64,000 nucleotides of DNA from Prosthecobacter debontii. Lineage in GTDB: Bacteria; Verrucomicrobiota; Verrucomicrobiia; Verrucomicrobiales; Verrucomicrobiaceae. Each line of letters starts with the position of its first letter. Positions within the stretch are counted from its first letter, which is position 1. The stretch is from positions 1-64,000 of the forward strand of contig CAMAQH010000012.1 of assembly GCA_945860295.1 (NCBI GenBank), read 5' to 3'. Shown here one piece after another: positions 1 through 64,000 of this stretch. A model generated the notes under the pieces. It was not told the DNA's origin. It did not search any database and saw only the letters and a list, made by a program, of their open reading frames with translations. The position numbers were made by a program, and so were the translations under genes.

Positions 1-771
1 GAAAACGGTTACCTCGGCCGCAGCGACCGCAGTCGTATGTATGGCCACGGCATCATCTCACTCATGTTGACGGAAATGGTGGGTATGTCTGGCAGTGAAG
101 CGATGGACAAAAAAGTGCGCGCGATGACGGAGCAGGCCATCAAGCTCATCATTCGTGCCCAGCAGGCGCCGAAGAGTGAGGCCAACCGTGGCGGCTGGCG
201 CTACGAACCGTCCAGTAGCGACAGCGACATCAGCGTGAGTGTCTGGCAACTCATGGCGCTACGTGCAGCGAAGAACAGTGGCATTGATGTACCTAAAGAG
301 GCAATCAACAACGCCATCGCCTACATCAAGCGCAGCTACCGGGCGGAGCGGGACAGCAATGGCCAACTCAAGCAGCAGGAGGCTGCCTTTAGCTACGAGC
401 CGTATGGCGGGCGGCAGACCTTTTCGACGACAGCAGCCGGGCTGCTCTCCCTCCAGGTTTCCGGACAATATGACGTGCCGGAAGTGCTAGGCTCGTCGAA
501 CTGGCTGCTCAAATTTCCGCCAGAGGTGAATGAACCCTGGTTCTACTACGGCTGCTATTACTATGCCCAGGGCATGTATCAGCGTGGCGGCGACCATGCG
601 GCGACAGCTCGCCAGAAGACGGAGCAGATGCTTGTCGGAGCACAGAGTGCTGAAGGAGCTTGGTATCCTCGCAATGGCAATGAAAAGAGCGCTGGGCCTG
701 TTTATGCTACCTCACTAGCTCTCTTGAGCCTGAGTGTGTATCACCACTTTCTACCGATCTACCAGAAGTAG
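1..771 (+). CDS. Prenyltransferase/squalene-oxidase repeat protein, 5'-truncated by the window edge
   Basis: The reading frame is open from base 1 to the TAG at 769-771, so the true start lies outside the window; 256 residues are visible. Two sections, around GGWRYEP and FSYEPYGGRQTFSTTAAGLLS, have the aromatic- and glycine-rich look of the alpha-barrel repeats of the prenyltransferase/squalene oxidase superfamily. In PVC bacteria many such proteins are secreted or membrane-attached and of unknown function, so no specific cyclase activity is claimed and no catalytic DxDD motif is visible in this part. It converges on the pseudopilin gene with only 13 bp between the stops. Confidence 0.8.
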   Translation, partial: ENGYLGRSDRSRMYGHGIISLMLTEMVGMSGSEAMDKKVRAMTEQAIKLIIRAQQAPKSEANRGGWRYEPSSSDSDISVSVWQLMALRAAKNSGIDVPKEAINNAIAYIKRSYRAERDSNGQLKQQEAAFSYEPYGGRQTFSTTAAGLLSLQVSGQYDVPEVLGSSNWLLKFPPEVNEPWFYYGCYYYAQGMYQRGGDHAATARQKTEQMLVGAQSAEGAWYPRNGNEKSAGPVYATSLALLSLSVYHHFLPIYQK

Positions 772-784
772 GTTTCGATTTAGA

Positions 785-1444
785 CTACCAGTTCCTAATC
801 CACTTTTTGCTAGCTGCCTGGATGCTGCCAGTGAGACTATCCAGAGATGTGGCAGTGAGGTTTTCCTCATCATCTGCATAGGACCAGATGTCGTAGGTGC
901 CCTGATTCACCGTGGTCGCATCAGGTGGTGCACCTCCTGGAATTGCACTCTGAGTCGGAGCCGATTTGACATAGCGCAGAGGATGCCCAAAGCCATCAAT
1001 GATGTAATAGAGACCGTCCGTTTTTGCCCAGAGTTCATTGGGCATGTCTGCCATCTTCACGTTCTTTGTCTCATTATCATCAAGGTTGCCATCTGACTCA
1101 GGCACTCCGCCACCAGTAGCTCCTTTAATTTGATCTATTCCATCCCCACTCATGGCCTGATACAGACAGGCACCACCACCGACGATGTAAACCTTCTGGG
1201 CGATCTCAATCGACGTGTCTGGAAGCGCAACTTCCGGGTAGCCGCCGAAGTCCTCTTTGTAATTCTCGAGTGCCGAGCGAACCGCCTTGATCGTGACTTC
1301 AGATTTGCTGCGCTTTGAGAAACGATCAGCAAAAGTGAAGCCCCCGACGACAAGCGAGAAGAGAAGAACGATGATCGTGACGACTGTGATCAACTCAATC
1401 AGAGTGAAGCCACACCGACGCGCTTTGAGCCTGTAGAATTTCAT
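785..1444 (-). CDS. Type II secretion/type IV pilus pseudopilin (GspG-like)
   Basis: 219 aa. The N-terminus has a short basic leader, then GFTLIELITVVTIIVLLFSLV: the prepilin peptidase site (G before F, with the conserved Glu at +5) followed by the hydrophobic helix that packs into the pilus or pseudopilus core. The rest (residues 30-219) is a soluble domain with GspG-like features such as ALENYKEDFGGYPE and a late LYYIIDGFGHPLRYV. It is the last gene of the operon running leftward from 6243, after pilC. It is probably a major pseudopilin of a type II-like secretion or pilus machine; which one cannot be told because no secretin is in the window. Confidence 0.88.
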   Translation of the reverse strand: MKFYRLKARRCGFTLIELITVVTIIVLLFSLVVGGFTFADRFSKRSKSEVTIKAVRSALENYKEDFGGYPEVALPDTSIEIAQKVYIVGGGACLYQAMSGDGIDQIKGATGGGVPESDGNLDDNETKNVKMADMPNELWAKTDGLYYIIDGFGHPLRYVKSAPTQSAIPGGAPPDATTVNQGTYDIWSYADDEENLTATSLDSLTGSIQAASKKWIRNW

Positions 1445-1474
1445 AGTTGGGGGGGCAAATTTCCGTCACTGCGA

Positions 1475-2758
1475 CTAGCCGCCAGCGCCTTGGCTGAGGC
1501 CTTTAATCACTTCGATCAGAGGCAGGAAGAGCGCCATAACGATGGTTCCGACCACGAGGGCAAGCATGACGATCATCAGCGGCTCAAGCATGGAGGTAAG
1601 GGCGGAGACGGCATTGTCCACTTCGTCCTCGTAAACGTCAGCGATCTTGAGCAACATTTCCGGGAGTTGCCCAGTTTCCTCACCCACGTCCACCATGGAA
1701 ATCACCATCGGCGGAAAGACGTTACTGGACTCCAAAGGAGCCACCATGGACTCACCTTCTTTGACAGCGTCATGGACTTTAACAATGGCGTCCGAAATGA
1801 TTGCATTACCTGCAGTTTCGCGAGTGATATTCAGCGCCTGGAGAATCGGCACGCCTGAGGTAACGAGTGTTCCCAAGGTGCGGGTGAAGCGGGAGATGGC
1901 TGTCTTACGCTGCACATCACCAAAGAGTGGCAGTTTGAGTTTCCAGGAATCAATTGCACGCCGACCACCGACAGTGGAGGCGAACATGCGCCAACCGATG
2001 ATGAAGATGATGGTGCCAGCACCCAAATAGAGGAAGTTGTCCTGCATCCATCGACTGAAGCCGATGACCAGCTTGGTAAGATAGGGCAGCTTGTTTTTGT
2101 CACCTAGCATGTCTTCGAAAATCTTTTCAAAGCGAGGAACGATGACGAGCATGAGGAAGACCATGATCAGCAAAGCGATGACCATGACTATGATCGGATA
2201 GATCATGGCAGCCATGACCTTGTTCTTAAGCTTCTGCGCTTTCTCTTGGTATTCAGCCAGACGGTTGAGAACGATTTCAAGCACCCCGCCGAGTTCACCC
2301 GCCTTCACCATGTTCACATAGAGCTTATTAAATATCTTGGGATACTGGCTCAGTGTCTCGGAAAAGGTGCTGCCGGTCTGCACGTTCTCAGCAAGCGTGC
2401 TGATGGTGGATTTCATCACAGGCTGCGGCTCTTGACGTGCCAGAACGGTGAGGCCACGCAGGAGAGGTAGCCCTGAATCAATCAGAGTCGCGAGCTGTCG
2501 CGTGAAAATCATGAGCGTCTTACTCTTTACCTTAGCATTAGCACCAGCCTTGACGACTTTGCCTTTACCTTTAGCCGCTGATGTAGTCTTAGCACGCTTC
2601 TTTACCGCTGCATCACCTTTCCCCTCCTGGGCTACTTGGGTTGGATAGAGCTGGCTTTGACGCAGGCTATTGATGGCCTCGCTTTCGTTGGTGGCCTCCA
2701 GCTCACCGGCGACTTCTTGGCCATTTTGATCGAGGGCGATGTAATGAAACTTCGGCAT
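1475..2758 (-). CDS. pilC: Type II secretion/type IV pilus inner-membrane platform protein (GspF/PilC)
   Basis: 427 aa, the usual length of this family. The N-terminal region (MPKFHYIALDQNGQEVAGELEA) is the typical PilC opening, followed by a Lys/Ala-rich linker (about residues 48-80) and two GspF domains (about 85-210 and 285-415), each with paired transmembrane helices. The second ends in VGTIVMALFLPLIEVIKGLSQGAGG. The protein anchors the assembly ATPase and feeds pseudopilins into the growing fibre. It sits between the ATPase genes and the pseudopilin gene, 30 bp from the latter. The Lys/Ala linker is longer than in most PilC proteins. Confidence 0.93.
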   Translation of the reverse strand: MPKFHYIALDQNGQEVAGELEATNESEAINSLRQSQLYPTQVAQEGKGDAAVKKRAKTTSAAKGKGKVVKAGANAKVKSKTLMIFTRQLATLIDSGLPLLRGLTVLARQEPQPVMKSTISTLAENVQTGSTFSETLSQYPKIFNKLYVNMVKAGELGGVLEIVLNRLAEYQEKAQKLKNKVMAAMIYPIIVMVIALLIMVFLMLVIVPRFEKIFEDMLGDKNKLPYLTKLVIGFSRWMQDNFLYLGAGTIIFIIGWRMFASTVGGRRAIDSWKLKLPLFGDVQRKTAISRFTRTLGTLVTSGVPILQALNITRETAGNAIISDAIVKVHDAVKEGESMVAPLESSNVFPPMVISMVDVGEETGQLPEMLLKIADVYEDEVDNAVSALTSMLEPLMIVMLALVVGTIVMALFLPLIEVIKGLSQGAGG

Positions 2759-2875
2759 AAGGGAACGCTACGGGTATTTTTGAGAGAGATTTTGAGATTA
2801 CTTGGCAGCGGCGCTTTCTGTCCATCAAATTCATATTTTGATGTCGGACAAATTACTTTCCAATGCCGTGAGGGG

Positions 2876-4534
2876 TCAGGTGTATTTGAGAACTTCTTCA
2901 ATCGTTGTCACACCATCAAAAATGTTACGGAGGCCATCTTCGCGCAGAGTCGCCATGCCTAACTCGATGGCTTTCTGTTTGAGAACCAACGAAGGAGCCT
3001 TCTGGGTAATGAGCTCTCGAATAGGGTCGGTAATGTCCAAAAGTTCATAAATGCCTTTGCGACCTTTGTAACCACTGCCGCCGCATTTGTCACAGCCGGA
3101 GCCGGTGTAGAATTGTTTTCCACCGAGGTCGTCCTTTGAAAGATTGAGCTGATTAAGGATCGACATGCTCGGGTCGTAGGGCGTGCGGCAGTTTTTGCAA
3201 ATGGTGCGCAGGAGTCGCTGAGCCAACACGCCCTCTAGCGTTGCCGCGACAAGGAAGGGCTCTACGCCCATGTCCACAAGTCGAGTCACAGCGCCAGCCG
3301 CGTCATTCGTGTGGAGTGTACTCAGCACCAAATGTCCTGTGAGAGAGGCTTGGATCGCGATCTGGGCGGTCTCCACGTCACGCATTTCTCCCACCATGAT
3401 GCGGTCGGGATCTTGACGGAGGAAAGAACGCAGCGCTTTAGCAAAAGTCAGTCCGACTGCTTCATTGATCGGCACTTGCATGATGCCATCAAGCTCATAC
3501 TCAACGGGGTCTTCTGCCGTAATCACCTTGGTGTCGATGGTGTTGATGCGCCGCAGACAGGCATACAAGGTCGTCGTCTTTCCAGCTCCCGTAGGACCCG
3601 TGACGATGAAGATGCCATTAGGTTTGTTGATCGTCTCTGTGATGTATTCAAACAGAGAGGGCGGCATCCCCAGATGCTCCAGATCAAGATTGACGGAACT
3701 ACGGTCAAGCACACGAAGCACCACCGACTCGCCATGCTGGGTAGGCAGGGAGTTCACGCGCATGTCCACCGGTTTACCACCGACGACTGTCATGATGCGA
3801 CCATCCTGAGGCACACGGCGCTCGGCGATGTTCATGTTAGACATCACCTTGATACGCGAGATCACCGAGTTGGCCAGATGCACGGGCGGTGGTGCCATCT
3901 CATAAAGCGCGCCATCCACGCGATAGCGGATTTTAAACTCATGCTCAAAGGGCTCGAAATGGATGTCGGATGCTTTCTCTTTGATGGCCTGAGCCATGAC
4001 GAGATCCACAAACTTCACGATGGGTGCTGAGTTGGCTTCGATCTCTGGAGAGTCTTTTGCCACGGCGCTGAGTCCACCAAAGATGTCCTCAATACTAGGC
4101 GAGCTTGTTCCGTAATGCTTGTCGATTAAAGCCTGCACTTGAGTGCGCCTAGCGACCACCGGCACCACCGACTTACCGAGACCAAACTGCAAATCTTCCA
4201 CCAATTGCGGATTCAACGGATCGGTGAATGCGACGTGCAAACCACGGCCATCAAGGGTGATGGGGAAAGCACCATACAACCGCGCCATTCCCGATGGGAT
4301 GAGATGGATCACCGAAGGCGGCGGTTCGTAAGTTGTTAGGTCAAAGTGGTCCGCACCGAGTTCCTCTGCCACAACCGTCCAAAATTCGTCTTCCGAACTG
4401 AAGATTCCGTAATCCAAGAGCACTTGCAGGATTTCTTTACCGTTGTGAACAGCGTCCTGCGTCAGGTCGTAAGCCTGCCCGGAGTCGATCACTCCGCGGG
4501 TTTCGAGCATATCTACCACGTTCTGGGGGGTCAT
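2876..4534 (-). CDS. GspE/PilB-family assembly ATPase, second copy
   Basis: 552 aa from the ATG at 4534; a TTG at 4582 would add 16 residues that look non-native. An N-terminal MshEN domain is followed by the secretion NTPase core. Visible motifs are Walker A GPTGAGKTTT, the Asp box DPDRIMVGEMRD, the His box TGHLVLSTLHTND, and a tetracysteine zinc finger (CKNC ... CDKCGG). The enzyme uses ATP hydrolysis to drive pseudopilin assembly at the cytoplasmic face. It starts 44 bp after the stop of a second, clearly paralogous ATPase (4579-6243). Having two full ATPases in one operon suggests a heteromeric motor or two alternative motors sharing one platform; retraction by a PilT-type protein is unlikely because both carry the N-terminal domain. 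Confidence 0.9.
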   Translation of the reverse strand: MTPQNVVDMLETRGVIDSGQAYDLTQDAVHNGKEILQVLLDYGIFSSEDEFWTVVAEELGADHFDLTTYEPPPSVIHLIPSGMARLYGAFPITLDGRGLHVAFTDPLNPQLVEDLQFGLGKSVVPVVARRTQVQALIDKHYGTSSPSIEDIFGGLSAVAKDSPEIEANSAPIVKFVDLVMAQAIKEKASDIHFEPFEHEFKIRYRVDGALYEMAPPPVHLANSVISRIKVMSNMNIAERRVPQDGRIMTVVGGKPVDMRVNSLPTQHGESVVLRVLDRSSVNLDLEHLGMPPSLFEYITETINKPNGIFIVTGPTGAGKTTTLYACLRRINTIDTKVITAEDPVEYELDGIMQVPINEAVGLTFAKALRSFLRQDPDRIMVGEMRDVETAQIAIQASLTGHLVLSTLHTNDAAGAVTRLVDMGVEPFLVAATLEGVLAQRLLRTICKNCRTPYDPSMSILNQLNLSKDDLGGKQFYTGSGCDKCGGSGYKGRKGIYELLDITDPIRELITQKAPSLVLKQKAIELGMATLREDGLRNIFDGVTTIEEVLKYT

Positions 4535-4578
4535 GGGAAAAAAGGGGGGAACTTGAAGAGAAGGGATGAAGGTGGAAA

Positions 4579-6243
4579 TCAATCAGCGTCAGACATCGTG
4601 GACTCGATGACTTCTTCTGCCGTGGTGATGCCTGCGAGGACTTTCCGCACGCCATCTTCACGCAGAGTTCTCATCCCCAATTCACGGGCGCGCTTGCGGA
4701 GCTGCGGCGTCGTGAGCTGCTGATTGATCATGCTGCGCACTTCGTCATCAATCTTGAAAATCTCGTCGATCACCATGCGTCCACGATAGCCGGAATTGCG
4801 GCACTTGTTGCAACCTTTGGCGCCCATTATCGTGGCGTTCGCGAGCTGGCTTGCTTCGAGGCCGAGTTGGCGCAGTTCACGGTCCGTTAAAGTGGAGGGC
4901 CCTTTGCAATCAGCACACAGCTTTCTCACCAGCCGCTGAGCCAAAATACCTCGCACCGCCGTGGCGATTAAGAAAGGCTTTACACCGATGTCAGCCAGAC
5001 GTGCCACGGCTGCTGGGGCGTCATTTGTATGCAGCGTGCTAAACACCATGTGTCCGGTAAGCGATGCATTGATGGCGATCGATGCAGTCTCCAAATCTCG
5101 AATTTCTCCCAGCATGATGATGTTCGGCGCCTGACGTAGCATCGCTCGCAATGCGGCAGCAAATGTCATTCCGACATCTTCCCTCACCATCACCTGATTG
5201 ATCCCTGGCAGCTCATACTCCACCGGGTCTTCCACGGTGATGATCTTGCGATCAGAGCGGTTGATGAAGCTGAGACAGGCGTAAAGCGTGGTTGTTTTAC
5301 CTGAACCCGTCGGGCCCGTCACCAGCACGATGCCGTCTGGGAGTGAGATGAGTTTTTCAAACGTCTCCTGGTCATCACTGAAGAAGCCCATGTCAGAGAG
5401 GCCAAGTCGCAGGCTGCTCTTGTCCAAAACACGCATGACGACACTTTCGCCATTTTGGGTCGGGATGATCGACACACGCATGTCGAGTTCCTTGTCATTA
5501 AACTGCATCTGAATTCGACCGTCTTGTGGGACGCGCTTTTCATCGATACTCATCGTGCCGCTCATGATCTTGATGCGGCTAATGATCGCTGAGTGCAGGC
5601 GCTTCGGGTGATGCTCCACATCATGCAACACCCCATCCATGCGGAAACGCACACGGATGTCCTTTTCCAGTGGCTCGATGTGAATGTCTGAGGCGCGATT
5701 TTTAAATGCCTCCATCAGGATATTCGTCATCAGCTTGATGATCGGTGCATCGCCATCCGAAGAGGCACCACCAGAGGCACCAAGCTTGGTCATGGCAGAA
5801 CCCATCACAGCCTCATTGCCATAAACATTCGCCTGTAGCTCTTTGATCAGCGTAGGCGTAGAGCAAAAGAACTCCATATCTGGCTGCAACACATGCGGCA
5901 GAGCATCCAACGTCTCAAAATCATACGGATCAGAGACTACCACTTGGAGCGTCGAGCCGTTCATGCCAATGGGCGCAATTTTATACTTTAACGACACCTC
6001 AACAGAAACCAACGTCTTCAACACCGGACTGGCCGAGTAGCCATTCAGGTCCACATACTCCATGCCGCTATTAGAGGCCACGAGCTGAGCCACCTGCTCG
6101 TCAGTGATGATGCCCGTTTTAATCAATGTCTCCAACGGTGTTTCCTGACCTTTTCGTGAGGCTTTGACCTGTTGGAGATCTTGAGCTGTGACATAGCCTG
6201 CTTCAGTGAGCAATTCGAGGAGGAACTCTTCGTTGGAATACAT
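4579..6243 (-). CDS. pilB: GspE/PilB-family assembly ATPase, first copy
   Basis: 554 aa, first gene of the leftward operon. An MshEN-type N-domain (about residues 5-150) precedes the NTPase domain: Walker A GPTGSGKTT at 310-318, Walker B/Asp-box region IIMLGEIRD at 375-383, His box GHMVFSTLHTND near 398-409, and zinc-binding cysteines C443, C446, C478 and C481. All catalytic elements are present. It powers pseudopilus or pilus extension together with the PilC protein encoded downstream. A promoter with a perfect -35 TTGACA lies 42-71 bp upstream (6285-6314). The gene cannot be assigned to pilus versus secretion from the sequence alone. Confidence 0.92.
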   Translation of the reverse strand: MYSNEEFLLELLTEAGYVTAQDLQQVKASRKGQETPLETLIKTGIITDEQVAQLVASNSGMEYVDLNGYSASPVLKTLVSVEVSLKYKIAPIGMNGSTLQVVVSDPYDFETLDALPHVLQPDMEFFCSTPTLIKELQANVYGNEAVMGSAMTKLGASGGASSDGDAPIIKLMTNILMEAFKNRASDIHIEPLEKDIRVRFRMDGVLHDVEHHPKRLHSAIISRIKIMSGTMSIDEKRVPQDGRIQMQFNDKELDMRVSIIPTQNGESVVMRVLDKSSLRLGLSDMGFFSDDQETFEKLISLPDGIVLVTGPTGSGKTTTLYACLSFINRSDRKIITVEDPVEYELPGINQVMVREDVGMTFAAALRAMLRQAPNIIMLGEIRDLETASIAINASLTGHMVFSTLHTNDAPAAVARLADIGVKPFLIATAVRGILAQRLVRKLCADCKGPSTLTDRELRQLGLEASQLANATIMGAKGCNKCRNSGYRGRMVIDEIFKIDDEVRSMINQQLTTPQLRKRARELGMRTLREDGVRKVLAGITTAEEVIESTMSDAD

Positions 6244-6284
6244 GCGATCGGGCGGGGGGGCGCTGATTTTAGGGAGGAATAAAC

Positions 6285-6314
6285 AACTTAGAGGATTTTA
6301 AGCATCACTGTCAA
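6285..6314 (-). promoter_or_regulatory. Putative sigma70-type promoter of the pil/gsp operon
   Basis: On the minus strand TTGACA (6314-6309) is followed after 18 bp by TAAGTT (6290-6285). The expected start of transcription is about 35 nt upstream of the ATG at 6243. The match is by eye. Confidence 0.4.
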
Positions 6315-6370
6315 TTCCCGTGGCTCATTATGAGCAAAAGATTCACAAATAATTTCTGGGGCTGCACACC

Positions 6371-6399
6371 TTGCTGACGAGCACCCCGCCGCTTATAAG
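6371..6399 (+). promoter_or_regulatory. Putative sigma70-type promoter of the alcohol dehydrogenase gene
   Basis: TTGCTG (6371-6376), 17-bp spacer, TATAAG (6394-6399). The -10 box ends only 6 bp before the ATG at 6406, so transcription would start at or next to the start codon (a leaderless or nearly leaderless message). Confidence 0.4.
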
Positions 6400-6405
6400 C
6401 AAGCC

Positions 6406-7548
6406 ATGACCTTTGAATTTGCCACCGCCACTCGCATCATTTTTGGGCGTGGAAGCGTGCGGCAGTTACCTCAGATCACCCGCAGCTTCGGTGATCAGGC
6501 GCTGATCGTCACGGGTCGTGATGCATCTCGAACCAGCGCCGTTTTGCAGGCTTTGCGCGCCGCCGGAATAAGCGTGAACATCTTCAGCATCCAGGGCGAG
6601 CCCACTCTCGATGAAGTGAGACGAGGCGCCGAAGTCGCTCGCAAGATCGGCGCGCAAGTCGTCATTGGCGTCGGTGGCGGCAGTTCCGTGGATGCAGGGA
6701 AAGCTATCGCTGCCTTGGCCGCACAGCCACAGGATGTGCTGCATTACATCGAAGTGATCGGTCGGGGACACCCACTTGAAGCCACTCCCCTGCCCTACAT
6801 CGCCATACCAACCACGGCAGGCACGGGTGCCGAAGTCACACGCAACGCCGTTCTCTCCAGTCCCGAGCATGGGGTCAAAGCCAGCCTGCGTCATGCCTCC
6901 ATGCTCCCCCTCGTAGCACTAGTCGATGCCGAGTTGGCTCGCGGTTGCCCGCCCGCTGTCACCGCCGCAAGTGGAATGGATGCCCTCACACAATGTTTGG
7001 AAACCTACGTCTCCTCTCGCGCTCAGCCCATGACCGATGCCCTCTGCCTCGCTGGCATTCAGAATGCTGTGCGCTCCTTGGAAAAATGCGTCACCGATGG
7101 CAATGATCTGGATGCTCGTGAAGACATGGCGCTCGCCGCCATGTTCAGTGGCATGGCTCTAGCCAACGCCGGCCTAGGGGCTGTGCATGGTTTCGCAGCC
7201 CCCATAGGCGGTAGTTTTCAGGCACCGCACGGCGCGGTGTGCGCCATTCTACTCACTCCCGTTTGGGCGGCGAATCTCGCGGCCATCTCCGAAACCAAAT
7301 CACACGAGCGCTTTCAAGCCGCTGCACGTCTTCTCACTGGCAATACCACAGCCTCAGCCGAAAGTGCCATCCCATGGCTGCTCGATCTCACCTCTCGACT
7401 GCACATTCCTGGATTGCAGAGCTATGGCATCCGCGAATCACAGCTCTCCGCCATCGCCGCCCAGGCTTCCCTTTCTAGCAGCATGAAAGGCAACCCCGTC
7501 ACGCTATCCCATGAGACTCTGGTCGAGATCTTGCGCCGTGCACTCTAG
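6406..7548 (+). CDS. Iron-containing alcohol dehydrogenase family protein
   Basis: 380 aa, normal family length. The N-terminal Rossmann part carries the dinucleotide-binding GVGGGSSVDAGKA (about 88-100) and PTTAGTGAEVTRNAV (about 135-149); the C-terminal part carries the metal site. Compared with the usual Asp-His-His-His set, D192, H261 (GAVHGFAAP) and H275 (APHGAV) are present, but the second ligand is Gln (Q196, in GMDALTQ); from memory, a Gln also occurs here in some other members of the family. The likely reaction is NAD(P)-dependent interconversion of an alcohol and an aldehyde or ketone; the substrate is not predictable. It stands alone, 36 bp before the Rieske protein and divergent from the pil operon. 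Confidence 0.88.
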   Translation: MTFEFATATRIIFGRGSVRQLPQITRSFGDQALIVTGRDASRTSAVLQALRAAGISVNIFSIQGEPTLDEVRRGAEVARKIGAQVVIGVGGGSSVDAGKAIAALAAQPQDVLHYIEVIGRGHPLEATPLPYIAIPTTAGTGAEVTRNAVLSSPEHGVKASLRHASMLPLVALVDAELARGCPPAVTAASGMDALTQCLETYVSSRAQPMTDALCLAGIQNAVRSLEKCVTDGNDLDAREDMALAAMFSGMALANAGLGAVHGFAAPIGGSFQAPHGAVCAILLTPVWAANLAAISETKSHERFQAAARLLTGNTTASAESAIPWLLDLTSRLHIPGLQSYGIRESQLSAIAAQASLSSSMKGNPVTLSHETLVEILRRAL

Positions 7549-7584
7549 CAAGACGAATGCACATCTGCGTGTATAGCATTGCTT

Positions 7585-8325
7585 ATGATTGCCACGTCCG
7601 CCTGCTCCACTTGCCTCCGCCCTACGACCCGCCGCGAGTGGATTCAGCGTTTGGCGATGAGTTCCACCGCCTACACCGCACTGTCCGGCTGGTGGAGTCC
7701 CACAGCAGCAGAAGCGACACCACCCCCTTTTAGTGAGCAGCTAAGACTGGACATCAGAGCATTCCCCTCACTCGACCTAAACAGCGGCTCAGCCATCATC
7801 TCCTACAACGGCGGCATGACGAATATACTCATCATACGCGAGTCTGAAACGGAGTTTGTTACCTTAGATCCCACCTGCCCTCATGCAGGCTGCCTCGTTA
7901 ATCCATACAGCATAGCCACCAATACCATCTTCTGCCCCTGTCACTCATCCATCTTCGACATTCACGGTCAAAGAATCGGCGGTCCTGCGCGCACTGGCCT
8001 ACTCCCGTATGCCACGCAGTTAGAGGGCGCTTACAGCCTGAGCATCGAGATCTCAGGCTTCGTGCATCGCATCGACGAAATCACCCAAGCCTCCAGCTCA
8101 CGGCTGCGTTTGCAGTTCCCGACCATGCCGAATTGTCAGTATCAGATCCGCTGGTCCTCGGACCTGACAAGTCCATTTATCGAGACTTCTTTTTCCATCA
8201 CCGAAGAAGGTCTGGCTGATCAAACAATCCATCTCGGCTCCGGCACGCCAGCCACCGTTTATGTGGACAAAACTGGCAATGCCGGATTTTTCACTCTCGA
8301 ATTGCTGGTCTCTCAGTCTGCCTAA
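7585..8325 (+). CDS. Tat-exported Rieske [2Fe-2S] protein
   Basis: 246 aa from the ATG at 7585 (a TTG two codons upstream is less likely). Residues 15-20 (TRREWI) and the following hydrophobic stretch form a twin-arginine signal, as expected for an iron-sulfur protein folded before export. The Rieske motifs are C98-P-H100-A-G-C103 and C117-P-C119-H120: C98, H100, C117 and H120 are the cluster ligands and C103/C119 the usual disulfide pair. About 100 residues after the cluster domain resemble no catalytic domain and look like a beta-rich tail. It could be an electron carrier of a periplasmic oxidoreductase; no cytochrome b gene is adjacent. Confidence 0.82.
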   Translation: MIATSACSTCLRPTTRREWIQRLAMSSTAYTALSGWWSPTAAEATPPPFSEQLRLDIRAFPSLDLNSGSAIISYNGGMTNILIIRESETEFVTLDPTCPHAGCLVNPYSIATNTIFCPCHSSIFDIHGQRIGGPARTGLLPYATQLEGAYSLSIEISGFVHRIDEITQASSSRLRLQFPTMPNCQYQIRWSSDLTSPFIETSFSITEEGLADQTIHLGSGTPATVYVDKTGNAGFFTLELLVSQSA

Positions 8326-8401
8326 CTGCCCAACTTCCCCAGAGGCATTCGGAAGTTCATTCTACATTGACCCGCTGCCTGCGGTGGCTTGAAACCACAG
8401 G

Positions 8402-8653
8402 CACGAATCTGCCGCCCGACATTTTGATATTGCCATTATCGGCGGCAGATTTGCAGGCGTCTATTGTGCGCGACAGGTCTTGAAACGACTTGGCTCAGAT
8501 CAGATGCGAGTCGGAGTGATTGCCGGTGAAAATCACATGGTCTTTCAGCCCATGCTGCCTGTGATTTTCGGTGGATCACTTACTCCGCAGCATGTGGTTA
8601 ATTCAATCCTGATGATCTGCTTACACGAGCACGCTGAAGAAGATCAAATCAAA
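8402..8653 (+). pseudogene. Truncated NADH dehydrogenase-like FAD/NAD(P) oxidoreductase, N-terminal fragment
   Basis: An open frame without a credible start reads FDIAIIGGRFAGVYCAR, then ENHMVFQPMLPVIFGGSL and HVVNSI. This matches the N-terminus of type II NADH dehydrogenase-like flavoproteins: an FAD-binding beta-alpha-beta fold (usual GGGFAG, here GGRFAG) and the FQPMLPE..SGS segment. Homology stops near 8630, just before the 3' end of tRNA-Val(CAC) at 8654, and the remaining roughly 300 residues of the enzyme are missing. The third glycine of the nucleotide motif is already replaced by Arg, consistent with decay. The identification is from pattern recognition and is fairly firm. Confidence 0.6.
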
Positions 8654-8728
8654 TGGTGCGCGGTGCAGGGTTCGAACCTGCGACCCCTGCCGTGTGAAGG
8701 CAATGCTCTACCACTGAGCTAACCGCGC
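8654..8728 (-). tRNA. tRNA-Val (anticodon CAC)
   Basis: 75 nt including an encoded CCA. The 7-bp acceptor stem is GCGCGGT/ACCGCGC, the D-arm is TAGCTCAGTGGTAGAGCA, and the anticodon stem TTGCC/GGCAG encloses the loop TTCACAC, giving anticodon CAC (codon GUG). The T-arm contains GGTTCGAACC. Confidence 0.95.
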
Positions 8729-8807
8729 GTTGATGGGGGCAGAGAGATAGGCAGTGCTGAGGTCTTTGCCAGTCCTTTTTTGATGACTGGCGAAGTTTCT
8801 GTCACAG

Positions 8808-9716
8808 TCATGCCCACAGCGACTGCGGATAGGCTCCCGCTGCAACAAGTGCACGGATTGCAGCAACGACATCCGCTTTATCTTCAGGATAGGTCACGCC
8901 GAACCACGAGTCATTGGACTCCAGAACCGTCACGTCAGCTTTTCCAGTCTGGATCAGCACATCGACCTCCTTCGGCACATAGCACTCAGCCTTCTGATCC
9001 TGGCCATTCACTTTGAGGAACTCGGTGAACGCTGCGCGCAGATGCCCAAAGATGTCGGGGGTGAATCCAAAGAAGTTCATCGACACCACTTCTTCGCCCG
9101 TGAGTGGCAGAGCAGGATCCGTCTCGCGGTTTTCGGCACCTGTGGCCGTGCGGAAAATCTTCGTCATCTCCGTGACTGAACTCAGCATGCCATCACTGCC
9201 ACGTTTGCAGACACCGCGCGCCACACTGCCGTGATCCGAGAGCGTGTTCTTCAAATAAAAACCCACCATCGAGTAGTGGCTCTTTCCGTCATCCGCGTGA
9301 ACCGCCGTGAGATCTGCAGCGATCTTTGCAAAGGCATCGCGACCATAGAAGTCGTCGGCATTGATCATGAGGAAAGGCTCATGCACCACCGACTCAGCGG
9401 CCAGCACCGCATGGGCTGTGCCCCAGGGCTTGGTGCGACCTTCAGGCAGCGTGAAACCAGCAGGCAGATCGTTGATGTCTTGAAAGGCGTAGTCCACTTC
9501 AATTCGGTCGCCAAACTTGGCCCCGATTTGAGTGCGGAACTGCTCTTCAAAGTCGCGCCGAATCACAAACACGACCTTACCAAAACCCGCGCGAATCGCG
9601 TCATAGACCGAATAGTCCAGCACCACCTCGCCAGAGGGCCCCATCGCATCGAGTTGTTTAAGGCCGCCGTAGCGACTGCCCATGCCGGCAGCGAGGATGA
9701 GAAGAGTGGGTTTCAT
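8808..9716 (-). CDS. Sugar nucleotidyltransferase-like protein (NTP_transferase family)
   Basis: 302 aa. The N-terminus, ILAAGMGSRYGGLKQLD (residues 6-22), is the nucleotide-binding signature of sugar-1-phosphate nucleotidyltransferases, and the MINADDFYG segment (about 118-126) supplies the metal-binding acidic residues. Such enzymes join a nucleoside triphosphate to a sugar phosphate. This short subfamily (about 300 aa, without a left-handed helix domain) is widespread but its sugar is usually unknown. It is a monocistronic gene lying between tRNA-Val(CAC) and the divergent cytochrome c peroxidase gene. Confidence 0.85.
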   Translation of the reverse strand: MKPTLLILAAGMGSRYGGLKQLDAMGPSGEVVLDYSVYDAIRAGFGKVVFVIRRDFEEQFRTQIGAKFGDRIEVDYAFQDINDLPAGFTLPEGRTKPWGTAHAVLAAESVVHEPFLMINADDFYGRDAFAKIAADLTAVHADDGKSHYSMVGFYLKNTLSDHGSVARGVCKRGSDGMLSSVTEMTKIFRTATGAENRETDPALPLTGEEVVSMNFFGFTPDIFGHLRAAFTEFLKVNGQDQKAECYVPKEVDVLIQTGKADVTVLESNDSWFGVTYPEDKADVVAAIRALVAAGAYPQSLWA

Positions 9717-9892
9717 GAAATGAAGGAAGAAAACTGGGAGCCGGATTCATGGAGGGCAGAGACATCGCGTCAAATCCCTTATGGCAGCATTGATGCTGAA
9801 TTGCGTTTTCCAGCCCACATGTTGCTTGCCTCCCTTCCGCTTGTAACCCTGGCATTTTTGAGTGCGTAGTTTTTAGAGCATCACCCCACTCC

Positions 9893-10912
9893 ATGAAAAT
9901 CACACCCTCCCTCACTGCGGCCATCTTGGCACTGGCTTCTCAGCCCTTAATGGCAGACGCCCTTTCCGACTCCTACCTCATGATGTTCAAGCCGCTGCCG
10001 ACTGAGGCACCGTCCGCAGACAACGAACTTAGTGAGGCCAAGATCAATCTCGGGCGCATGTTGTATTACGAGAACCGCATTTCAAAAGGCGGCAAGATGA
10101 GCTGCAACTCCTGCCACATGCTCGACAAGTTCGGCCAGGACAATCTCCCCTTCTCCCCGGGTCATGAAGGCAAGCTCGGCGGTCGTAGCTCCCCATCCAC
10201 CTACAACGCCGCCATCCACGTCGCTCAGTTCTGGGACGGTCGCGCCCCCAGCGTCGAAGAGCAGGCCAAAGGCCCCGTGCTCAATCCCGTCGAGATGGGC
10301 GCCCCCAGTGCTGAGTTTGTCGTCGAAGTCCTCAAATCCATTCCCGGCTATGTCGAGGCCTTCAAAGCCGCCTTCCCAGGTGAAGCCGACGCCATCAACT
10401 ACAACAATTTCGGCAAGGCCGTCGGCGCTTTCGAGCGCAAGCTCGTCACCCCAGGCCGCTGGGATGAATTCCTCAAAGGCAAGAAGGATGCCCTCACTGC
10501 GAGCGAAGCCAAAGGCTACGAAACCTTTGCCAAAGCAGGCTGCGTCACCTGCCACAACGGACCCGCCGTCGGTGGAGCCATGTATCAGAAACTCGGCCTC
10601 ATCAAAGCTTGGCCCGAACTCGCCGACATGGGTCGCTTTGAAGCCACCAAGCAGGACTCAGACAAGCGTTTCTTCAAAGTCCCCAGCCTGCGTAACATCA
10701 CAGAAACCGGCCCCTACCTGCACAACGGCTCCGTGAAGACCCTCGAAGACATGGTCAACAAAATGGCCGAGCACCAGTTGGGCAAAACGCTGACCGCTGA
10801 AGAAAACGCCAGCATCGTCACCTTCCTCAAGTCCCTCAAAGGTGAACTGCCGAAAGCCTACATCGCCCAGCCCAAACTCCCCGAGAGCGGCCCGAATACC
10901 CCGAAAGCGTAA
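9893..10912 (+). CDS. Diheme cytochrome c peroxidase
   Basis: 339 aa. A cleavable signal peptide (about residues 1-22, ending near LMADA) directs it to the periplasm. Two c-type heme sites are present: CNSCH at 71-75 and CVTCH at 217-221. The arrangement and the conserved DGRAPSVEEQAKGP and VPSLRNITETGPYLHNGS segments fit bacterial diheme cytochrome c peroxidase (CcpA) of the MauG superfamily, which reduces H2O2 to water with electrons from small cytochromes or azurin. It is followed by a good rho-independent terminator and has no partner genes. Confidence 0.93.
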   Translation: MKITPSLTAAILALASQPLMADALSDSYLMMFKPLPTEAPSADNELSEAKINLGRMLYYENRISKGGKMSCNSCHMLDKFGQDNLPFSPGHEGKLGGRSSPSTYNAAIHVAQFWDGRAPSVEEQAKGPVLNPVEMGAPSAEFVVEVLKSIPGYVEAFKAAFPGEADAINYNNFGKAVGAFERKLVTPGRWDEFLKGKKDALTASEAKGYETFAKAGCVTCHNGPAVGGAMYQKLGLIKAWPELADMGRFEATKQDSDKRFFKVPSLRNITETGPYLHNGSVKTLEDMVNKMAEHQLGKTLTAEENASIVTFLKSLKGELPKAYIAQPKLPESGPNTPKA

Positions 10913-10926
10913 TCAGCGACACCCAT

Positions 10927-10957
10927 CAAAAGCCCGTCAGAGATGGCGGGCTTTTTT
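10927..10957 (+). terminator. Rho-independent terminator after the cytochrome c peroxidase gene
   Basis: An 8-9 bp stem AAAAGCCCG/CGGGCTTTT with a loop of about 10 nt runs into six T. It starts 15 bp past the stop codon. Confidence 0.8.
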
Positions 10958-10985
10958 GTGCCTCTCTCTCGGCGGTGGAAATCTG

Positions 10986-11395
10986 TGTAGAGGCTGGCGT
11001 GAGCCTTCCTGCTCGGCACCACCACCAGCAATTCACACCGCAGAGACGGCGTGCGAAAGAAGGCAAGGCTGGGGCTTCCACACACCATTTGCATCGTGTT
11101 TGAAACACTCTGTCAAGAATCGTCTGACCCTGTAGAGGAAGGCGTGAGCATTCCTTCTTTGAAGGTGAATCACATGCTACATCCAAACCCTCCCATACCA
11201 CGGAACGCTCACGCGGTTCCGCTACGGAGGCGGAGCCTTCTCGAGCAGCACCGTTTCCGTGCTCATCGCACTATGGAGCCACCCGAGGCTCTCCTGAGCC
11301 TTCTAGATCAAGGCCCCGGAGAAGGGCCTGGACTTGCGCATCGTCGGATGCAGGAAGAGCCGGTGAAGCGGCCTGTACTTTAGGGTGCTGGGAAC
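10986..11395. repeat. Intergenic stretch with three REP-like copies and a degenerate direct-repeat arm
   Basis: There is no gene between 10913 and 11379. Copies of a short element with core GCGTGAGC flanked by GGAA/TTCC occur at about 10986-11013 and 11131-11157 (plus orientation) and at about 11201-11228 (minus orientation). The last is followed by about 150 bp (to about 11380) that is recognisably similar to 12175-12325. On the minus strand the shared part reads like an eroded protein C-terminus: AQVQALL, then VAP, a stop and CDEHG. Confidence 0.55.
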
Positions 11396-11820
11396 ACGGT
11401 GAATCCGAGGAAAAGAGCCGCTTTCCGCAGACCTTTGTCCGTGCTGACCACTTCAGATTCATTCGCTCTTCTGGCGGCGGCGAGATGAAGACCATCATTG
11501 GTTCGGAGAAAGATCGGCGGGCTTTGACTTAAACAGGCATCTAGAATGTGGTAGAACTCAGTCTCCAGTTCTGGAGTGATGGATTCCTCCATGAACTGCC
11601 CCGAACGAATGAGAGCGCAAAAGGAAGCGTGCATGGCCTTCGTGGAGCCTAGACTCAAAGAACCTTCGGCCTCGCAGCGACGAAGCACCGCACGCAGTTC
11701 AAGCCTACCCGTCTCGCTTACCGTGATGAGCTGGGTATTTGCGGCATGAGTTTCAAAAGCTGAACTATCAGCCTCCTGAACATACAGTTTTGCCAGAGCC
11801 GAAGTGTCCCAGTAGCTCAT
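11380..11820 (-). CDS. vapC: PIN-domain ribonuclease toxin (VapC family)
   Basis: 146 aa from the ATG at 11820, which lies 5 bp after the antitoxin stop; the frame stays open further upstream but overlaps the antitoxin. The PIN fold signature is visible: SYWDTSALAKLYVQEADS (first catalytic Asp at residue 5), a Glu in the central region, and LRTNDGLHLAAA then VVSTDKGLRKAA with the C-terminal acidic residues. VapC toxins cleave specific tRNAs or rRNA when the antitoxin is degraded. Degenerate direct repeats lie on both sides of the vapBC pair (about 11201-11380 and 12175-12325). Confidence 0.85.
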   Translation of the reverse strand: MSYWDTSALAKLYVQEADSSAFETHAANTQLITVSETGRLELRAVLRRCEAEGSLSLGSTKAMHASFCALIRSGQFMEESITPELETEFYHILDACLSQSPPIFLRTNDGLHLAAARRANESEVVSTDKGLRKAALFLGFTVFPAP

Positions 11821-11825
11821 CGGAA

Positions 11826-12056
11826 TTAGCTGCGAATCTCGGTAATCAGTTGTTCCACCGATGTTCCAGGCTTTCCGGTCGAGCAGGCTTCTCTCATCTG
11901 TCTGACTTCCTCCAGCCACGCAGGGCGCAGGGCCGACGATGCCTGAGGAACTTTAGACACGACTTTCAGGCGCGCTTGCAGCCACGAAAGCAGTGACCAC
12001 TGATCTTGCGCTGGCAGTTCTGCTACTGCGGATTCGATTTGAACTAAAGTGCTCAT
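11826..12056 (-). CDS. Antitoxin paired with the PIN toxin
   Basis: 76 aa from the ATG at 12056. No strong fold signature is visible, but the sequence LVQIESAVAELPAQDQWSLLSWL followed by an Arg/Val linker and a C-terminal AWLEEVRQMREACSTGKPG is typical of small antitoxins placed just upstream of PIN toxins. The C-terminal half probably wraps the toxin. It is the first gene of a two-gene operon with a 5-bp gap and probably represses its own promoter. Confidence 0.7.
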   Translation of the reverse strand: MSTLVQIESAVAELPAQDQWSLLSWLQARLKVVSKVPQASSALRPAWLEEVRQMREACSTGKPGTSVEQLITEIRS

Positions 12057-12174
12057 GCATCCGATTTTAATCATTCATTCTGCTCTAGCAACTCCTTCCG
12101 TTGCAGTAATAGACGGAGGTTAGGCGTCCCCGCCTGACAGGGGCCAGAGAGGCGTCTCGCCTTTTCCCCGAGCT

Positions 12175-12325
12175 GCGGAACGCTCACGCGCTTCCGCTAC
12201 GGAGCCGGAGCCTTCTCCAACAACACATACCCATGCTCGTCGCACCTTGGAGCCAAGTTCCAGTGAATGGCATGGACTTGCGCGCATCCGGAACCCCTAT
12301 GCTGCAAGGTCGGCAATTTTGCACC
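12175..12325. repeat. Second arm of the degenerate direct repeat, including a REP-like hairpin
   Basis: At 12177-12204 the minus strand contains the element GTAGCGGAAGCGCGTGAGC...TTCCG. It is followed by similarity to 11225-11390: GGAGCCTTCTC, TGCTCGTCGCAC, TGGAGCCA and GGACTTGCGC recur in the same order. On the minus strand it encodes an apparent gene tail, LAPRCDEHGYVLLEKAPAP plus stop, with no start codon. Confidence 0.5.
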
Positions 12326-13972
12326 TCACCCGATCACCGCCGCATCGTCACCGCTGAGTTCTGCGATCTCCTTTTTGAGTCGCTCGGCATCTGTTTTGAG
12401 CTTGGTAAGCTCTTCGTTGATGCCCTCGATCTGCTGCTCGACCACGCGCTCCAGCACTTCCGGTTCACGCTCGGTGAACTGATACAGCTCATACGCAGGA
12501 CTCTCTTTGAGTGCATCGGTCGCTTCGATGACAGCGATAATCTCAGCCTCCAGGCTGTTGAAGAGCTTCTGCATTTGCTCCAGTTCGTCTGAGTCAGCGA
12601 ATTCAATGGCCGACCAACCTTGGCGCAGGACATAGCCCAGCGGATCATCGGCGATCTGTCGCAGCGTTTCCAGATCGCCACTGTCCTTGGCCGTGTTGAT
12701 GGCACCTGTAAGCTTGGTGTACGTCTCCTGCATCGCTGGATCGTTGGCGAAGCGGTCCGGGTGAAACACCTTCACCAGCTTGCGCCACAGGCCTTTGACT
12801 TCGATCTCCTCGTCGTCTGACAACCGCCGTTTGGCTTCCATGGCCGCGTCTGTGTCTTCATATTCCTGCTGGGTATGGGCATCGGCCTGCTGATACGCCT
12901 CACGCACGCGTTCCGCCTCGTCCTCGCCTTCACGGAGCAGGGTGTCGAGGAATGTCTGACGATATTTCACCACCAGCCTTAGTCGGTCGCGCTCTTCAAA
13001 ATGTCGGCGCAGGCGCTGGAAGATTTTGGCTTGCAGCGCAGTGACATGATTCTTCTCGGAGGTGTAGGCCGCTTCCAGTTCGGCGAGCCGGGCACGCGAG
13101 GCATCGATCAGACCGCGGAGCCGCTGCAAACCGGGGTGGACATAGATGACGATCCCTTCGCCCTGCGGCACTGCTTCAGTGCCGCCTTGTTGTCTCTCCG
13201 TTGAGACAAAGAAAGCCTTCGTTTCAAGAGGCAGTTCATCATCCAGCGCCCGCAGATACCAGCGACCCATACGCGCACTACTGGCATTGGATGACCCCGC
13301 CAGCCATTCCAGCCACCCGCGTAGCTCGGGATTCCGGCGCGCATCATCGATGGACTTGCCCTTGTGTTTACCAAAGGGGAAGCGGCTCGGATACCATTCA
13401 CCTTCTGCATAGGCTTTCACCGTATCCCAGGTGTGTATGCTGCGCTGCTCAGCAATGGGGCGGAGCACCTGAGCAAACAAATCCGCCACCGTCTCCACAT
13501 CGCCAAGGGCGGTGTGCGCCCCGCGTTCTGGCAGGCGGTAATACTGGCGCAGCGTTTGCAGCTTGCAGTTGCCCGCAGGCACAGGATCAAGCAGGCGCTG
13601 AGCCAGACGCAGCGCGCAGAAGCCACCGCTCCCCATGTGCCTGATGCCAAGCCGATCCCATTCAGGTCTGAGCACCCTAGCCAGATCGTAGTCAAGGTTG
13701 TAGGCGACCACTGGCAGGTCCTTCACATAAAGCCGGAGAGCCTCATAGACTTGGTTGGCGGACTCACCATCACGTTCCAAAATTTCCCGCGTGTAACCAT
13801 GCACCCGAGAGGCTTCTGGCGGGATGTCTTGATTCTGATTGATCAGTTTTCGAAAAGGCTCGCCGACAGGCTCCCATCCCCGCATCCTTTGAGCACCGAT
13901 TTCGACCACAAAGATCGGCGCGGCAAAGCCGGTCGTTTCGGTGTCGAGGATGATCCAGCCAGTTTGCATCAT
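12326..13972 (-). CDS. DEDDh exonuclease fused to DUF3820-like, coiled-coil and J-domain segments
   Basis: 548 aa. Residues 6-170 are an intact DnaQ/epsilon-type 3'-5' exonuclease: D10 and E12 (ILDTETTG), D94 (YNLDYD), H153 and D158 (AHTALGDV). Around 198-225 is a FPFGKHKGKSIDD motif like DUF3820, found elsewhere next to exonuclease domains. After a charged linker (about 290-385) comes a J-like domain, LWRKLVKVFHPDRF, with HPD at 404-406, then a C-terminal coiled coil (about 460-540). It starts 2 bp after the LRR gene stop and is surely cotranscribed with it. A DNA- or RNA-degrading enzyme with a chaperone-recruiting module is suggested; a housekeeping proofreading role is unlikely. The biological role is unknown. 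Confidence 0.82.
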   Translation of the reverse strand: MMQTGWIILDTETTGFAAPIFVVEIGAQRMRGWEPVGEPFRKLINQNQDIPPEASRVHGYTREILERDGESANQVYEALRLYVKDLPVVAYNLDYDLARVLRPEWDRLGIRHMGSGGFCALRLAQRLLDPVPAGNCKLQTLRQYYRLPERGAHTALGDVETVADLFAQVLRPIAEQRSIHTWDTVKAYAEGEWYPSRFPFGKHKGKSIDDARRNPELRGWLEWLAGSSNASSARMGRWYLRALDDELPLETKAFFVSTERQQGGTEAVPQGEGIVIYVHPGLQRLRGLIDASRARLAELEAAYTSEKNHVTALQAKIFQRLRRHFEERDRLRLVVKYRQTFLDTLLREGEDEAERVREAYQQADAHTQQEYEDTDAAMEAKRRLSDDEEIEVKGLWRKLVKVFHPDRFANDPAMQETYTKLTGAINTAKDSGDLETLRQIADDPLGYVLRQGWSAIEFADSDELEQMQKLFNSLEAEIIAVIEATDALKESPAYELYQFTEREPEVLERVVEQQIEGINEELTKLKTDAERLKKEIAELSGDDAAVIG

Positions 13973-13974
13973 GA

Positions 13975-15846
13975 TTAGAAGTTCTGGTCAGGCCGTTGGA
14001 TGAGTCGGGTCTTGTCCTTATCGTAAAAGAGTTTGGTCAGATGCTTCAAAGGATGTATGTCCAATTCGGTGAGTTGGTTGTTCCGGCAATCAAGCTCTGT
14101 AAGCAGCGGAACCGCCGACAGTTCTAGTTCACTGAGTTGGTTGAACCTACAATCAAGCTTTGTAAGCAGCGGAACCGCCGACAGCTCTAATTCGGTGAGT
14201 TGGTTGTTCCTACAAAAAAGCTTTGTAAGCAGCGGAACCACCGACAGCTCCAGTTCGGTGAGTTGGTTGTTCCCACAAAAAAGCTCTGAAAGCAGCGGAA
14301 CAGCCGACAGCTCTAGCTCGTTGAGTTGGTTGGACCCACAGGAAAGCGAGGTAAGCAGCGGAACAGCCGACAGCTCTAGTTCGGTTAGTTGGTTGTTCCT
14401 ACAAAAAAGCTCTTTAAGCAGCGGAACCGCCGACAGCTCCAGTTCGGTGAGTTGGTTGTTCCCACAATCAAGCGATGTAAGCAGCGGAACAGCCGACAGG
14501 TCCAGTTCGGTGAGTTGGTTCTTCGCGCAATGAAGCGAGGCAAGCAGCGGAACATCTGAGATGTCCAGTTCGGTGAGTTGGTTGTTTCTAAAAAAAAGCT
14601 TTGTGAGCAGCGGAAGAGCCGACATGTCCAGTTCGGTGAGTTGGTTGGACCCACAGGAAAGCGAGGTAAGCAGCGGAACAGCCGACAGCTCCAGCTCGGT
14701 GAGTTGGTTGTTCCCACAATCAAGCGAGGTAAGCAGCGGAACAGCTGCCAGCTCCAGTTCGGTGAGTTGGTTGGACCCACAAGAAAGCGAGGTAAGCAGC
14801 GGAACAGCCGCCAACTCGAGTTCGGTGAGTTGGTTGTTCCCACAATCAAGCGAGGTAAGCAGCAGAACAGCTGCCAGCTCCAGTTCGGTGAGTTTGTTTT
14901 TCCCACAAGAAAGCGATGTAAGCAGCGGAACAGCCGACAGCTCCAACTCGGTGAGTTGGTTGGACCAACAGTAAAGCTTTGTAAGCAGCGGAACCGCCGA
15001 CAGCTCTAGCTCGTTGAGTTGGTTGGACCCACAGGAAAGCGAGGTAAGCAGCGGAACAGCCGACAGCTCCAACTCGGTGAGTTGGTTGGACCCACAGGAA
15101 AGCGAGGTAAGCAACGGAACAGCCGACAGCTCCAGCTCGGTGAGTTGGTTGTGCCCACAAGAAAGCGAGGTAAGCAGCGGAACAGCCGACAAGTCCAGCT
15201 TGGTGATGTTGTTTCCTCCGAACAACCGTTGTCCGCTACAATTAAGCTCTGTAAGCAGCGGGACATCTGACAGGTCCAACTCCGTAAGTTTGTTAAACGC
15301 GCAATGAAGCTCTGTAAGTTTTGGAACTGAAGAGAGATCAAGATCCCAGAGGAACATCCAGCTACAGTTCAACTTTCTAAGGTTAGGAAGTGGAAATGAG
15401 ATCTCACCAGGCCAGTTATCCTCATTCCATTGCCCGCGGAAACGGATCGATTCGAGCACAAGCCCTTCTACCCATTCGAACGTGTCGAGTTGCAGTTCGT
15501 CTATGTCCCAAAGAAGGGAAATCATCCGACCATTCTCCAACCTCAAACCCTGCTCCAATCCAAAACAGGATTCATTTTCCGGACTCATGCGTAATAAATG
15601 CTCGATCACCGACTTTGGTTCCAAATCCAGAGACTTCGCCCAAAGCAGGATCTGCTGGTAATCCGGCTCACAAAGCTCATGCTCACCAATCCTAAACCTC
15701 CGGATCAGTGCTGCGCTAGAACTCGTGTTCTTCGACAAAATAAGGGCACCATTCACCATTTCTGCCAAAATCCGCCCACCCTGCGATCCTATTTGAACAA
15801 GGCCGCTGCCAGAATGGAGAGTGAGAGGCAGTTTTTCGTCAGCCAT
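13975..15846 (-). CDS. Leucine-rich repeat protein with about 21 near-identical repeats
   Basis: 623 aa. The N-terminal 150 residues have no recognised domain (it contains ELCEPDYQQILLWAKSLDLEP and an acidic, Trp-containing section). From about residue 170 to 605 the protein is a run of 21-residue repeats of the form LELSAVPLLTSLSCGSNQ plus LTE, about 21 in number; one (repeat 2) has a 6-residue insertion. There is no signal peptide or membrane segment, so it is probably cytoplasmic and acts as a binding scaffold. The repeats are nearly identical at DNA level, suggesting recent expansion. It leads a two-gene operon with the exonuclease/J-domain gene. Confidence 0.88.
   Translation of the reverse strand: MADEKLPLTLHSGSGLVQIGSQGGRILAEMVNGALILSKNTSSSAALIRRFRIGEHELCEPDYQQILLWAKSLDLEPKSVIEHLLRMSPENESCFGLEQGLRLENGRMISLLWDIDELQLDTFEWVEGLVLESIRFRGQWNEDNWPGEISFPLPNLRKLNCSWMFLWDLDLSSVPKLTELHCAFNKLTELDLSDVPLLTELNCSGQRLFGGNNITKLDLSAVPLLTSLSCGHNQLTELELSAVPLLTSLSCGSNQLTELELSAVPLLTSLSCGSNQLNELELSAVPLLTKLYCWSNQLTELELSAVPLLTSLSCGKNKLTELELAAVLLLTSLDCGNNQLTELELAAVPLLTSLSCGSNQLTELELAAVPLLTSLDCGNNQLTELELSAVPLLTSLSCGSNQLTELDMSALPLLTKLFFRNNQLTELDISDVPLLASLHCAKNQLTELDLSAVPLLTSLDCGNNQLTELELSAVPLLKELFCRNNQLTELELSAVPLLTSLSCGSNQLNELELSAVPLLSELFCGNNQLTELELSVVPLLTKLFCRNNQLTELELSAVPLLTKLDCRFNQLSELELSAVPLLTELDCRNNQLTELDIHPLKHLTKLFYDKDKTRLIQRPDQNF
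14035..15330 (-). repeat. 63-bp tandem repeat array inside the LRR gene
   Basis: Successive 63-bp units repeat with small changes; for example AAGCAGCGGAAC recurs every 63 bp across nearly the whole interval. One unit near 15215-15240 is interrupted by 18 extra bp. The high DNA identity makes the locus prone to copy-number change. Confidence 0.9.
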
Positions 15847-16022
15847 GATTGGACAGCGATTTCATGCGGACGAGCCTACAGAGCAAGCGGAACTAGTTCG
15901 ATGGCGATATGCATTTTCAAGGTCTCAGCATCGATTATCCACATCGATGAATGCTACAGGCTCATTCCAAAATTAGTCGTGAGTTCCATTTTCCTTTGCT
16001 CCATTTCCTGTAAAATCCGCGA

Positions 16023-16463
16023 ATGACTGAACACCTGAGATACAGATTCAAGCTTAACAAAGCCCGTAAAAATATCAGCCGTACACGGGATGAATTTCGT
16101 TCACGCATAGCAGGAGCGAAAAAGGAAAATAACAAGTTACTCATGGCAGATCTTGAAGGTGAAGCGCACCACGAGATTAAAACAGCCCAAGCGGAATTTG
16201 CATGGTTGCGAAGCCGATACTGGACATCTCAGGCCAGCAAATGGGAGGTCGCTCTTCCGGCACAAGATGAGACGCATTGGGAAGACTATGACGGCACCGA
16301 ATTTGACGGCCATTTTTTGAGCCTCGCTGGCGTCACCTATGTGAGAAACGCGGTCCGTGAAGAATCAAGTCGTTCTCGGAAATTGATATTCGAGTGGCTC
16401 ACGATGCTCGTCGGAATCATCGGAGCGGCAACCGGCCTCATTGCCGTGTGGTACAGCAAGTAG
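16023..16463 (+). CDS. Small membrane-anchored protein of unknown function
   Basis: 146 aa. Residues 1-60 are strongly charged and look helical or coiled (many Lys, Arg and Glu); residues 60-115 are mixed, and the C-terminus (LIFEWLTMLVGIIGAATGLIAVW) is one transmembrane helix, so most of the protein would face the cytoplasm. No family is recognised. It is divergently oriented to the LRR gene with 176 bp between, in the same accessory stretch, and has no downstream partner. A tail-anchored effector or regulator is only a guess. Confidence 0.7.
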   Translation: MTEHLRYRFKLNKARKNISRTRDEFRSRIAGAKKENNKLLMADLEGEAHHEIKTAQAEFAWLRSRYWTSQASKWEVALPAQDETHWEDYDGTEFDGHFLSLAGVTYVRNAVREESSRSRKLIFEWLTMLVGIIGAATGLIAVWYSK

Positions 16464-16468
16464 CGATA

Positions 16469-16492
16469 TAAACAGATTCTTAAACAGATTCT
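16469..16492. repeat. 12-bp tandem duplication
   Basis: TAAACAGATTCT occurs twice head to tail, starting 6 bp after the stop of the membrane protein gene. The rest of the 16464-16806 gap holds no gene that I can see. Confidence 0.8.
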
Positions 16493-16744
16493 TAATGAAG
16501 GACGGGCCACCGTCAGTTTGTGACTGATAACCAGGTCTTCAGATGCTGCCCCATTGAAGAAACCTGTAATCTCACCCAATCGGTGTGGTGAAGTCTGCTT
16601 GTTCGAAGTGATGAACTCCAGATATTGCCTCTGCCAGACCTTGAACTGATCTGCTCAAGAGGGAGATGCAGTCGGTAAGAGACTAGGCTTTGTTGCGGTG
16701 GTCTTCATGTTGCTTCGGCATGAGGGGCTTTGTGCGCGCGCGGA

Positions 16745-16773
16745 GATTCCAAACGCGGCGTGTTTTTGGAATC
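16745..16773. repeat. Hairpin GATTCCAAA/TTTGGAATC
   Basis: A perfect 9-bp inverted repeat with an 11-nt loop lies 33 bp upstream of the 16807 gene. It could be a regulatory site or a transcription terminator without a T-run; its role is unknown. Confidence 0.6.
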
Positions 16774-16806
16774 GCCTAACGGATCGAGTGTGATTTCATC
16801 CGCTCC

Positions 16807-17418
16807 ATGCCGACCGAACTCACCTGGGACATGCAGCTTAACGGAAGCGCCCTTTCATGGGACTCCGCAGATGCAGCCCTGACGTGGGACGGCTCGGTGA
16901 CTAACCACATACCTAACAAACCTATGGCCTCAGACAATCGCATCTCGCTTGAAATCACACCGGCCAAAAAGGCCGCGATCGTGGCAGCCGTCATGGCTCT
17001 GAAGACGGAGCTTCAGGGCATCACCATCAACCTCACCCTGGAGGAGCGCCAGAGCCTGCCCAAGGTGGCGGACAAGACGCTGGCCTTCGATGAAAAGTGC
17101 AAGGCCTACATGGCCAGCCGCGCAGATCTGGTGCCGAGCTTTCTCGACACCGCAGAACTGGCGAAGGACCGCAAGCTCGTGGACGACCTGCTCCCCTGCC
17201 TGCGTGAGATCGCCCCGATCTGTGAAGGCCTGGAAGACACCATCTCCCTGGCCTACACCGACATCTATGTGGCCGACCTGGCCTTTTACCAAAACGTCAA
17301 GCAGGCCGCCAAACGCGGCATCTCCGGCACAGACACGATCTACGATGACCTCAAAGAGCGCTTCCCCGGCCGCCCGAAAGCGGAGCCCGCGCCGCCGCCT
17401 GAACCTCCGACTCCCTGA
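16807..17418 (+). CDS. Hypothetical LTWD-repeat protein
   Basis: 203 aa, no signal peptide. The N-terminus carries three short W-D motifs (LTWDM, LSWDS, LTWDG), followed by a largely helical body (about residues 45-190) and a Pro/Glu-rich tail (PKAEPAPPPEPPTP). I recognise no enzymatic family; the type resembles uncharacterised proteins of Verrucomicrobia. It lies 600 bp upstream of a collagen-like gene on the same strand, across an unusual spacer with hairpins. A structural or surface function is possible but not shown. Confidence 0.7.
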   Translation: MPTELTWDMQLNGSALSWDSADAALTWDGSVTNHIPNKPMASDNRISLEITPAKKAAIVAAVMALKTELQGITINLTLEERQSLPKVADKTLAFDEKCKAYMASRADLVPSFLDTAELAKDRKLVDDLLPCLREIAPICEGLEDTISLAYTDIYVADLAFYQNVKQAAKRGISGTDTIYDDLKERFPGRPKAEPAPPPEPPTP

Positions 17419-18018
17419 TTTCGTCGAATCCCCATAAAAGCCGACGCTTTCCAGGTGAAAAAGCTCCCCGCCGGGACATTGAAAGTCCCGGCGGCCTACC
17501 AAGCCCGAGGTTTGAGGCAGAAAGAGCGAGGTCCGAGCACGATGCATCTCCCGCAGAGGGGGAAAAAGCTCGGTCCGCAGGACTTAAAGGTAGGTCGCTG
17601 GAACCAAATCTCCCGTCCGCAACCCATGAAGTATGCCTGACCGATTTAAATCTCCCTGTTTCGGATTTAAAAGTCAGGTGAACCCACCCTGAAAGTCCCG
17701 CCAACCTCCGGCCACCTGCCTCAGACCTCGGGCTTTCTCCCTCCGACCGAGAAAGTCGAACCTCCGACCGACCTCTTTCTCCCGACGACCTCGCACTTGG
17801 TCCTGCAACCCCCGGACGCCGAACCTCGGGCCGAGCTTTAACTCTCGACGACCTCGCCACGCGAGGGTCTGCCGAACCAGCAACTCCCGCTGACCAAGAA
17901 AAAAGTCCCGCCAGACACCAAGCACCCGGCAGGCTCACGCCAGCCGCTACCAAACCACCGCCAACCACCGTCAACGCTCGCGCAGCGAGCCTCAACCACC
18001 GTCAACCATCACCGAGCC
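17419..18018. other. Low-complexity 600-bp spacer with hairpins and direct repeats, no clear gene
   Basis: No convincing gene is seen; a 62-codon GTG frame at 17455-17640 lacks homology. The sequence is C-rich and built from recurring words (CGACCTC, AAAGTCCCG, CCTCCGACC). It contains a 10-bp perfect inverted repeat CCGCCGGGAC/GTCCCGGCGG (17468-17494). It also contains a 15-bp palindrome GCTCGC-GCA-GCGAGC (17976-17990) flanked by two copies of CAACCACCGTCAAC (17962-17975 and 17993-18006). Confidence 0.6.
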
Positions 18019-18813
18019 ATGCCCTTTGACCCATCCCTTCCCGCCACGAATTCGCCGCTGCAATCGCAGGTGGTGCGTGATCAACTGCAAGCGCTGTTCA
18101 ACCTCATCAACAACATCGTCACCGTCACCGCTGCGCAGGTGGATGGTGTCACGACTCTACTGCCCGGTGAGGCGGCGAGCGCGGGCCTGACAGTGACCGG
18201 TGACACCCTGCACTTCACCTTCGGGATCCCGCGTGGTGATGAGGGGGTGCAGGGGCAAAATGGTGCCGACGGTGCCAACGGCACGAACGGCGCTGATGGT
18301 GCCGTGGGACCTCCGGGGCCACCCTTTGCCCAAGCTGTGGTGGATGCGGTAAACACGCTCAATCCCGGTGACCCTGCCACCGTGAGCGTGACTTTTGACG
18401 GGGTGAATGTGCACTTCAGTTACGGCATCCCGCGTGGGAATAATGGTGTCGATGGCACCGATGGTGCCATTGGCCCGCAAGGACCACCCTTTGCCCAGGC
18501 CGTGATCGACAGCGTGAACACCCTGCCACCCGGAACCCCTGCCACGGTGGGCGTGAGCTTTGATGGCAGCAACGTGCACTTTGTCTTCAGCATCCCTGAA
18601 GGAGCCAGTGGCGGTGAAGGCCCGCAGGGCGACCAAGGCCCGCCCGGTGAGGTGACCAATGCCGCCCTAGCCGGTGCGATAAGCAGCACCAGCAGTAACT
18701 CGAATGCGGTGCCGACCTTGGACACGCCTTTTGTGAATGATCCGCCCACACTCGCGGACATGGAGGTGATGCGCGTGAAGATGAATGAGCTGATCACCGC
18801 GCTGCGGCGATAA
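18019..18813 (+). CDS. Collagen-like (Gly-X-Y) repeat protein
   Basis: 264 aa without a signal peptide. It has three modules, each a short beta-rich unit (VDGVTTLLPGEAASAGLTVT; AVVDAVNTLNPGDPATVSVT; AVIDSVNTLPPGTPATVGVS) ending in HFxFGIP or HFSYGIP, then a Gly-X-Y stretch such as GADGANGTNGADG, GPPGPP and GPQGDQGPPG. This alternation of globular unit and short triple helix resembles phage tail-fibre and spore-surface proteins. The C-terminus (about 225-264) is a predicted helix. It may be a trimeric fibre protein; export route and role are unknown. Confidence 0.75.
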   Translation: MPFDPSLPATNSPLQSQVVRDQLQALFNLINNIVTVTAAQVDGVTTLLPGEAASAGLTVTGDTLHFTFGIPRGDEGVQGQNGADGANGTNGADGAVGPPGPPFAQAVVDAVNTLNPGDPATVSVTFDGVNVHFSYGIPRGNNGVDGTDGAIGPQGPPFAQAVIDSVNTLPPGTPATVGVSFDGSNVHFVFSIPEGASGGEGPQGDQGPPGEVTNAALAGAISSTSSNSNAVPTLDTPFVNDPPTLADMEVMRVKMNELITALRR

Positions 18814-18982
18814 CGGAGCGCGAGTATCCTACTCGCCTAGCTTTCCCAACGCAGCGAAGGCCACCAAGCCTGATACTTCACCCACCACCTCCGCCCACGA
18901 ATCCCAGGCTCGTCGGCTGCGCCATACACGCGCTCCAAGGGCGCTGCGGCGGTGATGTAAAACTCGCGCTACAGCGTGGAGC

Positions 18983-19039
18983 AAGGAGTGATGGCATCCT
19001 GCCATCACAGGGGCTGATGGCTGGCAGCCATCACTCCTT
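18983..19039. repeat. Long inverted repeat in the intergenic region
   Basis: AAGGAGTGATGGC (18983-18995) is matched by GCCATCACTCCTT (19027-19039); an inner GCCATCA/TGATGGC pair allows nested stems. It lies between the collagen-like gene and the convergent antiporter gene, where a bidirectional terminator or REP-like element would be expected. The rest of 18814-19195 shows no gene. Confidence 0.7.
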
Positions 19040-19195
19040 GGGAGGCGGGTCCGCCATCAGCCTTCAAAGAACGGCGCTTGGAGGACCAAGCGCCCCACCT
19101 TGATGCGCTGCTGCGGGGTAGCCGCGCCCGTCAGGACGTGGGCAGGGAAACCACCTGCTGGCGCAGGCGGCTACGCTGACTATCCCTCAGCTTTC

Positions 19196-20503
19196 TCACC
19201 GAACGACCAACCACCCGACAAGGACAAGAATGGGCACGAGGATCGGTAGGGCAAACTGCCAGATGTAGCGGAGGAAGTCGGGCGTGTGGACCTTGGATTT
19301 ATCGGCGATGGCTTTGACCATGAAGTTGGGGCCGTTGCCGATGTAGCTGCCAGCTCCGAAGAAGACGGCTCCGAGGGAGATGGCGAGCAGCAGATGCGGG
19401 TGCGTGGTGGCAAAGCTAAGGACATCGGCTGGGGAGTCCACGCTGAGGTGCTCGGCACCCATGGCGGCGGCGAGGAAGCTCAGGTAAGTGGGCGCGTTAT
19501 CGAGAAAGGCGGAGAGGCCGCCTGTGGCAAAGTAGTAGCCGATGGGGCTGCTGATTTGCACCGCCTGACCGCTCTGCAAGATGTGCAGCGCCGGGATCAT
19601 GGTGAGGAAGATGCCGATGAAGAGATAACCCACTTCTTTGACCGGACCGAAGTTGAAATCGTTGGCCTCATGGATCTCACGCTTCGCGGTGAAGTAGGAG
19701 CCAATGGCGGCAGCGATCATGACCAGGGCGGGCACGGAGAAGACGCCGCCGATGAGTGTTTCCTGCACGCTCTTCGGCAGGAAGACAGCAGCGAGCACGA
19801 GGCCGAGGAAGGCGAGGTTGGGCAGGCCGCGAATGTGGAAATGCTTATCTGCCGTTTCTTTATCACGCACCGGCTTCGGAGCGCGGAGGAAGTTGCGAGT
19901 ATCCAGGACAAAAAACACGCCGAGTAGCAGCGCGATGGTGAGGCACCAAGCGACTAAGCCATGCTGGAGCACCCACCAAAAGGGGACGCCGCGCAGGAAG
20001 CCGAGGAAGAGCGGTGGATCGCCGATGGGGGTGAGCGCGCCACCGCAATTGCTGACCACGAAGATGAAGAAAACGATGTGCTGACCAGTGATGCGGTATT
20101 TGTTCATCCGAATCCAGGGCCGGATCATGAGCATGGACGCGCCTGTAGTGCCGATGACGTTTGAGAGCACGGCACCGATGGCGAGGAAGACGGTGTTACG
20201 AAAGGGCGTGGCCTCACCTTTGACTCGAATATTGATGCCGCCAGAGATCACAAACAGGGAGCCGATGAGTGCCATGAAACTGACGTACTCATGCGCGGCA
20301 TGGACGAGTGGGTGCCAGTCATGCTGGACGCCGACATAGTAGCTAGCCGTAACCAGCCCGAGTCCGATGGCGATCTTCGGATAATGATGCTCCCAAAAAT
20401 GCGCGGCCAGCAGCGGCATGAGGGCGATGCACAGCAGCAGGGCGGCAAAGGGCAGCACCATCCAGTAAGATGGCAGAACGGCGGCAGCGGCGGCGAGAGT
20501 CAT
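19196..20503 (-). CDS. Sodium:proton antiporter, NhaD/CitMHS-like ion transporter
   Basis: 435 aa with about 11 hydrophobic segments. It belongs to the ion transporter superfamily: typical pieces are GSLFVISGGINIRVKGE (about 81-97), VVSNCGGALTPIGDPPLFLGFLRG (about 149-172) and, near the end, LGAVFFGAGSYIGNGPNFMVKAIA. This layout is that of the putative NhaD-like Na+/H+ antiporters often labelled citrate transporters. It probably exchanges Na+ for H+ in the inner membrane. The gene is downstream of the epimerase gene with a 3-bp gap, so the two are cotranscribed, although no functional link is apparent. Confidence 0.85.
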   Translation of the reverse strand: MTLAAAAAVLPSYWMVLPFAALLLCIALMPLLAAHFWEHHYPKIAIGLGLVTASYYVGVQHDWHPLVHAAHEYVSFMALIGSLFVISGGINIRVKGEATPFRNTVFLAIGAVLSNVIGTTGASMLMIRPWIRMNKYRITGQHIVFFIFVVSNCGGALTPIGDPPLFLGFLRGVPFWWVLQHGLVAWCLTIALLLGVFFVLDTRNFLRAPKPVRDKETADKHFHIRGLPNLAFLGLVLAAVFLPKSVQETLIGGVFSVPALVMIAAAIGSYFTAKREIHEANDFNFGPVKEVGYLFIGIFLTMIPALHILQSGQAVQISSPIGYYFATGGLSAFLDNAPTYLSFLAAAMGAEHLSVDSPADVLSFATTHPHLLLAISLGAVFFGAGSYIGNGPNFMVKAIADKSKVHTPDFLRYIWQFALPILVPILVLVGWLVVR

Positions 20504-20506
20504 GGC

Positions 20507-21469
20507 TTAACGATAGAAGTCGAGTGTGTGCCGCAACCCTGTCTGCCAAGACACCTGCGGATCGAACCCAAGATCACGACGAGAGGCGGTGAGATCGGCA
20601 GCGGAGTCTTTGATATCGCCACTCCGTGCGGGCTGATGCGTGGGCTTGAGCGACTGGCCGGTGAGGTGATTCAGCTCATTCACCAGATCCAGCAGGGTGA
20701 CACTGACACCGCCAGCAACATTGAAGACTCGCCCGGCGACGTTTGCCGCAGGCTGCTCGGCGGCGAGGAGATTCGCGGCGACGACGTTGTCGATGTAAGC
20801 AAAGTCGCGCGATTGCAGACCATCACCAAAGATGGTTGGGGCATCGCCCTTGAGCATCATCGTGCAGAATTTGGCAATGACGCCGGAGTAGGCCGAGGTG
20901 AAGGACTGGCGTGGGCCGAAGACATTGAAGTAACGCAGCGCCACGGTTTCCAGGCCATAGAGCTGATGGAAGATCTGGCCGTAGCGCTCGCTGCCATACT
21001 TCTGCAAACCGTAGGGCGTGAGTGGCAGGACAGGATCGGATTCCTGTTTCAGTGGGGCTTCGCTATCGCCATAGATCGCGGCGGATGAGGCAAACATGAA
21101 GCGCTTCACTTTGGCATCGCGCGCGGCGACGAGAAGTTTTATTGAAGCTTCGAGATTGATGGCATTGCTTTCCACCGGCTGAGCGACGGACTGTGGCACG
21201 GAGGCGATGGCGGCTTCATGGAAGACCCAGTCGCAGCCCGCAACGAGCTTGGTGATCAATGAGGTGTCGCAGATGCAGCCCTGGACGAACTCGACCTGAT
21301 CCCCCTGCCCTGACCAAGCGAGATTGGCCGTGGCATCACCCGTGCTGAGGTCGTCGAGCACGATGACTTTGGCCCCGCGCGCGCAGAGTGCCTGTGCGAT
21401 GTGGGAACCGATGAATCCGGCACCGCCGGTGACGAGGGCTTTGATCTCCAAAGAGGACGAGGTGGACAT
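20507..21469 (-). CDS. NAD-dependent sugar epimerase/dehydratase (extended SDR)
   Basis: 320 aa from the ATG at 21469; a more upstream ATG at 21508 would add a non-homologous 13 residues. The Rossmann motif is VTGGAGFIGSH, the catalytic pair is Y-GLQ-K (in TPYGLQKYGSE) and the serine lies in FASSAAIYGDS. The sequence RYFNVFGPRQ and QSRDFAYIDNVV match UDP-glucose 4-epimerase-type enzymes, especially WbpP/GalE-like C4-epimerases of UDP-hexoses. It converts UDP-sugars for cell surface polysaccharide. It overlaps no gene upstream; the divergent NlpC/P60 gene starts 90 bp away. Confidence 0.88.
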   Translation of the reverse strand: MSTSSSLEIKALVTGGAGFIGSHIAQALCARGAKVIVLDDLSTGDATANLAWSGQGDQVEFVQGCICDTSLITKLVAGCDWVFHEAAIASVPQSVAQPVESNAINLEASIKLLVAARDAKVKRFMFASSAAIYGDSEAPLKQESDPVLPLTPYGLQKYGSERYGQIFHQLYGLETVALRYFNVFGPRQSFTSAYSGVIAKFCTMMLKGDAPTIFGDGLQSRDFAYIDNVVAANLLAAEQPAANVAGRVFNVAGGVSVTLLDLVNELNHLTGQSLKPTHQPARSGDIKDSAADLTASRRDLGFDPQVSWQTGLRHTLDFYR

Positions 21470-21559
21470 GAGAGACGTCACCAAGCCGCAAGGTGCGAAA
21501 GCTGGCAACTGGGGAGAGATGAGAGATGCATTTTAGCAAGCCTGCGCCATGCTCTGAGC

Positions 21560-22237
21560 ATGATCAAAGCGCTCATGATTGTTTGCCTCTTGTCTGCGAC
21601 TGCATGGGCTGAGGAAGAGGTGCGTAAACCGGCGGCAGTGAGTTCGATGGAGGTCGGAGAACTAGCTGAGTACGCTCAGGCACCGGAGTCCGTGCAAAAA
21701 CTGATCCGCGAAGCGCTGGCAATGACGCGGCTGAAACTGACCTACACCTTTGCGTCATCAGACCCGGAAGCAGGCGGCATGGACTGCTCGGGGACCATTT
21801 ACCATCTACTGAAGCAAGCGGGCCATGCGGACACGCCGAGGCAATCTGATGAGATGTGCGGCTGGGTGCAGGAGAAGAGCACGCTGCACAAGATCGAGAA
21901 GGCGGACTCACTGGCACATGCGGAGTTTGTGAATCTGAAGCCGGGTGATCTGCTGTTTTGGTCAGGCACTTATGAGGCAACGACACGCAAGATCCCAGTG
22001 ACGCATGTGATGCTTTATCTCGGCAAACATTTTAAGACAGGAAAGCCGGTCATCTTCGGAGCCAGCGATGGCCGCAGCTACGAAGGCCAAAAGCGCACGG
22101 GCGTGAGTGTGTTTGATTTTGTGCTGCCAAAGCCGGGCGGAAAGACCCGCTTCTATGGCTATGGAAGCGTGCCGGTGATCATCACTTCACCAGCGTCTTC
22201 CCCGCCCGTATCCAGGCGTCGAGTCCTCCGGCCATGA
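21560..22237 (+). CDS. Secreted NlpC/P60-family (C40) cysteine peptidase
   Basis: 225 aa from the ATG at 21560; a much longer frame upstream overlaps the epimerase and is not native. A signal peptide (MIKALMIVCLLSATAWA) leads to the periplasm. The catalytic Cys is C76 in GGMDCSGTI and the catalytic His is H149 in VTHVMLYLG, so a papain-like cell wall hydrolase cleaving peptidoglycan peptides is likely. The last roughly 15 residues (SPASSPPVSRRRVLRP) run antisense over the rhodanese gene by 56 bp and look like readthrough past a lost stop. Confidence 0.87.
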   Translation: MIKALMIVCLLSATAWAEEEVRKPAAVSSMEVGELAEYAQAPESVQKLIREALAMTRLKLTYTFASSDPEAGGMDCSGTIYHLLKQAGHADTPRQSDEMCGWVQEKSTLHKIEKADSLAHAEFVNLKPGDLLFWSGTYEATTRKIPVTHVMLYLGKHFKTGKPVIFGASDGRSYEGQKRTGVSVFDFVLPKPGGKTRFYGYGSVPVIITSPASSPPVSRRRVLRP

Positions 22238-22616
22238 GCGAAAAGCGCGTGAAACCTTTGGCTGCCATGGCCGAAGCCGCGAGCTGAGAGCGACCACCGA
22301 TGGCGCAGTAAAAAAGATACGATTTGCTTGGATCGAGTTTGGCGATGCTCTCCGCGAAGAGCTTGCTGTTGAGATAGTCGATGTGCTGCGAACCCGCGAT
22401 GATGCCTTCTGCTTTGAGTTCCCAATCTTCACGAAGATCGACGATCACGAGATCAGGCGTGCTTTGAATCAATGCGGCGCTCTGCTCTGGAGTGAGTTGC
22501 TGCACGGAAGCAGGCAGATTCACCGGCGGTGGCTAGGTGGCCAAATGCGGCAAGGTAGCGGGGCGACACGCACAAAGCAGTGACAGAAGAAGAAGCGTGA
22601 TGGAGCGGCTGCGCAT
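22182..22616 (-). pseudogene. Rhodanese-like lipoprotein with an in-frame stop codon after the signal peptide
   Basis: From the ATG at 22616 the frame reads MRSRSITLLLLSLLCACRPA, a lipoprotein signal with a C-A-C lipobox, and at codon 28 meets TAG (22535-22533). After CCA-CCG-CCG the same frame continues as the rhodanese domain (GTG at 22523, 113 aa) with VDLREDWELKAEG and active-site Cys73 in YCAIGGRSQ. The ATG lies 3 bp after the stop of the double ModA-like gene, which argues that this was the original start. Either the gene is broken (the GTG may still give a cytoplasmic single-domain rhodanese), the stop is a sequencing error, or it is read through. Sulfur-transfer activity is plausible for the domain. 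Confidence 0.75.
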
Positions 22617-22619
22617 GGC

Positions 22620-24146
22620 TCATTTCTGCCTTAGGTAATCTGGAATCTCAAGCTTGCTGCTCTTCACTGGCACAGAATCGCCACGCCAAACGAAGCCGGC
22701 TTTCTCAAAGCTCTCTTTGTGTGCGCGCAGATAAGCAAGCAAGCGGCGACCAAGCTCGCGGTTCGGTGAGTTCACACGCACGGCAAAGGGCTGCACGGCT
22801 TTTGCTTTATCAGCAGGAAGCGGGATGGCATCGAAGTGCTCGGCCTGCTTTTGAATGTTGGTGCGATAAACGACAGCGGCATCGAGCGAGCCAGTGCGGA
22901 GTTGATTGACCAGGAAATCGCCCGTGGGCACTTGGCTGGAGGCGTTTTTGCTGACACTATCGAAGATATTCATCGACCTCAAAATGCCCGCCGTCATGAA
23001 GCCAAGCGTGGATTGCTCCGCATTGCAAAGCCCAACCCGCAGACCCGGCATGGCGAGATCAGCGAGTGTTTTGATGCCCTTTGGATTGCCCTTTGGCACG
23101 GCGATGATGATCTCCGCCTCGGTCAGAAGTACCGCTTCCGGGAAGTGCTCGGCCACGGGCGGGACGAAGCAGACATCGCAAGCATAATACACGTCAGGGA
23201 ACTTGGGGTTCGTCGAGTCCTTCATCGTCTTCATGGCGGCACAGAGGATGCCGCAGCCATTGAAGACGGTGGTGACGCTGATGCCTTCGCGATTGGCAAA
23301 GTCCTGCACGAGACCTTCGATGGCAGGACGATTCACGCCGCCGCTGTAGAGAAAGAGTTCAGGCTTCGCGGCCCATTTATCCCCGCCCGCAGGCTGGAAG
23401 CCGAGCTTCTGGAAGAGCACTCCGCCCTTCTCTGGAGCGGCAAGGTAGCGCGCGAATTTCAAGGCATCGACCGAGGACTTGGCAGACTTCAACACGGCGG
23501 CGCTGGCTTTCTCCGCATGGCTGGAAAGCTCGGGCAGTGTGACGACTTCGAGCCCGTCAAACTGTGGCACGGTGCTGTCCCAAACAAGCGCGGCATCACT
23601 GGCTCCGATTTTCACATCGGCAGCGATTTCGGTGACGGTAGGCTTCATCACAGCGGCTTTCTTCGCCAGCATGTCCCAGCGTGCTCCGAGGATCTTTTGG
23701 GCCACTTTGCCAATGCTTGCCGCCTCAGGATTCGGCAGCGCGAGCTTGATGTCTGCCTTCTCCAAATCCGCCAGCGTGGCAATGTGCTTGGGGTTGCCTT
23801 TGGCCACAGCGATGACGGGATGCTGCAAAGCGAGAGGCAGCACTTCGCGGATGACATCTAGCTTAGTGGCATCACCCAGCGAGCCGTCATCAGCGGCGAT
23901 GAAGAGATCGCCTTTACCAGCAATTCGAAGCTGCGAAAGCAGTGTGCCCGTGCCGCCAAATTGCAGCTCGATCTGCGTGCCAAATTCCTTTTGGTACTTT
24001 GCCGCGGCGGCTTCAATAGGCTTCTTCAAACCTGCCGCACAATAGACAGTCAGAGCTGAGTTAGTACCTGAAGGCTGACGCAAGGCGATAACCAAGAGTG
24101 CTACGGCAGCAGCGCCGAGCAGAAGAGCGATGATTTTACGAATCAT
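22620..24146 (-). CDS. Tandem double ModA-like extracellular solute-binding protein
   Basis: 508 aa. After a membrane-anchor or signal segment (residues 3-22) there are two ModA/type 2 periplasmic binding domains in one chain: about 31-255 (LTVYCAAGLKKPIEAAAAKY...GGTGTLLSQL, FIAADDGSL) and about 263-495 (ELFLYSGGVNRPAIEGLV...FNGCGILCAAM). The second half carries a pair of cysteine motifs, C298-GIL-C302 and C323-DV-C326, that are absent from ModA; they could bind a metal or form disulfides. It overlaps the upstream gene by 4 bp and is 3 bp from the rhodanese gene. No ModBC transporter is adjacent, so it may not serve uptake. Confidence 0.8.
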   Translation of the reverse strand: MIRKIIALLLGAAAVALLVIALRQPSGTNSALTVYCAAGLKKPIEAAAAKYQKEFGTQIELQFGGTGTLLSQLRIAGKGDLFIAADDGSLGDATKLDVIREVLPLALQHPVIAVAKGNPKHIATLADLEKADIKLALPNPEAASIGKVAQKILGARWDMLAKKAAVMKPTVTEIAADVKIGASDAALVWDSTVPQFDGLEVVTLPELSSHAEKASAAVLKSAKSSVDALKFARYLAAPEKGGVLFQKLGFQPAGGDKWAAKPELFLYSGGVNRPAIEGLVQDFANREGISVTTVFNGCGILCAAMKTMKDSTNPKFPDVYYACDVCFVPPVAEHFPEAVLLTEAEIIIAVPKGNPKGIKTLADLAMPGLRVGLCNAEQSTLGFMTAGILRSMNIFDSVSKNASSQVPTGDFLVNQLRTGSLDAAVVYRTNIQKQAEHFDAIPLPADKAKAVQPFAVRVNSPNRELGRRLLAYLRAHKESFEKAGFVWRGDSVPVKSSKLEIPDYLRQK

Positions 24147-25165
24147 GGAGGAGATAAAGGTTTGGAACGAACACGCAGAAAGAAAAAGACAACAGACGCT
24201 AGAAACAGACCCGCGCTTGCGATCAAAAGAGGCTTCCGCTTTTCAGCAACGGAAACAACATCAGAGCGATGCGTGAGATCTGACACATCAACTTGAGTTT
24301 TGATGACCACTGCCTCTGGAGCGCTCGCCTGTGGTGACGCCACTGGCTTTCCTGCCGCCTCCAGTGCTTTCACCCAATCCACATTCAGCAGCAGATCCCA
24401 GCCAGGGTTTTCATTCTTAATGCGGCAGCCGCAACGGCCGACGAGGAACATGCAGGCATCTTCCAGTGATGCGTCATCCAGATCACTGAGCGGCCAAGCG
24501 CCGAGCACGCGGCCTTTACCAAACACGGCAGCGGCAAAGCTAGTCTTCGCAGGATCAATCAGGCCCTTGGGTCCAGCGAGCATGGAAATCAGCACCTTCT
24601 CAGCGGGATCATCACGACTCAGACGCAGCGTGGCAAACTTCAACCTCAGGGCCGGGCCAGGCCCGAGTTGGCTGTCGGGATCATTGGGATCTTGGATTGG
24701 CAGTGAGGCGACTTGCTCCAGAAACTTCAGCCGCTTCTCGATACGCTCGACAGCTACTTTGTCCTCAGGCGTGTCGCCTTCTACGATCACCCAGATGGCA
24801 GAATCTCCGGTGAGGATTTGCTCGATGATCTTCTTCCGCCCTGGCGAGTCGAGCAATGCCTCAAGCATGGCTTTGTCGAGCATGCCGGTCCATACAGGCT
24901 TGTCACTGTCGCGTGAGGAGTTCAGCACAGCAGTGACAGCATCTTTAGAGGTCGTGATGTCCAGATTCGCTTGTCCATTGGCACGCAGCGGGCGCAGAGT
25001 ATCCGTCAGCGCGCTGTCAGTAGATGCCGATGCTGGCAGCACGAGGTGAAATTTATCCGCCTCCCAGCGATCCAGCGCATAGCGGAAGACCGGGATCGTG
25101 CAGGCACAGGTTTCAGCATGAATGAAGGCGGTGGTGAGAAAGAGAAGCAGACAGGATCTTTGCAT
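24143..25165 (-). CDS. Membrane-anchored secreted protein of unknown function
   Basis: 340 aa from the ATG at 25165 (an upstream TTG-type extension is less likely). It has a signal peptide (about 1-17), two cysteines just after it (ETCACTIPVFRYALDRWEADKFHLVL), a long soluble region with no family I can name, and a C-terminal transmembrane helix (LLIASAGLFLASVVFFFLRV, about 310-330), so the bulk is periplasmic. A second cysteine pair (GRCGCRI) lies around residue 257. It is the first gene of a three-gene operon with the double ModA-like protein and the rhodanese. A role in redox-dependent or substrate-presenting work at the membrane is inferred only. Confidence 0.75.
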   Translation of the reverse strand: MQRSCLLLFLTTAFIHAETCACTIPVFRYALDRWEADKFHLVLPASASTDSALTDTLRPLRANGQANLDITTSKDAVTAVLNSSRDSDKPVWTGMLDKAMLEALLDSPGRKKIIEQILTGDSAIWVIVEGDTPEDKVAVERIEKRLKFLEQVASLPIQDPNDPDSQLGPGPALRLKFATLRLSRDDPAEKVLISMLAGPKGLIDPAKTSFAAAVFGKGRVLGAWPLSDLDDASLEDACMFLVGRCGCRIKNENPGWDLLLNVDWVKALEAAGKPVASPQASAPEAVVIKTQVDVSDLTHRSDVVSVAEKRKPLLIASAGLFLASVVFFFLRVRSKPLSPP

Positions 25166-25211
25166 AAGAGCGCATTCAACGATGCAGACTGTGATAAATT
25201 GCGTCAAAAAC

Positions 25212-25240
25212 TTGACCACCCATACTTATGCCCATATTTA
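25212..25240 (+). promoter_or_regulatory. Putative sigma70-type promoter of the second vapBC operon
   Basis: TTGACC (25212-25217), 17-bp spacer, TATTTA (25235-25240). The -10 box ends 9 bp before the ATG at 25250, so the leader would be only a few nucleotides. Confidence 0.45.
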
Positions 25241-25249
25241 TGCCTCCTG

Positions 25250-25510
25250 ATGAAAACTACCATTGAGATTAACGAAGGAAAGTTAGATGCCGTCATGAAA
25301 ATAGGTGGCTTCAAAACCAGAAAAGACACCATCGACTGGGCTTTGAACGAGGCTCTCAGAATCGCCACCATCAATAAAATCGTGGAGACACCCTGGACCT
25401 TAGAAGAAGCTAAGGCAGCAGTTGATCCAAGTTATGATGTGATCGCCATGCGCAGTATGAGCCCTGTCTCACTCAAGTATGCCACCACCAAACGCGCACG
25501 CACCAAATGA
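25250..25510 (+). CDS. vapB: VapB-type antitoxin
   Basis: 86 aa from the ATG at 25250; the start choice is set by the promoter above and by homology. The opening MKTTIEINEGKLDAVMKIGG and FKTRKDTIDWALNEALR is a ribbon-helix-helix DNA-binding unit as in type II antitoxins (DUF2191-like VapB). The C-terminal 40 residues would neutralise the toxin. The stop overlaps the toxin start by 4 bp (ATGA), which implies coupled translation. It probably represses its own promoter with VapC. Confidence 0.85.
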   Translation: MKTTIEINEGKLDAVMKIGGFKTRKDTIDWALNEALRIATINKIVETPWTLEEAKAAVDPSYDVIAMRSMSPVSLKYATTKRARTK

Positions 25511-25905
25511 CTACTGACATCCTTGTCGATTCAGCCATCTATATAAGTCTGATGAGATCTGGCCAAGATCCAAGGCAAGTCTTGGCTCCCTATCTACTCG
25601 CTGGCAGACTTTATAACTGCGGCGTCGTCCGTGCGGAGGTCCTAAGAGGGATGAAAGAAGACAGCCGCTACGCGCAGATGGAGCAATTTTTTGACATTGT
25701 GCCCGAGATCCCGTCTGACCCGAATCTGTGGCGCAAGGTCAGCGAGTTGGGCTGGAGGCTGGGGCGAAAGGGCAAGTGGCCGCCAGTGACTGACATCACA
25801 ATCGCTGCCTGCGCGATGCGTGTGGGGGCCACGCTCGTTTCTCCTGATCAGCATTTCATCAACATGCCAGGGCTGGATCTCGTGCCAGATCTCTCGCTGC
25901 TGTAA
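25507..25905 (+). CDS. vapC: PIN-domain ribonuclease toxin (VapC), second locus
   Basis: 132 aa. The PIN fold is recognisable by ILVDSAIYISLMRSG (D8), RAEVLRGM (acidic residue at about 48), VTDITIAACA (Asp near residue 97) and the C-terminal SPDQHFINMPGLDLV. It would be an RNA endonuclease held by the upstream antitoxin. It is not closely similar to the other PIN toxin of the window (11380-11820), so the two modules look independent. The stop is 77 bp before the uracil-DNA glycosylase gene. Confidence 0.85.
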   Translation: MTTDILVDSAIYISLMRSGQDPRQVLAPYLLAGRLYNCGVVRAEVLRGMKEDSRYAQMEQFFDIVPEIPSDPNLWRKVSELGWRLGRKGKWPPVTDITIAACAMRVGATLVSPDQHFINMPGLDLVPDLSLL

Positions 25906-25981
25906 CTTTGCGCAACCCCAACTCTATGATCATGAGGAACTCGCGCTTGAGTCCGCTTTAGACCTCGCCAGTTATCCGCGC

Positions 25982-26887
25982 ATGTCGAATCAAGCCGCCG
26001 GTTTGTTAAAACACTATCTGGAGCAGCGCGTGCTGGCCGGGCAGACGCATGTCGTCTTGAAACCAGGGCTGCTCGACCAGATGCAGGGGCGCAAGAAGCC
26101 CGCTGCTCAGCCTCTCTCGCAAGCACGACCCGCAGCCAAACCTGAATCCAAAGTGGAGCGCGCCAGCACTCCGATAGCGGCCACTTTTGACAGACCTGCT
26201 ACGCGAAAGGCATCTATCATGGAGTCGCCTGCTTTGATCACGGTAAGTGGCAATTCTAAAGCCGAGAAGCTGGCAGCATTGGCAGCCATCGCTGAGCAAT
26301 CCCCACAGGCTCGTGAGCTTGGCACGCTGCGGGAAACCATGGTCTTCTCGGTAGGCGATCCCGAGGCACAAATCATGTTCATCGGCGAAGCGCCCGGCGA
26401 TGAAGAGGAGCTTCAACGCGAGCCCTTTGTAGGCCCTGCTGGTCAAAAGCTCACCGGCATTCTGACTGCGATGGGACTGAAGCGGAGTGATGTCTATCTC
26501 AGCAGTATCTGCAAATTCCGCCCCGCCATCAACGGCGATCAAGGCAGCACTAATCGAGCGCCGACAGATGCAGAAATGGCAGCCTGCGTATCTTACGTCC
26601 TCACAGAAATCGCCATCGTCGCGCCAAAGATTATCATCGCGCTCGGAGCATCCGTCTGCAAAGGACTGGGCATCGGCGAAGGCGTGATGCGACTGCGCGG
26701 AAAGTTTTATGATGTGCAGGGCATCCCGACCATGGTCACCTATCACCCAAGCTACATCTTGCGTGAAGAGCGGCTCGCTGGCGGTGGCCTACGAGCCAAG
26801 CGTGAGGTCTGGGAAGACATGCTAAAGGTCATGGAGAAAAACGGAATGACCATCAGCGAAAAGCAGCGCGGCTATTTCAAGAAATAA
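25982..26887 (+). CDS. Uracil-DNA glycosylase superfamily protein, family 4-like
   Basis: 301 aa from the ATG at 25982 (the longer upstream frame runs through the vapC gene). The first roughly 110 residues are an Ala/Pro-rich N-terminal extension. The catalytic region has GEAPGDEEELQREPFVGPAGQKL (about 135-157) and HPSYIL (255-260), the two key motifs of family 4/5 glycosylases that remove uracil from DNA. The iron-sulfur ligands in family 4 are four Cys; C177 and C202 (CKFRP..NRAPTDAEMAAC) are present, but the N-terminal CxxC pair is missing, replaced by a segment without Cys. It leads an operon with surE and yraN. Confidence 0.85.
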   Translation: MSNQAAGLLKHYLEQRVLAGQTHVVLKPGLLDQMQGRKKPAAQPLSQARPAAKPESKVERASTPIAATFDRPATRKASIMESPALITVSGNSKAEKLAALAAIAEQSPQARELGTLRETMVFSVGDPEAQIMFIGEAPGDEEELQREPFVGPAGQKLTGILTAMGLKRSDVYLSSICKFRPAINGDQGSTNRAPTDAEMAACVSYVLTEIAIVAPKIIIALGASVCKGLGIGEGVMRLRGKFYDVQGIPTMVTYHPSYILREERLAGGGLRAKREVWEDMLKVMEKNGMTISEKQRGYFKK

Positions 26888-26893
26888 GCCGCC

Positions 26894-27586
26894 GTGCATT
26901 TCCTACTCACCAACGACGACGGCATCGACGCCCCAGGCTTGGCCGCACTGGAAAAAGCCGTGCGCATGATTCCCGGCGGGACCTTCAGTGTGGTAGCACC
27001 AGCCAATGAGCAGTCCATGTGCGGGCACCGTATCACCACGCATTCGCCGCTGAAAATCGAAGCGCGCGGCGAGCAGCGCTGGGCCGTGCACGGCACACCT
27101 GCGGACTGTGTTCGACTGGGACTTTTTGCCCTCGATTTAAAGCCAGACTGGGTGCTCTCGGGTGTGAACGCAGGCGGCAATCTCGGGCAGGATATCTTCA
27201 TCTCCGGCACCTGCGCCGCCGCGCGTGAGGCTGCTTATCATCAGATCAAAGCTGCCGCGTTTTCGCATTACTTGATCCGCAGCCTCGCCGTGGATTGGGA
27301 TCGCGTGGCGCAGTGGACGCACTCACTTTTCACCACGCTGGTAAGCCAGCCGCTAGATGATGGGGAATACTGGTGCGCCAACTATCCGCATCATCCACCC
27401 GGCGAAATGCAGATGCCCGCTGTGAAGCTCTGCAAGCCCGAGCGCTCACCTATGAATGTAAGCTACGCCAGTCATGCAGATGGTTATCACTACAATGCCA
27501 GCTACGGAGAGCGTCCGCGTATTGCAGGCTCCGATGTGGACGTGTGTTTCAGCGGTGAGATCAGCCTTTGTCGTCTCGGGCTATGA
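26894..27586 (+). CDS. surE: 5'/3'-nucleotidase SurE
   Basis: 230 aa with a GTG start at 26894, 6 bp after the glycosylase stop. The N-terminus HFLLTNDDGIDAPGL (metal-binding D8 and D9) and the motifs APANEQS (N38) and LSGVNAGGNLGQDIFISGT match the SurE nucleotidase, a metal-dependent phosphatase of nucleoside monophosphates. All key residues are present. Its stop overlaps the yraN start (ATGA). SurE is commonly a stress or stationary-phase housekeeping enzyme. Confidence 0.93.
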   Translation: MHFLLTNDDGIDAPGLAALEKAVRMIPGGTFSVVAPANEQSMCGHRITTHSPLKIEARGEQRWAVHGTPADCVRLGLFALDLKPDWVLSGVNAGGNLGQDIFISGTCAAAREAAYHQIKAAAFSHYLIRSLAVDWDRVAQWTHSLFTTLVSQPLDDGEYWCANYPHHPPGEMQMPAVKLCKPERSPMNVSYASHADGYHYNASYGERPRIAGSDVDVCFSGEISLCRLGL

Positions 27587-28119
27587 GTGAGCCAGCCCCA
27601 GACCTGACGGAGTTCTTTGACCGCGTGCGGCAGCTCCGCCAAAAGCTCTGCCGCACTCCGCGTCTCCGGCTTTTCCTGCTGCGCTTCGTCTCGCTCGACA
27701 AGCCTTTCTCACCAAGCCTGCTTGGCATCAAATTGAGTCGCCCGGAGATCGGTCTTCTCGGCGAACATCTCGCGGCCAAGCATCTCCGTCGTCATGGTCG
27801 CCGCGTACTTTTTAGGAACTATCGCGGACTGCATCGCGGTGAGGTGGACATCGTGGCGCGTCACGCCAAAACACTCAGCTTTGTCGAAGTGAAAACGCGC
27901 ACCAGCACCGCCTTTGGCCGCCCAGCGGATGCCGTAACAAAAGACAAGCAGCAGCTCATCCAACGCGGCGCACTCGACTGGCTCCGGCTGCTGGGCAACC
28001 CGCGCATCGCCACCCGCTTCGACATCGCAGAAGTCGTACTCACTGGTGGTGAATTGCCCAAGATCAATATCATCGAAAACGCCTTTGGCCTGCCCGACAG
28101 CTCTCTGGCAGGACGTTGA
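27583..28119 (+). CDS. yraN: YraN/UPF0102 endonuclease-like protein
   Basis: 178 aa from the ATG at 27583, overlapping surE by 4 bp. The signature runs LGEHLAAKHLRRHGRRVLFRNYR, then GEVDIVARHAKTLSFVEVKTRT and AFGRPADAVTKDKQQLIQRGALDWL: a restriction endonuclease-like fold with the D...ExK pattern (D in EVDIVA, E and K in VEVKTR). The function is unproven, perhaps DNA repair or recombination. The N-terminal 45 residues are an extra basic segment. Confidence 0.88.
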   Translation: MSEPAPDLTEFFDRVRQLRQKLCRTPRLRLFLLRFVSLDKPFSPSLLGIKLSRPEIGLLGEHLAAKHLRRHGRRVLFRNYRGLHRGEVDIVARHAKTLSFVEVKTRTSTAFGRPADAVTKDKQQLIQRGALDWLRLLGNPRIATRFDIAEVVLTGGELPKINIIENAFGLPDSSLAGR

Positions 28120-28164
28120 ATGCGTTACGGCTAATGGAATCAGCCGTCAGTCGTTGTGGAGAGG

Positions 28165-29781
28165 ATGAATGCGTCCCATTTACTTTTGATCTGTGCCCTC
28201 TCCATCTCCGCATGTTCACCAGCAAAAGAACCTCAAGAGGTGTCTGCGCCACAGGCTGCGGCAGCGCGCATCGATATTGGATTGATGAATGAGTATGAGC
28301 TGACAAACGCACGGAGCACAACTTGGGATCTGCCTGCCCTACCTCCCGAAGCGGATGACACGACCTTCCTGCGCAGAGCATGCATTGATCTCGCCGGACG
28401 TCTGCCCAAGCCGGACGAGGTGCGTGCGTTTGTCGCAGACAAGACGACTGACAAGCGCGCACGTTTGACGAATGCGCTGATCAAGGAACTTGGAGCCGCA
28501 GAGGTGCGCTTCCAAATGCTGGCGGAGGCGTTTCGAGTAAAGGACGATGCCGAGGTGATAGCGTGGCTGCACAAGGCAGCGACGGAAGACATGCCCTTTG
28601 CCCAAATCCTGACTTACATGATCGGTGAGCGCCATGTGAATCATCGCAATCAAGGCAATGCGATGCGCACCGGCGTCGAAGTGGCGTTCTCGGTGCTGGG
28701 AGAGGATTTGTACTGCGCGATGTGCCACGACCATCCCTACAACAACCACACGCAACGTGAGGCATACGCCTTTGCCGCTTGTTTTACGGAAAGCGGTGAA
28801 ATGCTCCTGCCGAAGGACTATCTCTATAGTGATGGCAAACCGGGAGATGTGGTGAAACCAAAATTGCTGACGATGAGTCGCCAGAAAGTTCCAACTGTCG
28901 GGCCTGGCAGGGAAAAGCATCAGCAAGTCGCCAAGTGGGTCACCGATGAACAAAGCCATCGCTTTGCCACCGTGGCAGCTCTGCGCGTTTGGAGCAGTCT
29001 CTTTGGCATGCCTGGGCTGATGGTGAATCACACGACAGGTGGTGTGGAGGCTGCCCCCGCTTGGCATGAAATTCCTGCGGAGCCTTTTCCACTGAATCTC
29101 AGCAGCCTTTGTTTCGGAGCCTGTAATAGAAGTCAGCTTACCTGGATCGGCAGTGACTTCCATCAGGCATCCGACAACTCCCAGCCAACCAATACGCTGA
29201 CCAAGGAGTTTCTCCTCTGTGGTGGTCGTATTGGCGAATTTCAGCGTATTCTTGCCAATACGACGGCCTACAATCGAGCAGGCATTCACTACAACACGGA
29301 ATGGAACGGCTGTTACATGGCTCCGGCACCGCACATCCGACGCCTGCCATCTGAAGTGATCTGGGATGCTTTGGCCACCCGAATGTCAGGCCAAAAGATG
29401 TCCGCCGAACTGCCTCAGGTGCCGACAGCCGAACATCCGCTGCGCATGCTGGGTCGTGGCACGCGCGAGTGGACGGATGAAAGCGTGACACCCGTTTCAC
29501 ATGAGCTGGCGCGCTTCATGATGAACAGCGTGATGGTTCAAAACGCCTGTGCATCAGCGGGTGATGTGGAGGCCCTATTCCTCTCACTCATCGGACGACT
29601 GCCCTCCGCCACCGAGCAGACCCGAGCGCAGCAGCATGTCGCTGAATCTCCGCAAACCTCCAGCCAGGACATTGCTTGGGCCTTGTTCAACACGACGGAG
29701 TTTATTGTTCAGACCGTGATAAAAGCGTTCTGCATTCATCCGTGCGCTTCCAGCTTTGACAATATCAACCGTGCCCGCTAA
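28165..29781 (+). CDS. DUF1549-like lipoprotein (PVC cytochrome-associated)
   Basis: 538 aa from the ATG at 28165 (a GTG at 28156 would add three residues). The N-terminus is a lipoprotein signal with lipobox S-I-S-A-C17. The segments TTFLRRACIDLAGRLPKPDEVRAF, ALGEDLYCAMCHDHPYNNHTQREAYAFAA and a C-terminal LFLSLIGRLPSATEQ belong to DUF1549-type proteins of Planctomycetes and Verrucomicrobia. CAMCH is a c-heme-like or metal motif. Such proteins often accompany DUF1501 or DUF1553 partners; none is adjacent here, so the role (perhaps oxidative polysaccharide breakdown) is inferred. Confidence 0.75.
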   Translation: MNASHLLLICALSISACSPAKEPQEVSAPQAAAARIDIGLMNEYELTNARSTTWDLPALPPEADDTTFLRRACIDLAGRLPKPDEVRAFVADKTTDKRARLTNALIKELGAAEVRFQMLAEAFRVKDDAEVIAWLHKAATEDMPFAQILTYMIGERHVNHRNQGNAMRTGVEVAFSVLGEDLYCAMCHDHPYNNHTQREAYAFAACFTESGEMLLPKDYLYSDGKPGDVVKPKLLTMSRQKVPTVGPGREKHQQVAKWVTDEQSHRFATVAALRVWSSLFGMPGLMVNHTTGGVEAAPAWHEIPAEPFPLNLSSLCFGACNRSQLTWIGSDFHQASDNSQPTNTLTKEFLLCGGRIGEFQRILANTTAYNRAGIHYNTEWNGCYMAPAPHIRRLPSEVIWDALATRMSGQKMSAELPQVPTAEHPLRMLGRGTREWTDESVTPVSHELARFMMNSVMVQNACASAGDVEALFLSLIGRLPSATEQTRAQQHVAESPQTSSQDIAWALFNTTEFIVQTVIKAFCIHPCASSFDNINRAR

Positions 29782-29816
29782 TCCTAGCGCCCCATTAATC
29801 CAACACGCCTTTCCCT

Positions 29817-30827
29817 ATGAGCACCAACTCCGCTAAGAAGATCATCAATGACCCGCTGAAATGTGCCGACGACCTCTTTGAAGGTCTTGTCTTTGCTTAT
29901 GATGGCAAGGCACGCGGTGTGGGTCGCCGCTCCATCATCATGAATGATCTGCGTCCAGATGCTCCTGCCTTGCTCGTCGGTGGTGGTGCTGGTCATGAGC
30001 CTATCTATCACGGGCTTGTCGGTAAAGGCATGGCGGATGGTGCTGCTGTCGGTGACATCTTCGCTGCTCCGCCGCCGGACATCGTTCTTGAGGCCACCGT
30101 CGCGGTGAATCGTGGCAAGGGCGTGCTCTATCTCTATGGCAACTACGCGGGCGATGTGATGAACTTCGACATCGGCGCTGAACTCGCCGCTGATGAAGGC
30201 ATTATGGTGAAGACGGTCATCATCAATGACGATGTGTGCTCGGCACCGCCGGATAAGAAGCATAATCGCCGTGGCGTGGCGGGACTCGTACCCGTGGTGA
30301 AGCTCGCGGGTGCAGCGGCTCAGGTCGTGGACAGTCTCGATGAGTTGGTGCGCATCGCCAAAAAGGCAAATGACATGACGCGCACCGTCGGTGTCTCCAC
30401 CAAGCCCGGCTCCATTCCTGCCACTGGTGCGCCGACCTTTGATCTTGCGGATGATGTGATCGGTCTCGGCATGGGCATTCATGGTGAAAAAGGCGTCGGC
30501 CTGATCCCCATGTGTACGGCGGATGAACTCGCTCCAAAAATCCTCGACCTCCTCTTTGCTGATGACCTGCCGCTCGATGCAGGTGATGAAATCGTCTTCT
30601 TTGTGAACAGCCTCGGGTCCACTCACATGATGGAACTGCTCATCATGCTGCGTGCCGCGAAGCCGATCCTCGAAGCTCGTGGCCTCAAGGTACATCAGAC
30701 CATCGTGGACAACATCGTCACCTGTCAGGAGATGGCTGGCGTGAGCTTTAGCATCACCAAGCTCGATGCCGAACTGAAGAGGCTCTGGGACATGCCCTGC
30801 GAAAGCGTCGGCTACACAAAGCTCTAA
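29817..30827 (+). CDS. dhaK: Dihydroxyacetone kinase, DhaK subunit
   Basis: 336 aa, the length of a stand-alone DhaK. Signatures are VGGGAGHEPIYHGLVGKGMADGAAVGDIFAAP (about 54-84) and GLGMGIHGEKG with the substrate-binding His at 222, which forms a hemiaminal with dihydroxyacetone. In phosphotransferase-linked systems DhaK works with DhaL (ATP or ADP carrier) and DhaM. Neither DhaL nor DhaM lies beside it, so it may pair with a DhaL encoded elsewhere. It is flanked by unrelated genes on the same strand. Confidence 0.9.
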   Translation: MSTNSAKKIINDPLKCADDLFEGLVFAYDGKARGVGRRSIIMNDLRPDAPALLVGGGAGHEPIYHGLVGKGMADGAAVGDIFAAPPPDIVLEATVAVNRGKGVLYLYGNYAGDVMNFDIGAELAADEGIMVKTVIINDDVCSAPPDKKHNRRGVAGLVPVVKLAGAAAQVVDSLDELVRIAKKANDMTRTVGVSTKPGSIPATGAPTFDLADDVIGLGMGIHGEKGVGLIPMCTADELAPKILDLLFADDLPLDAGDEIVFFVNSLGSTHMMELLIMLRAAKPILEARGLKVHQTIVDNIVTCQEMAGVSFSITKLDAELKRLWDMPCESVGYTKL

Positions 30828-30887
30828 TCACTGCGCGACTTACAGCGCGTTTACTGCACTCGAAGTAAATGAACTGAACCTTCTCTC

Positions 30888-33773
30888 ATGCGTATCGCCC
30901 TGCTGCTTATTTTTCTGGCGCAGTGCGCCCAGGCTGACTTCCCGGCTCTCTACAATAGTGATCCGGGTGATCCGGAGCCGATGTCTCCTCAAGACGCGCT
31001 GAAGTCGCTCAAACTACCGCCTGGTTTTAAAGCCACGCTTTTTGCTGCCGAACCAGATGTGCAGAATCCTATCGCCATGGCCTGGGATCACAAGGGCCGC
31101 ATGTGGGTGGCGGAGAACTACACTTATGCTGAGCGTGCGAAGCGCTTCGATCTCGACCTGAAGGACCGCGTCATCATCCTCGAAGACAAGGACTGGGACG
31201 GTGTGGCAGAGACGCGCAAGGTCTTCACCGATGACGTGAAGATGCTCACCAGTGTGGAGGTCGGGCGCGGTGGCGTGTGGCTCATGTGCCCGCCACAGGT
31301 GCTCTTCATCCCCGATGCCAATGGCGACGACATCCCCGACGGTCCGCCGCAAGTGATGATCGATGGATTCATCGTGGCCAAGGACAATTACCACAACTTT
31401 GCCAACGGCCTGCGCTGGGGCCCTGACGGCTGGCTCTACGGCCGCTGCGGGCATTCCTGCCCAGGCCTGCTCGGTATGCCGGGCACGCCGGATGATCAAC
31501 GCATCCCCATGAAGGGCGGAATCTGGCGCTTTCATCCCGAGCGGAAAATCGTCGAGGTGCTCACGCACGGCACCACCAATCCCTGGGGTCATGATTGGGA
31601 TGAAAATGGCGAGATGTTCTTCATCAACACCGTCACCGGCCATCTCTGGCATCTCATCCCCGGCGCGCATCTCACCGACTCCAGCACGATGAATCCGTAT
31701 GTGTATGAGAAGCTCGATACCATCGCCGATCACTACCACTACGACCGCAGCGGCAAATGGAGCGACTCGCGCGACGGCAAGGCAAACGACTTCGGCGGCG
31801 GTCATGCCCACATCGGCATGATGATCTATCAGGGCGACCAATGGCCCAACCAATACCGCAACAAGCTATTCACGCTCAACATGCACGGCCGCCGTGCCAA
31901 TGTGGAGCGGCTTGAGCGCAACGGCAGCGGCTACGTCGGCAAGCACGAGCCCGGTCTCTTCCTCAGCGATGATCCCTGGTTCCGAGGCATCGAAATCAGC
32001 ACCGGCCCCGACGGCAGCGGATTTATTCTCGACTGGAGCGACACAGGCGAATGCCACGACAGCACCGGCGTACATCGCACCAGCGGCCGTATCTTCCGCA
32101 TCAGCTATGGTGAGGTGAAGAAGCCCGAGACGCCTTTCGCATGGCGGAAGCCGTGGCCGAAAGCTGACCTCAAAGGTGATGAACATCAGCGCGTGCTGGC
32201 GATCCGCGAGATGACGCAGTTCTGGCCCATCGACCTCATCACAGGCGCGCCGCATCCGCAGGCGATCCATGAAATCCGGGATGCCGAAACCTTGCTCAAT
32301 CTTGCCCGCACCGACAACTCCAGCCTCGTCCACCTAACCCTCGCCAGCACGCTTCAGCGTCTGCCTTTGAAGAACCGCTCTGCGCTTGCCATCGAGCTGT
32401 TGAAGCACGCGAAGTATGCCAACGATCCCTTCCTGCCCTCAATGGTCTGGTTCGGCATCAGCCCGCTGGCGAAGCATGATCCCGCCTCGCTGGTAAAGCT
32501 CGCGCCGCATTGCACCTGGCCGAAGACACTGAAGTGGCTCACCCGCAGTCTTGCCACGCAGCCCAAGTCTCTGAATGCACTGCTTTCTTCGTTCGGAGCA
32601 CCGTCTTTAGGCGGAACAAAGTCTCCTGAGCCTGCCACCTTCAAAGAGCCGGCTGAAGCCGCTGCTCCGAACTTCCAAGCCATTCTCGAAGGCATGTCCG
32701 AAGCCTTCAAAGGTCTGCGTAAAGTGCCGAAGCCCGAGGCCTGGGAGAAGTTCCGTAGCTTGGCTCTTCAGAGCCGAGATTCTTCGAACACCGCCATCTC
32801 CAAGAAACCCAGCTATGGAGAGCTATGCTACGCCAACCTCATCCGCGACCTCTCCATCCTCTTTGGCGATGGCCGAGCACTCGATGACGTGAAGAAAATC
32901 GTGCTCGATGACCAGGCCGATCTGCCCACCCGCGAGGCCGCTTTGAAGACTCTCATCGAAGCCCGCCCCGCCGATCTCCGCGCGCTGTGCGAGTCACTGA
33001 TCGAGGTGCGTGGGCTCAATGTCTCCGCCGTGCGCGGGCTGACGCTGTTTGATGATCCTGCCATCGCTCAGCGACTCGTGAAGGACTACCGGAAGTTCTC
33101 CACCACCGACCGTCCCGCCGTGCTCGATGCCCTCGTCTCCCGCCCAGCCTGGGCCGCCGCGATGCTTGAGAGCATGGCCAAAGGCCAGATCACCCGCAGC
33201 GAAGTCACCGCCTTCCACGCCCGCCAGATTCGCGCTTTCGAAAACAAAGACCTAACCAACAAGCTCACCGAAATCTGGGGCGAACTCCGCGAGTCCGCTG
33301 CTGACAAGAAACAGCTCATCGAGAAGGTCAAAAAGCAGCTCGATGCCGCCACGCTTGCGAAGGCCAATCTCAGCCAGGGCCGCGTGCTCTTCACCGCCGT
33401 CTGCGGTGCCTGCCATCAGATGTATGGCCAGGGAGGAAAGATTGGCCCCGACCTCACCGGCTCAGGTCGTGCGAATATCGACTACCTGCTGGAAAACATC
33501 GCCGACCCCAGTGGCGTCGTCAGCGCCGACTTCCGCATAAGTCTGCTCACTCTCAAAGATGGCCGCGTGCTCAGTGGCGTCATCGCCGAGACCAACCCAC
33601 GAACCTTGACGCTCCGCACCTTGACCGAGTCCTTGACCCTTGACCACTCCGAGATTGTCAAAACCGAAACATCCCCCATGTCCATGATGCCCGAAGGCCT
33701 CCTCCTCGCCTTCCAGCCCGATCAGATCCGCGACCTCATCGCCTACCTCATGCATCCCGTGCAGGTGAAGTGA
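30888..33773 (+). CDS. Secreted PVC-type dehydrogenase with C-terminal c-heme domain
   Basis: 961 aa. A signal peptide (MRIALLLIFLAQCAQA) is followed by a large beta-propeller-like region of the membrane-bound dehydrogenase type, opening LPPGFKATLFAAEPDVQNPIAMAWDHKGRMWVAENYTY, then a helical HEAT-like middle part (about 430-800) and a C-terminal heme domain with CGACH at 839-843. This architecture is a hallmark of Verrucomicrobia and Planctomycetes and is thought to oxidise sugar alcohols or aldoses, passing electrons to the cytochrome part. It stands alone, with tRNA-Val(GAC) downstream. Confidence 0.9.
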   Translation: MRIALLLIFLAQCAQADFPALYNSDPGDPEPMSPQDALKSLKLPPGFKATLFAAEPDVQNPIAMAWDHKGRMWVAENYTYAERAKRFDLDLKDRVIILEDKDWDGVAETRKVFTDDVKMLTSVEVGRGGVWLMCPPQVLFIPDANGDDIPDGPPQVMIDGFIVAKDNYHNFANGLRWGPDGWLYGRCGHSCPGLLGMPGTPDDQRIPMKGGIWRFHPERKIVEVLTHGTTNPWGHDWDENGEMFFINTVTGHLWHLIPGAHLTDSSTMNPYVYEKLDTIADHYHYDRSGKWSDSRDGKANDFGGGHAHIGMMIYQGDQWPNQYRNKLFTLNMHGRRANVERLERNGSGYVGKHEPGLFLSDDPWFRGIEISTGPDGSGFILDWSDTGECHDSTGVHRTSGRIFRISYGEVKKPETPFAWRKPWPKADLKGDEHQRVLAIREMTQFWPIDLITGAPHPQAIHEIRDAETLLNLARTDNSSLVHLTLASTLQRLPLKNRSALAIELLKHAKYANDPFLPSMVWFGISPLAKHDPASLVKLAPHCTWPKTLKWLTRSLATQPKSLNALLSSFGAPSLGGTKSPEPATFKEPAEAAAPNFQAILEGMSEAFKGLRKVPKPEAWEKFRSLALQSRDSSNTAISKKPSYGELCYANLIRDLSILFGDGRALDDVKKIVLDDQADLPTREAALKTLIEARPADLRALCESLIEVRGLNVSAVRGLTLFDDPAIAQRLVKDYRKFSTTDRPAVLDALVSRPAWAAAMLESMAKGQITRSEVTAFHARQIRAFENKDLTNKLTEIWGELRESAADKKQLIEKVKKQLDAATLAKANLSQGRVLFTAVCGACHQMYGQGGKIGPDLTGSGRANIDYLLENIADPSGVVSADFRISLLTLKDGRVLSGVIAETNPRTLTLRTLTESLTLDHSEIVKTETSPMSMMPEGLLLAFQPDQIRDLIAYLMHPVQVK

Positions 33774-33929
33774 CCAAAGGGGATCACGCCTCGCGGTATT
33801 TAACATCCTTCAATGGCAGATACAGTGCGCATCTGGACATCTGAATCTCCATCAGAGACAAGGTCAGCGAGGCTGAACATGAACGGCAGGCTCACTCTAA
33901 ATAAGAGTGAACCAATAGACAAAAACAAG

Positions 33930-33958
33930 TTGCTCCCTCTTACCTTGCCGAGTATGAA
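33930..33958 (+). promoter_or_regulatory. Putative promoter of tRNA-Val(GAC)
   Basis: TTGCTC (33930-33935), 17-bp spacer, TATGAA (33953-33958), 17 bp before the tRNA 5' end. The rest of 33774-33975 shows no gene. Confidence 0.5.
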
Positions 33959-33975
33959 AGCAGCCCTCCGATCCC

Positions 33976-34050
33976 GCGCGGTTAGCTCAGTGGTAGAGCA
34001 TTACCTTGACATGGTAGGGGTCACAGGTTCGAACCCTGTACCGCGCACCA
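33976..34050 (+). tRNA. tRNA-Val (anticodon GAC)
   Basis: 75 nt including an encoded CCA. Acceptor stem GCGCGGT/ACCGCGC, D-arm TAGCTCAGTGGTAGAGCA, anticodon stem TTACC/GGTAG with loop TTGACAT giving anticodon GAC (codon GUC), T-arm with GGTTCGAACC. Its body is nearly the same as the tRNA-Val at 8654-8728. Confidence 0.95.
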
Positions 34051-34142
34051 TCGGAGAAAAAAGCTTCAACAAATAAGAAGCTGCGAGCTGAAGGCCTGAA
34101 TCAAGACCGCGTCCCGCATCCCCATCGGGCTCAGTCCATGCA

Positions 34143-35171
34143 TTACACGCACTTCACGGCAGCACGCGTCTCCATGGCTTCCCACACGGCTTCGACCACA
34201 CGCATGTAGCAGACTCCCTCTGTGAAGTCGGGCTTCGGACGCTGGGTAGATGGGTCGCGCACGGCCTGAATGAAGTCACGCTCAACGGTCCACTCGCGCT
34301 GCATTTCATACGGCACGGGCACGATCTCTGCGGCACTGCCGGGTTTGCCGAGCGTGATCTCATCTGTCACAAAATCATAGCTTAGCGTGCCTGAACTGCC
34401 GAAGAGCCAAAGCTTGTCTGTGGGCGCATGAGCGGCGACTCCGCTGAAGAGCAGCGTCGCCTCCAGGCCACTGCGGAAGCGCGCCATGACGTGTAGGAAG
34501 TCCGGTGTCTCCACGTCGTAACCCTGGCGTTCCGTGATCACCACCTGACCGCGTGCTTCGACCTCGACAATGTGGCCCAACCAACGTTGCAATACTTCCG
34601 TGTAGATGCCGAGCGTCAGAATCTGCACGCCGCTGACCTCTATCTGCTGACGCCAATGCGCAGGCTGGCACGCATCAAGCCAGGCGGCGCTAAAGCTATG
34701 CAGCAGCGCGTGGTAAGGCGTGCCGATGGCTCCTTCTGCCAGCAGCTTCTTCACCATCTCTCCGCCCTTCATGCCCTGCGGCGCTGGGCAGATGGCAGTG
34801 ACGAGTTCCGGAAAGGTCAGCGCCTTTTCCCACATGCGCTCTGACTCTTGCAGGGAGGTCGCCATGCGCGCCTGAGTGAAGACATGCTTGCCGCATTGTA
34901 GGCCGTAACAGGTCGCGTCGTGATGCATGTGCGGATGGGCACCGACCCAGACCACATCGACATCGTTATTATCCACCACGTCTTCCCAGCGGGTGATGGG
35001 TTTTGCCTCAGCTGCAAAGTCACGACAAAAGGCCTCTGCACTGGCCAGAGTCGAGTTCGAGACAGCGGTGATGCGAACATTGGGCAGCGCCCGCAGGCCC
35101 GGCAGATGCCGCTGCTTGACGATACTGCCTGCGCCTACGATGCCAATGCGAATGATCCGTTCTTCGTTCAT
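34143..35171 (-). CDS. Gfo/Idh/MocA-family oxidoreductase with an altered catalytic motif
   Basis: 342 aa from the ATG at 35171 (a TTG five codons upstream is less likely). The NAD(P)-binding N-terminus (RIGIVGAGSIVKQRHLPGL, GAGSIV at 13-18) is intact. The usual EKP motif that places the catalytic Lys is replaced by T99-Q-A-R-M103 (HVFTQARMATSL); the C-terminal sheet domain is normal in length. Either catalysis uses another residue or the protein has lost dehydrogenase activity. It lies divergent to the MOSC gene with 85 bp between. Confidence 0.82.
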   Translation of the reverse strand: MNEERIIRIGIVGAGSIVKQRHLPGLRALPNVRITAVSNSTLASAEAFCRDFAAEAKPITRWEDVVDNNDVDVVWVGAHPHMHHDATCYGLQCGKHVFTQARMATSLQESERMWEKALTFPELVTAICPAPQGMKGGEMVKKLLAEGAIGTPYHALLHSFSAAWLDACQPAHWRQQIEVSGVQILTLGIYTEVLQRWLGHIVEVEARGQVVITERQGYDVETPDFLHVMARFRSGLEATLLFSGVAAHAPTDKLWLFGSSGTLSYDFVTDEITLGKPGSAAEIVPVPYEMQREWTVERDFIQAVRDPSTQRPKPDFTEGVCYMRVVEAVWEAMETRAAVKCV

Positions 35172-35256
35172 GATCGTATTAGGCAAAGAAAGAGGCCGGG
35201 AAGCAAAGGTTTGATTCGAGCTTGGCCTGATCGTTTCTCAGTGAGACAGATGCCCC

Positions 35257-35712
35257 ATGCATATCCTGCACCTTTACCTTTCACCTGAGCACAATTTCTT
35301 CGGTCATCACGGTCAGCCCGCCGGGCAGGCTTCGATGGTCGAGGTGGACTCAGTCGAATGCGTGACAGGTAAGGGTTTAGTCGGGGATCGCTTCTTTGAT
35401 TTCAAAGAGGACTACAAGGGCCAAGTCACCTTCTTTAGCCATGAAGTCTATGAGCGTCTCTGTGAGCAATTTCAGATCATGGGCGTGCCGCCTTCTGTCT
35501 TCAGGCGTAACATCATCACCAAAGGCGTGGAACTAAACACCCTAATCGACCAGGAATTTGAGGTGCAAGGCGTGCGCTTTTTTGGCACCCAGGAAAGCGC
35601 ACCCTGCCACTGGATGAATCAAGCTTTCGCCGAAGGTGCAGAAGACGCAATGAAGGGTCACGGCGGACTGCGCGCCAAAATCCTGAGCGATGGCGTGCTA
35701 TGCCAAATGTAG
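35257..35712 (+). CDS. MOSC domain protein
   Basis: 151 aa, the whole protein being one MOSC domain. Conserved pieces are SVECVTGKGLVGDRFFDF (about residues 32-49), VTFFSHEVYE, RRNIITKGVELNTLIDQEFEVQGVRFFG and APCHWMNQAFAEGAEDAMKGHGGLRA. MOSC domains bind molybdenum cofactor or sulfur-carrying groups; small single-domain members move or donate sulfur or Moco for enzymes such as xanthine dehydrogenase. No Moco enzyme gene is adjacent. Confidence 0.88.
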   Translation: MHILHLYLSPEHNFFGHHGQPAGQASMVEVDSVECVTGKGLVGDRFFDFKEDYKGQVTFFSHEVYERLCEQFQIMGVPPSVFRRNIITKGVELNTLIDQEFEVQGVRFFGTQESAPCHWMNQAFAEGAEDAMKGHGGLRAKILSDGVLCQM

Positions 35713-36005
35713 CTGCCGCAAGGTGAGTGGCAGCCGCCGGATGCAGGCGCAGATGGCACTCACCGCGATGACGATCAGCGCGATCTGGGGATCCATTGTA
35801 GATGGGCCGACGGCACTGGCCTTTCTGCCTTCCACAGCAACCATACCATCCCGGTGCAATCCAGAGCAAGTCATGACTCACATGGCGCAAACCATGCTCA
35901 GCACCGAGATGACATTGGGTGTGATACCCAAGGCACGGTGGCCTTTGGCGAGCGAACGCACCAGGCTGTATTGCGTGATTTCAGTTTGCGGCGTGGGCCA
36001 TGTTC
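35704..36005 (-). pseudogene. Frameshifted remnant of a CDP-alcohol phosphatidyltransferase
   Basis: On the minus strand three consecutive pieces in different frames match one protein family: EITQYSLVRSLAKGHRALGITPNVISVLSMV (typical N-terminus), then RDGMVAVEGRKASAVGP (the DGxxA-type site, here DGMVAVEG), then IYNGSPDRADRHR (usually IYNELPDRIAD). They occur in the right order but need at least two frameshifts, and the C-terminal two thirds are missing or unreadable. I read this as a decayed membrane phosphatidyltransferase. The remaining intergenic DNA up to 36140 shows no gene. Confidence 0.55.
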
Positions 36006-36140
36006 TTTGAACGTGCCCATGAGCCGATGTCAGGGGTCCTACACAGGAAAAATGCAAATGCAGAATCAGGCATGGACTGCGGAGAAAAACATTGACGCTC
36101 AAAAGCACCCGACGATAGCAGACACAATCAACTGCCTGTC

Positions 36141-36473
36141 ATGCCCATCGGTTTCGCTATCACTGCCATACTGACGTTAGCTCTAAGCTTCGCCTGCCTC
36201 AATGTGGTGAGCGACCCGAAGAGATGGCGTCTGCTCTGGATAGATTTCCTCTCCATTATGGAGTCAGACTCAGACCGTGATGCCAGAAAATCTCATGAGA
36301 GGCAAATGGCCATCATGTGTGGGATTCTCTCCTTCCTGTTTATCGCCGTATCATTCAGCTGTGCCTACTGGGCCTACATTGAGGTGCTGGAAAACCGAAG
36401 GGGGAAAAGCTCTATCGAGCGTGAAATGGAGATGTGGGAAAAGGAAGTCATGAAGCGAAGCTTTGGTAAGTGA
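36141..36473 (+). CDS. Small two-helix membrane protein of unknown function
   Basis: 110 aa. An N-terminal helix (IGFAITAILTLALSFACLNVV, about 3-23) and a second (MAIMCGILSFLFIAVSFSCAYWAYIEV, about 56-82) frame a charged loop rich in Asp, Arg and Glu, and the C-terminus is a charged helix with many Glu and Lys (EREMEMWEKEVMKRSFGK). There is no recognisable family. It precedes the ABC exporter gene on the same strand with a 113-bp gap. Confidence 0.6.
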   Translation: MPIGFAITAILTLALSFACLNVVSDPKRWRLLWIDFLSIMESDSDRDARKSHERQMAIMCGILSFLFIAVSFSCAYWAYIEVLENRRGKSSIEREMEMWEKEVMKRSFGK

Positions 36474-36586
36474 CCGCCGCAATCTCTGGACTCCCGCTGG
36501 ACAATTCAAACTCGACGCTCCCATAGGAGCGTGGTAGCGATTTAGCAGCCCGCGTGAGTTAGAGTCGGGCACCCTCCCCAGACCTC

Positions 36587-38455
36587 ATGGCAGCCACCCC
36601 CACTTCCTCTCAGCCCACTAGTTCACAAGACGAGTTTAAGATGCCCGTTCGGCGCATCCTGCCCTATCTGAAACCGCTGAAAGGACGCTTCATCCTGGGC
36701 ATCCTCATCGGTGTCGCCGCTGCGTGTTTCAACGCGGTGATGCTGATGGCTTTCCAGATCATTTTCTCCATGGTCCTCAAGGGGCAATCGCAGACACTTG
36801 GAACTCAAATTGATCTACCTTTCGGCATCAACCTGAACATCGCGGAGATACTCGGAATCGCCAAAGATACACCGGTAGGTATCACCGGTGTGCTGATCGC
36901 GTGCGCCTTCATTCCCGTGCTTTTGTTTACCAACGGCTTCCTCGAATACCTGAACAAATACTGCCTCGCCTGGGTGGGAAACAAAATGCTCTATGCCATC
37001 CGCAACGATGTCTTCCGCAGCATCCTGCGCCAGTCTCCGACATTCTTCAGCAGCTCACGTGCGGGCGAGCTGATGCAGACGGTCTTCAATCAATCGCGCG
37101 TAGCCCAGTCCAATGCCGTGCAACTCGTGCAGCTCGTGACGAATAGGCCGCTGACCATCATCGCCATTCTTGCCACCCTATTTTCGCAGTACCCTTTCTT
37201 CACGGCCATGAGCCTGTTTGTATTCCCACTCTGCATCCTGCCCGTGATCGCGCTCGGCAGGCGGGTGAAAAAGTCAGGTAAAAGTGAGGAGCTAGAAACC
37301 GGGACCATGATGACCGCCATGCACGAGTCATTCACAGGCATTCGCCTGGTGAAATCCTACGCGCGTGAGGAATATGAAGTGGCCCGTTTTGAACGCGCCA
37401 ACGCCGCCATGAGCCGTAACGCCATCCGCTGGCAGCGTGCTTCTGAATTGGTCGGACCCATCGTCGAGTCCGTGGCCTCACTCGGCATCGCCGCAGGCCT
37501 CATCTACTGGTGGTGGAAGGACTGGGAGGCGGACAAATTCATCACGGTCATCTTCTCACTGACTCGAATCTACCCGCCTGCAAAAGAGCTAAGTAAAGTC
37601 AGCCTGCTCATGCAAAAGACCGCATACGCAGTCAACAATGTCGTCAGCCTGCTCGACCGCGTGCCAGACATCCGAGATGTGCCTCAGGCGAAAGCACTGC
37701 CGCGGATCAAGGGTGGCGTCACCTTTGAAAACATCACTTTCTCTTACAGTGGGCCGAATGGCCAGCCGCTGGAAAAGGCGGCCGTGAGCGGCATCCATCT
37801 CAATCTCGAACCCGGCAAATTTTATGCCCTCGTCGGGCCGAGCGGTGCGGGTAAGAGCACTCTTTTCTCGCTCCTGCTGCGCTTCTATGATCCTGATCAG
37901 GGCCGTGTGCTCATGGACGGTGTGGACATCCGCAGCGTCACTCAGGACAGCGTGCGCGGAAACATCGGCATCGTCAGCCAAGACACGTTTCTCTTTCATG
38001 ACACAATCCGCGAAAACATCCGCTACGGTCGGCTTGATGCCACAGAAGAGGAGATCATCGCCGCTGCGAAAAAAGCCCACGCGCACGACTTCATTATGCA
38101 GATCCAAGGCGGCTACGCTGCAGTCGTCGGAGATGCTGGTTGCAATCTCTCCGGTGGCCAGAAGCAGCGTCTTTCCATTGCACGCGCTGTGCTGAGGAAC
38201 GCGCCAATTCTCCTGCTCGATGAAGCGACCTCTGCGCTCGATACCGAAACCGAGCGCATCATTCAGGATGCCATCCACCAACTCACCGAGGGACGCACCG
38301 TGATCGCCATCGCTCATCGCCTTTCCACCATCATGGATGCGGATCAAATCATCGTCATGCGTGATGGCCGAGTTGATTCGACAGGCACCCACACAGAACT
38401 ACTCGCCAGCAGTGAACTTTATCAGAAGCTCAATGCGCTTCAGTTTCACGAGTAA
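36587..38455 (+). CDS. ABC transporter, fused permease and ATP-binding protein (MsbA-like)
   Basis: 622 aa. The N-terminal half is a six-helix exporter permease domain (about residues 30-345), the C-terminal half the ATPase: Walker A GPSGAGKST at 417-425, signature LSGGQKQR at 521-528, Walker B with DEATSALD at 545-552, and switch His in IAIAHRLSTI. All catalytic elements are intact, so it should be an active homodimeric exporter of a lipid or hydrophobic compound, in the MsbA/lipid A flippase group. The neighbours give no hint of the substrate. Confidence 0.93.
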   Translation: MAATPTSSQPTSSQDEFKMPVRRILPYLKPLKGRFILGILIGVAAACFNAVMLMAFQIIFSMVLKGQSQTLGTQIDLPFGINLNIAEILGIAKDTPVGITGVLIACAFIPVLLFTNGFLEYLNKYCLAWVGNKMLYAIRNDVFRSILRQSPTFFSSSRAGELMQTVFNQSRVAQSNAVQLVQLVTNRPLTIIAILATLFSQYPFFTAMSLFVFPLCILPVIALGRRVKKSGKSEELETGTMMTAMHESFTGIRLVKSYAREEYEVARFERANAAMSRNAIRWQRASELVGPIVESVASLGIAAGLIYWWWKDWEADKFITVIFSLTRIYPPAKELSKVSLLMQKTAYAVNNVVSLLDRVPDIRDVPQAKALPRIKGGVTFENITFSYSGPNGQPLEKAAVSGIHLNLEPGKFYALVGPSGAGKSTLFSLLLRFYDPDQGRVLMDGVDIRSVTQDSVRGNIGIVSQDTFLFHDTIRENIRYGRLDATEEEIIAAAKKAHAHDFIMQIQGGYAAVVGDAGCNLSGGQKQRLSIARAVLRNAPILLLDEATSALDTETERIIQDAIHQLTEGRTVIAIAHRLSTIMDADQIIVMRDGRVDSTGTHTELLASSELYQKLNALQFHE

Positions 38456-38508
38456 TGATTCGGCCTGCGAACGAATGACGTTTCTGATCGCGTTGGTTTG
38501 CACTCATC

Positions 38509-39579
38509 ATGCTCACCTTTGACGCCCACCTCGATCTCAGCCTCAACGCCCTCGAATACAATCGCGACCTGCGCCTGCCAGCGCATGAGATTCGGCGTCG
38601 CGAAAAAGGCATGAGCGATCTCAAAGGCCGTGCTTCGGGCACCACAGCCTTTCCTGAAATGCGCAAAACCGAGATGGGGCTGTGCGTGGCCACCCAACTC
38701 GCCGGCTGCATGACCGGCGCGCGCCCCATCGCAAACTGGATGTCTCCCGAGCAGGCCTATGCGCAGACACAGGGTCAGCTTTCTTGGTATCGCGCCATGG
38801 AGGAAGATGGGCACATGCGGCAGATCACCGACCGGCAGGGACTCGAAACCATGATCTCACTTTGGACGGATGGCACACCGAACGACAACAAGCCCATCGG
38901 CTACATCCTCAGTCTCGAAGGTGCCGACAGCATCCGCAGTGTCGGGCATCTGGAGCGCCACTGGCAGCAAGGCCTGCGCGCCATGGGACCAGCACATTAT
39001 GGCATCTGTCGTTATGCTTTAGGCCATGATCAAATCGGCGGCCTACCAGCTATCGGCAAGGAACTCGTCCGCGAGATGGATCGTCTCGGCATGATTCTCG
39101 ACGTCACGCATCTCTCCGACGGTTGCTTCTGGGATGCGCTGGAAATATTCCAGGGAAACATCTGGGCCAGTCACTCAAACTGCCGTGCGCTCGTGCCAGA
39201 CGTACGCCAGTTCAGCGATGATCAAATCAAAGCCCTCATTGAGCGTGGTGCCGTCATCGGCGCAGCATTGGATGCCTGGATGATGATCCCAGGCTGGACT
39301 CGCGGCAAGACGACACCGCAGTCCTCTGGCCTGAAGCTCGAAGTCATCTGCGATCACATCGACCACGTCTGCCAACTCGCAGGTAACACTACTCACTCAG
39401 GCATCGGCACCGATCTCGACGGTGGTTACGGTATCGAGCAGACGCCTGAAGATCTGGACACCATCGCCGACCTCTCGTGCATCCCCAACATGCTCGCCAA
39501 ACGTGGCTACAAGCAGATCGACATCGAAAACATCATGCACGGTAACTTCCTCAACCTGCTGAGGAAAGCTCTCCCCTAG
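38509..39579 (+). CDS. Membrane dipeptidase-family metallohydrolase (peptidase M19)
   Basis: 356 aa. It has a (beta/alpha)8 barrel with a binuclear zinc site: H7 and D9 (FDAHLDL), the bridging Glu in LSLEGADSI, and two later His in LDVTHLSDGCFWD and ASHSNCRALV, all in the expected M19 order. No signal peptide is seen, so it is probably cytoplasmic, like most bacterial members, cleaving dipeptides including L-D forms. It lies between the ABC exporter and the convergent 3D-domain gene. Confidence 0.9.
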   Translation: MLTFDAHLDLSLNALEYNRDLRLPAHEIRRREKGMSDLKGRASGTTAFPEMRKTEMGLCVATQLAGCMTGARPIANWMSPEQAYAQTQGQLSWYRAMEEDGHMRQITDRQGLETMISLWTDGTPNDNKPIGYILSLEGADSIRSVGHLERHWQQGLRAMGPAHYGICRYALGHDQIGGLPAIGKELVREMDRLGMILDVTHLSDGCFWDALEIFQGNIWASHSNCRALVPDVRQFSDDQIKALIERGAVIGAALDAWMMIPGWTRGKTTPQSSGLKLEVICDHIDHVCQLAGNTTHSGIGTDLDGGYGIEQTPEDLDTIADLSCIPNMLAKRGYKQIDIENIMHGNFLNLLRKALP

Positions 39580-39586
39580 AAATCAA

Positions 39587-40096
39587 TCACGCTGCCGCCC
39601 GTATAGCGAGGCGTGACACCATTTCCCGGACGTGCGATGCTTTAAATGCACGCGGCCTGAGGATAGCGAGGCTGCGCGAAAACGAACCCCACTTGAGGAT
39701 GCTGATGTTAACCTTTCGTGTGCCCCACTGATTCATCGAACTGGTCGTCGGCTTGTAGAGATCAATCCTGCGTGTTCCCACTAGAGCCGAGCCATAGTCG
39801 TCCACAATGTAAAGACTCGGGTCTCCCTGAATCTGGAAAACCGTGCCCACCGGATACACAGACCAATCAGCAGCAGCACTGCGGACCTGACCGTGCAGTA
39901 ATTTTGTCCCAGTCGCGTTGCGTGCTCCATATTCCAAATGATCCCCCTCCGTGTGGGTGTAGGCCGTGGTTATCACGCCTTGGATCACATTGTCTGCCGG
40001 CACGGTGGGTTTAGGGGTGGCCTTGGTTAGAGGCACTTCTCCAGCAAAGGAGTTCACACACAGGACGGCGAGGCAGAGAAGGGTGGAGCGGATCAA
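39587..40096 (-). CDS. Secreted 3D-domain protein
   Basis: 169 aa with a TTG start at 40096; the start is chosen because the signal peptide (LIRSTLLCLAVLCVNSFAGE) begins there. The C-terminal half (about 45-140) has ITTAYTHTEGDHLEYGARNATG, PVGTVFQI, YIVDDYGSALVGTRRIDLY and NQWGTRKVNISIL. This is the 3D domain of MltA-like lytic enzymes, with the three conserved Asp residues. It probably has peptidoglycan-related activity. The C-terminus continues with a positively charged tail. Confidence 0.8.
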   Translation of the reverse strand: MIRSTLLCLAVLCVNSFAGEVPLTKATPKPTVPADNVIQGVITTAYTHTEGDHLEYGARNATGTKLLHGQVRSAAADWSVYPVGTVFQIQGDPSLYIVDDYGSALVGTRRIDLYKPTTSSMNQWGTRKVNISILKWGSFSRSLAILRPRAFKASHVREMVSRLAIRAAA

Positions 40097-40507
40097 ATCG
40101 TAGAAGGGGTTATTTCAAGCGCGCCGAGCTAAGAGGTTGAGTCCGGGCCAGGGGGAATACATGGTGACGGGGAAGGAAGACCTGTCAACCCATCGTTGCC
40201 ACACAGGAGGCTACCCTTTCATCTGGTAATCTTACTGGCATCTGAATCGTCTCATATTCCTAAAATAATGTGAACGATTGTGGCGATAGTCGGCTCGTTT
40301 CTATGCGCTATGCAGCAGCCAACGGAGTAGCTAGCGCATTTCGCTGCAAGAGAACTCCAAGGTCTCCATCAAACCGATCTTTTACGCCCAAGATTGCAGC
40401 CTCGAATCAGCTCGGAAAGCATTCGCCTTTCAAGATGCCCGTGGCACTTCATACGGATGGCAGCATATCCCTACTCATTACACCTCGGGCGGACTCTCGC
40501 ATTCCGC
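40097..40507. other. Intergenic region of 411 bp, no gene seen
   Basis: It separates two divergent genes and must hold at least one promoter, but I see no convincing -35/-10 pair. Frames that run into the large gene from upstream have no homology. Confidence 0.6.
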
Positions 40508-43500
40508 ATGGCAACGCTGATCTTGACTTGGAGCGTGTGTCAGTCGGTGCTGGCTCAAGACCCAGAGGTGATCGGTGTTTATCATGGAACCGTTAGCCGA
40601 ACAGCAGAGCCACCTGCCTGGCCGAACTCCCACCTCGGAGCGCGGCTGGAACTGACAGCGCTGGCGAATCGCACCTACACCGCCAAGCTCATCTCTGCAG
40701 GTACGCCACTGAGCTTTAATGGCATCATCACCGTCACCGATGTGGGCGTGGGCACGAGCAGTACCACCATTCCACGCGGCAGCCTGCCAGCGCTGACGGT
40801 GGAGTTAAACTTTTCCGATGATCTGGTGACTGGCACAATCTCGCACCCAGATGGTGATTCATCTGCAGTGAGTGGATGGCGGAATGTGTGGAATGCCAAC
40901 ACGCGCCCGGCTACGCAGTATCTAGGGCGGCAGCACTTCCTTATGGCGACAGAACTCAGCGGCGCTGGCACTGGCTTTGGCAGCTTCACGGTGCCTACCA
41001 GTGGTGCGGTCACGGTCACTGGCAAATTGCCTGATGGCAGCGCCTTTAGCACCACGACCTTTGTCGGCCCCCTGGGGCAAGTACTGATCTACCAGCCGCT
41101 TTACACCAAGCCCGGTAGCCTCATCGGCACATTGATTGTGACACCCGGCGTTGATGGCGCGTCAGCCACCCTTTCCTCTGATGCCATCAGTTGGTTTAAA
41201 GCACCGCAAACAGCCCCATCGGATCGATTTTATAAAGAGGGCTTCCTTGTGAGCTGCAGTGCCGCAGGAGGCCTCTACAAAGCCCCTGCCGCAGGTGATG
41301 TCGCCGCAGGATTACCTGACGTATCAAACAATGGCGCAGTGAGTTTTAACGGGTTGGCGGAAAGCTCCGAAACCATCCCGAACAGCACCTTTACACTGAC
41401 CTCAGCAGCGAAGCTGACGATGGCCATCGGCCAGGACAATCCGGCTAAAACGACACTCACCGTGAATGCTACCACCGGCTTATTCAGCGGCGGGTTTACA
41501 CTGGTGGATCAGGATTTCAACAGCCAAATAAGCACAGACCAGAACGGCAATGCCATTTACAAAAAGGTGACTCGCACGGTGAAATACGAAGGCATGATTG
41601 TGGATGACGGCATCACCGCGACATCTGGCGGCTTTTACTTGGCACCCAACCTGCCAGATCCCTCGGCTGTGCCGCCGACCACGCTCACTACATCACTCAT
41701 CGGGGGTGGCGTTGTTTCCATCACGCCCAATCCCAATGCTCCGCCACCACTGCTGATTGGTTTTGATACAGCAACTTTCTCCCAGCCTGAGGGAGTGGAC
41801 GGCACAGCGTTCATCATTACCTCAGAACCACTTACGGAAGCGCGCACTCTCACGGTGAACGTTGTCCCTGGGACAGCCGTCGCAGCGGATCTGAGCGCGA
41901 CATCTATTACGGTAACGATCCCAGCTGGCTCAAGCGGCATAATCATCCGAGTGCCAGTGAAGAATGACGGACTCGATGAAGAGGATGAAGACTTTCGGCT
42001 CGTGATCACCAATGGCGCAGGATTTGATCTCAGCGAAGGCGTGCTGACGGTGACGATCGAAGATGATGACTTCCCCATCGAAATTACCACTGATCCGCAA
42101 TCCCAGATAATCGCGCTGGGCGAGAGTACTGAATTTACCGTGGAGGCGGCAGGCAGTGATCAGACCTTCCAATGGCAGCGCAACAACACCAGCCTGACAG
42201 GAGCCACGAGCAAGCCTCTTCAACTCAACAACATGCAGCTATCCCAGGCGGGCACCTATCGCGTGTTGGTCTCAAACGCTATCAATACACTGACCTCTGG
42301 CGATGCCGAACTGGCCGTGGTGGACACGAGCACTCGGCTCATGGCACTCACGCCAGGAGCCACCGCCACTTTCAATGCCCTCACTGCCGGACCGCCTAGA
42401 TCACTCAGCTATGAGTGGCAGCTCGCTGGCTCTGTGGTGGAGGATGACACTGGCCCCACACCACGAATAACCGGGGCCACCACACCTACACTGACCATTC
42501 GAAATCTCTCCGATACTGACATTGGCGAATACTACTGTGTCATCACTCAAAACATCAGTGGCCTAGCACTCAGCACAGGCGAATACCGCCTCCGCTTGCC
42601 AATCACAAAGCCCAATGTGGCGGACCTGGACCTACCTGATGGGCATATCCTCAAGGCCTATAGCTATCAAGTGCTTTTTGACGAAGACATCGACTCAGCA
42701 CCTGGCAGCTTCAGCGCCACTGGCCTACCTGCGGGCCTGAGCATCAATGCCAACACCGGCTTTATCAGCGGCACGCCGACGACTCCTGTGACGAATGTGC
42801 AAGTCGTTATCACCGCCACGAATCCGCTCGGCAGCACGAGTGTCGAAGATGTGATCACCATCCTGCCCTTCCCTGTTGGATCGCTGGGTAACTTCCACGG
42901 CATCGTTGACCGAGTAAATAATTCTTATCCCTGGGACCGTGCTGATCTCGGAGCGCGCATCGAGATCCTCACCACAGCGACGGGCGGCTTCAGCGGTAAG
43001 CTGCTCAATGGCACCACGCTGCCGTTCAATGGCCAGCTTGCTTTCGAGGGTGACTTTCTCGTGGGCAGGACCCTCGTGAAGCAGCTCAATAAGTTCCTGC
43101 CCCCGCTCCATCTTGTGCTTTCCTTCGACTCGACTGAGCAGACCTTCGCGGGCAGCCTCAGAGACTTCAATGCCACACTTCCAGACGAGGAACCGCCACC
43201 TGATGGCTCATTAGTCGCTGTCTGGGGCTGGCGCAATGCCTGGACAAAGACCGCCCCGGCCACGGCTTATCTTGGCCGTTTCAATTTTGCCCTAGATGCG
43301 AGCGAAGGAGGTGCCCCAGACGCACCCGAGGGCGCAGGCTTCGGCAGCTTTGTGGTGCCTGCCTCCGGCACCTTTAACATCAGTGGACTCATGCCTGATG
43401 GCACGGCTTTCATCTGCAATACCTTCCTCGGACCAGATGGTCAGCTCGCACTTTACCAGCCGCTCTTCAAAAACCCCGGAAGTGTACACGGAGCGATTCA

Positions 43501-46500
43501 GGTAAAGCTCGCCACTGAGGAAGACACTGGTGGGCCACTCCCGCCAGGCATTGATCCACCAGCCCCAACAGTCATTGTTGCGCAAGGCACAGCAACAAAC
43601 CCCGTCGGCATCACTTGTTCTTGGAACAAACCTTTTCAATACAGCGACCTCGCCAGTAAGCTCTACCGCTCCGGATTCTCAGTGACAAGTTTAGCCGTCA
43701 GAGGTGGACTCTACACGCCGCCTGAATCTGGCGCGGTGGTCATGGAGCTACCCGAGGTACTTCTGAATGCCGAGCTTCAGTTTTCATCTTCTGCTGAGAG
43801 CACGGAGTTTCCCAGCCAAAATCTAACCATCACCCCAGCAGCTAAGACGGTTCTTCCCACCGGTGAGGAGAACCCAATGAAAGTCACCCTCACCGTGAAC
43901 GCAACGACGGGCCTCTTTAATGGTACCTTCACCAAGCTGGATGAAGACCCGAATCGCCCGCCGCTGTTTGATGATAACACAGGCCGACTCATCCGCGCCC
44001 AAGGCTACTTTTCCCGGAGTGCTCGCTACAGTGGCATCATCCTGCCCAGCACGCCTCTCGATGGTGGACTGGCAAGCATAGGGAAAGGCGTCTTCACCAT
44101 TCCGGAGCTGCCCAACTCTGATCTTGGCATCACCGCGGCAAATGCTCAAACCCTAGCGGGAAACCTTTCTCTCACCAGAAACCTTGGAGCGGCCGACCCT
44201 ATTACCATTGGCTTTACCGAGGAGTCTCTCAGCTTATCGGAGAGCGAGCCAGCACGCCAGATTTCTGTCAGCCTGAGCGAGCCGCTTAACACCCGCCGCA
44301 CAGTCGCTATCAGCATCCAGCACCGGACCACCTCAGTTCCAGACTTCACGCTGAGTTCCACCTCCGTCGTTTTTGAGCCAGGGCAAACCGAAGCCTCCTT
44401 CACCCTCACAATCACCCCAGATAATCTCGACGAGCAAGACGAGGTCTTTTATCTCAAGCTAACAGATGGTGTAGGCTACGATGTCATCTCTGGCCGCATG
44501 TTGTGTACCATCGCCGATGACGACGAAGCCGTGCAGATAACGTTGCCGCCGCTGCCACAACTAGTCACCACAGGAAATCCATTCACCATAAGTCTCGAAG
44601 TCACAGGCACACTGCCCATCAAGTTTCAGTGGCGGCGCGACTCCGTGGACATCCCAGGAGCTATCTTTTCGAATTACAATATTGATGCCGCCAAGCTCAG
44701 TGATGGCGGCAAGTACGATGTAGTCATCTCCAACCGCGTCGGCAGCATCACCTCACCCATCGCAAACGTTGCCGTCATGGATAGTGCGGAGAAATTTTCC
44801 CCTGCCATAACAGGAGCGAATGTGAGCCTAGCGCTGAACATCGACGCCCCAGCCGGAGCCGTCACCTACCAGTGGGCACGTGTTGCACCTTCCGCACTAG
44901 TAACTGACAACGCGCGCATCACTGGCAGCAGCACGAAGACACTCAAGATTAACAACATCAGTGAAAATGATGAAGGTGAATATTTCTGCGAAGTCACCCT
45001 GGTGAGTAGCTTGCCTGGACCTGCAATGTCCCTGATCAGCCCTTACCACTGGATTGTCATCGTCAACGAAGAGCCCGAGTTATTCGACCTCATACCGCTC
45101 AATGGAGCCGTCTCGCAAGCCTTCACTCAGCAAGTCGAGTTCCTGCCGGGTAGTAACCGCCGCCCGGCCAGCTTTAGCGCCACGAATTTACCCGCAGGAC
45201 TCACAATCGATGCCGCCAGCGGCCTCATCTCAGGCACTCCCACGGTTGCTGTCACGGACCGCAGCATCACCATCACGGCGACGAACGCCATCGGCTCCGA
45301 CAGCATCACCACCACCATCACGACCACACCGCTGCCCGTCGAAATCATCGGCACTTTCCACGGCTATGTGGAACGTAATGTCGGCCTCCCTATCACAGAA
45401 GGCTCGCTCGAATACCAAGCCCCGTGGTCAGAGGCAGAGTTGGGCGCGCTCTTTGAGATGACCACCACCGCCACAGGCAGTTTCACCGGCAAGCTCACCT
45501 ATGCTGGCACCGCCAATAGTTTCACGGGCGCAATCATTGACACTGAGGGAACCCTCACCGCCAGAGCGCTCATCCAGCGCACGGGCAAGCCTGCTCTTAT
45601 CTTCGCCTGCGTAATGGATGCCTCCATGCCAGAACTCGCTGGTGCTATCGGCAACACTGATCCCTTCTCAGGAAACGGCACTAGCGTGCCCATGCGGGCC
45701 TGGCGGCAAGTCTGGTCCGCTGCAAATCCCGCCACCGCCTATGCCGGCAATTATAGCTTTGGTATCACCCCCAACTTAGACCCAGAGCCGCGCTCCCCAG
45801 GCGGCAGTGGCTTTGCCACCTGCACCGTGCCGACCAATGGCGCTCCTTTTAACATCAAAGGTCGCCTGCCAGACGGCACCGCCTTTGCGTGCAGCAGTCT
45901 GCTTGGGCCGGAGGGGCAATTCGTCATCTATCAGGCGCTCTACACACGACTCGGCAGCGTGCTCGCTTCAGTAAAACTTGCCACAGACCCAAACAGCCCG
46001 GCAGGTGCCCCCGTCTTAGTCGAAACGGCACCCGATCAAGCCACCCTGTTCAAACCCGTTCAGACCGCAGCAGCCGAGACGCTCTACCGCGATGGCATCG
46101 GCCCGATCACCCTTCGATTCGATGGCGGACGCGCCGTCGTCACACCTGCCGGCAGCATCGTCATGGGCCTAACTGACGCGAATGACAACGCCAGTATTAT
46201 CTTTGCAAACACAGGTTCCGCCACACCGCCAGACACCTTCTTTCGCATTGGCGTGGGCGGTGCCACCACGATGAAAACTGGGATCGAACTCAACCCTGCC
46301 AAAGTCGCCGTCACCGTGAATCCCGCCACTGGCGAATTCAGCGGCAGCTTCACTCTCACCGATTCAAACCCATTCAATAACGCCATCACTCTGACCCGTC
46401 CCGCAAGCTTCCAGGGCGTCTTCATCCAGCTAGAAGGCGGCATCGGCGGCATAGGCTACTTTACCCTCAAACAACTGCCTGATCCTGCCGCCAGCCCACC

Positions 46501-46570
46501 TCAGACCGTGCTCAGTGCCCCTAGCTACACAGGCTATGTTCAGATCAGCCCTGGCCCCGGCAGCCCCTGA
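40508..46570 (+). CDS. Giant secreted modular protein with Calx-beta, Ig-like and cadherin-like domains
   Basis: 2020 aa from the ATG at 40508, which begins a signal peptide (MATLILTWSVCQSVLA). A large module (DGSAFSTTTFVGPLGQ..., with the TLTVNATTGLFSG signature) occurs three times (about residues 20-400, 790-1204, 1614-2020). Between the copies is a duplicated cassette: a Calx-beta domain (about 414-520 and 1230-1340), two Ig-like domains (about 520-694 and 1340-1517) and a He_PIG/cadherin-like domain (about 700-787 and 1522-1610). The repeated unit I do not recognise. Calx-beta domains usually bind calcium. It is probably a cell surface or adhesion protein; a C-terminal sorting signal is not evident. 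Confidence 0.8.
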   Translation: MATLILTWSVCQSVLAQDPEVIGVYHGTVSRTAEPPAWPNSHLGARLELTALANRTYTAKLISAGTPLSFNGIITVTDVGVGTSSTTIPRGSLPALTVELNFSDDLVTGTISHPDGDSSAVSGWRNVWNANTRPATQYLGRQHFLMATELSGAGTGFGSFTVPTSGAVTVTGKLPDGSAFSTTTFVGPLGQVLIYQPLYTKPGSLIGTLIVTPGVDGASATLSSDAISWFKAPQTAPSDRFYKEGFLVSCSAAGGLYKAPAAGDVAAGLPDVSNNGAVSFNGLAESSETIPNSTFTLTSAAKLTMAIGQDNPAKTTLTVNATTGLFSGGFTLVDQDFNSQISTDQNGNAIYKKVTRTVKYEGMIVDDGITATSGGFYLAPNLPDPSAVPPTTLTTSLIGGGVVSITPNPNAPPPLLIGFDTATFSQPEGVDGTAFIITSEPLTEARTLTVNVVPGTAVAADLSATSITVTIPAGSSGIIIRVPVKNDGLDEEDEDFRLVITNGAGFDLSEGVLTVTIEDDDFPIEITTDPQSQIIALGESTEFTVEAAGSDQTFQWQRNNTSLTGATSKPLQLNNMQLSQAGTYRVLVSNAINTLTSGDAELAVVDTSTRLMALTPGATATFNALTAGPPRSLSYEWQLAGSVVEDDTGPTPRITGATTPTLTIRNLSDTDIGEYYCVITQNISGLALSTGEYRLRLPITKPNVADLDLPDGHILKAYSYQVLFDEDIDSAPGSFSATGLPAGLSINANTGFISGTPTTPVTNVQVVITATNPLGSTSVEDVITILPFPVGSLGNFHGIVDRVNNSYPWDRADLGARIEILTTATGGFSGKLLNGTTLPFNGQLAFEGDFLVGRTLVKQLNKFLPPLHLVLSFDSTEQTFAGSLRDFNATLPDEEPPPDGSLVAVWGWRNAWTKTAPATAYLGRFNFALDASEGGAPDAPEGAGFGSFVVPASGTFNISGLMPDGTAFICNTFLGPDGQLALYQPLFKNPGSVHGAIQVKLATEEDTGGPLPPGIDPPAPTVIVAQGTATNPVGITCSWNKPFQYSDLASKLYRSGFSVTSLAVRGGLYTPPESGAVVMELPEVLLNAELQFSSSAESTEFPSQNLTITPAAKTVLPTGEENPMKVTLTVNATTGLFNGTFTKLDEDPNRPPLFDDNTGRLIRAQGYFSRSARYSGIILPSTPLDGGLASIGKGVFTIPELPNSDLGITAANAQTLAGNLSLTRNLGAADPITIGFTEESLSLSESEPARQISVSLSEPLNTRRTVAISIQHRTTSVPDFTLSSTSVVFEPGQTEASFTLTITPDNLDEQDEVFYLKLTDGVGYDVISGRMLCTIADDDEAVQITLPPLPQLVTTGNPFTISLEVTGTLPIKFQWRRDSVDIPGAIFSNYNIDAAKLSDGGKYDVVISNRVGSITSPIANVAVMDSAEKFSPAITGANVSLALNIDAPAGAVTYQWARVAPSALVTDNARITGSSTKTLKINNISENDEGEYFCEVTLVSSLPGPAMSLISPYHWIVIVNEEPELFDLIPLNGAVSQAFTQQVEFLPGSNRRPASFSATNLPAGLTIDAASGLISGTPTVAVTDRSITITATNAIGSDSITTTITTTPLPVEIIGTFHGYVERNVGLPITEGSLEYQAPWSEAELGALFEMTTTATGSFTGKLTYAGTANSFTGAIIDTEGTLTARALIQRTGKPALIFACVMDASMPELAGAIGNTDPFSGNGTSVPMRAWRQVWSAANPATAYAGNYSFGITPNLDPEPRSPGGSGFATCTVPTNGAPFNIKGRLPDGTAFACSSLLGPEGQFVIYQALYTRLGSVLASVKLATDPNSPAGAPVLVETAPDQATLFKPVQTAAAETLYRDGIGPITLRFDGGRAVVTPAGSIVMGLTDANDNASIIFANTGSATPPDTFFRIGVGGATTMKTGIELNPAKVAVTVNPATGEFSGSFTLTDSNPFNNAITLTRPASFQGVFIQLEGGIGGIGYFTLKQLPDPAASPPQTVLSAPSYTGYVQISPGPGSP

Positions 46571-46609
46571 TAAAGAGTGGGACTTGCCAAATCCCACCTC
46601 ACCTTTGCC

Positions 46610-48979
46610 ATGCTCACCCCACTCGATCTGAAACTGCTGCGCGATCTCGGGCGCATGAAGGGGCAGGTGCTGGCGGTCGGTCTCGTCATGGCCTGCGGAC
46701 TGGCAATGATGATCATGACGCGTAGTCTGATCCTCACGCTCGAAAGCACGCGTGATGCCTATTACCAGACCTACCGCATGGCAGATGTCTTTGGCTCGCT
46801 CAAACGCGCGCCTTGGTCGCTGAGAGCGCGCCTCACCGAGATCCCAGGCATCGCCGCCATCGAGACGCGGGTGGTGCTGGACGCGGTGCTGGACATGCCC
46901 GGCGTCGAGGCCACCTGCACCGGACATCTCGTGTCTCTGCCTGAAGATGGCGGCATGCCAGTGCTCAACCAAATCTATCTACGCACAGGCCGAATGCCCA
47001 GGCCTGATGCACGACGCGAAGCCGTGGCCAGTGAGGCCTTTGCTGAAGCCCATGACCTGCGTCCCGGCGACACCGTGACCGCCATCATCAATGGTCGTCG
47101 TGACACGCTTGAGATCGTCGGCATCGGCCTGTCCCCAGAGTTTGTCTTTGAAGCACGCGCTGGTGAAACACTGCCAGACAACACGCGCTTCGGCGTTTTC
47201 TGGATGAACTACCGCTCACTCGCCGTGGCCTACAACATGGACGGGGCGTTCAATGACATCTGCCTGGATCTCTCCCCTGGCGCGCAAGCCGGTCCAGTGA
47301 TCGAGAGCCTGGATCAACTCCTCAATCGCTACGGCGCAGGTGGTGCTTACACGCGCCGAGATCATGGTGGAGCCTCACGATTAGAAGATGAGCTGCGAGT
47401 GCTGCACGCGCTGTCACTCGTCTATCCCGTGGTGTTTCTGAGCGTGGCTGCATTCATGGTGAACTCGGTCTTGGCACGTTTAGTTAGGCTTCAAAGAGAG
47501 CAGATCGCTCAGCTCAAAGCGCTGGGTTATTCATCGTGGCAAGTCGGGCGGCATTACTTGAGCTTTGCACTCGTCATTGTCGTCGTCGGCTCGACCCTCG
47601 GCGGACTCGGCGGGCGCTACATGGGCGGCAGTCTGATCAATATGTATCACTTGTTTTTCCGCTTCCCAGAGCTGCGCTTCATCATGGACTGGAGCGCCGT
47701 CGGCACCGCACTCGTGGTCAGTGCCGTGGCCTCCATGATCGGCGTACTGAGTGTCGTTTGGATGGCTGTAAAATTGCCACCCGCAGAGGCCATGCGGCCT
47801 GAGCCACCGACGGATTTCAAACCCAGTCTGCTGGAGCGCGCCGGACTCACACGTTGGTTCACACCGGCCTTTCGCATGGCCTTGAGAAACATCGAGCGCA
47901 GGCCCTGGCAGTCCGTCTTCACCATGGCCGGTCTTGCACTGGCCACAGGCCTGATGGTGCTGCCAGGGTCCATGCAGGACAGCATTGATCACCTGCTCAC
48001 CTATCAGTGGAATGACGTGCAGCGGCAAGACGTCGTGGCCTTTCTCAGCGAACCCGGATCAGGAGCTGCACTGCACGATCTGGAGCATCTACCAGGCGTC
48101 ACCTATGCGGAACCGATCCGCGCAGTTCAGGCGCGCATCCGCTTCGGACATCATGTGCGCAAGCTCGCCATCACGGGCCTGCCAAAGCACAGTCAGCTCA
48201 ACCGGTTGCTCGACATCCAAGGCCGCAGAATTGATCTGCCTGATGAAGGCCTCGTCATGTCCGACAAGCTCGCTGAAGTACTCGGTGCGCGCTTGGGTGA
48301 AGAGGTGCAAGTCTCCGTGCTGGAGGGCCAGCGCCCGAGTCACAGCGTGGCCATTCGTGGACTTATGCAGGACTTCACCGGCGTCTCAGCCTACATGGAT
48401 CTGGATGCGCTACGCCGCCTGATGCGTGAAGGCCCATCAATCAACGGCGCCTATTTAAGTGTGGATAATTCATACTGGACTGAGTTTATGCAGGAGGTCA
48501 AAAAGACGCCGCAAATCGCTGTTACCATGGTGAAAAAAGATCAGCTCACCGCCTTTCGCAATACCACAGGTGAGAGCATCGGCATCATTCGACGGCTGTA
48601 CTTTATCCTCGCTGTCATCGTCGCCTTTGGAGTCGTGTATAACAGCGCCCGAATCGCCCTGAGTGAGCGCAGTCGTGATCTAGCCACGCTCCGCGTCGTC
48701 GGCTTCACCCAGCGTGAGATCAGCGGCGTGCTGCTCGGTGAACTCACCTTGCTGGTGCTCGCAGCGCTACCTCTAGGACTGCTCTTTGGGCGGGCGCTTG
48801 CCAACTTCATCATCAGCGCCATCAGCACCGAAACCGTGCGCCTGCCGCTGATGATCAGCGCCCGCACTTACAGCGTAGCGGTGCTCGTCGTCATGAGTGC
48901 CGCCGGACTCTGTTTCTGGGTCGTGAGCCGAATGCTGCGTAAACTCGACATGGTCGGGGTGCTGAAGGCACGGGATTGA
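46610..48979 (+). CDS. FtsX-like ABC transporter permease, double unit
   Basis: 789 aa from the ATG at 46610 (a GTG 33 bp upstream is unlikely). It has the MacB/LolC-type layout twice: a membrane helix near 20-45, a large extracytoplasmic domain (about 50-260), three helices (about 270-390), then a second set (helix at 430, extracytoplasmic domain to about 665, and C-terminal helices with SERSRDLATLRVVGFTQREISGVLLGE). It is the membrane part of an ABC system for lipoprotein or macrolide-type transport. No ATPase gene is next to it, so the partner must be elsewhere. It converges with murI without any gap. Confidence 0.85.
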   Translation: MLTPLDLKLLRDLGRMKGQVLAVGLVMACGLAMMIMTRSLILTLESTRDAYYQTYRMADVFGSLKRAPWSLRARLTEIPGIAAIETRVVLDAVLDMPGVEATCTGHLVSLPEDGGMPVLNQIYLRTGRMPRPDARREAVASEAFAEAHDLRPGDTVTAIINGRRDTLEIVGIGLSPEFVFEARAGETLPDNTRFGVFWMNYRSLAVAYNMDGAFNDICLDLSPGAQAGPVIESLDQLLNRYGAGGAYTRRDHGGASRLEDELRVLHALSLVYPVVFLSVAAFMVNSVLARLVRLQREQIAQLKALGYSSWQVGRHYLSFALVIVVVGSTLGGLGGRYMGGSLINMYHLFFRFPELRFIMDWSAVGTALVVSAVASMIGVLSVVWMAVKLPPAEAMRPEPPTDFKPSLLERAGLTRWFTPAFRMALRNIERRPWQSVFTMAGLALATGLMVLPGSMQDSIDHLLTYQWNDVQRQDVVAFLSEPGSGAALHDLEHLPGVTYAEPIRAVQARIRFGHHVRKLAITGLPKHSQLNRLLDIQGRRIDLPDEGLVMSDKLAEVLGARLGEEVQVSVLEGQRPSHSVAIRGLMQDFTGVSAYMDLDALRRLMREGPSINGAYLSVDNSYWTEFMQEVKKTPQIAVTMVKKDQLTAFRNTTGESIGIIRRLYFILAVIVAFGVVYNSARIALSERSRDLATLRVVGFTQREISGVLLGELTLLVLAALPLGLLFGRALANFIISAISTETVRLPLMISARTYSVAVLVVMSAAGLCFWVVSRMLRKLDMVGVLKARD

Positions 48980-49792
48980 TCAAAGCGTCGCCTTTTTCAC
49001 CTTACCGAAATCAGTGCCCAAGAAGCGCTTGGTCATGGCTTCGGCCTGCTCAGAGAGATCGGTCAAAAAAATTTCCAACGTCGGCTTGCTGCGAGCTGTG
49101 CGCAGCAGGTGCTGCTCTTCCAGTACACGCTTGGTGTGCGCAGCACAGGTGCTAGCACTGTCCACGAGGCGAACTTTTTTACCGAGCATCTTTTGCAGCA
49201 CAGGGATGAGCAGCGGGTAGTGCGTGCAGCCGAGCACAAGGGTGTCCATGCCTTTAGCCAAGAGCGGATTGAGGTACTCCTTGAGCACGAGTTTCAGCGC
49301 AGCGTGATCCGTCCAGCCCTCCTCGACAAAAGGCACGAGCAGCGGCGTGGCGCTGGCATGAATTTGCAGGCTCGGCTTACGCATGGCCAGCGCGTACTGA
49401 TAGGCACTACTGCGGATCGTGCCCGCTGTGCCGATGATGCCCACGCGCTCGCAGTTTGGCTCAGCCAAAGTGGCCTCCACACCCGCTTCGAGCACGCCGA
49501 TGATTGGCACGCGAAAGGTCGCCTGAAGCAGCGGCAAGGCATGAGCTGTAGCGGTGTTACACGCGACGATCACCGCTTTGACTCCATGCCCGACAAGGAA
49601 ATGCGCGTCCTCCACCGAGAAGCGGCGAATGGTGTCTGGCGACTTCGATCCATATGGCACGCGCGCCGTGTCACCGAGATAAACAATGGATTCATTAGGC
49701 AGCAGCTCACGCAGCGCACGGACGACGGTCAAGCCACCGACGCCAGAGTCAAAAACGCCAAGGGGAGCTTGCTGGGATTCGGGGGAACTCAT
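48980..49792 (-). CDS. murI: Glutamate racemase
   Basis: 270 aa. The two catalytic cysteines are C78 (VACNTATAHA) and C189 (GCTHYPLL), and the N-terminal GVFDSGVGGLTVV motif and YLGDTARVPYGSKS are typical. It makes D-glutamate for peptidoglycan, so this organism has a normal cell wall. The stop abuts the FtsX stop. No murein gene lies beside it. Confidence 0.95.
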   Translation of the reverse strand: MSSPESQQAPLGVFDSGVGGLTVVRALRELLPNESIVYLGDTARVPYGSKSPDTIRRFSVEDAHFLVGHGVKAVIVACNTATAHALPLLQATFRVPIIGVLEAGVEATLAEPNCERVGIIGTAGTIRSSAYQYALAMRKPSLQIHASATPLLVPFVEEGWTDHAALKLVLKEYLNPLLAKGMDTLVLGCTHYPLLIPVLQKMLGKKVRLVDSASTCAAHTKRVLEEQHLLRTARSKPTLEIFLTDLSEQAEAMTKRFLGTDFGKVKKATL

Positions 49793-49871
49793 AAGATGAC
49801 GACTTTATTGAGTTCAGATGCAGTCAGAGCGCGTTCTTCGCGTACCAGCAGGGTTATGTGGAAAAGGTCGA

Positions 49872-50117
49872 TCATAGGTCGAGTTGGCGAAGCACGCTCT
49901 CCACAGCAAGGCGATGATGCGCTGCGACTTCACCAAGGATGCCACGCAGGGAACCAGGTTTCAGGGGGTCATGTGAGGGAACAGTGAGGTGATGCTCACC
50001 AACGGTCTGCGTTACTAGGCGGCGGTGTGAGCCGACCTGACGACTAAAGCCGTAACCAAAGGCACGACGCAGCGCCTTTTCCAAATCACTCGCAGACACA
50101 TCACGCGGCAGTTTCAT
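49872..50117 (-). CDS. hicA: HicA-type mRNA interferase toxin
   Basis: 81 aa. It has the double-stranded RNA-binding-like HicA fold with SRQVGSHRRLVTQ: the catalytic His is H31. It would be an mRNA-cleaving toxin regulated by the HicB protein whose gene overlaps it by 4 bp (ATGA at 50114-50117). It is smaller than many HicA proteins only in the tail. The order is hicB first, then hicA. Confidence 0.85.
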   Translation of the reverse strand: MKLPRDVSASDLEKALRRAFGYGFSRQVGSHRRLVTQTVGEHHLTVPSHDPLKPGSLRGILGEVAAHHRLAVESVLRQLDL

Positions 50118-50326
50118 GCGAGGGCGAGGACTTCATCCATAACACGATGCAAGCGTATGACGGCGGGGGCCTGACCTTCATCAAAGTGACAGAGCACAGC
50201 CTCCCGTACATTCTCACGCAGTTCGTTCCAGTTCTCCGCTTGGGTGATGATGGACTGGCCGAGAGCGCGCGCAACGAAACCGCCTTCGGCTTCGTCTTCG
50301 GTGACTTCAAAGATGAGTTCTTTCAT
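50114..50326 (-). CDS. hicB: HicB-family antitoxin
   Basis: 70 aa. The sequence ELIFEVTEDEAEGGFVARALGQSIITQAENWNELRENVREAVLCHF is the partial RNase H-like fold of HicB/UPF0150 proteins. The C-terminal DNA-binding domain of longer HicB proteins is absent, so it may neutralise the toxin without acting as a repressor. It leads the pair. Confidence 0.82.
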   Translation of the reverse strand: MKELIFEVTEDEAEGGFVARALGQSIITQAENWNELRENVREAVLCHFDEGQAPAVIRLHRVMDEVLALA

Positions 50327-50564
50327 GGTGCAGATGATGGCATGAGATGGTGAGATAGGCGAACTTTAGCTACTTGCTGAATCAGGTCGTAAATGTTCAT
50401 CCGGGCGGGCCTAAAATGCCTTGGGCATTCTCCATTCTAACAGTCTCCTGTTTACTGTCACACGTTTTACCAGATCGGCACGCACAAGATCCGTCCGTGG
50501 ATGAACAACCCACGAGGAGCAGCCACGTGCTACCTGCGGTCCTTTGGTTCAGACGCTCCCACGC

Positions 50565-51158
50565 ATGAAATCAAATCGCCCCAATGACTTCGAGCCTGTA
50601 CTCCGCGACCACTCCTATGATGGCATTCAGGAGTATGACCAGAAACTGCCCAACTGGTGGCTCTTCACTTGGTACATCATGATGGTCGCATTTGTCGTCT
50701 GCTGGGTAGGCTACTATCAGTTTGGCATCGGTATGTCGGATGAAAAAGAAATCGCCTCGGCTATGGCTAAGATCGAGGATCATCAGAAAAAGGAATTGGA
50801 GATGATCAGTGATGACTCGCTCTGGGCCATGTCGAAAGACCCCAAGATCGTCGCCGCGGGAGCCGCCTCCTACAGTGCCACCTGCATCGCCTGCCATGCC
50901 CCTGACATGAGTGCTAAAATCGCCGGAGTCAAGCTACCAGGCCTGCCACTCAACGATCGGGAGTGGAAGCACGGTAACAACCCAACACAGCTTCTCACCA
51001 TCGTGCGCAAAGGCGCACCTGATTTAACCAAAGGTATGCCGCCCTGGGAACCTCAGCTCGGCATCCACCGAGTCGTCGAAGTCCTGGCTTTTATCCTCAG
51101 CGAACACAAGCAGGGTGAGCCGTTCACCCTCTCTGCCGACACTCCGCTGAAGAAGTAA
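50565..51158 (+). CDS. ccoP: Mono-heme cbb3 oxidase subunit, CcoP-like
   Basis: 197 aa from the ATG at 50565. It has the CcoP N-terminus (NDFEPVLRDHSYDGIQEYDQKLPNWWLFTWYIMMVAFVVCWVGYYQFG, transmembrane helix about 33-53) and one c-type heme site CIACH at 107-111 followed by the Met-ligand region KGMPPWEP. Normal CcoP has two hemes and about 300 residues, so the second cytochrome domain is missing. The genes for the catalytic subunits (ccoN, ccoO) are not in the window. A 50-codon frame (50416-50568) just upstream overlaps by 4 bp but has no homology. Confidence 0.85.
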   Translation: MKSNRPNDFEPVLRDHSYDGIQEYDQKLPNWWLFTWYIMMVAFVVCWVGYYQFGIGMSDEKEIASAMAKIEDHQKKELEMISDDSLWAMSKDPKIVAAGAASYSATCIACHAPDMSAKIAGVKLPGLPLNDREWKHGNNPTQLLTIVRKGAPDLTKGMPPWEPQLGIHRVVEVLAFILSEHKQGEPFTLSADTPLKK

Positions 51159-51165
51159 GGCTGAC

Positions 51166-52587
51166 ATGAAGAACCACACGCTGGAAACACTCTCGACCAT
51201 TCACTCTGATGGCTCGCGCAGTTTTGTCTATCCTGCGGATGTTCATGGGCGCTTCACTCAATGGAAGAAGCTCATCGCCTTGGTGATGCTAATACTGTTC
51301 GTGGCGCTGCCGTGGATTCCGGTTAATGGCTACCCGGCTGTGTTCCTGGATGCACAGGAACGGCGTTTCCACTTCATGGGTCTGACTCTGGCCATGCAGG
51401 ATCTGTGGGTCGGCTTCTTTCTCATCACTGGGCTAGCCTTCACTCTCTTTTATGTGACGGCCCTCTTTGGCCGACTTTGGTGCGGCTGGACCTGCCCCTA
51501 CACCGTCTTTCTTGAGCATGTGTATCGGCGCATCGAGCGCCTGATCGATGGTGATGCCACGGCTCGGCGGCGGCTTGAAGATGACCCATGGACGGCAGCC
51601 AAGATCACACGACGTGCGCTGAAGCATGGCATCTTCCTTTTCGTCTCCGCCGTGATCGCACACATTTTCCTGAGCTACTTTGTATCACTGAAAAAACTCT
51701 ACGAGATGATGCAGGGACAGCCCTCCGAGCATCTGCTGGCTTTTGGTGTGATGACCTTCATGACGGGCTCGCTCTACTTTGCCTTCAGTTGGTTTCGTGA
51801 GCAGTTCTGCATCATCCTCTGCCCTTATGGCAGGCTGCAATCCGCATTGATCGACGACCACAGCGTCGTCATCGGCTACGACAAAGCGCGTGGTGAACCC
51901 CGAGGCAAATTGGGCAGCACGACTGGCTCCTGCATCGACTGCCACCGCTGCGTGCAGGTGTGCCCGACTGGGATCGACATTCGCAACGGCATGCAGCTCG
52001 AATGCATCGGCTGTGCTGCGTGTGTAGATGCGTGCGATGACATCATGATCAAGCTGAAGCGCCCCACGGGTCTGGTGCGCTACAATTCGCATGTCGGACT
52101 GCATGGCGGTAAGACCAAGATCATCCGCCCCCGCATTATTTTCTACACCATGCTACTGCTGCTCGGCGCTTGTGCCTTCTTCTTTTCCGCCACGCATATC
52201 TCACCCATGGGTGCCAGTGCCGTGCGCATGATCGGTGCGCCATTCTATGTCGCCAATGGTGTGCTGAGAAATCAGTTTCTGGTGCGCGTCATTAACAAAC
52301 ACAACAGCCCGTCCACCTACAAGCTGGAGATGGTCGGCCATCTGCCACCAGAACTCAGCGTCACTGGATTCGTCGAGACGCTACAATTGCCACCGCTAGG
52401 TGAAGAGCAAAAGACGCTCGTGCTCTCGCTGCCTGAGGCTTCCTTCAAAGCACCTTTCAAACTCCAAGTCAAAGTCACCGACGCCATTCATGGCGACAGT
52501 GTGACGACTCGCGTGATGGAGTTTCTCGGCCCCGACTCAAGCCTCAAATCCAATGCACCACTCAATGCGAAAGATTTTATTCAATAA
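51166..52587 (+). CDS. ccoG: cbb3 oxidase assembly ferredoxin-like protein CcoG/FixG
   Basis: 473 aa, 8 bp after ccoP. Several membrane helices (about 35-55, 85-110, 155-180, 195-215, 335-355) carry a cytoplasmic double [4Fe-4S] ferredoxin segment: CIDCHRCVQVCPTGIDIRNG and CIGCAACVDACD (about 258-289), plus LWCGWTCPYTVFLEH near 105. The C-terminal third is a periplasmic FixG domain. CcoG reduces copper for insertion into the oxidase. It is complete. Confidence 0.93.
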   Translation: MKNHTLETLSTIHSDGSRSFVYPADVHGRFTQWKKLIALVMLILFVALPWIPVNGYPAVFLDAQERRFHFMGLTLAMQDLWVGFFLITGLAFTLFYVTALFGRLWCGWTCPYTVFLEHVYRRIERLIDGDATARRRLEDDPWTAAKITRRALKHGIFLFVSAVIAHIFLSYFVSLKKLYEMMQGQPSEHLLAFGVMTFMTGSLYFAFSWFREQFCIILCPYGRLQSALIDDHSVVIGYDKARGEPRGKLGSTTGSCIDCHRCVQVCPTGIDIRNGMQLECIGCAACVDACDDIMIKLKRPTGLVRYNSHVGLHGGKTKIIRPRIIFYTMLLLLGACAFFFSATHISPMGASAVRMIGAPFYVANGVLRNQFLVRVINKHNSPSTYKLEMVGHLPPELSVTGFVETLQLPPLGEEQKTLVLSLPEASFKAPFKLQVKVTDAIHGDSVTTRVMEFLGPDSSLKSNAPLNAKDFIQ

Positions 52588-52708
52588 GCCCTGGTTGCTG
52601 CCCGTGCTTACGTTCCTAGCCTTTATTGGCCTGTGGGTGGCCTTCATCGCCTTCGCCATCAAACACAAACCCATCGAAGTGGAGCGCACGGTGATGCACC
52701 AACGCTGA
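52565..52708 (+). CDS. 47-aa single-helix membrane protein in the cco operon (CcoH/CcoS-like position)
   Basis: MRKILFNKPWLLPVLTFLAF starts at 52565, overlapping the ccoG end by 23 bp, and ends at 52708 with its stop sharing one base with the next start (TGATG). One helix spans about residues 11-31, followed by IKHKPIEVERTVMHQR. Position between ccoG and the SafE-type gene suggests a small maturation factor of the oxidase. The sequence is too short to assign to CcoH or CcoS with confidence. Confidence 0.6.
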   Translation: MRKILFNKPWLLPVLTFLAFIGLWVAFIAFAIKHKPIEVERTVMHQR

Positions 52709-53406
52709 TGAGTGGGATCGACACCAGCGCCGCCGCTTTTCTCGCTGGTCTCATGACCAGCGTGCATTGTGTCGGCATGTGCGGGCCGCTTTCCTGCTCA
52801 TGGGCCGTTTCATCAAAGCCGGGCGCATCAGGCTTCTTTCGTGACACGAGTCTCTACCATGCAGGACGCATCATCTCGTATGGCATTGTCGGTGCCATCG
52901 CAGGCACAATCGGAATCATGCCGCTAAAATGGTTTCAGCATGGCGTAGGCATCTTACTGCCATGGCTGCTCGTTCTCGCCTTTGCCATGGTCGGCATGGG
53001 GTTGGACACTTGGCTGCCAAAGCCACGCTTTCTGAGCAGCGGCCTGCGGCGCATCCAGACAGCCGCCTTTCGCATGAAGAGTCCAGTTCGCGCAGGCCTG
53101 CTCGGCTTCGCCACGCCGCTGCTACCATGCGGACCACTGTATCTCATGTTTGCATTGGCGATGGCGAATGGTAGCGCTTTCAAAGGAGCTGAATTTGCCA
53201 TGGCTTTTGGTCTTGGCACACTGCCGCTGCTATGGCTGGCGCAAACACAGATCCATTGGCTAGGCGGACGCCTCCAGCCCGCAACGATGCGTAAGATGCA
53301 GCGCGCGCTCGCCATCACAACTGCCGTAGTCATGGCCTATCGCCTGCGTGGCACGCTGGACTTTGGCAGTGAGGCTATCCCTAGTTGCTGCCATGCCATG
53401 AATTGA
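52708..53406 (+). CDS. TauE/SafE-type cco-associated membrane protein
   Basis: 232 aa from the ATG at 52708, which overlaps the previous stop (TGATG). It opens with AFLAGLMTSVHCVGMCGPLS, the HCxGMCG motif of the UreH/SafE-type transmembrane proteins found in cbb3 assembly operons, followed by five to six helices. The Cys-rich motif may handle copper or heme-related redox. It is probably the last gene of the remaining cco operon. Confidence 0.83.
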   Translation: MSGIDTSAAAFLAGLMTSVHCVGMCGPLSCSWAVSSKPGASGFFRDTSLYHAGRIISYGIVGAIAGTIGIMPLKWFQHGVGILLPWLLVLAFAMVGMGLDTWLPKPRFLSSGLRRIQTAAFRMKSPVRAGLLGFATPLLPCGPLYLMFALAMANGSAFKGAEFAMAFGLGTLPLLWLAQTQIHWLGGRLQPATMRKMQRALAITTAVVMAYRLRGTLDFGSEAIPSCCHAMN

Positions 53407-53415
53407 AATGAAATG

Positions 53416-53673
53416 ACCGGGCGTACACTTTCACCACTATCCGCGCCAAGCTCACTATCTCCATCTTCCCCATCGCGGCAGGCTTGGTGATCGGCGCACT
53501 GCTGCTATTTGAGTGGAAGTTTAGCGCAACTTACCAACGCCTCTTTGATGAGCAGTTTGAAAACAAATTGCGGGCATAACCCAAGCGAAGAACAAACGCT
53601 TCGAAGCTCTCTCCACCGTGCTAGAAAAGATGGCACTGAAAACAGACGTCATCTCAGAGCCGCACCGGATCGT
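53416..53673 (+). pseudogene. Remnant of a membrane sensor protein, N-terminal fragment with frameshift
   Basis: Without a start codon, one frame reads TTIRAKLTISIFPIAAGL and VIGALLLFEWKFSATYQRLF (a transmembrane segment followed by DEQFENKLRA), then a stop. In the next frame it continues ITQAKNKRFEALSTVLEKMA to LKTDVISEPHRIV and a stop. The fused sequence looks like the N-terminus of a transmembrane sensor (histidine kinase or cyclase). The rest of the gene is missing; dnaB begins 10 bp beyond, convergently. Confidence 0.5.
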
Positions 53674-53682
53674 GTGAGTCCC

Positions 53683-55194
53683 TTACGGCGAGTCGGCCTC
53701 ATCATCCGCCTGACGTTCCATGAAGCGCATAGCGTGATCGATGAAGCGCAGCGGCACGTCATCGGTGGGGCCGTTTCGGTTTTTGGCGATGATGAGCACG
53801 GCCTGGCCTTTCTTCTTCGCGGCCGTTTCCTCATCCTCAGCCTCCATCTTGCCACCCGCGTAGTCTTCACGAGTGAGTAGTCCCACGATGTCCGCATCCT
53901 GCTCGATGGAGCCGGACTCACGTAGATCCGAAAGCACGGGGCGCTGGCCTTTGCGAGACTCCACGGAGCGATTAAGCTGCGCTAGCACGATGATAGGCAC
54001 ATTCAGTTCTTTCGACAGCCCCTTCAATCCCGCCGAGATTTCGGCGATCTCGATCTGACGATTATCCTTGGCCCGTCGGCTGCTCGAAGTCATGAGCTGC
54101 AGGTAGTCGATCATGATCATCTGGATGTTGTGCTGCTTCTTGAGACGGCGCGCCTTCGCACGCAGTTCGAGCACGTCTAATCCCGGTGTTTCGTCGATAA
54201 AAATTTGGGCCTTTTGCAGTTCACGAGTCGCCTTGGCCAGAGCCTCTTGCTGGGCACGCGAAAGCAAGCCGCGAGAGAGATCCTGCATGGAAAGCTGGGC
54301 GCGGGAAACGAGAAGACGACGCACCAGCATCGTGGCACTCATTTCCAGACTGAAAACCGCTGCCGGTATGTTGCAGTCCACAGAGATGTGCTCGACGATA
54401 TTCATCGCCAAAGAAGTTTTACCCATCGAAGGACGAGCCGCGATGATGAACATTTCCCCGCCTTGAAGACCGCTGCTCAAGCTATCAAGTTTGCTGTAAC
54501 CGGTGGACAATCCGCGAAGCTGGCCGGGATGCTCCAGCATGTATTGAATGGAATCAATCGCCTCGGCGACATGGGAAGACAGTGTCTTTAAACCTTCCTG
54601 CTTACCCGTTGATTCACGCACCGCGAGCACTCGCTGCTCCGCATGATCGATCAGCGTGCTGACATCGTCGTCGAGCTGCTCTTTACCGAACTCATAGCTC
54701 TGATGGATGTTCAGCGTACAGGCGTGGATGAGCTGACGCAGGATGTACTTATCAAGAACGATTTTCTTGTAGTGTGTGTAGTGCGAAGGGCTTGGAACGA
54801 AGGTGAAGAGCTCCGTGATTGCTGCCGGTCCACCGACGCGCTCCAGCAAGCCCTGATCACGCAGAGCATTGGTCACCATGACCGGATCGATGGGCAAATT
54901 CTTGTCGTAAAACTCCAGCAGCTTTTCGTAAATCGTCCGGTTTGCCTCGTGATAGAAGGCCGCAGCCGGGAGAGAGACGCGACTCTCACTCAGCCGCTCA
55001 TTCGGGTCTTGAAGAAGGCTGGAGAGCACGCCCTTTTCACCTTCGTCGGAAAACGGCAGCGCTCGATTGATGTTCGCCAGCAGCTCCTCCGCCGTCGGGA
55101 TCTCATTGCGCTTACGGCCAAACGGATTCGCCTGCTGCGGCGCGGGCGCGACAGCTTGCGGAGAAGGATTTTCGCTGGAGGCAATCTCGACCAT
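53683..55194 (-). CDS. dnaB: Replicative DNA helicase DnaB
   Basis: 503 aa from the ATG at 55194 (an upstream extension to 55224 is not needed). The N-terminal domain (about 40-150, primase-interacting), linker, and RecA-like C-domain are all present: Walker A ARPSMGKTS at 253-261, Walker B MIMIDYLQLM, and an intact C-terminal region. No intein. It unwinds DNA at the replication fork. A Pro/Ala/Gln-rich N-terminal extension (about 1-30) is a little longer than in Escherichia coli. Confidence 0.95.
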   Translation of the reverse strand: MVEIASSENPSPQAVAPAPQQANPFGRKRNEIPTAEELLANINRALPFSDEGEKGVLSSLLQDPNERLSESRVSLPAAAFYHEANRTIYEKLLEFYDKNLPIDPVMVTNALRDQGLLERVGGPAAITELFTFVPSPSHYTHYKKIVLDKYILRQLIHACTLNIHQSYEFGKEQLDDDVSTLIDHAEQRVLAVRESTGKQEGLKTLSSHVAEAIDSIQYMLEHPGQLRGLSTGYSKLDSLSSGLQGGEMFIIAARPSMGKTSLAMNIVEHISVDCNIPAAVFSLEMSATMLVRRLLVSRAQLSMQDLSRGLLSRAQQEALAKATRELQKAQIFIDETPGLDVLELRAKARRLKKQHNIQMIMIDYLQLMTSSSRRAKDNRQIEIAEISAGLKGLSKELNVPIIVLAQLNRSVESRKGQRPVLSDLRESGSIEQDADIVGLLTREDYAGGKMEAEDEETAAKKKGQAVLIIAKNRNGPTDDVPLRFIDHAMRFMERQADDEADSP

Positions 55195-55610
55195 TTTTAG
55201 GGGGCCGAGAATGGCAGAGCGCACCGCTTAGCGCAAGACCTCAATGGCACCTACAATCCGGCATGACTAATGGTGAGCGGCATTTGAGTGAGTAGGCTCA
55301 CTTACCTTTCTTGAGAATGACATCGCCGAGGAAGAGCGTGGTGAGCGGCTCAATGAGCTTGTCACCCAGCCTTCACACTGCTGCATCAACCGTTGGCCCA
55401 GCTCTTTACCCTAGGCTGGCTCATGCTCGGGCAGTATCTTAACAGCGAACGAAAACATGGTGTAGCCATGCTCACCTGCCTTGCGGGTGCGTTAGCCATC
55501 GTCATGGTTTTTTCACATACTACTCTGGGCAGGAAGCGCCACCTTAGCCCCCTAATCATGCGGAACTGGATGTTTATGAAGGATGTCGCCGACATGCCCG
55601 GACGCTGATT
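55195..55610. other. Intergenic region of 416 bp with a possible gene-tail remnant
   Basis: The minus strand at about 55305-55375 reads LGDKLIEPLTTLFLGDVIL and a KKGK tail before a stop, with a stop just upstream, which may be the end of a lost gene. A 71-codon frame on the plus strand (55393-55608) begins with a hydrophobic stretch but lacks homology, and I do not support it as a gene. Confidence 0.35.
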
Positions 55611-56726
55611 TCATTCAGCCACCGGCTCCGCCACCACATGCGCTTTGGGCACCGATCGCAGAGCTGTACCCACGATCAGAGACGACACACCAGGCCGCCA
55701 TTGATAGCCCACGCCAAAGGGCAAATCTCCCGTCGGTGCAGTCTTGAAAGACGCACGCAGGTCCGGTTGATCGTGCTTTGCAAACAAAGGGATCGGCCCC
55801 GCATAGTTGCCGTAGAGCCCCATCATCCACGACTCGGATTTGAAAAAACGATACGGGATGCCGCTATCATCCTGAATGACGTTTCGAGTGCCGTTCAGCA
55901 GAAAGTCACGTGCTGTGCTGAACTCATCCATATGCATCAGATAGGAGGCCGCTTTCACTAGCGCATTTCCCTGCCCTTGCTTTTGGCAGAATGCCATGAA
56001 ACCAGGATTATCTTTGATTCCCCAGTTCGAAAGATCCGTCGTGAAATAATACAGCGTCTGCACCTGCCCCGCGTTGCCGACAAAGCTGATCTTCACTCCC
56101 GGCGTTCGCGATTTATCCAGTGTAAGATCACCCGCATCACTCAGCTTCACCAACTCCACATTCGTGATCTGGCAACCCATGCGTGCCAGAAACACTTGCA
56201 GCACCGGCAGCGTCCCACTCAACTGAGTCTGACTCAGATCACCCTTCATGTCAGCCGTGATGAAAAAGCTGTAACTCAAAATCGCATTCAAAGCCTTGCG
56301 CAGATTTTGTAGCGCCGCCGCCCGTGAGCCGGCACTCAGTGCCGTGACATCAGGCACCACGCCCACCGGCTCTCGCCCACAGAGCACATACGTTTTCGCG
56401 TCTGGAATCAGCGCATGAGCATAGAGAAAATCGGGACCACTAAAGAAGTAAAACAGAGGACTCGGGTCCGCATAGATAAAGCTCAGCGCGCTTGGCATCC
56501 AGACGCGGATCGGTGCGAGCTGCCGCTCCTCCAGATCACCCCAAGCCCGCTGAAATTGCACCGAATGCTCCTGCCAGGCTGACTCTCTTGCCAGAGGCTC
56601 CAGCAGAGTCCCATCCACATTAAGCCCCGCAAGAAAGCGCGCCTGATCATCTGGCGATGGCGCAGCGGCAGCCAGCACTTGCAGACAGAGCAAACTCAGA
56701 AACAGGCAAACAGAAGAGAGCTTCAT
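55611..56726 (-). CDS. Secreted protein of unknown function
   Basis: 371 aa with a clear signal peptide (MKLSSVCLFLSLLCLQVLAA). No domain is recognised. The soluble part has a mixed alpha/beta look with a segment PSPLFYFFSGPDFLYAHALIPDAKTYVLCGREPVG, suggesting a globular enzyme-like fold. It is a single gene, divergent to the zinc-ribbon protein gene (112 bp between the chosen starts). The family seems to be restricted to Verrucomicrobia-like genomes as far as I can tell, but that is a guess. Confidence 0.75.
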   Translation of the reverse strand: MKLSSVCLFLSLLCLQVLAAAAPSPDDQARFLAGLNVDGTLLEPLARESAWQEHSVQFQRAWGDLEERQLAPIRVWMPSALSFIYADPSPLFYFFSGPDFLYAHALIPDAKTYVLCGREPVGVVPDVTALSAGSRAAALQNLRKALNAILSYSFFITADMKGDLSQTQLSGTLPVLQVFLARMGCQITNVELVKLSDAGDLTLDKSRTPGVKISFVGNAGQVQTLYYFTTDLSNWGIKDNPGFMAFCQKQGQGNALVKAASYLMHMDEFSTARDFLLNGTRNVIQDDSGIPYRFFKSESWMMGLYGNYAGPIPLFAKHDQPDLRASFKTAPTGDLPFGVGYQWRPGVSSLIVGTALRSVPKAHVVAEPVAE

Positions 56727-56837
56727 AATGTGAGACCAGAACTACCGGTAAACACCGCACGCTTCAATCAAGATTCCATAGAGCTTCACCCGCAGACTAC
56801 ACTTTGGCTGTCAATCCACTCGCACTGCGCGGCGGGT

Positions 56838-58295
56838 ATGGCATCTTTCCCAACTTCAATCATGTATCAAAGTGTGCTGAGCCTGCGCTGTCCTTCATGC
56901 GGACGCCCCTTCCTTTCGCTACCCCAGCAGCAGGGGGCACTCGTCACCTGCCCACATTGCGCTCAAAGTTCAGCACTCGCTTCATTCACCATTGCAGGCT
57001 CAGGCCCCACAGCAGCAGGACTACCAATGCGGCGGCGCATCATCCAGCGGACAGATCCTACGCAGCCTTTTTCGCCACCTCACCAGGCCATGCAAGCACC
57101 CCAAATGCGTGACTCACCCTCCTGGCCCGCAGCCCCCGAGCAGCCGCCCCTGTTTGCACCTCCCACCACGACCGCTTACCCACCAGCGCCGTCTTCCGAC
57201 AACTTATGGGGTAGCGGAATCACCCCACATCCAGCGCCAGCCTCATTACCCTTTGGACTCGCTCATCAAGGCCCTGCAAATATGGCCCCGCCGCAGGCAG
57301 AATTTTCACCCATGTTCAGACTCGCTACCGCACTGAGTTCCGCCGCGGGCACAGTGCCGATTATCCTGCCAGCGCACTCCGAATTCATCGGCGAACCTCT
57401 GACCGAATGGCGACCACCGGCAAAAAAAAGCACGCTGTTACCCGCCATCATCTTCCTTGGCCTCATCATCGGAGCCTGCCTCTGGGTGCTCAGAGATGAT
57501 CTCTTCCCACCACTCATCGCCGAGATCCCTGCACCCATTGCCGCAGCCCCTACAATGGCTAGGCCAGCACCCATCATCACCCCCAAAACACCCGACAAGC
57601 CAGTGCCTGAAATCCGCCGTGCAGAGTTGCCTCTCATGCCGAGCGTCAATCTCGTCGCAGCAGGAGAGGCCGCACTGCCATTGTTCCAGGCTCTGCTCGA
57701 TGCCAAAACACCCGCAGAGCGGTCAGCGCTCATCGCCCAGCCGGAGGATTATGCAGCTGATCTGGAGGGTTTCTTTGCCATCACAAAGCCAAAGCTCATC
57801 TCGCTCAAACCTTCAAGCGTCACGCCCCATCTCCTGCCTGGGCAGCAGGCCGTGCCACTCTTTCAAATCAAAACAGAAAGCAACCCCAGCGGTGCTCTGC
57901 TCCGACTCGTGCCCACAGCTAACGACAGCCTCTTGCTTGATTGGCCCCTGTTCGCCGAGACCCATCAGCAGAAGCTCGCACAATTTTTCAAAACCAAGCC
58001 CACCGAGCCAGCCTGGTTCCACGTCGGCCTGCTCCGCAGTCACGGAATGGAACTGCCAGAAAATCAGCGCAGCATTCAGTTCGCCGTCACCCTCCAGGGC
58101 TCCGCAGATAACTCCGTCACCTACATGGCCGTCACTCAAAAAAACACCCCGCTGGGCCGCTTCCTAGATCGTGAAACCGAATGGAGCACTGTCTATATCG
58201 CCCGACTGCTTCTCCAACATCGCAAGCTTGAAGGCGGCATGCCCGCAGTCGTCATTCTCGACTGTGAGGGCGCTGCCATCAGCAGCGTCCGCTAA
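56838..58295 (+). CDS. Zinc-ribbon, Pro-rich single-pass membrane protein
   Basis: 485 aa from the ATG at 56838; an ATG at 56862 (MYQSVLSLRCPSC) is an equally possible start. The N-terminus has a zinc ribbon (CPSCGRPF...TCPHC), followed by about 150 residues rich in Pro and Ala. A transmembrane helix (about 197-220, LPAIIFLGLIIGACLWVLRDD) leads to a soluble domain with ELPLMPSVNLVAAGEAALPLF. This layout is common in Planctomycetes and Verrucomicrobia proteins of unknown role. The C-terminal domain is not recognised. Confidence 0.75.
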   Translation: MASFPTSIMYQSVLSLRCPSCGRPFLSLPQQQGALVTCPHCAQSSALASFTIAGSGPTAAGLPMRRRIIQRTDPTQPFSPPHQAMQAPQMRDSPSWPAAPEQPPLFAPPTTTAYPPAPSSDNLWGSGITPHPAPASLPFGLAHQGPANMAPPQAEFSPMFRLATALSSAAGTVPIILPAHSEFIGEPLTEWRPPAKKSTLLPAIIFLGLIIGACLWVLRDDLFPPLIAEIPAPIAAAPTMARPAPIITPKTPDKPVPEIRRAELPLMPSVNLVAAGEAALPLFQALLDAKTPAERSALIAQPEDYAADLEGFFAITKPKLISLKPSSVTPHLLPGQQAVPLFQIKTESNPSGALLRLVPTANDSLLLDWPLFAETHQQKLAQFFKTKPTEPAWFHVGLLRSHGMELPENQRSIQFAVTLQGSADNSVTYMAVTQKNTPLGRFLDRETEWSTVYIARLLLQHRKLEGGMPAVVILDCEGAAISSVR

Positions 58296-58296
58296 T

Positions 58297-59295
58297 TCAT
58301 CGTGGCACCGCGCCGATGCCTGAACGCTCGGGCATGATCACACAGCCATCAGCATCGAACGTTAGGCCCGTGTAGTCATCATCTGCCAGATACAGATGCC
58401 CATCCAGGTCCACCCAGTCAGCCCAGGGTGCCAGATGCGCCGCCGCTGTGACACCGATACTGCTCTCGATCATGCAGCCCAAAATCACACCGAGTCCATG
58501 ACTCCGCGCCGCCTCGATCATCTTAATCGCGCCAGCAAATGAGCCGCACTTCAGCAGCTTCACATTCACCCCTTCGACCAGTCCCTTGAGCAAAGCCACG
58601 TCCTCATGCGTCTGCGCACTCTCGTCTGCAAACAGCGGCGTCACTTCAGCAGGCAGGGCCGCACGCAGCTCCCGCCACGCCTCTAAACCACCCGCGTGAT
58701 GGATCGGCTGCTCGATCAGCGCCATCCCATATTTACCCAACCTCGGGATCATCTCCGCAGCCTCCGCCACTGACCAGCCACCATTCACATCGGCTAAAAG
58801 CTTTGCCTCAAGTGCCACTCGCCGCGCAGTCGCCACGATCTGTTCATCATACTCAACATCACCACAGCCGAGCTTTAATTTGAGCACCCGAAACTGCCGT
58901 GCCGTCTCAGCCACCGACTCCGCAAACGCCTGCAAATCTGTGGGAATACTGAACGAGCGGCACGCCGAAACAAGCCCCGAGTGCCGAGATAATTCATACG
59001 GCACTTGCGCCGACAAAGGCACACCTGCACGGCAACATTCACGATCCAAATTCAGCAGATTCAAAGCCAGTTCACCGGCCCTAGGTGCGCCCGCTGGCAG
59101 CGCTGCCGCGACATCCTTCACGCCGCGCAACCAGGCCACCGTGGCCTCCACATCCTCACCATAGTAAGGCACGAACGGAGCCTCCCCCACCGCACCATCG
59201 TCATGCACGCGCACTACCTGCCGAGTGGACGATACCCCATGCGCGATCCGAAACGGCATCGTCAGATGCAGCGTCTTGAGTTGAATTTCAGGCAT
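58297..59295 (-). CDS. Dipeptide epimerase (L-Ala-D/L-Glu type), enolase superfamily
   Basis: 332 aa from the ATG at 59295. The enolase-superfamily barrel ligands are in order: KLKLG (catalytic Lys in a KxK motif), LLADVNGGW (Asp), LIEQPI (Glu), LFADES (Asp) and the C-terminal KLLKCG (Lys). This set and the short N-terminal cap fit L-Ala-D/L-Glu epimerases, which recycle murein peptides. The stop is 1 bp from that of the zinc-ribbon protein gene. It follows the MFS gene on the same strand by 13 bp, so a peptide-related substrate for the transporter is possible. Confidence 0.85.
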   Translation of the reverse strand: MPEIQLKTLHLTMPFRIAHGVSSTRQVVRVHDDGAVGEAPFVPYYGEDVEATVAWLRGVKDVAAALPAGAPRAGELALNLLNLDRECCRAGVPLSAQVPYELSRHSGLVSACRSFSIPTDLQAFAESVAETARQFRVLKLKLGCGDVEYDEQIVATARRVALEAKLLADVNGGWSVAEAAEMIPRLGKYGMALIEQPIHHAGGLEAWRELRAALPAEVTPLFADESAQTHEDVALLKGLVEGVNVKLLKCGSFAGAIKMIEAARSHGLGVILGCMIESSIGVTAAAHLAPWADWVDLDGHLYLADDDYTGLTFDADGCVIMPERSGIGAVPR

Positions 59296-59308
59296 GACGA
59301 AAATAGAA

Positions 59309-60583
59309 TTAGTTCGGCATCTCTTGGTCCTTCGTCTCCGGGAGAAAGGCAATGAAGACGATGCCAAGCAAAAACATCAGACTGAGACAACTGATAGCGA
59401 CGCGCAGATCAAAGGCGGACTTCATCCATGCAGAGAGCCAAATCAGCACCGGAGCAGCAAGAAGACGGCCCGTGTTGAAACAGAAGCCCGCGCCCGTGGC
59501 ACGCAGATGAGTGGGAAAGAGCGCCGGGAAATACGCGGCGTACCCCGCATGGATACCCTGCGCAAAAAATCCAAACACAGGCAGCAGCACCAGCAGAAGA
59601 GTATAGCTCCCAAAGAATGAAGGTAGCCAGCACACCAGCGGCGTGATCAGCAATGCAGCGATGTGCATGATGACGAATGTACGCTTGCAACCCCAGCGAG
59701 CGCTCAGCGGCCCAAAGGCCAGCATCCCAGCCCCGGCTCCTGCCGTCTGGATGAAGCCAAACGCGATCTTCGATTTACTGGCCCAGTCAGGATCACCGAG
59801 ACGCTTGAGCAGATCAGCAGCCAGGTCTTGCCCTGCGACTACGACGCCCCAGAAAGTGGCGAGACCGACCATCGCCAGCAGCGCGCCAAAGATCGCACGG
59901 GTTCGCCACATCGTCGTACCAAGCAGCTCGGAGAAACTGCCCATGCGCTCAGGCTTGCTCAGCTTGGCTTCTTTCCAAGCTTCGGGTTCCTTGATGCTGA
60001 GCCGCACCCAAAGCACAAGCAGCGCCGGGATGACGCCAAGCAGATACGCCGTGCGCCATTGCGTGCCGACGAATAATCCGGCAGCAGCAGCGAGCCATAA
60101 TCCCGCCACACTAGTCGCGTGAAAGATGCCGCCTGCGCGCTCGCGAGCGTGCTTCGGAAACACTTCAGCGACAAGCGCTGCCCCAACTGCCCACTCACCA
60201 CCCACACCCATCGCGACCAGGAAACGCAGCGCACCCACCTGCCAGATTTCATCAGCAAAAGCCGTTAGGCCGGAGAAGACGGAGTAGAACAAAATCGTCA
60301 GCGCCATGATTGGATTGCGCCCCCATTTGTCAGCGAAAGAACTGAACAACCAACCGCCAAGAGTCCCGCCAATGAGGAATATGCCAAGGAAGCGCTCGCC
60401 CCAAATTTTCACCAATGGATCATTCGCCTGCACATGCAGCAGATCGGGCAGCATGTCCGCGCGCGTGATGTTGTAGAGCTGGCCTTCAAAAGCATCGAAG
60501 ACCCAGCCCAGAGAAGCGACGGCGAGCACTAGCCACTGATAGCGCGTGACGCCGTGATACCATTTTGCGGGTGCGTTGCTCAT
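59309..60583 (-). CDS. MFS transporter
   Basis: 424 aa with 12 predicted helices. The loop between helices 2 and 3 has the MFS signature as SFADKWGRNP, and the N-terminus (GWVFDAFEGQLYNITRADMLPDLL) resembles the sugar/acid-H+ symporter-like groups. The substrate is not predictable. It is flanked on the same strand by the epimerase gene (13 bp) and a Gfo/Idh oxidoreductase (13 bp), so all three may be one catabolic or salvage operon. Confidence 0.86.
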   Translation of the reverse strand: MSNAPAKWYHGVTRYQWLVLAVASLGWVFDAFEGQLYNITRADMLPDLLHVQANDPLVKIWGERFLGIFLIGGTLGGWLFSSFADKWGRNPIMALTILFYSVFSGLTAFADEIWQVGALRFLVAMGVGGEWAVGAALVAEVFPKHARERAGGIFHATSVAGLWLAAAAGLFVGTQWRTAYLLGVIPALLVLWVRLSIKEPEAWKEAKLSKPERMGSFSELLGTTMWRTRAIFGALLAMVGLATFWGVVVAGQDLAADLLKRLGDPDWASKSKIAFGFIQTAGAGAGMLAFGPLSARWGCKRTFVIMHIAALLITPLVCWLPSFFGSYTLLLVLLPVFGFFAQGIHAGYAAYFPALFPTHLRATGAGFCFNTGRLLAAPVLIWLSAWMKSAFDLRVAISCLSLMFLLGIVFIAFLPETKDQEMPN

Positions 60584-60596
60584 TTTTGTGTCGTTG

Positions 60597-61652
60597 TTAA
60601 AACTTCAGCATGTGGGCCACAGGCAGTGGCTTCTGTTGGCGGATGGACTCTTCAGCCACCAGGCATAGCCCGGCGGACCAAAGTCCATCAAGGCCTGTGG
60701 CAAGCCGATGACTCTCACCACGCACCATGCGAATGCATTGGGCGATCTCCTCGCGCAGCTCGAAGACCTCGCCGCTGTGCTTGTCGAGCTTCACCGTTTC
60801 GAGATGCTCGCCGTCGAAGACTTTGAGGAAGTATTCCGGCTCAAGCGTGCGATCCAGCGCACCGCTCCACGCGGCCCAGAGAGCGCCTTTGGTGCCGCTG
60901 ACCTTCACCGTTTGATGATGCTCAAAGGCGGCGAGCGTTTGCGACACGACGGCGTAGCTGCCATTCGCGTATTTGAACATGGCACTAAAATTATCGAAGA
61001 GCTGCGGGCGTGCCGGATCACGCGAGTTCCCATAAGCATAGAGCTCCACCGGATCACCACTGCTTTCGAGATACCAGCGTGCGAGATCGAAGAAGTGGAT
61101 CGGCTCCTCCAGCACCCAACTGCCGACGCGGCTCTGGTCGTAACGCCAGCCGCTGGCACCGAGGCGGTAGGGTTTTCGCGAAAGCTCGACGAGCACGTAC
61201 TGCGGATCACCGATGGTGCCCGCATCGATGATCTCCTTGATGCGGCCCCACTGGCTGGAAAGGCGCAGCTCATGCCCCACGGCGAGATGCACACCATGCT
61301 CGCGTGCTCCGGCTACGATGGCTTTGCAATCATCGAGCGCGATCGCCATCGGCTTCTCCAGCAGCACATGTTTACCCTTCGCCATCGCGGCGAGAGCGAT
61401 CTCACGATGCGTGTGGCTCGGTGTTGCGATGTCGATGATGTCAAACTCGACCTGCGCGATCATCTCCAGGCTATCGGCAAAGATCTGCGCGTCAGGGTAC
61501 AGCTTCCGCGCCTCCTCCCGCGAAGCCTCCGAAGGTACCGTGATGGCAACCAGCCGCGCCTCGGGATTCCCCGCGATGGATTGAGCATGAAATTTGCCCC
61601 AGGCACCGAAACCGGCGAGGGCGAAGCGAACGGGAGTATTTTCAGATGGCAT
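60597..61652 (-). CDS. Gfo/Idh/MocA-family oxidoreductase
   Basis: 351 aa from the ATG at 61652 (another ATG at 61658 is 2 codons upstream). The NAD(P)-binding motif is GFGAWG at 14-19, and the catalytic EKP is at 99-101 (HVLLEKPMA), so unlike the 34143 paralog it is canonical. It likely oxidises or epimerises a sugar or related compound. It lies upstream of the MFS and epimerase genes, in an apparent operon. The start is 48 bp after hsdM. Confidence 0.87.
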   Translation of the reverse strand: MPSENTPVRFALAGFGAWGKFHAQSIAGNPEARLVAITVPSEASREEARKLYPDAQIFADSLEMIAQVEFDIIDIATPSHTHREIALAAMAKGKHVLLEKPMAIALDDCKAIVAGAREHGVHLAVGHELRLSSQWGRIKEIIDAGTIGDPQYVLVELSRKPYRLGASGWRYDQSRVGSWVLEEPIHFFDLARWYLESSGDPVELYAYGNSRDPARPQLFDNFSAMFKYANGSYAVVSQTLAAFEHHQTVKVSGTKGALWAAWSGALDRTLEPEYFLKVFDGEHLETVKLDKHSGEVFELREEIAQCIRMVRGESHRLATGLDGLWSAGLCLVAEESIRQQKPLPVAHMLKF

Positions 61653-61700
61653 GAGCATTTCTGAACGAACACGCGATCCACCATCTTCCCGACCTAGCAA

Positions 61701-63182
61701 CTAGTTACAACCCAGCGCCGCCAGCACATTGCGGAAATTCGCTAATCCAGCCTCGATGTTCTCCACGATCTCCTCGCCGAGGTCTTTTGGGTCGGGGAGG
61801 TTGTCGAGGTCGGCGAGGCTTTTGTCTTTGAGCCAGAAGGTGTCTAGGCTCGTCTTGTCGCGGGCCAGGATCTCGGCGTGGGTGAATTTACGCCAGCGGC
61901 ATTCGGGGTTCGTCTCGGGGTGCCAGGTTTCTTGGCGCTGGTGACGGTCGGCGGGGTGGTAGCAGGTGATGAAGTCGGCGAGGTCTTCGGCACGCATCGG
62001 CTTCCGCTTCAGGGTGTGGTGGATGTTGGTGCGGTAGTCGTAATACCAGACTTCCTTGGTCCACGCCGTCTTGGCCGCCGGTTTGTTGTCAAAGAAGAGC
62101 ACGTTCGCCTTCACGCCGTTGGCGTAAAAGATGCCGGTGGGCAGGCGCAGGATGGTGTGCAGATCGGTGTTCTCCAGCAGCTTCTTGCGGACGGTTTCAC
62201 CCACGCCGCCTTCAAAGAGCACGTTGTCTGGCAGCACCACGGCTGCTTGGCCTGTCGTCTTGAGCATCGTGCGGATGTGCTGGAGGAAGTTGAGCTGCTT
62301 GTTACTGCTCGTGGCCCAGAAGTCCTGCCGGTTATAAACGAGGTCGTCCTTCTCTTCCTCGCCTTCGTCGTTGGTGAAGGTCATGCTGCTCTTCTTGCCG
62401 AAGGGCGGGTTCGCCAGCACGTAGTCGTAGCGCTTGCCATTATCGGCGACCAGCGCGTCCGTCGATGACACGCAGCTCTCGCCGTCGATCTCACCGATGT
62501 TGTGCAGCAGCAGGTTCATCAAACAGAGGCGCCGAGTGTTGGCGACGATCTCATGGCCGTAGAAGGTTTCCTTCTTCAGGAAAGTCTTCTGCGCCTTGTT
62601 CAGCGTCGGCAGCCTGGTCAGGTAATCATAGGCCGCGAGGAAGAAACCGCCCGTGCCGCAGGCCGGATCGGCGATGGTCTTTTCCGGCAGAGGGCGCAGG
62701 CATTCGACCATCACTTGGATCAACGAACGCGGGGTGAAGTATTGCCCAGCTCCGCTCTTGGTATCTTCGGCATTCTTTTCCAGCAGGCCTTCGTAGATGT
62801 CGCCCTTCACATCGGCTCCCATCGTCACCCATTCGGTTTGATCGACCATTTCGACCACGCGGGCCAGCTTGGCCGGGTCCTGGATCTTGTTTTGGCTCTT
62901 GGTGAAGACTTGGCCCAGGATGTTGGAATGGTTGGCCAGCACCCGCAGGGTGGTGACGTAGTGGACCTCCAGTTCTGCGCCTTTGAGCTTCTTCAGCGTG
63001 GGCCACGAGTATTCAGCAGGCACACCAATCGTCCGATTGTGCGGCGGGCGACTGTATTCGTCTGCCATTTTCAGGAAGATCAGGTAGGTCAGTTGTTCGA
63101 GGTAGTCGCCATAGCCCACGCCGTCGTCACGGAGCGTGGTGCAAAAGCCCCAGACTTTGGAAATGATGGAATCAGTGGACAT
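61701..63182 (-). CDS. hsdM: Type I restriction-modification DNA methyltransferase subunit HsdM
   Basis: 493 aa. Residues 1-130 are the HsdM N-domain (IISKVWGFCTTLRDDGVGYGDYLEQLTYLIFLKMADEYS); the methylase core has SAM motif DPACGTGGF at 172-180 and catalytic NPPFG at 258-262, preceded by GQYFTPR. It is an N6-adenine methylase. Neither hsdS nor hsdR follows; a transposase and its repeats lie between it and the next upstream gene. The methylase may be orphan or served by an hsdS beyond the window. Confidence 0.92.
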   Translation of the reverse strand: MSTDSIISKVWGFCTTLRDDGVGYGDYLEQLTYLIFLKMADEYSRPPHNRTIGVPAEYSWPTLKKLKGAELEVHYVTTLRVLANHSNILGQVFTKSQNKIQDPAKLARVVEMVDQTEWVTMGADVKGDIYEGLLEKNAEDTKSGAGQYFTPRSLIQVMVECLRPLPEKTIADPACGTGGFFLAAYDYLTRLPTLNKAQKTFLKKETFYGHEIVANTRRLCLMNLLLHNIGEIDGESCVSSTDALVADNGKRYDYVLANPPFGKKSSMTFTNDEGEEEKDDLVYNRQDFWATSSNKQLNFLQHIRTMLKTTGQAAVVLPDNVLFEGGVGETVRKKLLENTDLHTILRLPTGIFYANGVKANVLFFDNKPAAKTAWTKEVWYYDYRTNIHHTLKRKPMRAEDLADFITCYHPADRHQRQETWHPETNPECRWRKFTHAEILARDKTSLDTFWLKDKSLADLDNLPDPKDLGEEIVENIEAGLANFRNVLAALGCN

Positions 63183-63206
63183 GGATGGGAGATGCGGTTG
63201 GGAGTT

Positions 63207-63421
63207 AGGACGCCCCTACAGGGCTCTGGGCTTGAGGGGCGATTCGATACCCAGGGCGTTGCCCTGGGCTACGGTAGTTGGCACCGTTGGTGCGGATGAA
63301 GAGAGTTGTTCTGTCAATGCGATCGCAAAGATCGAAGCGCCAACGGCGCGGCCTATCGCAGCCCAGGGCAACGCCCTGGGTTTGCGAAGCAAACAAACCC
63401 AAGCCCTGAAGGGGCGGCCTA
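63207..63421. repeat. REP-like nested inverted repeat associated with the transposase
   Basis: Two copies of a 19-bp palindromic unit, CCCAGGGC-GTT-GCCCTGGG (63250-63268) and its exact reverse complement (63362-63380), are set in opposite orientations. Outer arms (CGCCCCTACAGGGCT near 63211 and AAGCCCTGAAGGGGCG near 63400) and a middle pair (ACCGTTGGTGC / GCGCCAACGGCGC) are also inverted, so the whole 215 bp can fold back. It overlaps the 3' end of the transposase gene. Confidence 0.8.
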
Positions 63422-63871
63422 ATCCCACACATACCGTTCATCGTATTGAATGTTGTGCTTGGCGAGAAACTCCCGGTATTCTTCTTGGAAGGTCTTCACC
63501 CGATGATGCTCCTCCTGGCCGCGAATGTAGTTCGCCACCTTTGGAACGTTGGACTCGCTCACGGAGAATCCGCCGTAGCCAGCCTGCCAGGCAAAGCTGG
63601 CCAGATTCGGCCCCTGCGTTTTGATCCATTTGGAGGACGATTTCTTCACGTCTTCCACTAACTGGGCCAACGTCACCGTGCGGCCCATATTGAAAAGGAC
63701 ATGCACATGGTCCGCCACCGAGTTGATGAGCACCGCCGGGGAGTTCAAGTTCGCCAGCACCGTCGCCATGTAAGCGTGCAGATCAGGGCGCACCGCATCG
63801 GTGAGATAGGGAAACCGTTCCTTCGTCGAGAAGATCAGATGGACGTAGAGGTTAGCGAGAGATTGGGGCAT
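63419..63871 (-). CDS. REP-associated tyrosine transposase (HUH, IS200-like)
   Basis: 150 aa. HUH motif is H55-V-H57 (VADHVHVLF) and the catalytic Tyr is Y115 (KVANYIRGQEEHH) with the following Gln/His typical for RAYT/TnpA_REP enzymes. The N-terminus YVHLIFSTKERFPYL is the usual opening. It cuts and rejoins single-stranded DNA at REP-type hairpins; the nested palindromes just downstream are its likely target. It lies between the 63883 gene and hsdM on the same strand. Confidence 0.9.
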   Translation of the reverse strand: MPQSLANLYVHLIFSTKERFPYLTDAVRPDLHAYMATVLANLNSPAVLINSVADHVHVLFNMGRTVTLAQLVEDVKKSSSKWIKTQGPNLASFAWQAGYGGFSVSESNVPKVANYIRGQEEHHRVKTFQEEYREFLAKHNIQYDERYVWD

Positions 63872-63882
63872 AAGCGGGCACG

Positions 63883-64000
63883 TCAGGGCTTAAGCACCCG
63901 GCGATACTTTTGCAGGCGGCTGTTCGGTTTGTCTGGCTGAGTGCGCTCGATCAGGCCTGCATCCAGCGCGGGTTGCAGGTAGTTCTGGCGGAAGGTGGCA
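63883..64000 (-). CDS. C-terminal end of an AlbA/Fic-type ATP-binding or regulator protein, partial
   Basis: Only the last 38 residues and the stop (TGA at 63885-63883) are visible: RQNYLQPALDAGLIERTQ then PDKPNSRLQKYRRVLKP. This tail is characteristic of AlbA_2-domain ATP-binding proteins or Fic-family regulators that often lie beside type I restriction genes. It may have been the neighbour of hsdM before the transposase element intervened. The rest of the gene lies outside the window. Confidence 0.45.
   Translation of the reverse strand, partial: ATFRQNYLQPALDAGLIERTQPDKPNSRLQKYRRVLKP

Follow-up and report, generated by a model that had tools for sequence, protein, structure and literature searches.

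Conflict systems linked by EADs (chaperone/GTPase systems) couple exchangeable sensor and effector modules through small adaptor domains and combine a chaperone logic with superstructure repeats and FGS (FGE-type) modules, with some members in Verrucomicrobia (Kaur et al., 2020; PMC7159879). One GAP1-N2 theme of these systems comprises Hsp70, GrpE and a DnaJ-FNIII protein (PMC7159879). A second point of reference is bNACHT25, in which host DnaJ is used in phage sensing by a NACHT receptor (PMC12169576).

We analysed a stretch of 64,000 nucleotides from Prosthecobacter debontii (contig CAMAQH010000012.1; hereafter, the window) that encodes a leucine-rich repeat (LRR) protein and, directly behind it, an exonuclease/J-domain protein, ExoJ. 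By a modest degree, we are inclined to see in ExoJ and its upstream partner the centre of a defence-type conflict system that is modular and moves horizontally, in which the receptor would dock by an N-terminal tag on an Hsp70-recruiting hub; the role in defence, the docking and the use of Hsp70 are what we infer from the comparisons below.

The gene pair and the ExoJ hub

Both open reading frames lie on the minus strand, as had been described, with the LRR gene running from 15846 to 13975 and ExoJ from 13972 to 12326; the 2 bp between the LRR gene stop and the ExoJ start are borne out by the ORF list. The genes and the segments of the hub are as follows.

13975..15846, minus strand: tagged receptor gene (putative), 623 aa, with tag, second N-terminal motif and LRR solenoid (ORF)
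12326..13972, minus strand: ExoJ hub gene, 548 aa (ORF, family alignments A6/A7, AF2 model)
13475..13954, minus strand: DEDDh exonuclease domain, residues 7-166 (RNase_T; DnaQ/DinG/Cas2-DEDDh folds; catalytic set intact in the window)
13238..13387, minus strand: FGKHKG...MGRWYL middle region, residues 196-245 (ExoX-C-like; weak ExoX-like_C)
12836..13135, minus strand: long coiled-coil helical hairpin, residues 280-379 (AF2 model, block pLDDT 90-96 for 291-380)
12623..12817, minus strand: J-domain, residues ~386-450, with HPD 404-406 at 12755-12763 (PF00226 in 21/25 members; HPD in 25/25)
12353..12583, minus strand: C-terminal helical hairpin, residues 464-540 (AF2 model)

The complete DEDDh exonuclease of the preliminary description is present: the window protein carries all five residues of the D-E-D-H-D set (D10, E12, D96, H153 and D158) on an RNase_T fold (Pfam, 1.1e-15), and its fold matches include DnaQ, DinG, Cas2-DEDDh and Cap18. 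The "DUF3820-like" motif did not hold up, as the FGKHKG region gave no DUF3820 match in Pfam up to E 1; its sole match was a weak ExoX-like_C (E 0.14 in the window, 0.0032 in one of 25 members). Within this region, M235-L240 is invariant in the family alignment (22/22 members). The J-domain is supported by the family more than by the window protein, which keeps the HPD in a loop between two predicted helices (386-402 and 412-431) but alone scores 18.5 bits against PF00226, under the Pfam cut-off of 27.8; 21 of the 25 aligned members match at E<=0.01 (best 9.5e-6), and a relative that lacks the exonuclease (L048) exceeds the cut-off with 29.6 bits. No J-domain structure was among the PDB fold matches listed for ExoJ, which were filled by exonucleases. 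The AF2 model has a mean pLDDT of 82.5 and a pTM of 0.48.

Across the family, the functional signature that stays constant in the hub is the J-domain HPD, rather than the nuclease. The HPD is retained in all 25 aligned hubs, whereas 7 of the 24 scored relatives have a broken exonuclease catalytic set, through four parsimony changes of which three are forced by well-supported branches. The dead domains are nonetheless under purifying selection (omega 0.10-0.14 in dead/dead pairs), and in one tagged operon (L157) the hub has no exonuclease domain. Of the two parts, the exonuclease is the more constrained in the active pair L071/L076 (omega 0.14, against 0.35-0.44 for the J-half). These findings bear on the model first proposed for the pair, in which the LRR protein is the sensor, the exonuclease serves as the essential effector by degrading invading nucleic acid, and the J-domain is accessory. 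That model is consistent with the complete catalytic residues in 17 of the 24 scored proteins, the window's included, and with defence-linked DEDDh proteins (Cas2-DEDDh, Cap18) among the fold matches; with catalysis repeatedly lost from a domain that stays conserved, and with the hub of L157 and the sister operons dispensing with the exonuclease, we consider it improbable. The preliminary reading was thus partly right, its weak part being the nuclease as a necessary effector. A repeatedly dead yet conserved exonuclease also advises caution in deducing an effector role from a single intact catalytic site.

The sister operons, which we term J-FGE, were found in G011, G032, G091 and G092. They encode a related J/coiled-coil protein without the exonuclease, followed by a partner with an analogous N-terminal helix-like stretch; they differ from the ExoJ operons in their reversed gene order and different tag. 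The partner domain is FGE-sulfatase in three loci and LRR-like repeats (by eye) in one. The J protein of L048 shares 18-25% identity with the J-half in three members of the ExoJ family. Among 96 relatives there were four clear cases of the sister hub and two more weak matches (G056, and C694 of G043); at 1e-12 none was found in 387 genomes of the phylum, a draw that did not contain the known positives.

The tagged partner and its exchangeable payloads

The partner in the window is a repeat protein (LRR_4, 7.5e-50 in Pfam) with a modelled fold (AF2, mean pLDDT 89.2, pTM 0.80), in which three segments can be distinguished.

15727..15846, minus strand: N-terminal tag, residues ~1-40 (tag profile; isolated predicted helix 23-40)
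15589..15699, minus strand: second N-terminal motif IGxHxxCEPDYxQIxxWA, residues ~50-86 (alignments)
14041..15318, minus strand: LRR array, residues ~177-602 (19 repeats by pattern, 18 in unbroken 21-aa steps)

The tag scores E 1.7e-15 against a profile of 14 rows that include the window sequence itself, and its helix is predicted in a segment where residues 1-25, 28-30 and 32-46 fall below pLDDT 50. According to alignments, the second motif is found in LRR-type partners and is missing from the TPR partner. Repeat variation is concentrated mainly at unit positions 3, 5, 7 and 8, and in the window pN/pS is 1.31 at exposed LRR positions versus 0.33 elsewhere.

ExoJ nearly always lies after a gene that opens with this conserved tag of ~40 aa. 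Of the 28 named ExoJ loci whose upstream sequence could be read, 25 carry the tag there and two (L057, L087) lack it; intergenic gaps are -4 to +13 bp in 22 of 29 scored. The paired loci span Verrucomicrobiota and Alpha-, Beta- and Gammaproteobacteria, and a tag profile built from Proteobacteria only detects Verrucomicrobiota members, and vice versa. Conversely, the 28 tag matches at E<=3.1e-4 in 22 whole genomes all fall in a locus with ExoJ, an ExoJ fragment or the exo-less hub, except for one at a contig edge. The two-gene pairing is thus conserved, and the co-occurrence search that had been suggested for the pair recovered it in other genomes, rather than homologs that occur alone everywhere.

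Behind the tag sits one of several unrelated domains: LRR (most loci), TPR, Sel1, a response-regulator receiver, or an Hsp70 substrate-binding domain. In the full-length tree, the window hub (LRR partner) and the L058 hub (TPR partner) are sisters (99/96), a pairing unresolved on the J-half tree. The proposal that the LRR protein recognises a target gains ground from the exchange of payloads and the varying exposed LRR face, by which it resembles a recognition module. The same payloads fit a client-specific chaperone adaptor with no role in defence, whereby the payload picks a host client, ExoJ delivers it to DnaK, and the variable part suits different clients. Sel1, TPR and LRR are generic protein-binding repeats, an Hsp70 substrate-binding region is among the payloads (9.6e-25), and the J-domain is the constant part of the hub. 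We regard this alternative as unlikely, given the distribution and surroundings of the loci described in the next section.

Distribution, genomic sites and accompanying genes

Among 96 relatives, 19 had ExoJ-family matches. When 387 genomes were drawn evenly across the phylum, the ExoJ profile matched 41, and the J-half was covered only in the window's own genome, the other 40 matches covering the exonuclease part only; the full protein was therefore not recovered elsewhere in this draw, and the ExoJ system is rare. Nor does the system appear to be plasmid- or phage-borne: two queries against plasmids and one against phages gave no match, and one viral contig (IMG/VR) matches.

At one chromosomal site, flanked by isomerase and aminotransferase genes, the unit is present, absent, or swapped for a Type IV restriction gene. 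The flanks are 470 bp apart in G020 and G012, and enclose a three-gene ExoJ operon in G032 and mREase_IV (7.3e-52) in G030; this is the only site found to be shared with other defence genes. Other cargo at the site in G001, G011 and G022 had no PADLOC match, and among the upstream-flank proteins of the cargo one of five was matched (G030); of two proteins from G036, a WYL protein was matched and the second was not. An integrase adjoins L074 and a serine recombinase adjoins L166. At the isomerase-aminotransferase site, which is defence-like, the unit behaves as accessory DNA, in keeping with the earlier description. Defence genes near the loci were chosen by eye. For a housekeeping chaperone adaptor, the patchy occurrence, the swap with a restriction gene, the integrase neighbours, and the kinship of first genes with defence nucleases in two loci (see below) are all unfavourable.

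Some loci have an extra variable first gene, encoding a Schlafen-AlbA_2, PtuB-like HNH, HEPN-like or trypsin-like protein. PADLOC recognises 3 of 12 first genes (L029, for a short stretch only; L031; L084). This optional gene is exchangeable, and in some loci it resembles a defence enzyme. Many Proteobacterial loci have no recognisable first gene, including the L078/L080/L083 group in which the exonuclease is dead, and the window has no recognisable same-strand first gene before the tagged gene. The shared tag, payload exchange, variable first gene and J-domain constancy did not feature in the preliminary description.

Another reading is an addiction-type or selfish module, with the first gene or the exonuclease as a toxin restrained by the tagged protein and hub, and the unit kept by persistence, not defence. 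Consistent with this are the short coupled operons, decayed ExoJ copies (L057, L084, L087), remnants in G036 and G051, and toxin-antitoxin genes near some loci. An antitoxin would not be expected to exchange payloads or to vary on an LRR face, and there are two-gene forms with neither a recognisable first gene nor a live exonuclease (L078, L080, L083); we consider an addiction module highly improbable.

In the window, a vapBC pair downstream of ExoJ (11380-12074) is plausible, with a PIN domain above the Pfam cut-off (26.4 versus 23.6 bits); in Pfam no family matches the antitoxin ORF significantly. We treat the pair as a neighbour, as no common gene lies 3' of ExoJ across 29 loci, a comparison in which three end points (L063, L075, L079) do not coincide with a stop codon and little sequence remains in some loci; the exceptions are an aminotransferase site flank (L059, L064, L085) and a tagged gene (L077). 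The claim of REP-like repeats stands for the single 31-base motif that was checked, with an exact copy at 12173-12203 and one with three mismatches at 11198-11228 (0 in 100 shuffles). A divergent 146-aa gene (16023-16463, plus strand) was rejected as the window's effector, having no homolog in 55 other genomes and a single weak PADLOC match (Csx1, E 0.023). With regard to the window's own integration site, a cytochrome c peroxidase neighbour, named by eye, occurs in 41 of 47 genomes, and the 12 of those 41 regions that were compared showed no right flank in common.

Proposed mechanism and comparison with known systems

Under the preferred reading of a defence-type conflict system, the tag helix would dock the partner onto ExoJ, probably onto the coiled-coil/J half, which persists in hubs that lack the exonuclease domain. 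The payload would bind a foreign or disturbed protein, and the J-domain would recruit DnaK, the Hsp70 of the host, either to this target or to the complex as such, the remodelling of which by Hsp70 would release the output. In the window, and wherever else it is intact, that output would be the exonuclease of ExoJ; in other loci it would be the first-gene enzyme. A broader version, which we put forward tentatively as possible but short of probable, is a chaperone-armed innate immunity, in which interchangeable, fast-diversifying receptors, with any of the payload types listed above, would plug via one N-terminal helix into a J-domain hub. The hub would pass the recognised foreign protein to host Hsp70, and remodelling by Hsp70 would both disarm this protein and activate one of several effectors (exonuclease, HNH, HEPN, Schlafen or protease). 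If true, this would be a conflict system centred on Hsp70 recruitment, where others use an NTPase switch, and its receptors would share one plug-in slot; it would provide a natural receptor series on one scaffold, the tag as a route to further partners, and a direct handle on chaperones in bacterial immunity, comparable to DnaJ in bNACHT25 sensing.

The ExoJ module is apparently undescribed, mobile and defence-like; in the open-licence literature we found no account of a protein that joins an exonuclease to a J-domain and has tagged repeat proteins as partners. In the PADLOC candidate PDC-S48, residues 1-237 (of 411) are matched by ExoJ 1-245 (E 1.1e-18), that is, the exonuclease and the next ~70 residues; the coiled coil and J-half were unmatched in that search. 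Cas2-DEDDh and Cap18, the latter a CBASS protein, have the same exonuclease fold and catalytic set as the window protein, whereas the exonuclease of ExoJ is joined in one protein with a coiled coil and a J-domain, has a tagged partner, and is catalytically broken in some relatives. NLR-like receptors (bNACHT/Avs) have a NACHT/STAND ATPase fused to repeats, unlike the window LRR protein, for which the Pfam matches were LRR families and one weak DUF4750.

The ExoJ unit resembles the EAD-linked systems in its operons, exchangeable modules, small adaptor, chaperone logic and repeats (PMC7159879). It differs in that the EAD core is an NTPase (MoxR/vWA, GTPase or STAND), whereas neither ExoJ nor the LRR protein matched an NTPase family in Pfam up to E 1. 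The EAD adaptor is homotypic, shared by core and effector; the tag was ruled out as such an adaptor, as its profile matched none of 25 ExoJ proteins at E values up to 10. The word "exonuclease" is absent from the main text of that paper. With bNACHT25, the proposed role of ExoJ would share a J-protein tied to a receptor (PMC12169576); there the J-protein is host DnaJ, whereas the ExoJ J-domain is encoded in the operon itself, in a pair in which no NTPase family was found.

Architecture of the gene pair and its pairing across genomes

The gene pair is a genuine, modular unit that has been conserved. Its two open reading frames lie 2 bp apart on the minus strand, as the preliminary description had it:

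12326-13972, minus strand: ExoJ, the 548-aa hub (DEDDh exonuclease, coiled coil, HPD J-domain)
13975-15846, minus strand: 623-aa leucine-rich repeat (LRR) protein, the tagged partner, with a conserved N-terminal tag of ~40 aa and a payload domain behind it

The catalytic residues and HPD motif reported for ExoJ were both found in the window copy. Pfam identified the upstream gene as an LRR protein, and in ExoJ gave a weak ExoX-C-like match in the FGKHKG region and an RNase_T/DEDDh domain at residues 7-166 (1.1e-15); the DnaJ match of the window ExoJ taken singly fell below the cut-off. The AlphaFold2 model of ExoJ (mean pLDDT 82.5, pTM 0.48) contains an N-terminal DnaQ-like domain (fold matches include DnaQ, DinG, Cas2-DEDDh, TREX1/2, and Cap18), a long coiled-coil hairpin (residues 280-379), the HPD between helices 386-402 and 412-431, and a C-terminal hairpin. 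The LRR protein was modeled as a repeat solenoid (mean pLDDT 89.2, pTM 0.80), preceded by an isolated helix (23-40) within a low-confidence N-terminus.

Among 96 related genomes, including the window's own, 19 have an ExoJ-family match (E<=0.001), nearly full length in 10; a profile of the partner's N-terminus matched 10 of the 96, and all 10 matches adjoin an ExoJ gene. Scanning the genome collection (84,980 species) by pattern yielded 31 named ExoJ loci, assigned by record title to Verrucomicrobia, one Lentisphaerae bin, and Alpha-, Beta-, and Gammaproteobacteria (Phenylobacterium, Polaromonas, Caenimonas, Aquabacterium, Thiocystis, Allochromatium, Halothiobacillus). With L073, L081, and L086 set aside for too short upstream sequence, the tag (profile score >=25 bits) lies upstream of ExoJ in 25 of 28 loci (L058-L072, L075-L080, L082-L085), counting L066, which has tag and LRR part in different frames, and the truncated copy in L084. 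The partner in L074 is an LRR protein in which the profile found no tag; in L057 and L087 the tagged start is missing, and these look like deletion alleles. The gap between partner and ExoJ is -4 to +13 bp in 22/29 scored loci (the window, L029, L157, L166, and 25 named loci, the L065 start being a guess), the exceptions being L058, L060, L063, L075, L077, L082, and L157. ExoJ is usually the last gene of the operon; tagged genes come after it in L077 and L081. Two tagged genes occur in each of L062 and L077 and five in genome G476, in some cases in tandem around one ExoJ.

A search for the tag in 22 whole genomes gave matches in 20; all 28 matches with E<=3.1e-4 fell at loci with ExoJ, an ExoJ fragment or an exonuclease-less hub or, in G484, at a contig edge, and the two weakest (E 0.0014, 0.0096), outside any such hub locus or contig edge, are probably chance. 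Proteobacteria-only and Verrucomicrobia-only tag profiles each recovered some but not all members of the other set from 9,755 frames, and the matches were tagged genes apart from two remnants that carry the tag (L066 4389-4772, L072 603-740); because all frames came from fetched loci of the ExoJ family, this is evidence that the tag is a single family, not that it is rare.

Conservation of the hub and diversity of the payloads

In an alignment of the window with 24 of the 31 named loci (omitting L057, L065, L073, L079, L081, L084, and L085, mostly partial), the HPD is retained in 25/25 hubs. The D-E-D-H-D site is intact in 17 of the 24 hubs in which it can be scored (L087 is truncated) and broken in seven (L061, L064, L067, L069, L078, L080, L083). 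As judged from this alignment, the constant part of the family is the J-domain, not the nuclease. On the J-half tree, exonuclease activity state needs four changes, three of them forced by well-supported branches. Omega of the exonuclease region was 0.10-0.14 in four dead/dead pairs, 0.16 in one dead/active pair, and 0.09-0.16 in five active pairs, and the J-domain was the tightest part in dead pairs (0.00-0.03), with the J-half (0.35-0.44) looser than the exonuclease (0.14) in one active pair, L071/L076; these Nei-Gojobori values are approximate, as dS frequently approaches or exceeds 1. Such ratios indicate that the dead exonuclease region is still under constraint.

The payload behind the tag is, by its domain matches, exchangeable:

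Payload types behind the tag
LRR: window (Pfam); further LRR partners aligned
TPR: L028/L058 (Pfam, 2.4e-32)
Sel1: L062 first tagged gene (Pfam, 1.2e-121); also L065, L082 (Pfam)
Response-regulator receiver: L062 second tagged gene (Pfam, 1.3e-18)
Hsp70 substrate-binding region: L063 (Pfam, 9.6e-25; profile positions 388-520 of 599)
Receiver-like: L157 (20.8 bits, below cut-off)

The L157 hub consists of the J-half only (residues 285-551, 72% identical to that of L063), with no exonuclease domain. In the full-length tree, the window hub (LRR payload) groups as sister to that of L058 (TPR) with 99/96 support; the J-half tree gives no resolution here.

Pattern matching finds 19 repeats in the window LRR protein, of which 18 follow one another in unbroken 21-aa steps. 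Variation among the repeats peaks at unit positions 3, 5, 7, and 8 (LxxLxCxxN), presumably the exposed face, while several framework codons are nearly invariant. Its pN/pS is 1.31 at positions 2, 3, 5, 7, and 8 versus 0.33 elsewhere; in 13/13 arrays (from 14 genes; L070, with three units, was unscored) the ratio is higher at exposed than at framework positions, and in 7/13 the exposed ratio is above 1. This points to diversifying selection, without proof, since structural constraint alone conserves the framework, repeat pairs are non-independent, and some arrays are related and some saturated.

Genomic setting and mobility

The ExoJ system is rare. Of 387 genomes drawn evenly from the phylum, the window's own alone matches ExoJ beyond the exonuclease part. 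Relatives of the exonuclease domain occur in other contexts (L038 8067-8681, 43% identity; G245, G260, G290, G185, G172), where the match ends with that domain. Scattered presence marks the gene pair as mobile, and its surroundings have an accessory, defense-like character. One site is marked by an aminotransferase gene (named by eye) that 45 of 47 genomes of the genus carry. Flanks were fetched for 20 of the 45; an isomerase-like gene (named by eye) lies upstream in eight, and in the remaining 12 the upstream genes differ or the contig is too short. The interval between the two is ~470 bp in G020 and G012 and 682 bp in G027; it holds other genes in G011, G022, and G001 (PADLOC negative for one protein tested in each), a Type IV restriction enzyme match (7.3e-52) in G030, and a first gene, tagged LRR gene, and ExoJ in G032. 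ExoJ also lies ahead of the aminotransferase in G031 and G002, the left flank being beyond reach of the sequence, and in G036 an ExoJ remnant of 30 residues lies 0.75 kb ahead of that gene. L061 and L064 (titled Akkermansia muciniphila) share match positions with G036/G031, of the window's genus, and L086 (titled Klebsiella pneumoniae) groups with Verrucomicrobiota in the ExoJ tree; these titles look doubtful.

A tyrosine integrase lies 0.7 kb from the L074 operon; the operon on L166 (an IMG/VR contig) has a serine recombinase at a distance of 0.5 kb. Proteins near ExoJ include Fic (L063), BrnT (L071; L066 below cut-off), DUF433/DUF5615 (L086), and GmrSD_N (L068), picked by eye from the flanks and hence no measure of enrichment. 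Several loci have an additional same-strand gene ahead of the tagged gene:

Optional first genes
SLFN_AlbA_2: L036 (Pfam, 2.3e-7)
Trypsin_2: L037, beside an ExoJ fragment (Pfam, 2.2e-12); L029, L063 below cut-off
PtuB/PDC-M01B-type HNH: L084 (PADLOC, 1.7e-8)
Relative of DRT-associated HEPN protein: L031 (PADLOC, 3.5e-5)

PADLOC recognized 3/12 first genes, L029 (LmuA) across 34 residues only; those of L028, L030, L032, L035, and L062 gave no significant Pfam family. The window has no recognizable first gene on the operon strand. Other window genes are:

16023-16463, plus strand: orphan 146-aa protein, divergent to the operon, with a C-terminal stretch that is hydrophobic by eye; no homolog among 55 other genomes
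18019-18813, plus strand: collagen-like gene
61701-63182, minus strand, near the window end: ORF whose start resembles type I restriction methylase HsdM (by eye)

A collagen-like gene likewise lies near ExoJ in L032 (by eye) and L057 (G021), where the match runs directly into the mid LRR array, as after a deletion.

Proposed mechanism and comparison with known systems

J-domains bring clients to Hsp70. The payload domains either bind proteins or receive signals, and one of them is the client-binding region of Hsp70 itself; together with the J-domain's role, this makes recognition, Hsp70 recruitment, and exchangeable output the simplest common mechanism. Beyond the architecture, we infer that the tag helix would dock the partner on the J-hub, the payload would recognize a target (as proposed for the LRR protein), ExoJ would recruit Hsp70, and the output could be exchanged between loci. 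The tag is read as a docking helix because it is the constant partner element, stands as a lone helix in the predicted structure, and is kept at an exonuclease-less hub. The preliminary proposal that ExoJ degrades nucleic acid as the effector fails as a family rule, given the broken sites, and may hold for the window copy, with its intact site and lack of a recognizable first gene.

A sister two-gene arrangement occurs in 4/96 relatives (L048, L049, L050, L051; genomes G011, G032, G091, G092), the J gene match crossing a stop in two; the second protein carries an FGE-sulfatase domain at three loci and LRR-like repeats (by eye) at one. It differs from the ExoJ operon in that its J/coiled-coil protein lacks the exonuclease and the second protein begins with a different N-terminal stretch. 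A host DnaJ takes part in phage sensing by bNACHT25, according to PMC12169576. Kaur et al. (2020; PMC7159879) report conflict systems that are modular and use adaptor domains, one theme having Hsp70, GrpE, and DnaJ-FNIII proteins; those systems are built on NTPase or other cores plus homotypic adaptors, whereas an NTPase and a homotypic adaptor were sought in the ExoJ/LRR pair and neither was found. A description of ExoJ with a tagged partner was not found in the open-licence literature searched, within which the pair is probably an undescribed conflict- or defense-type system, as first proposed.
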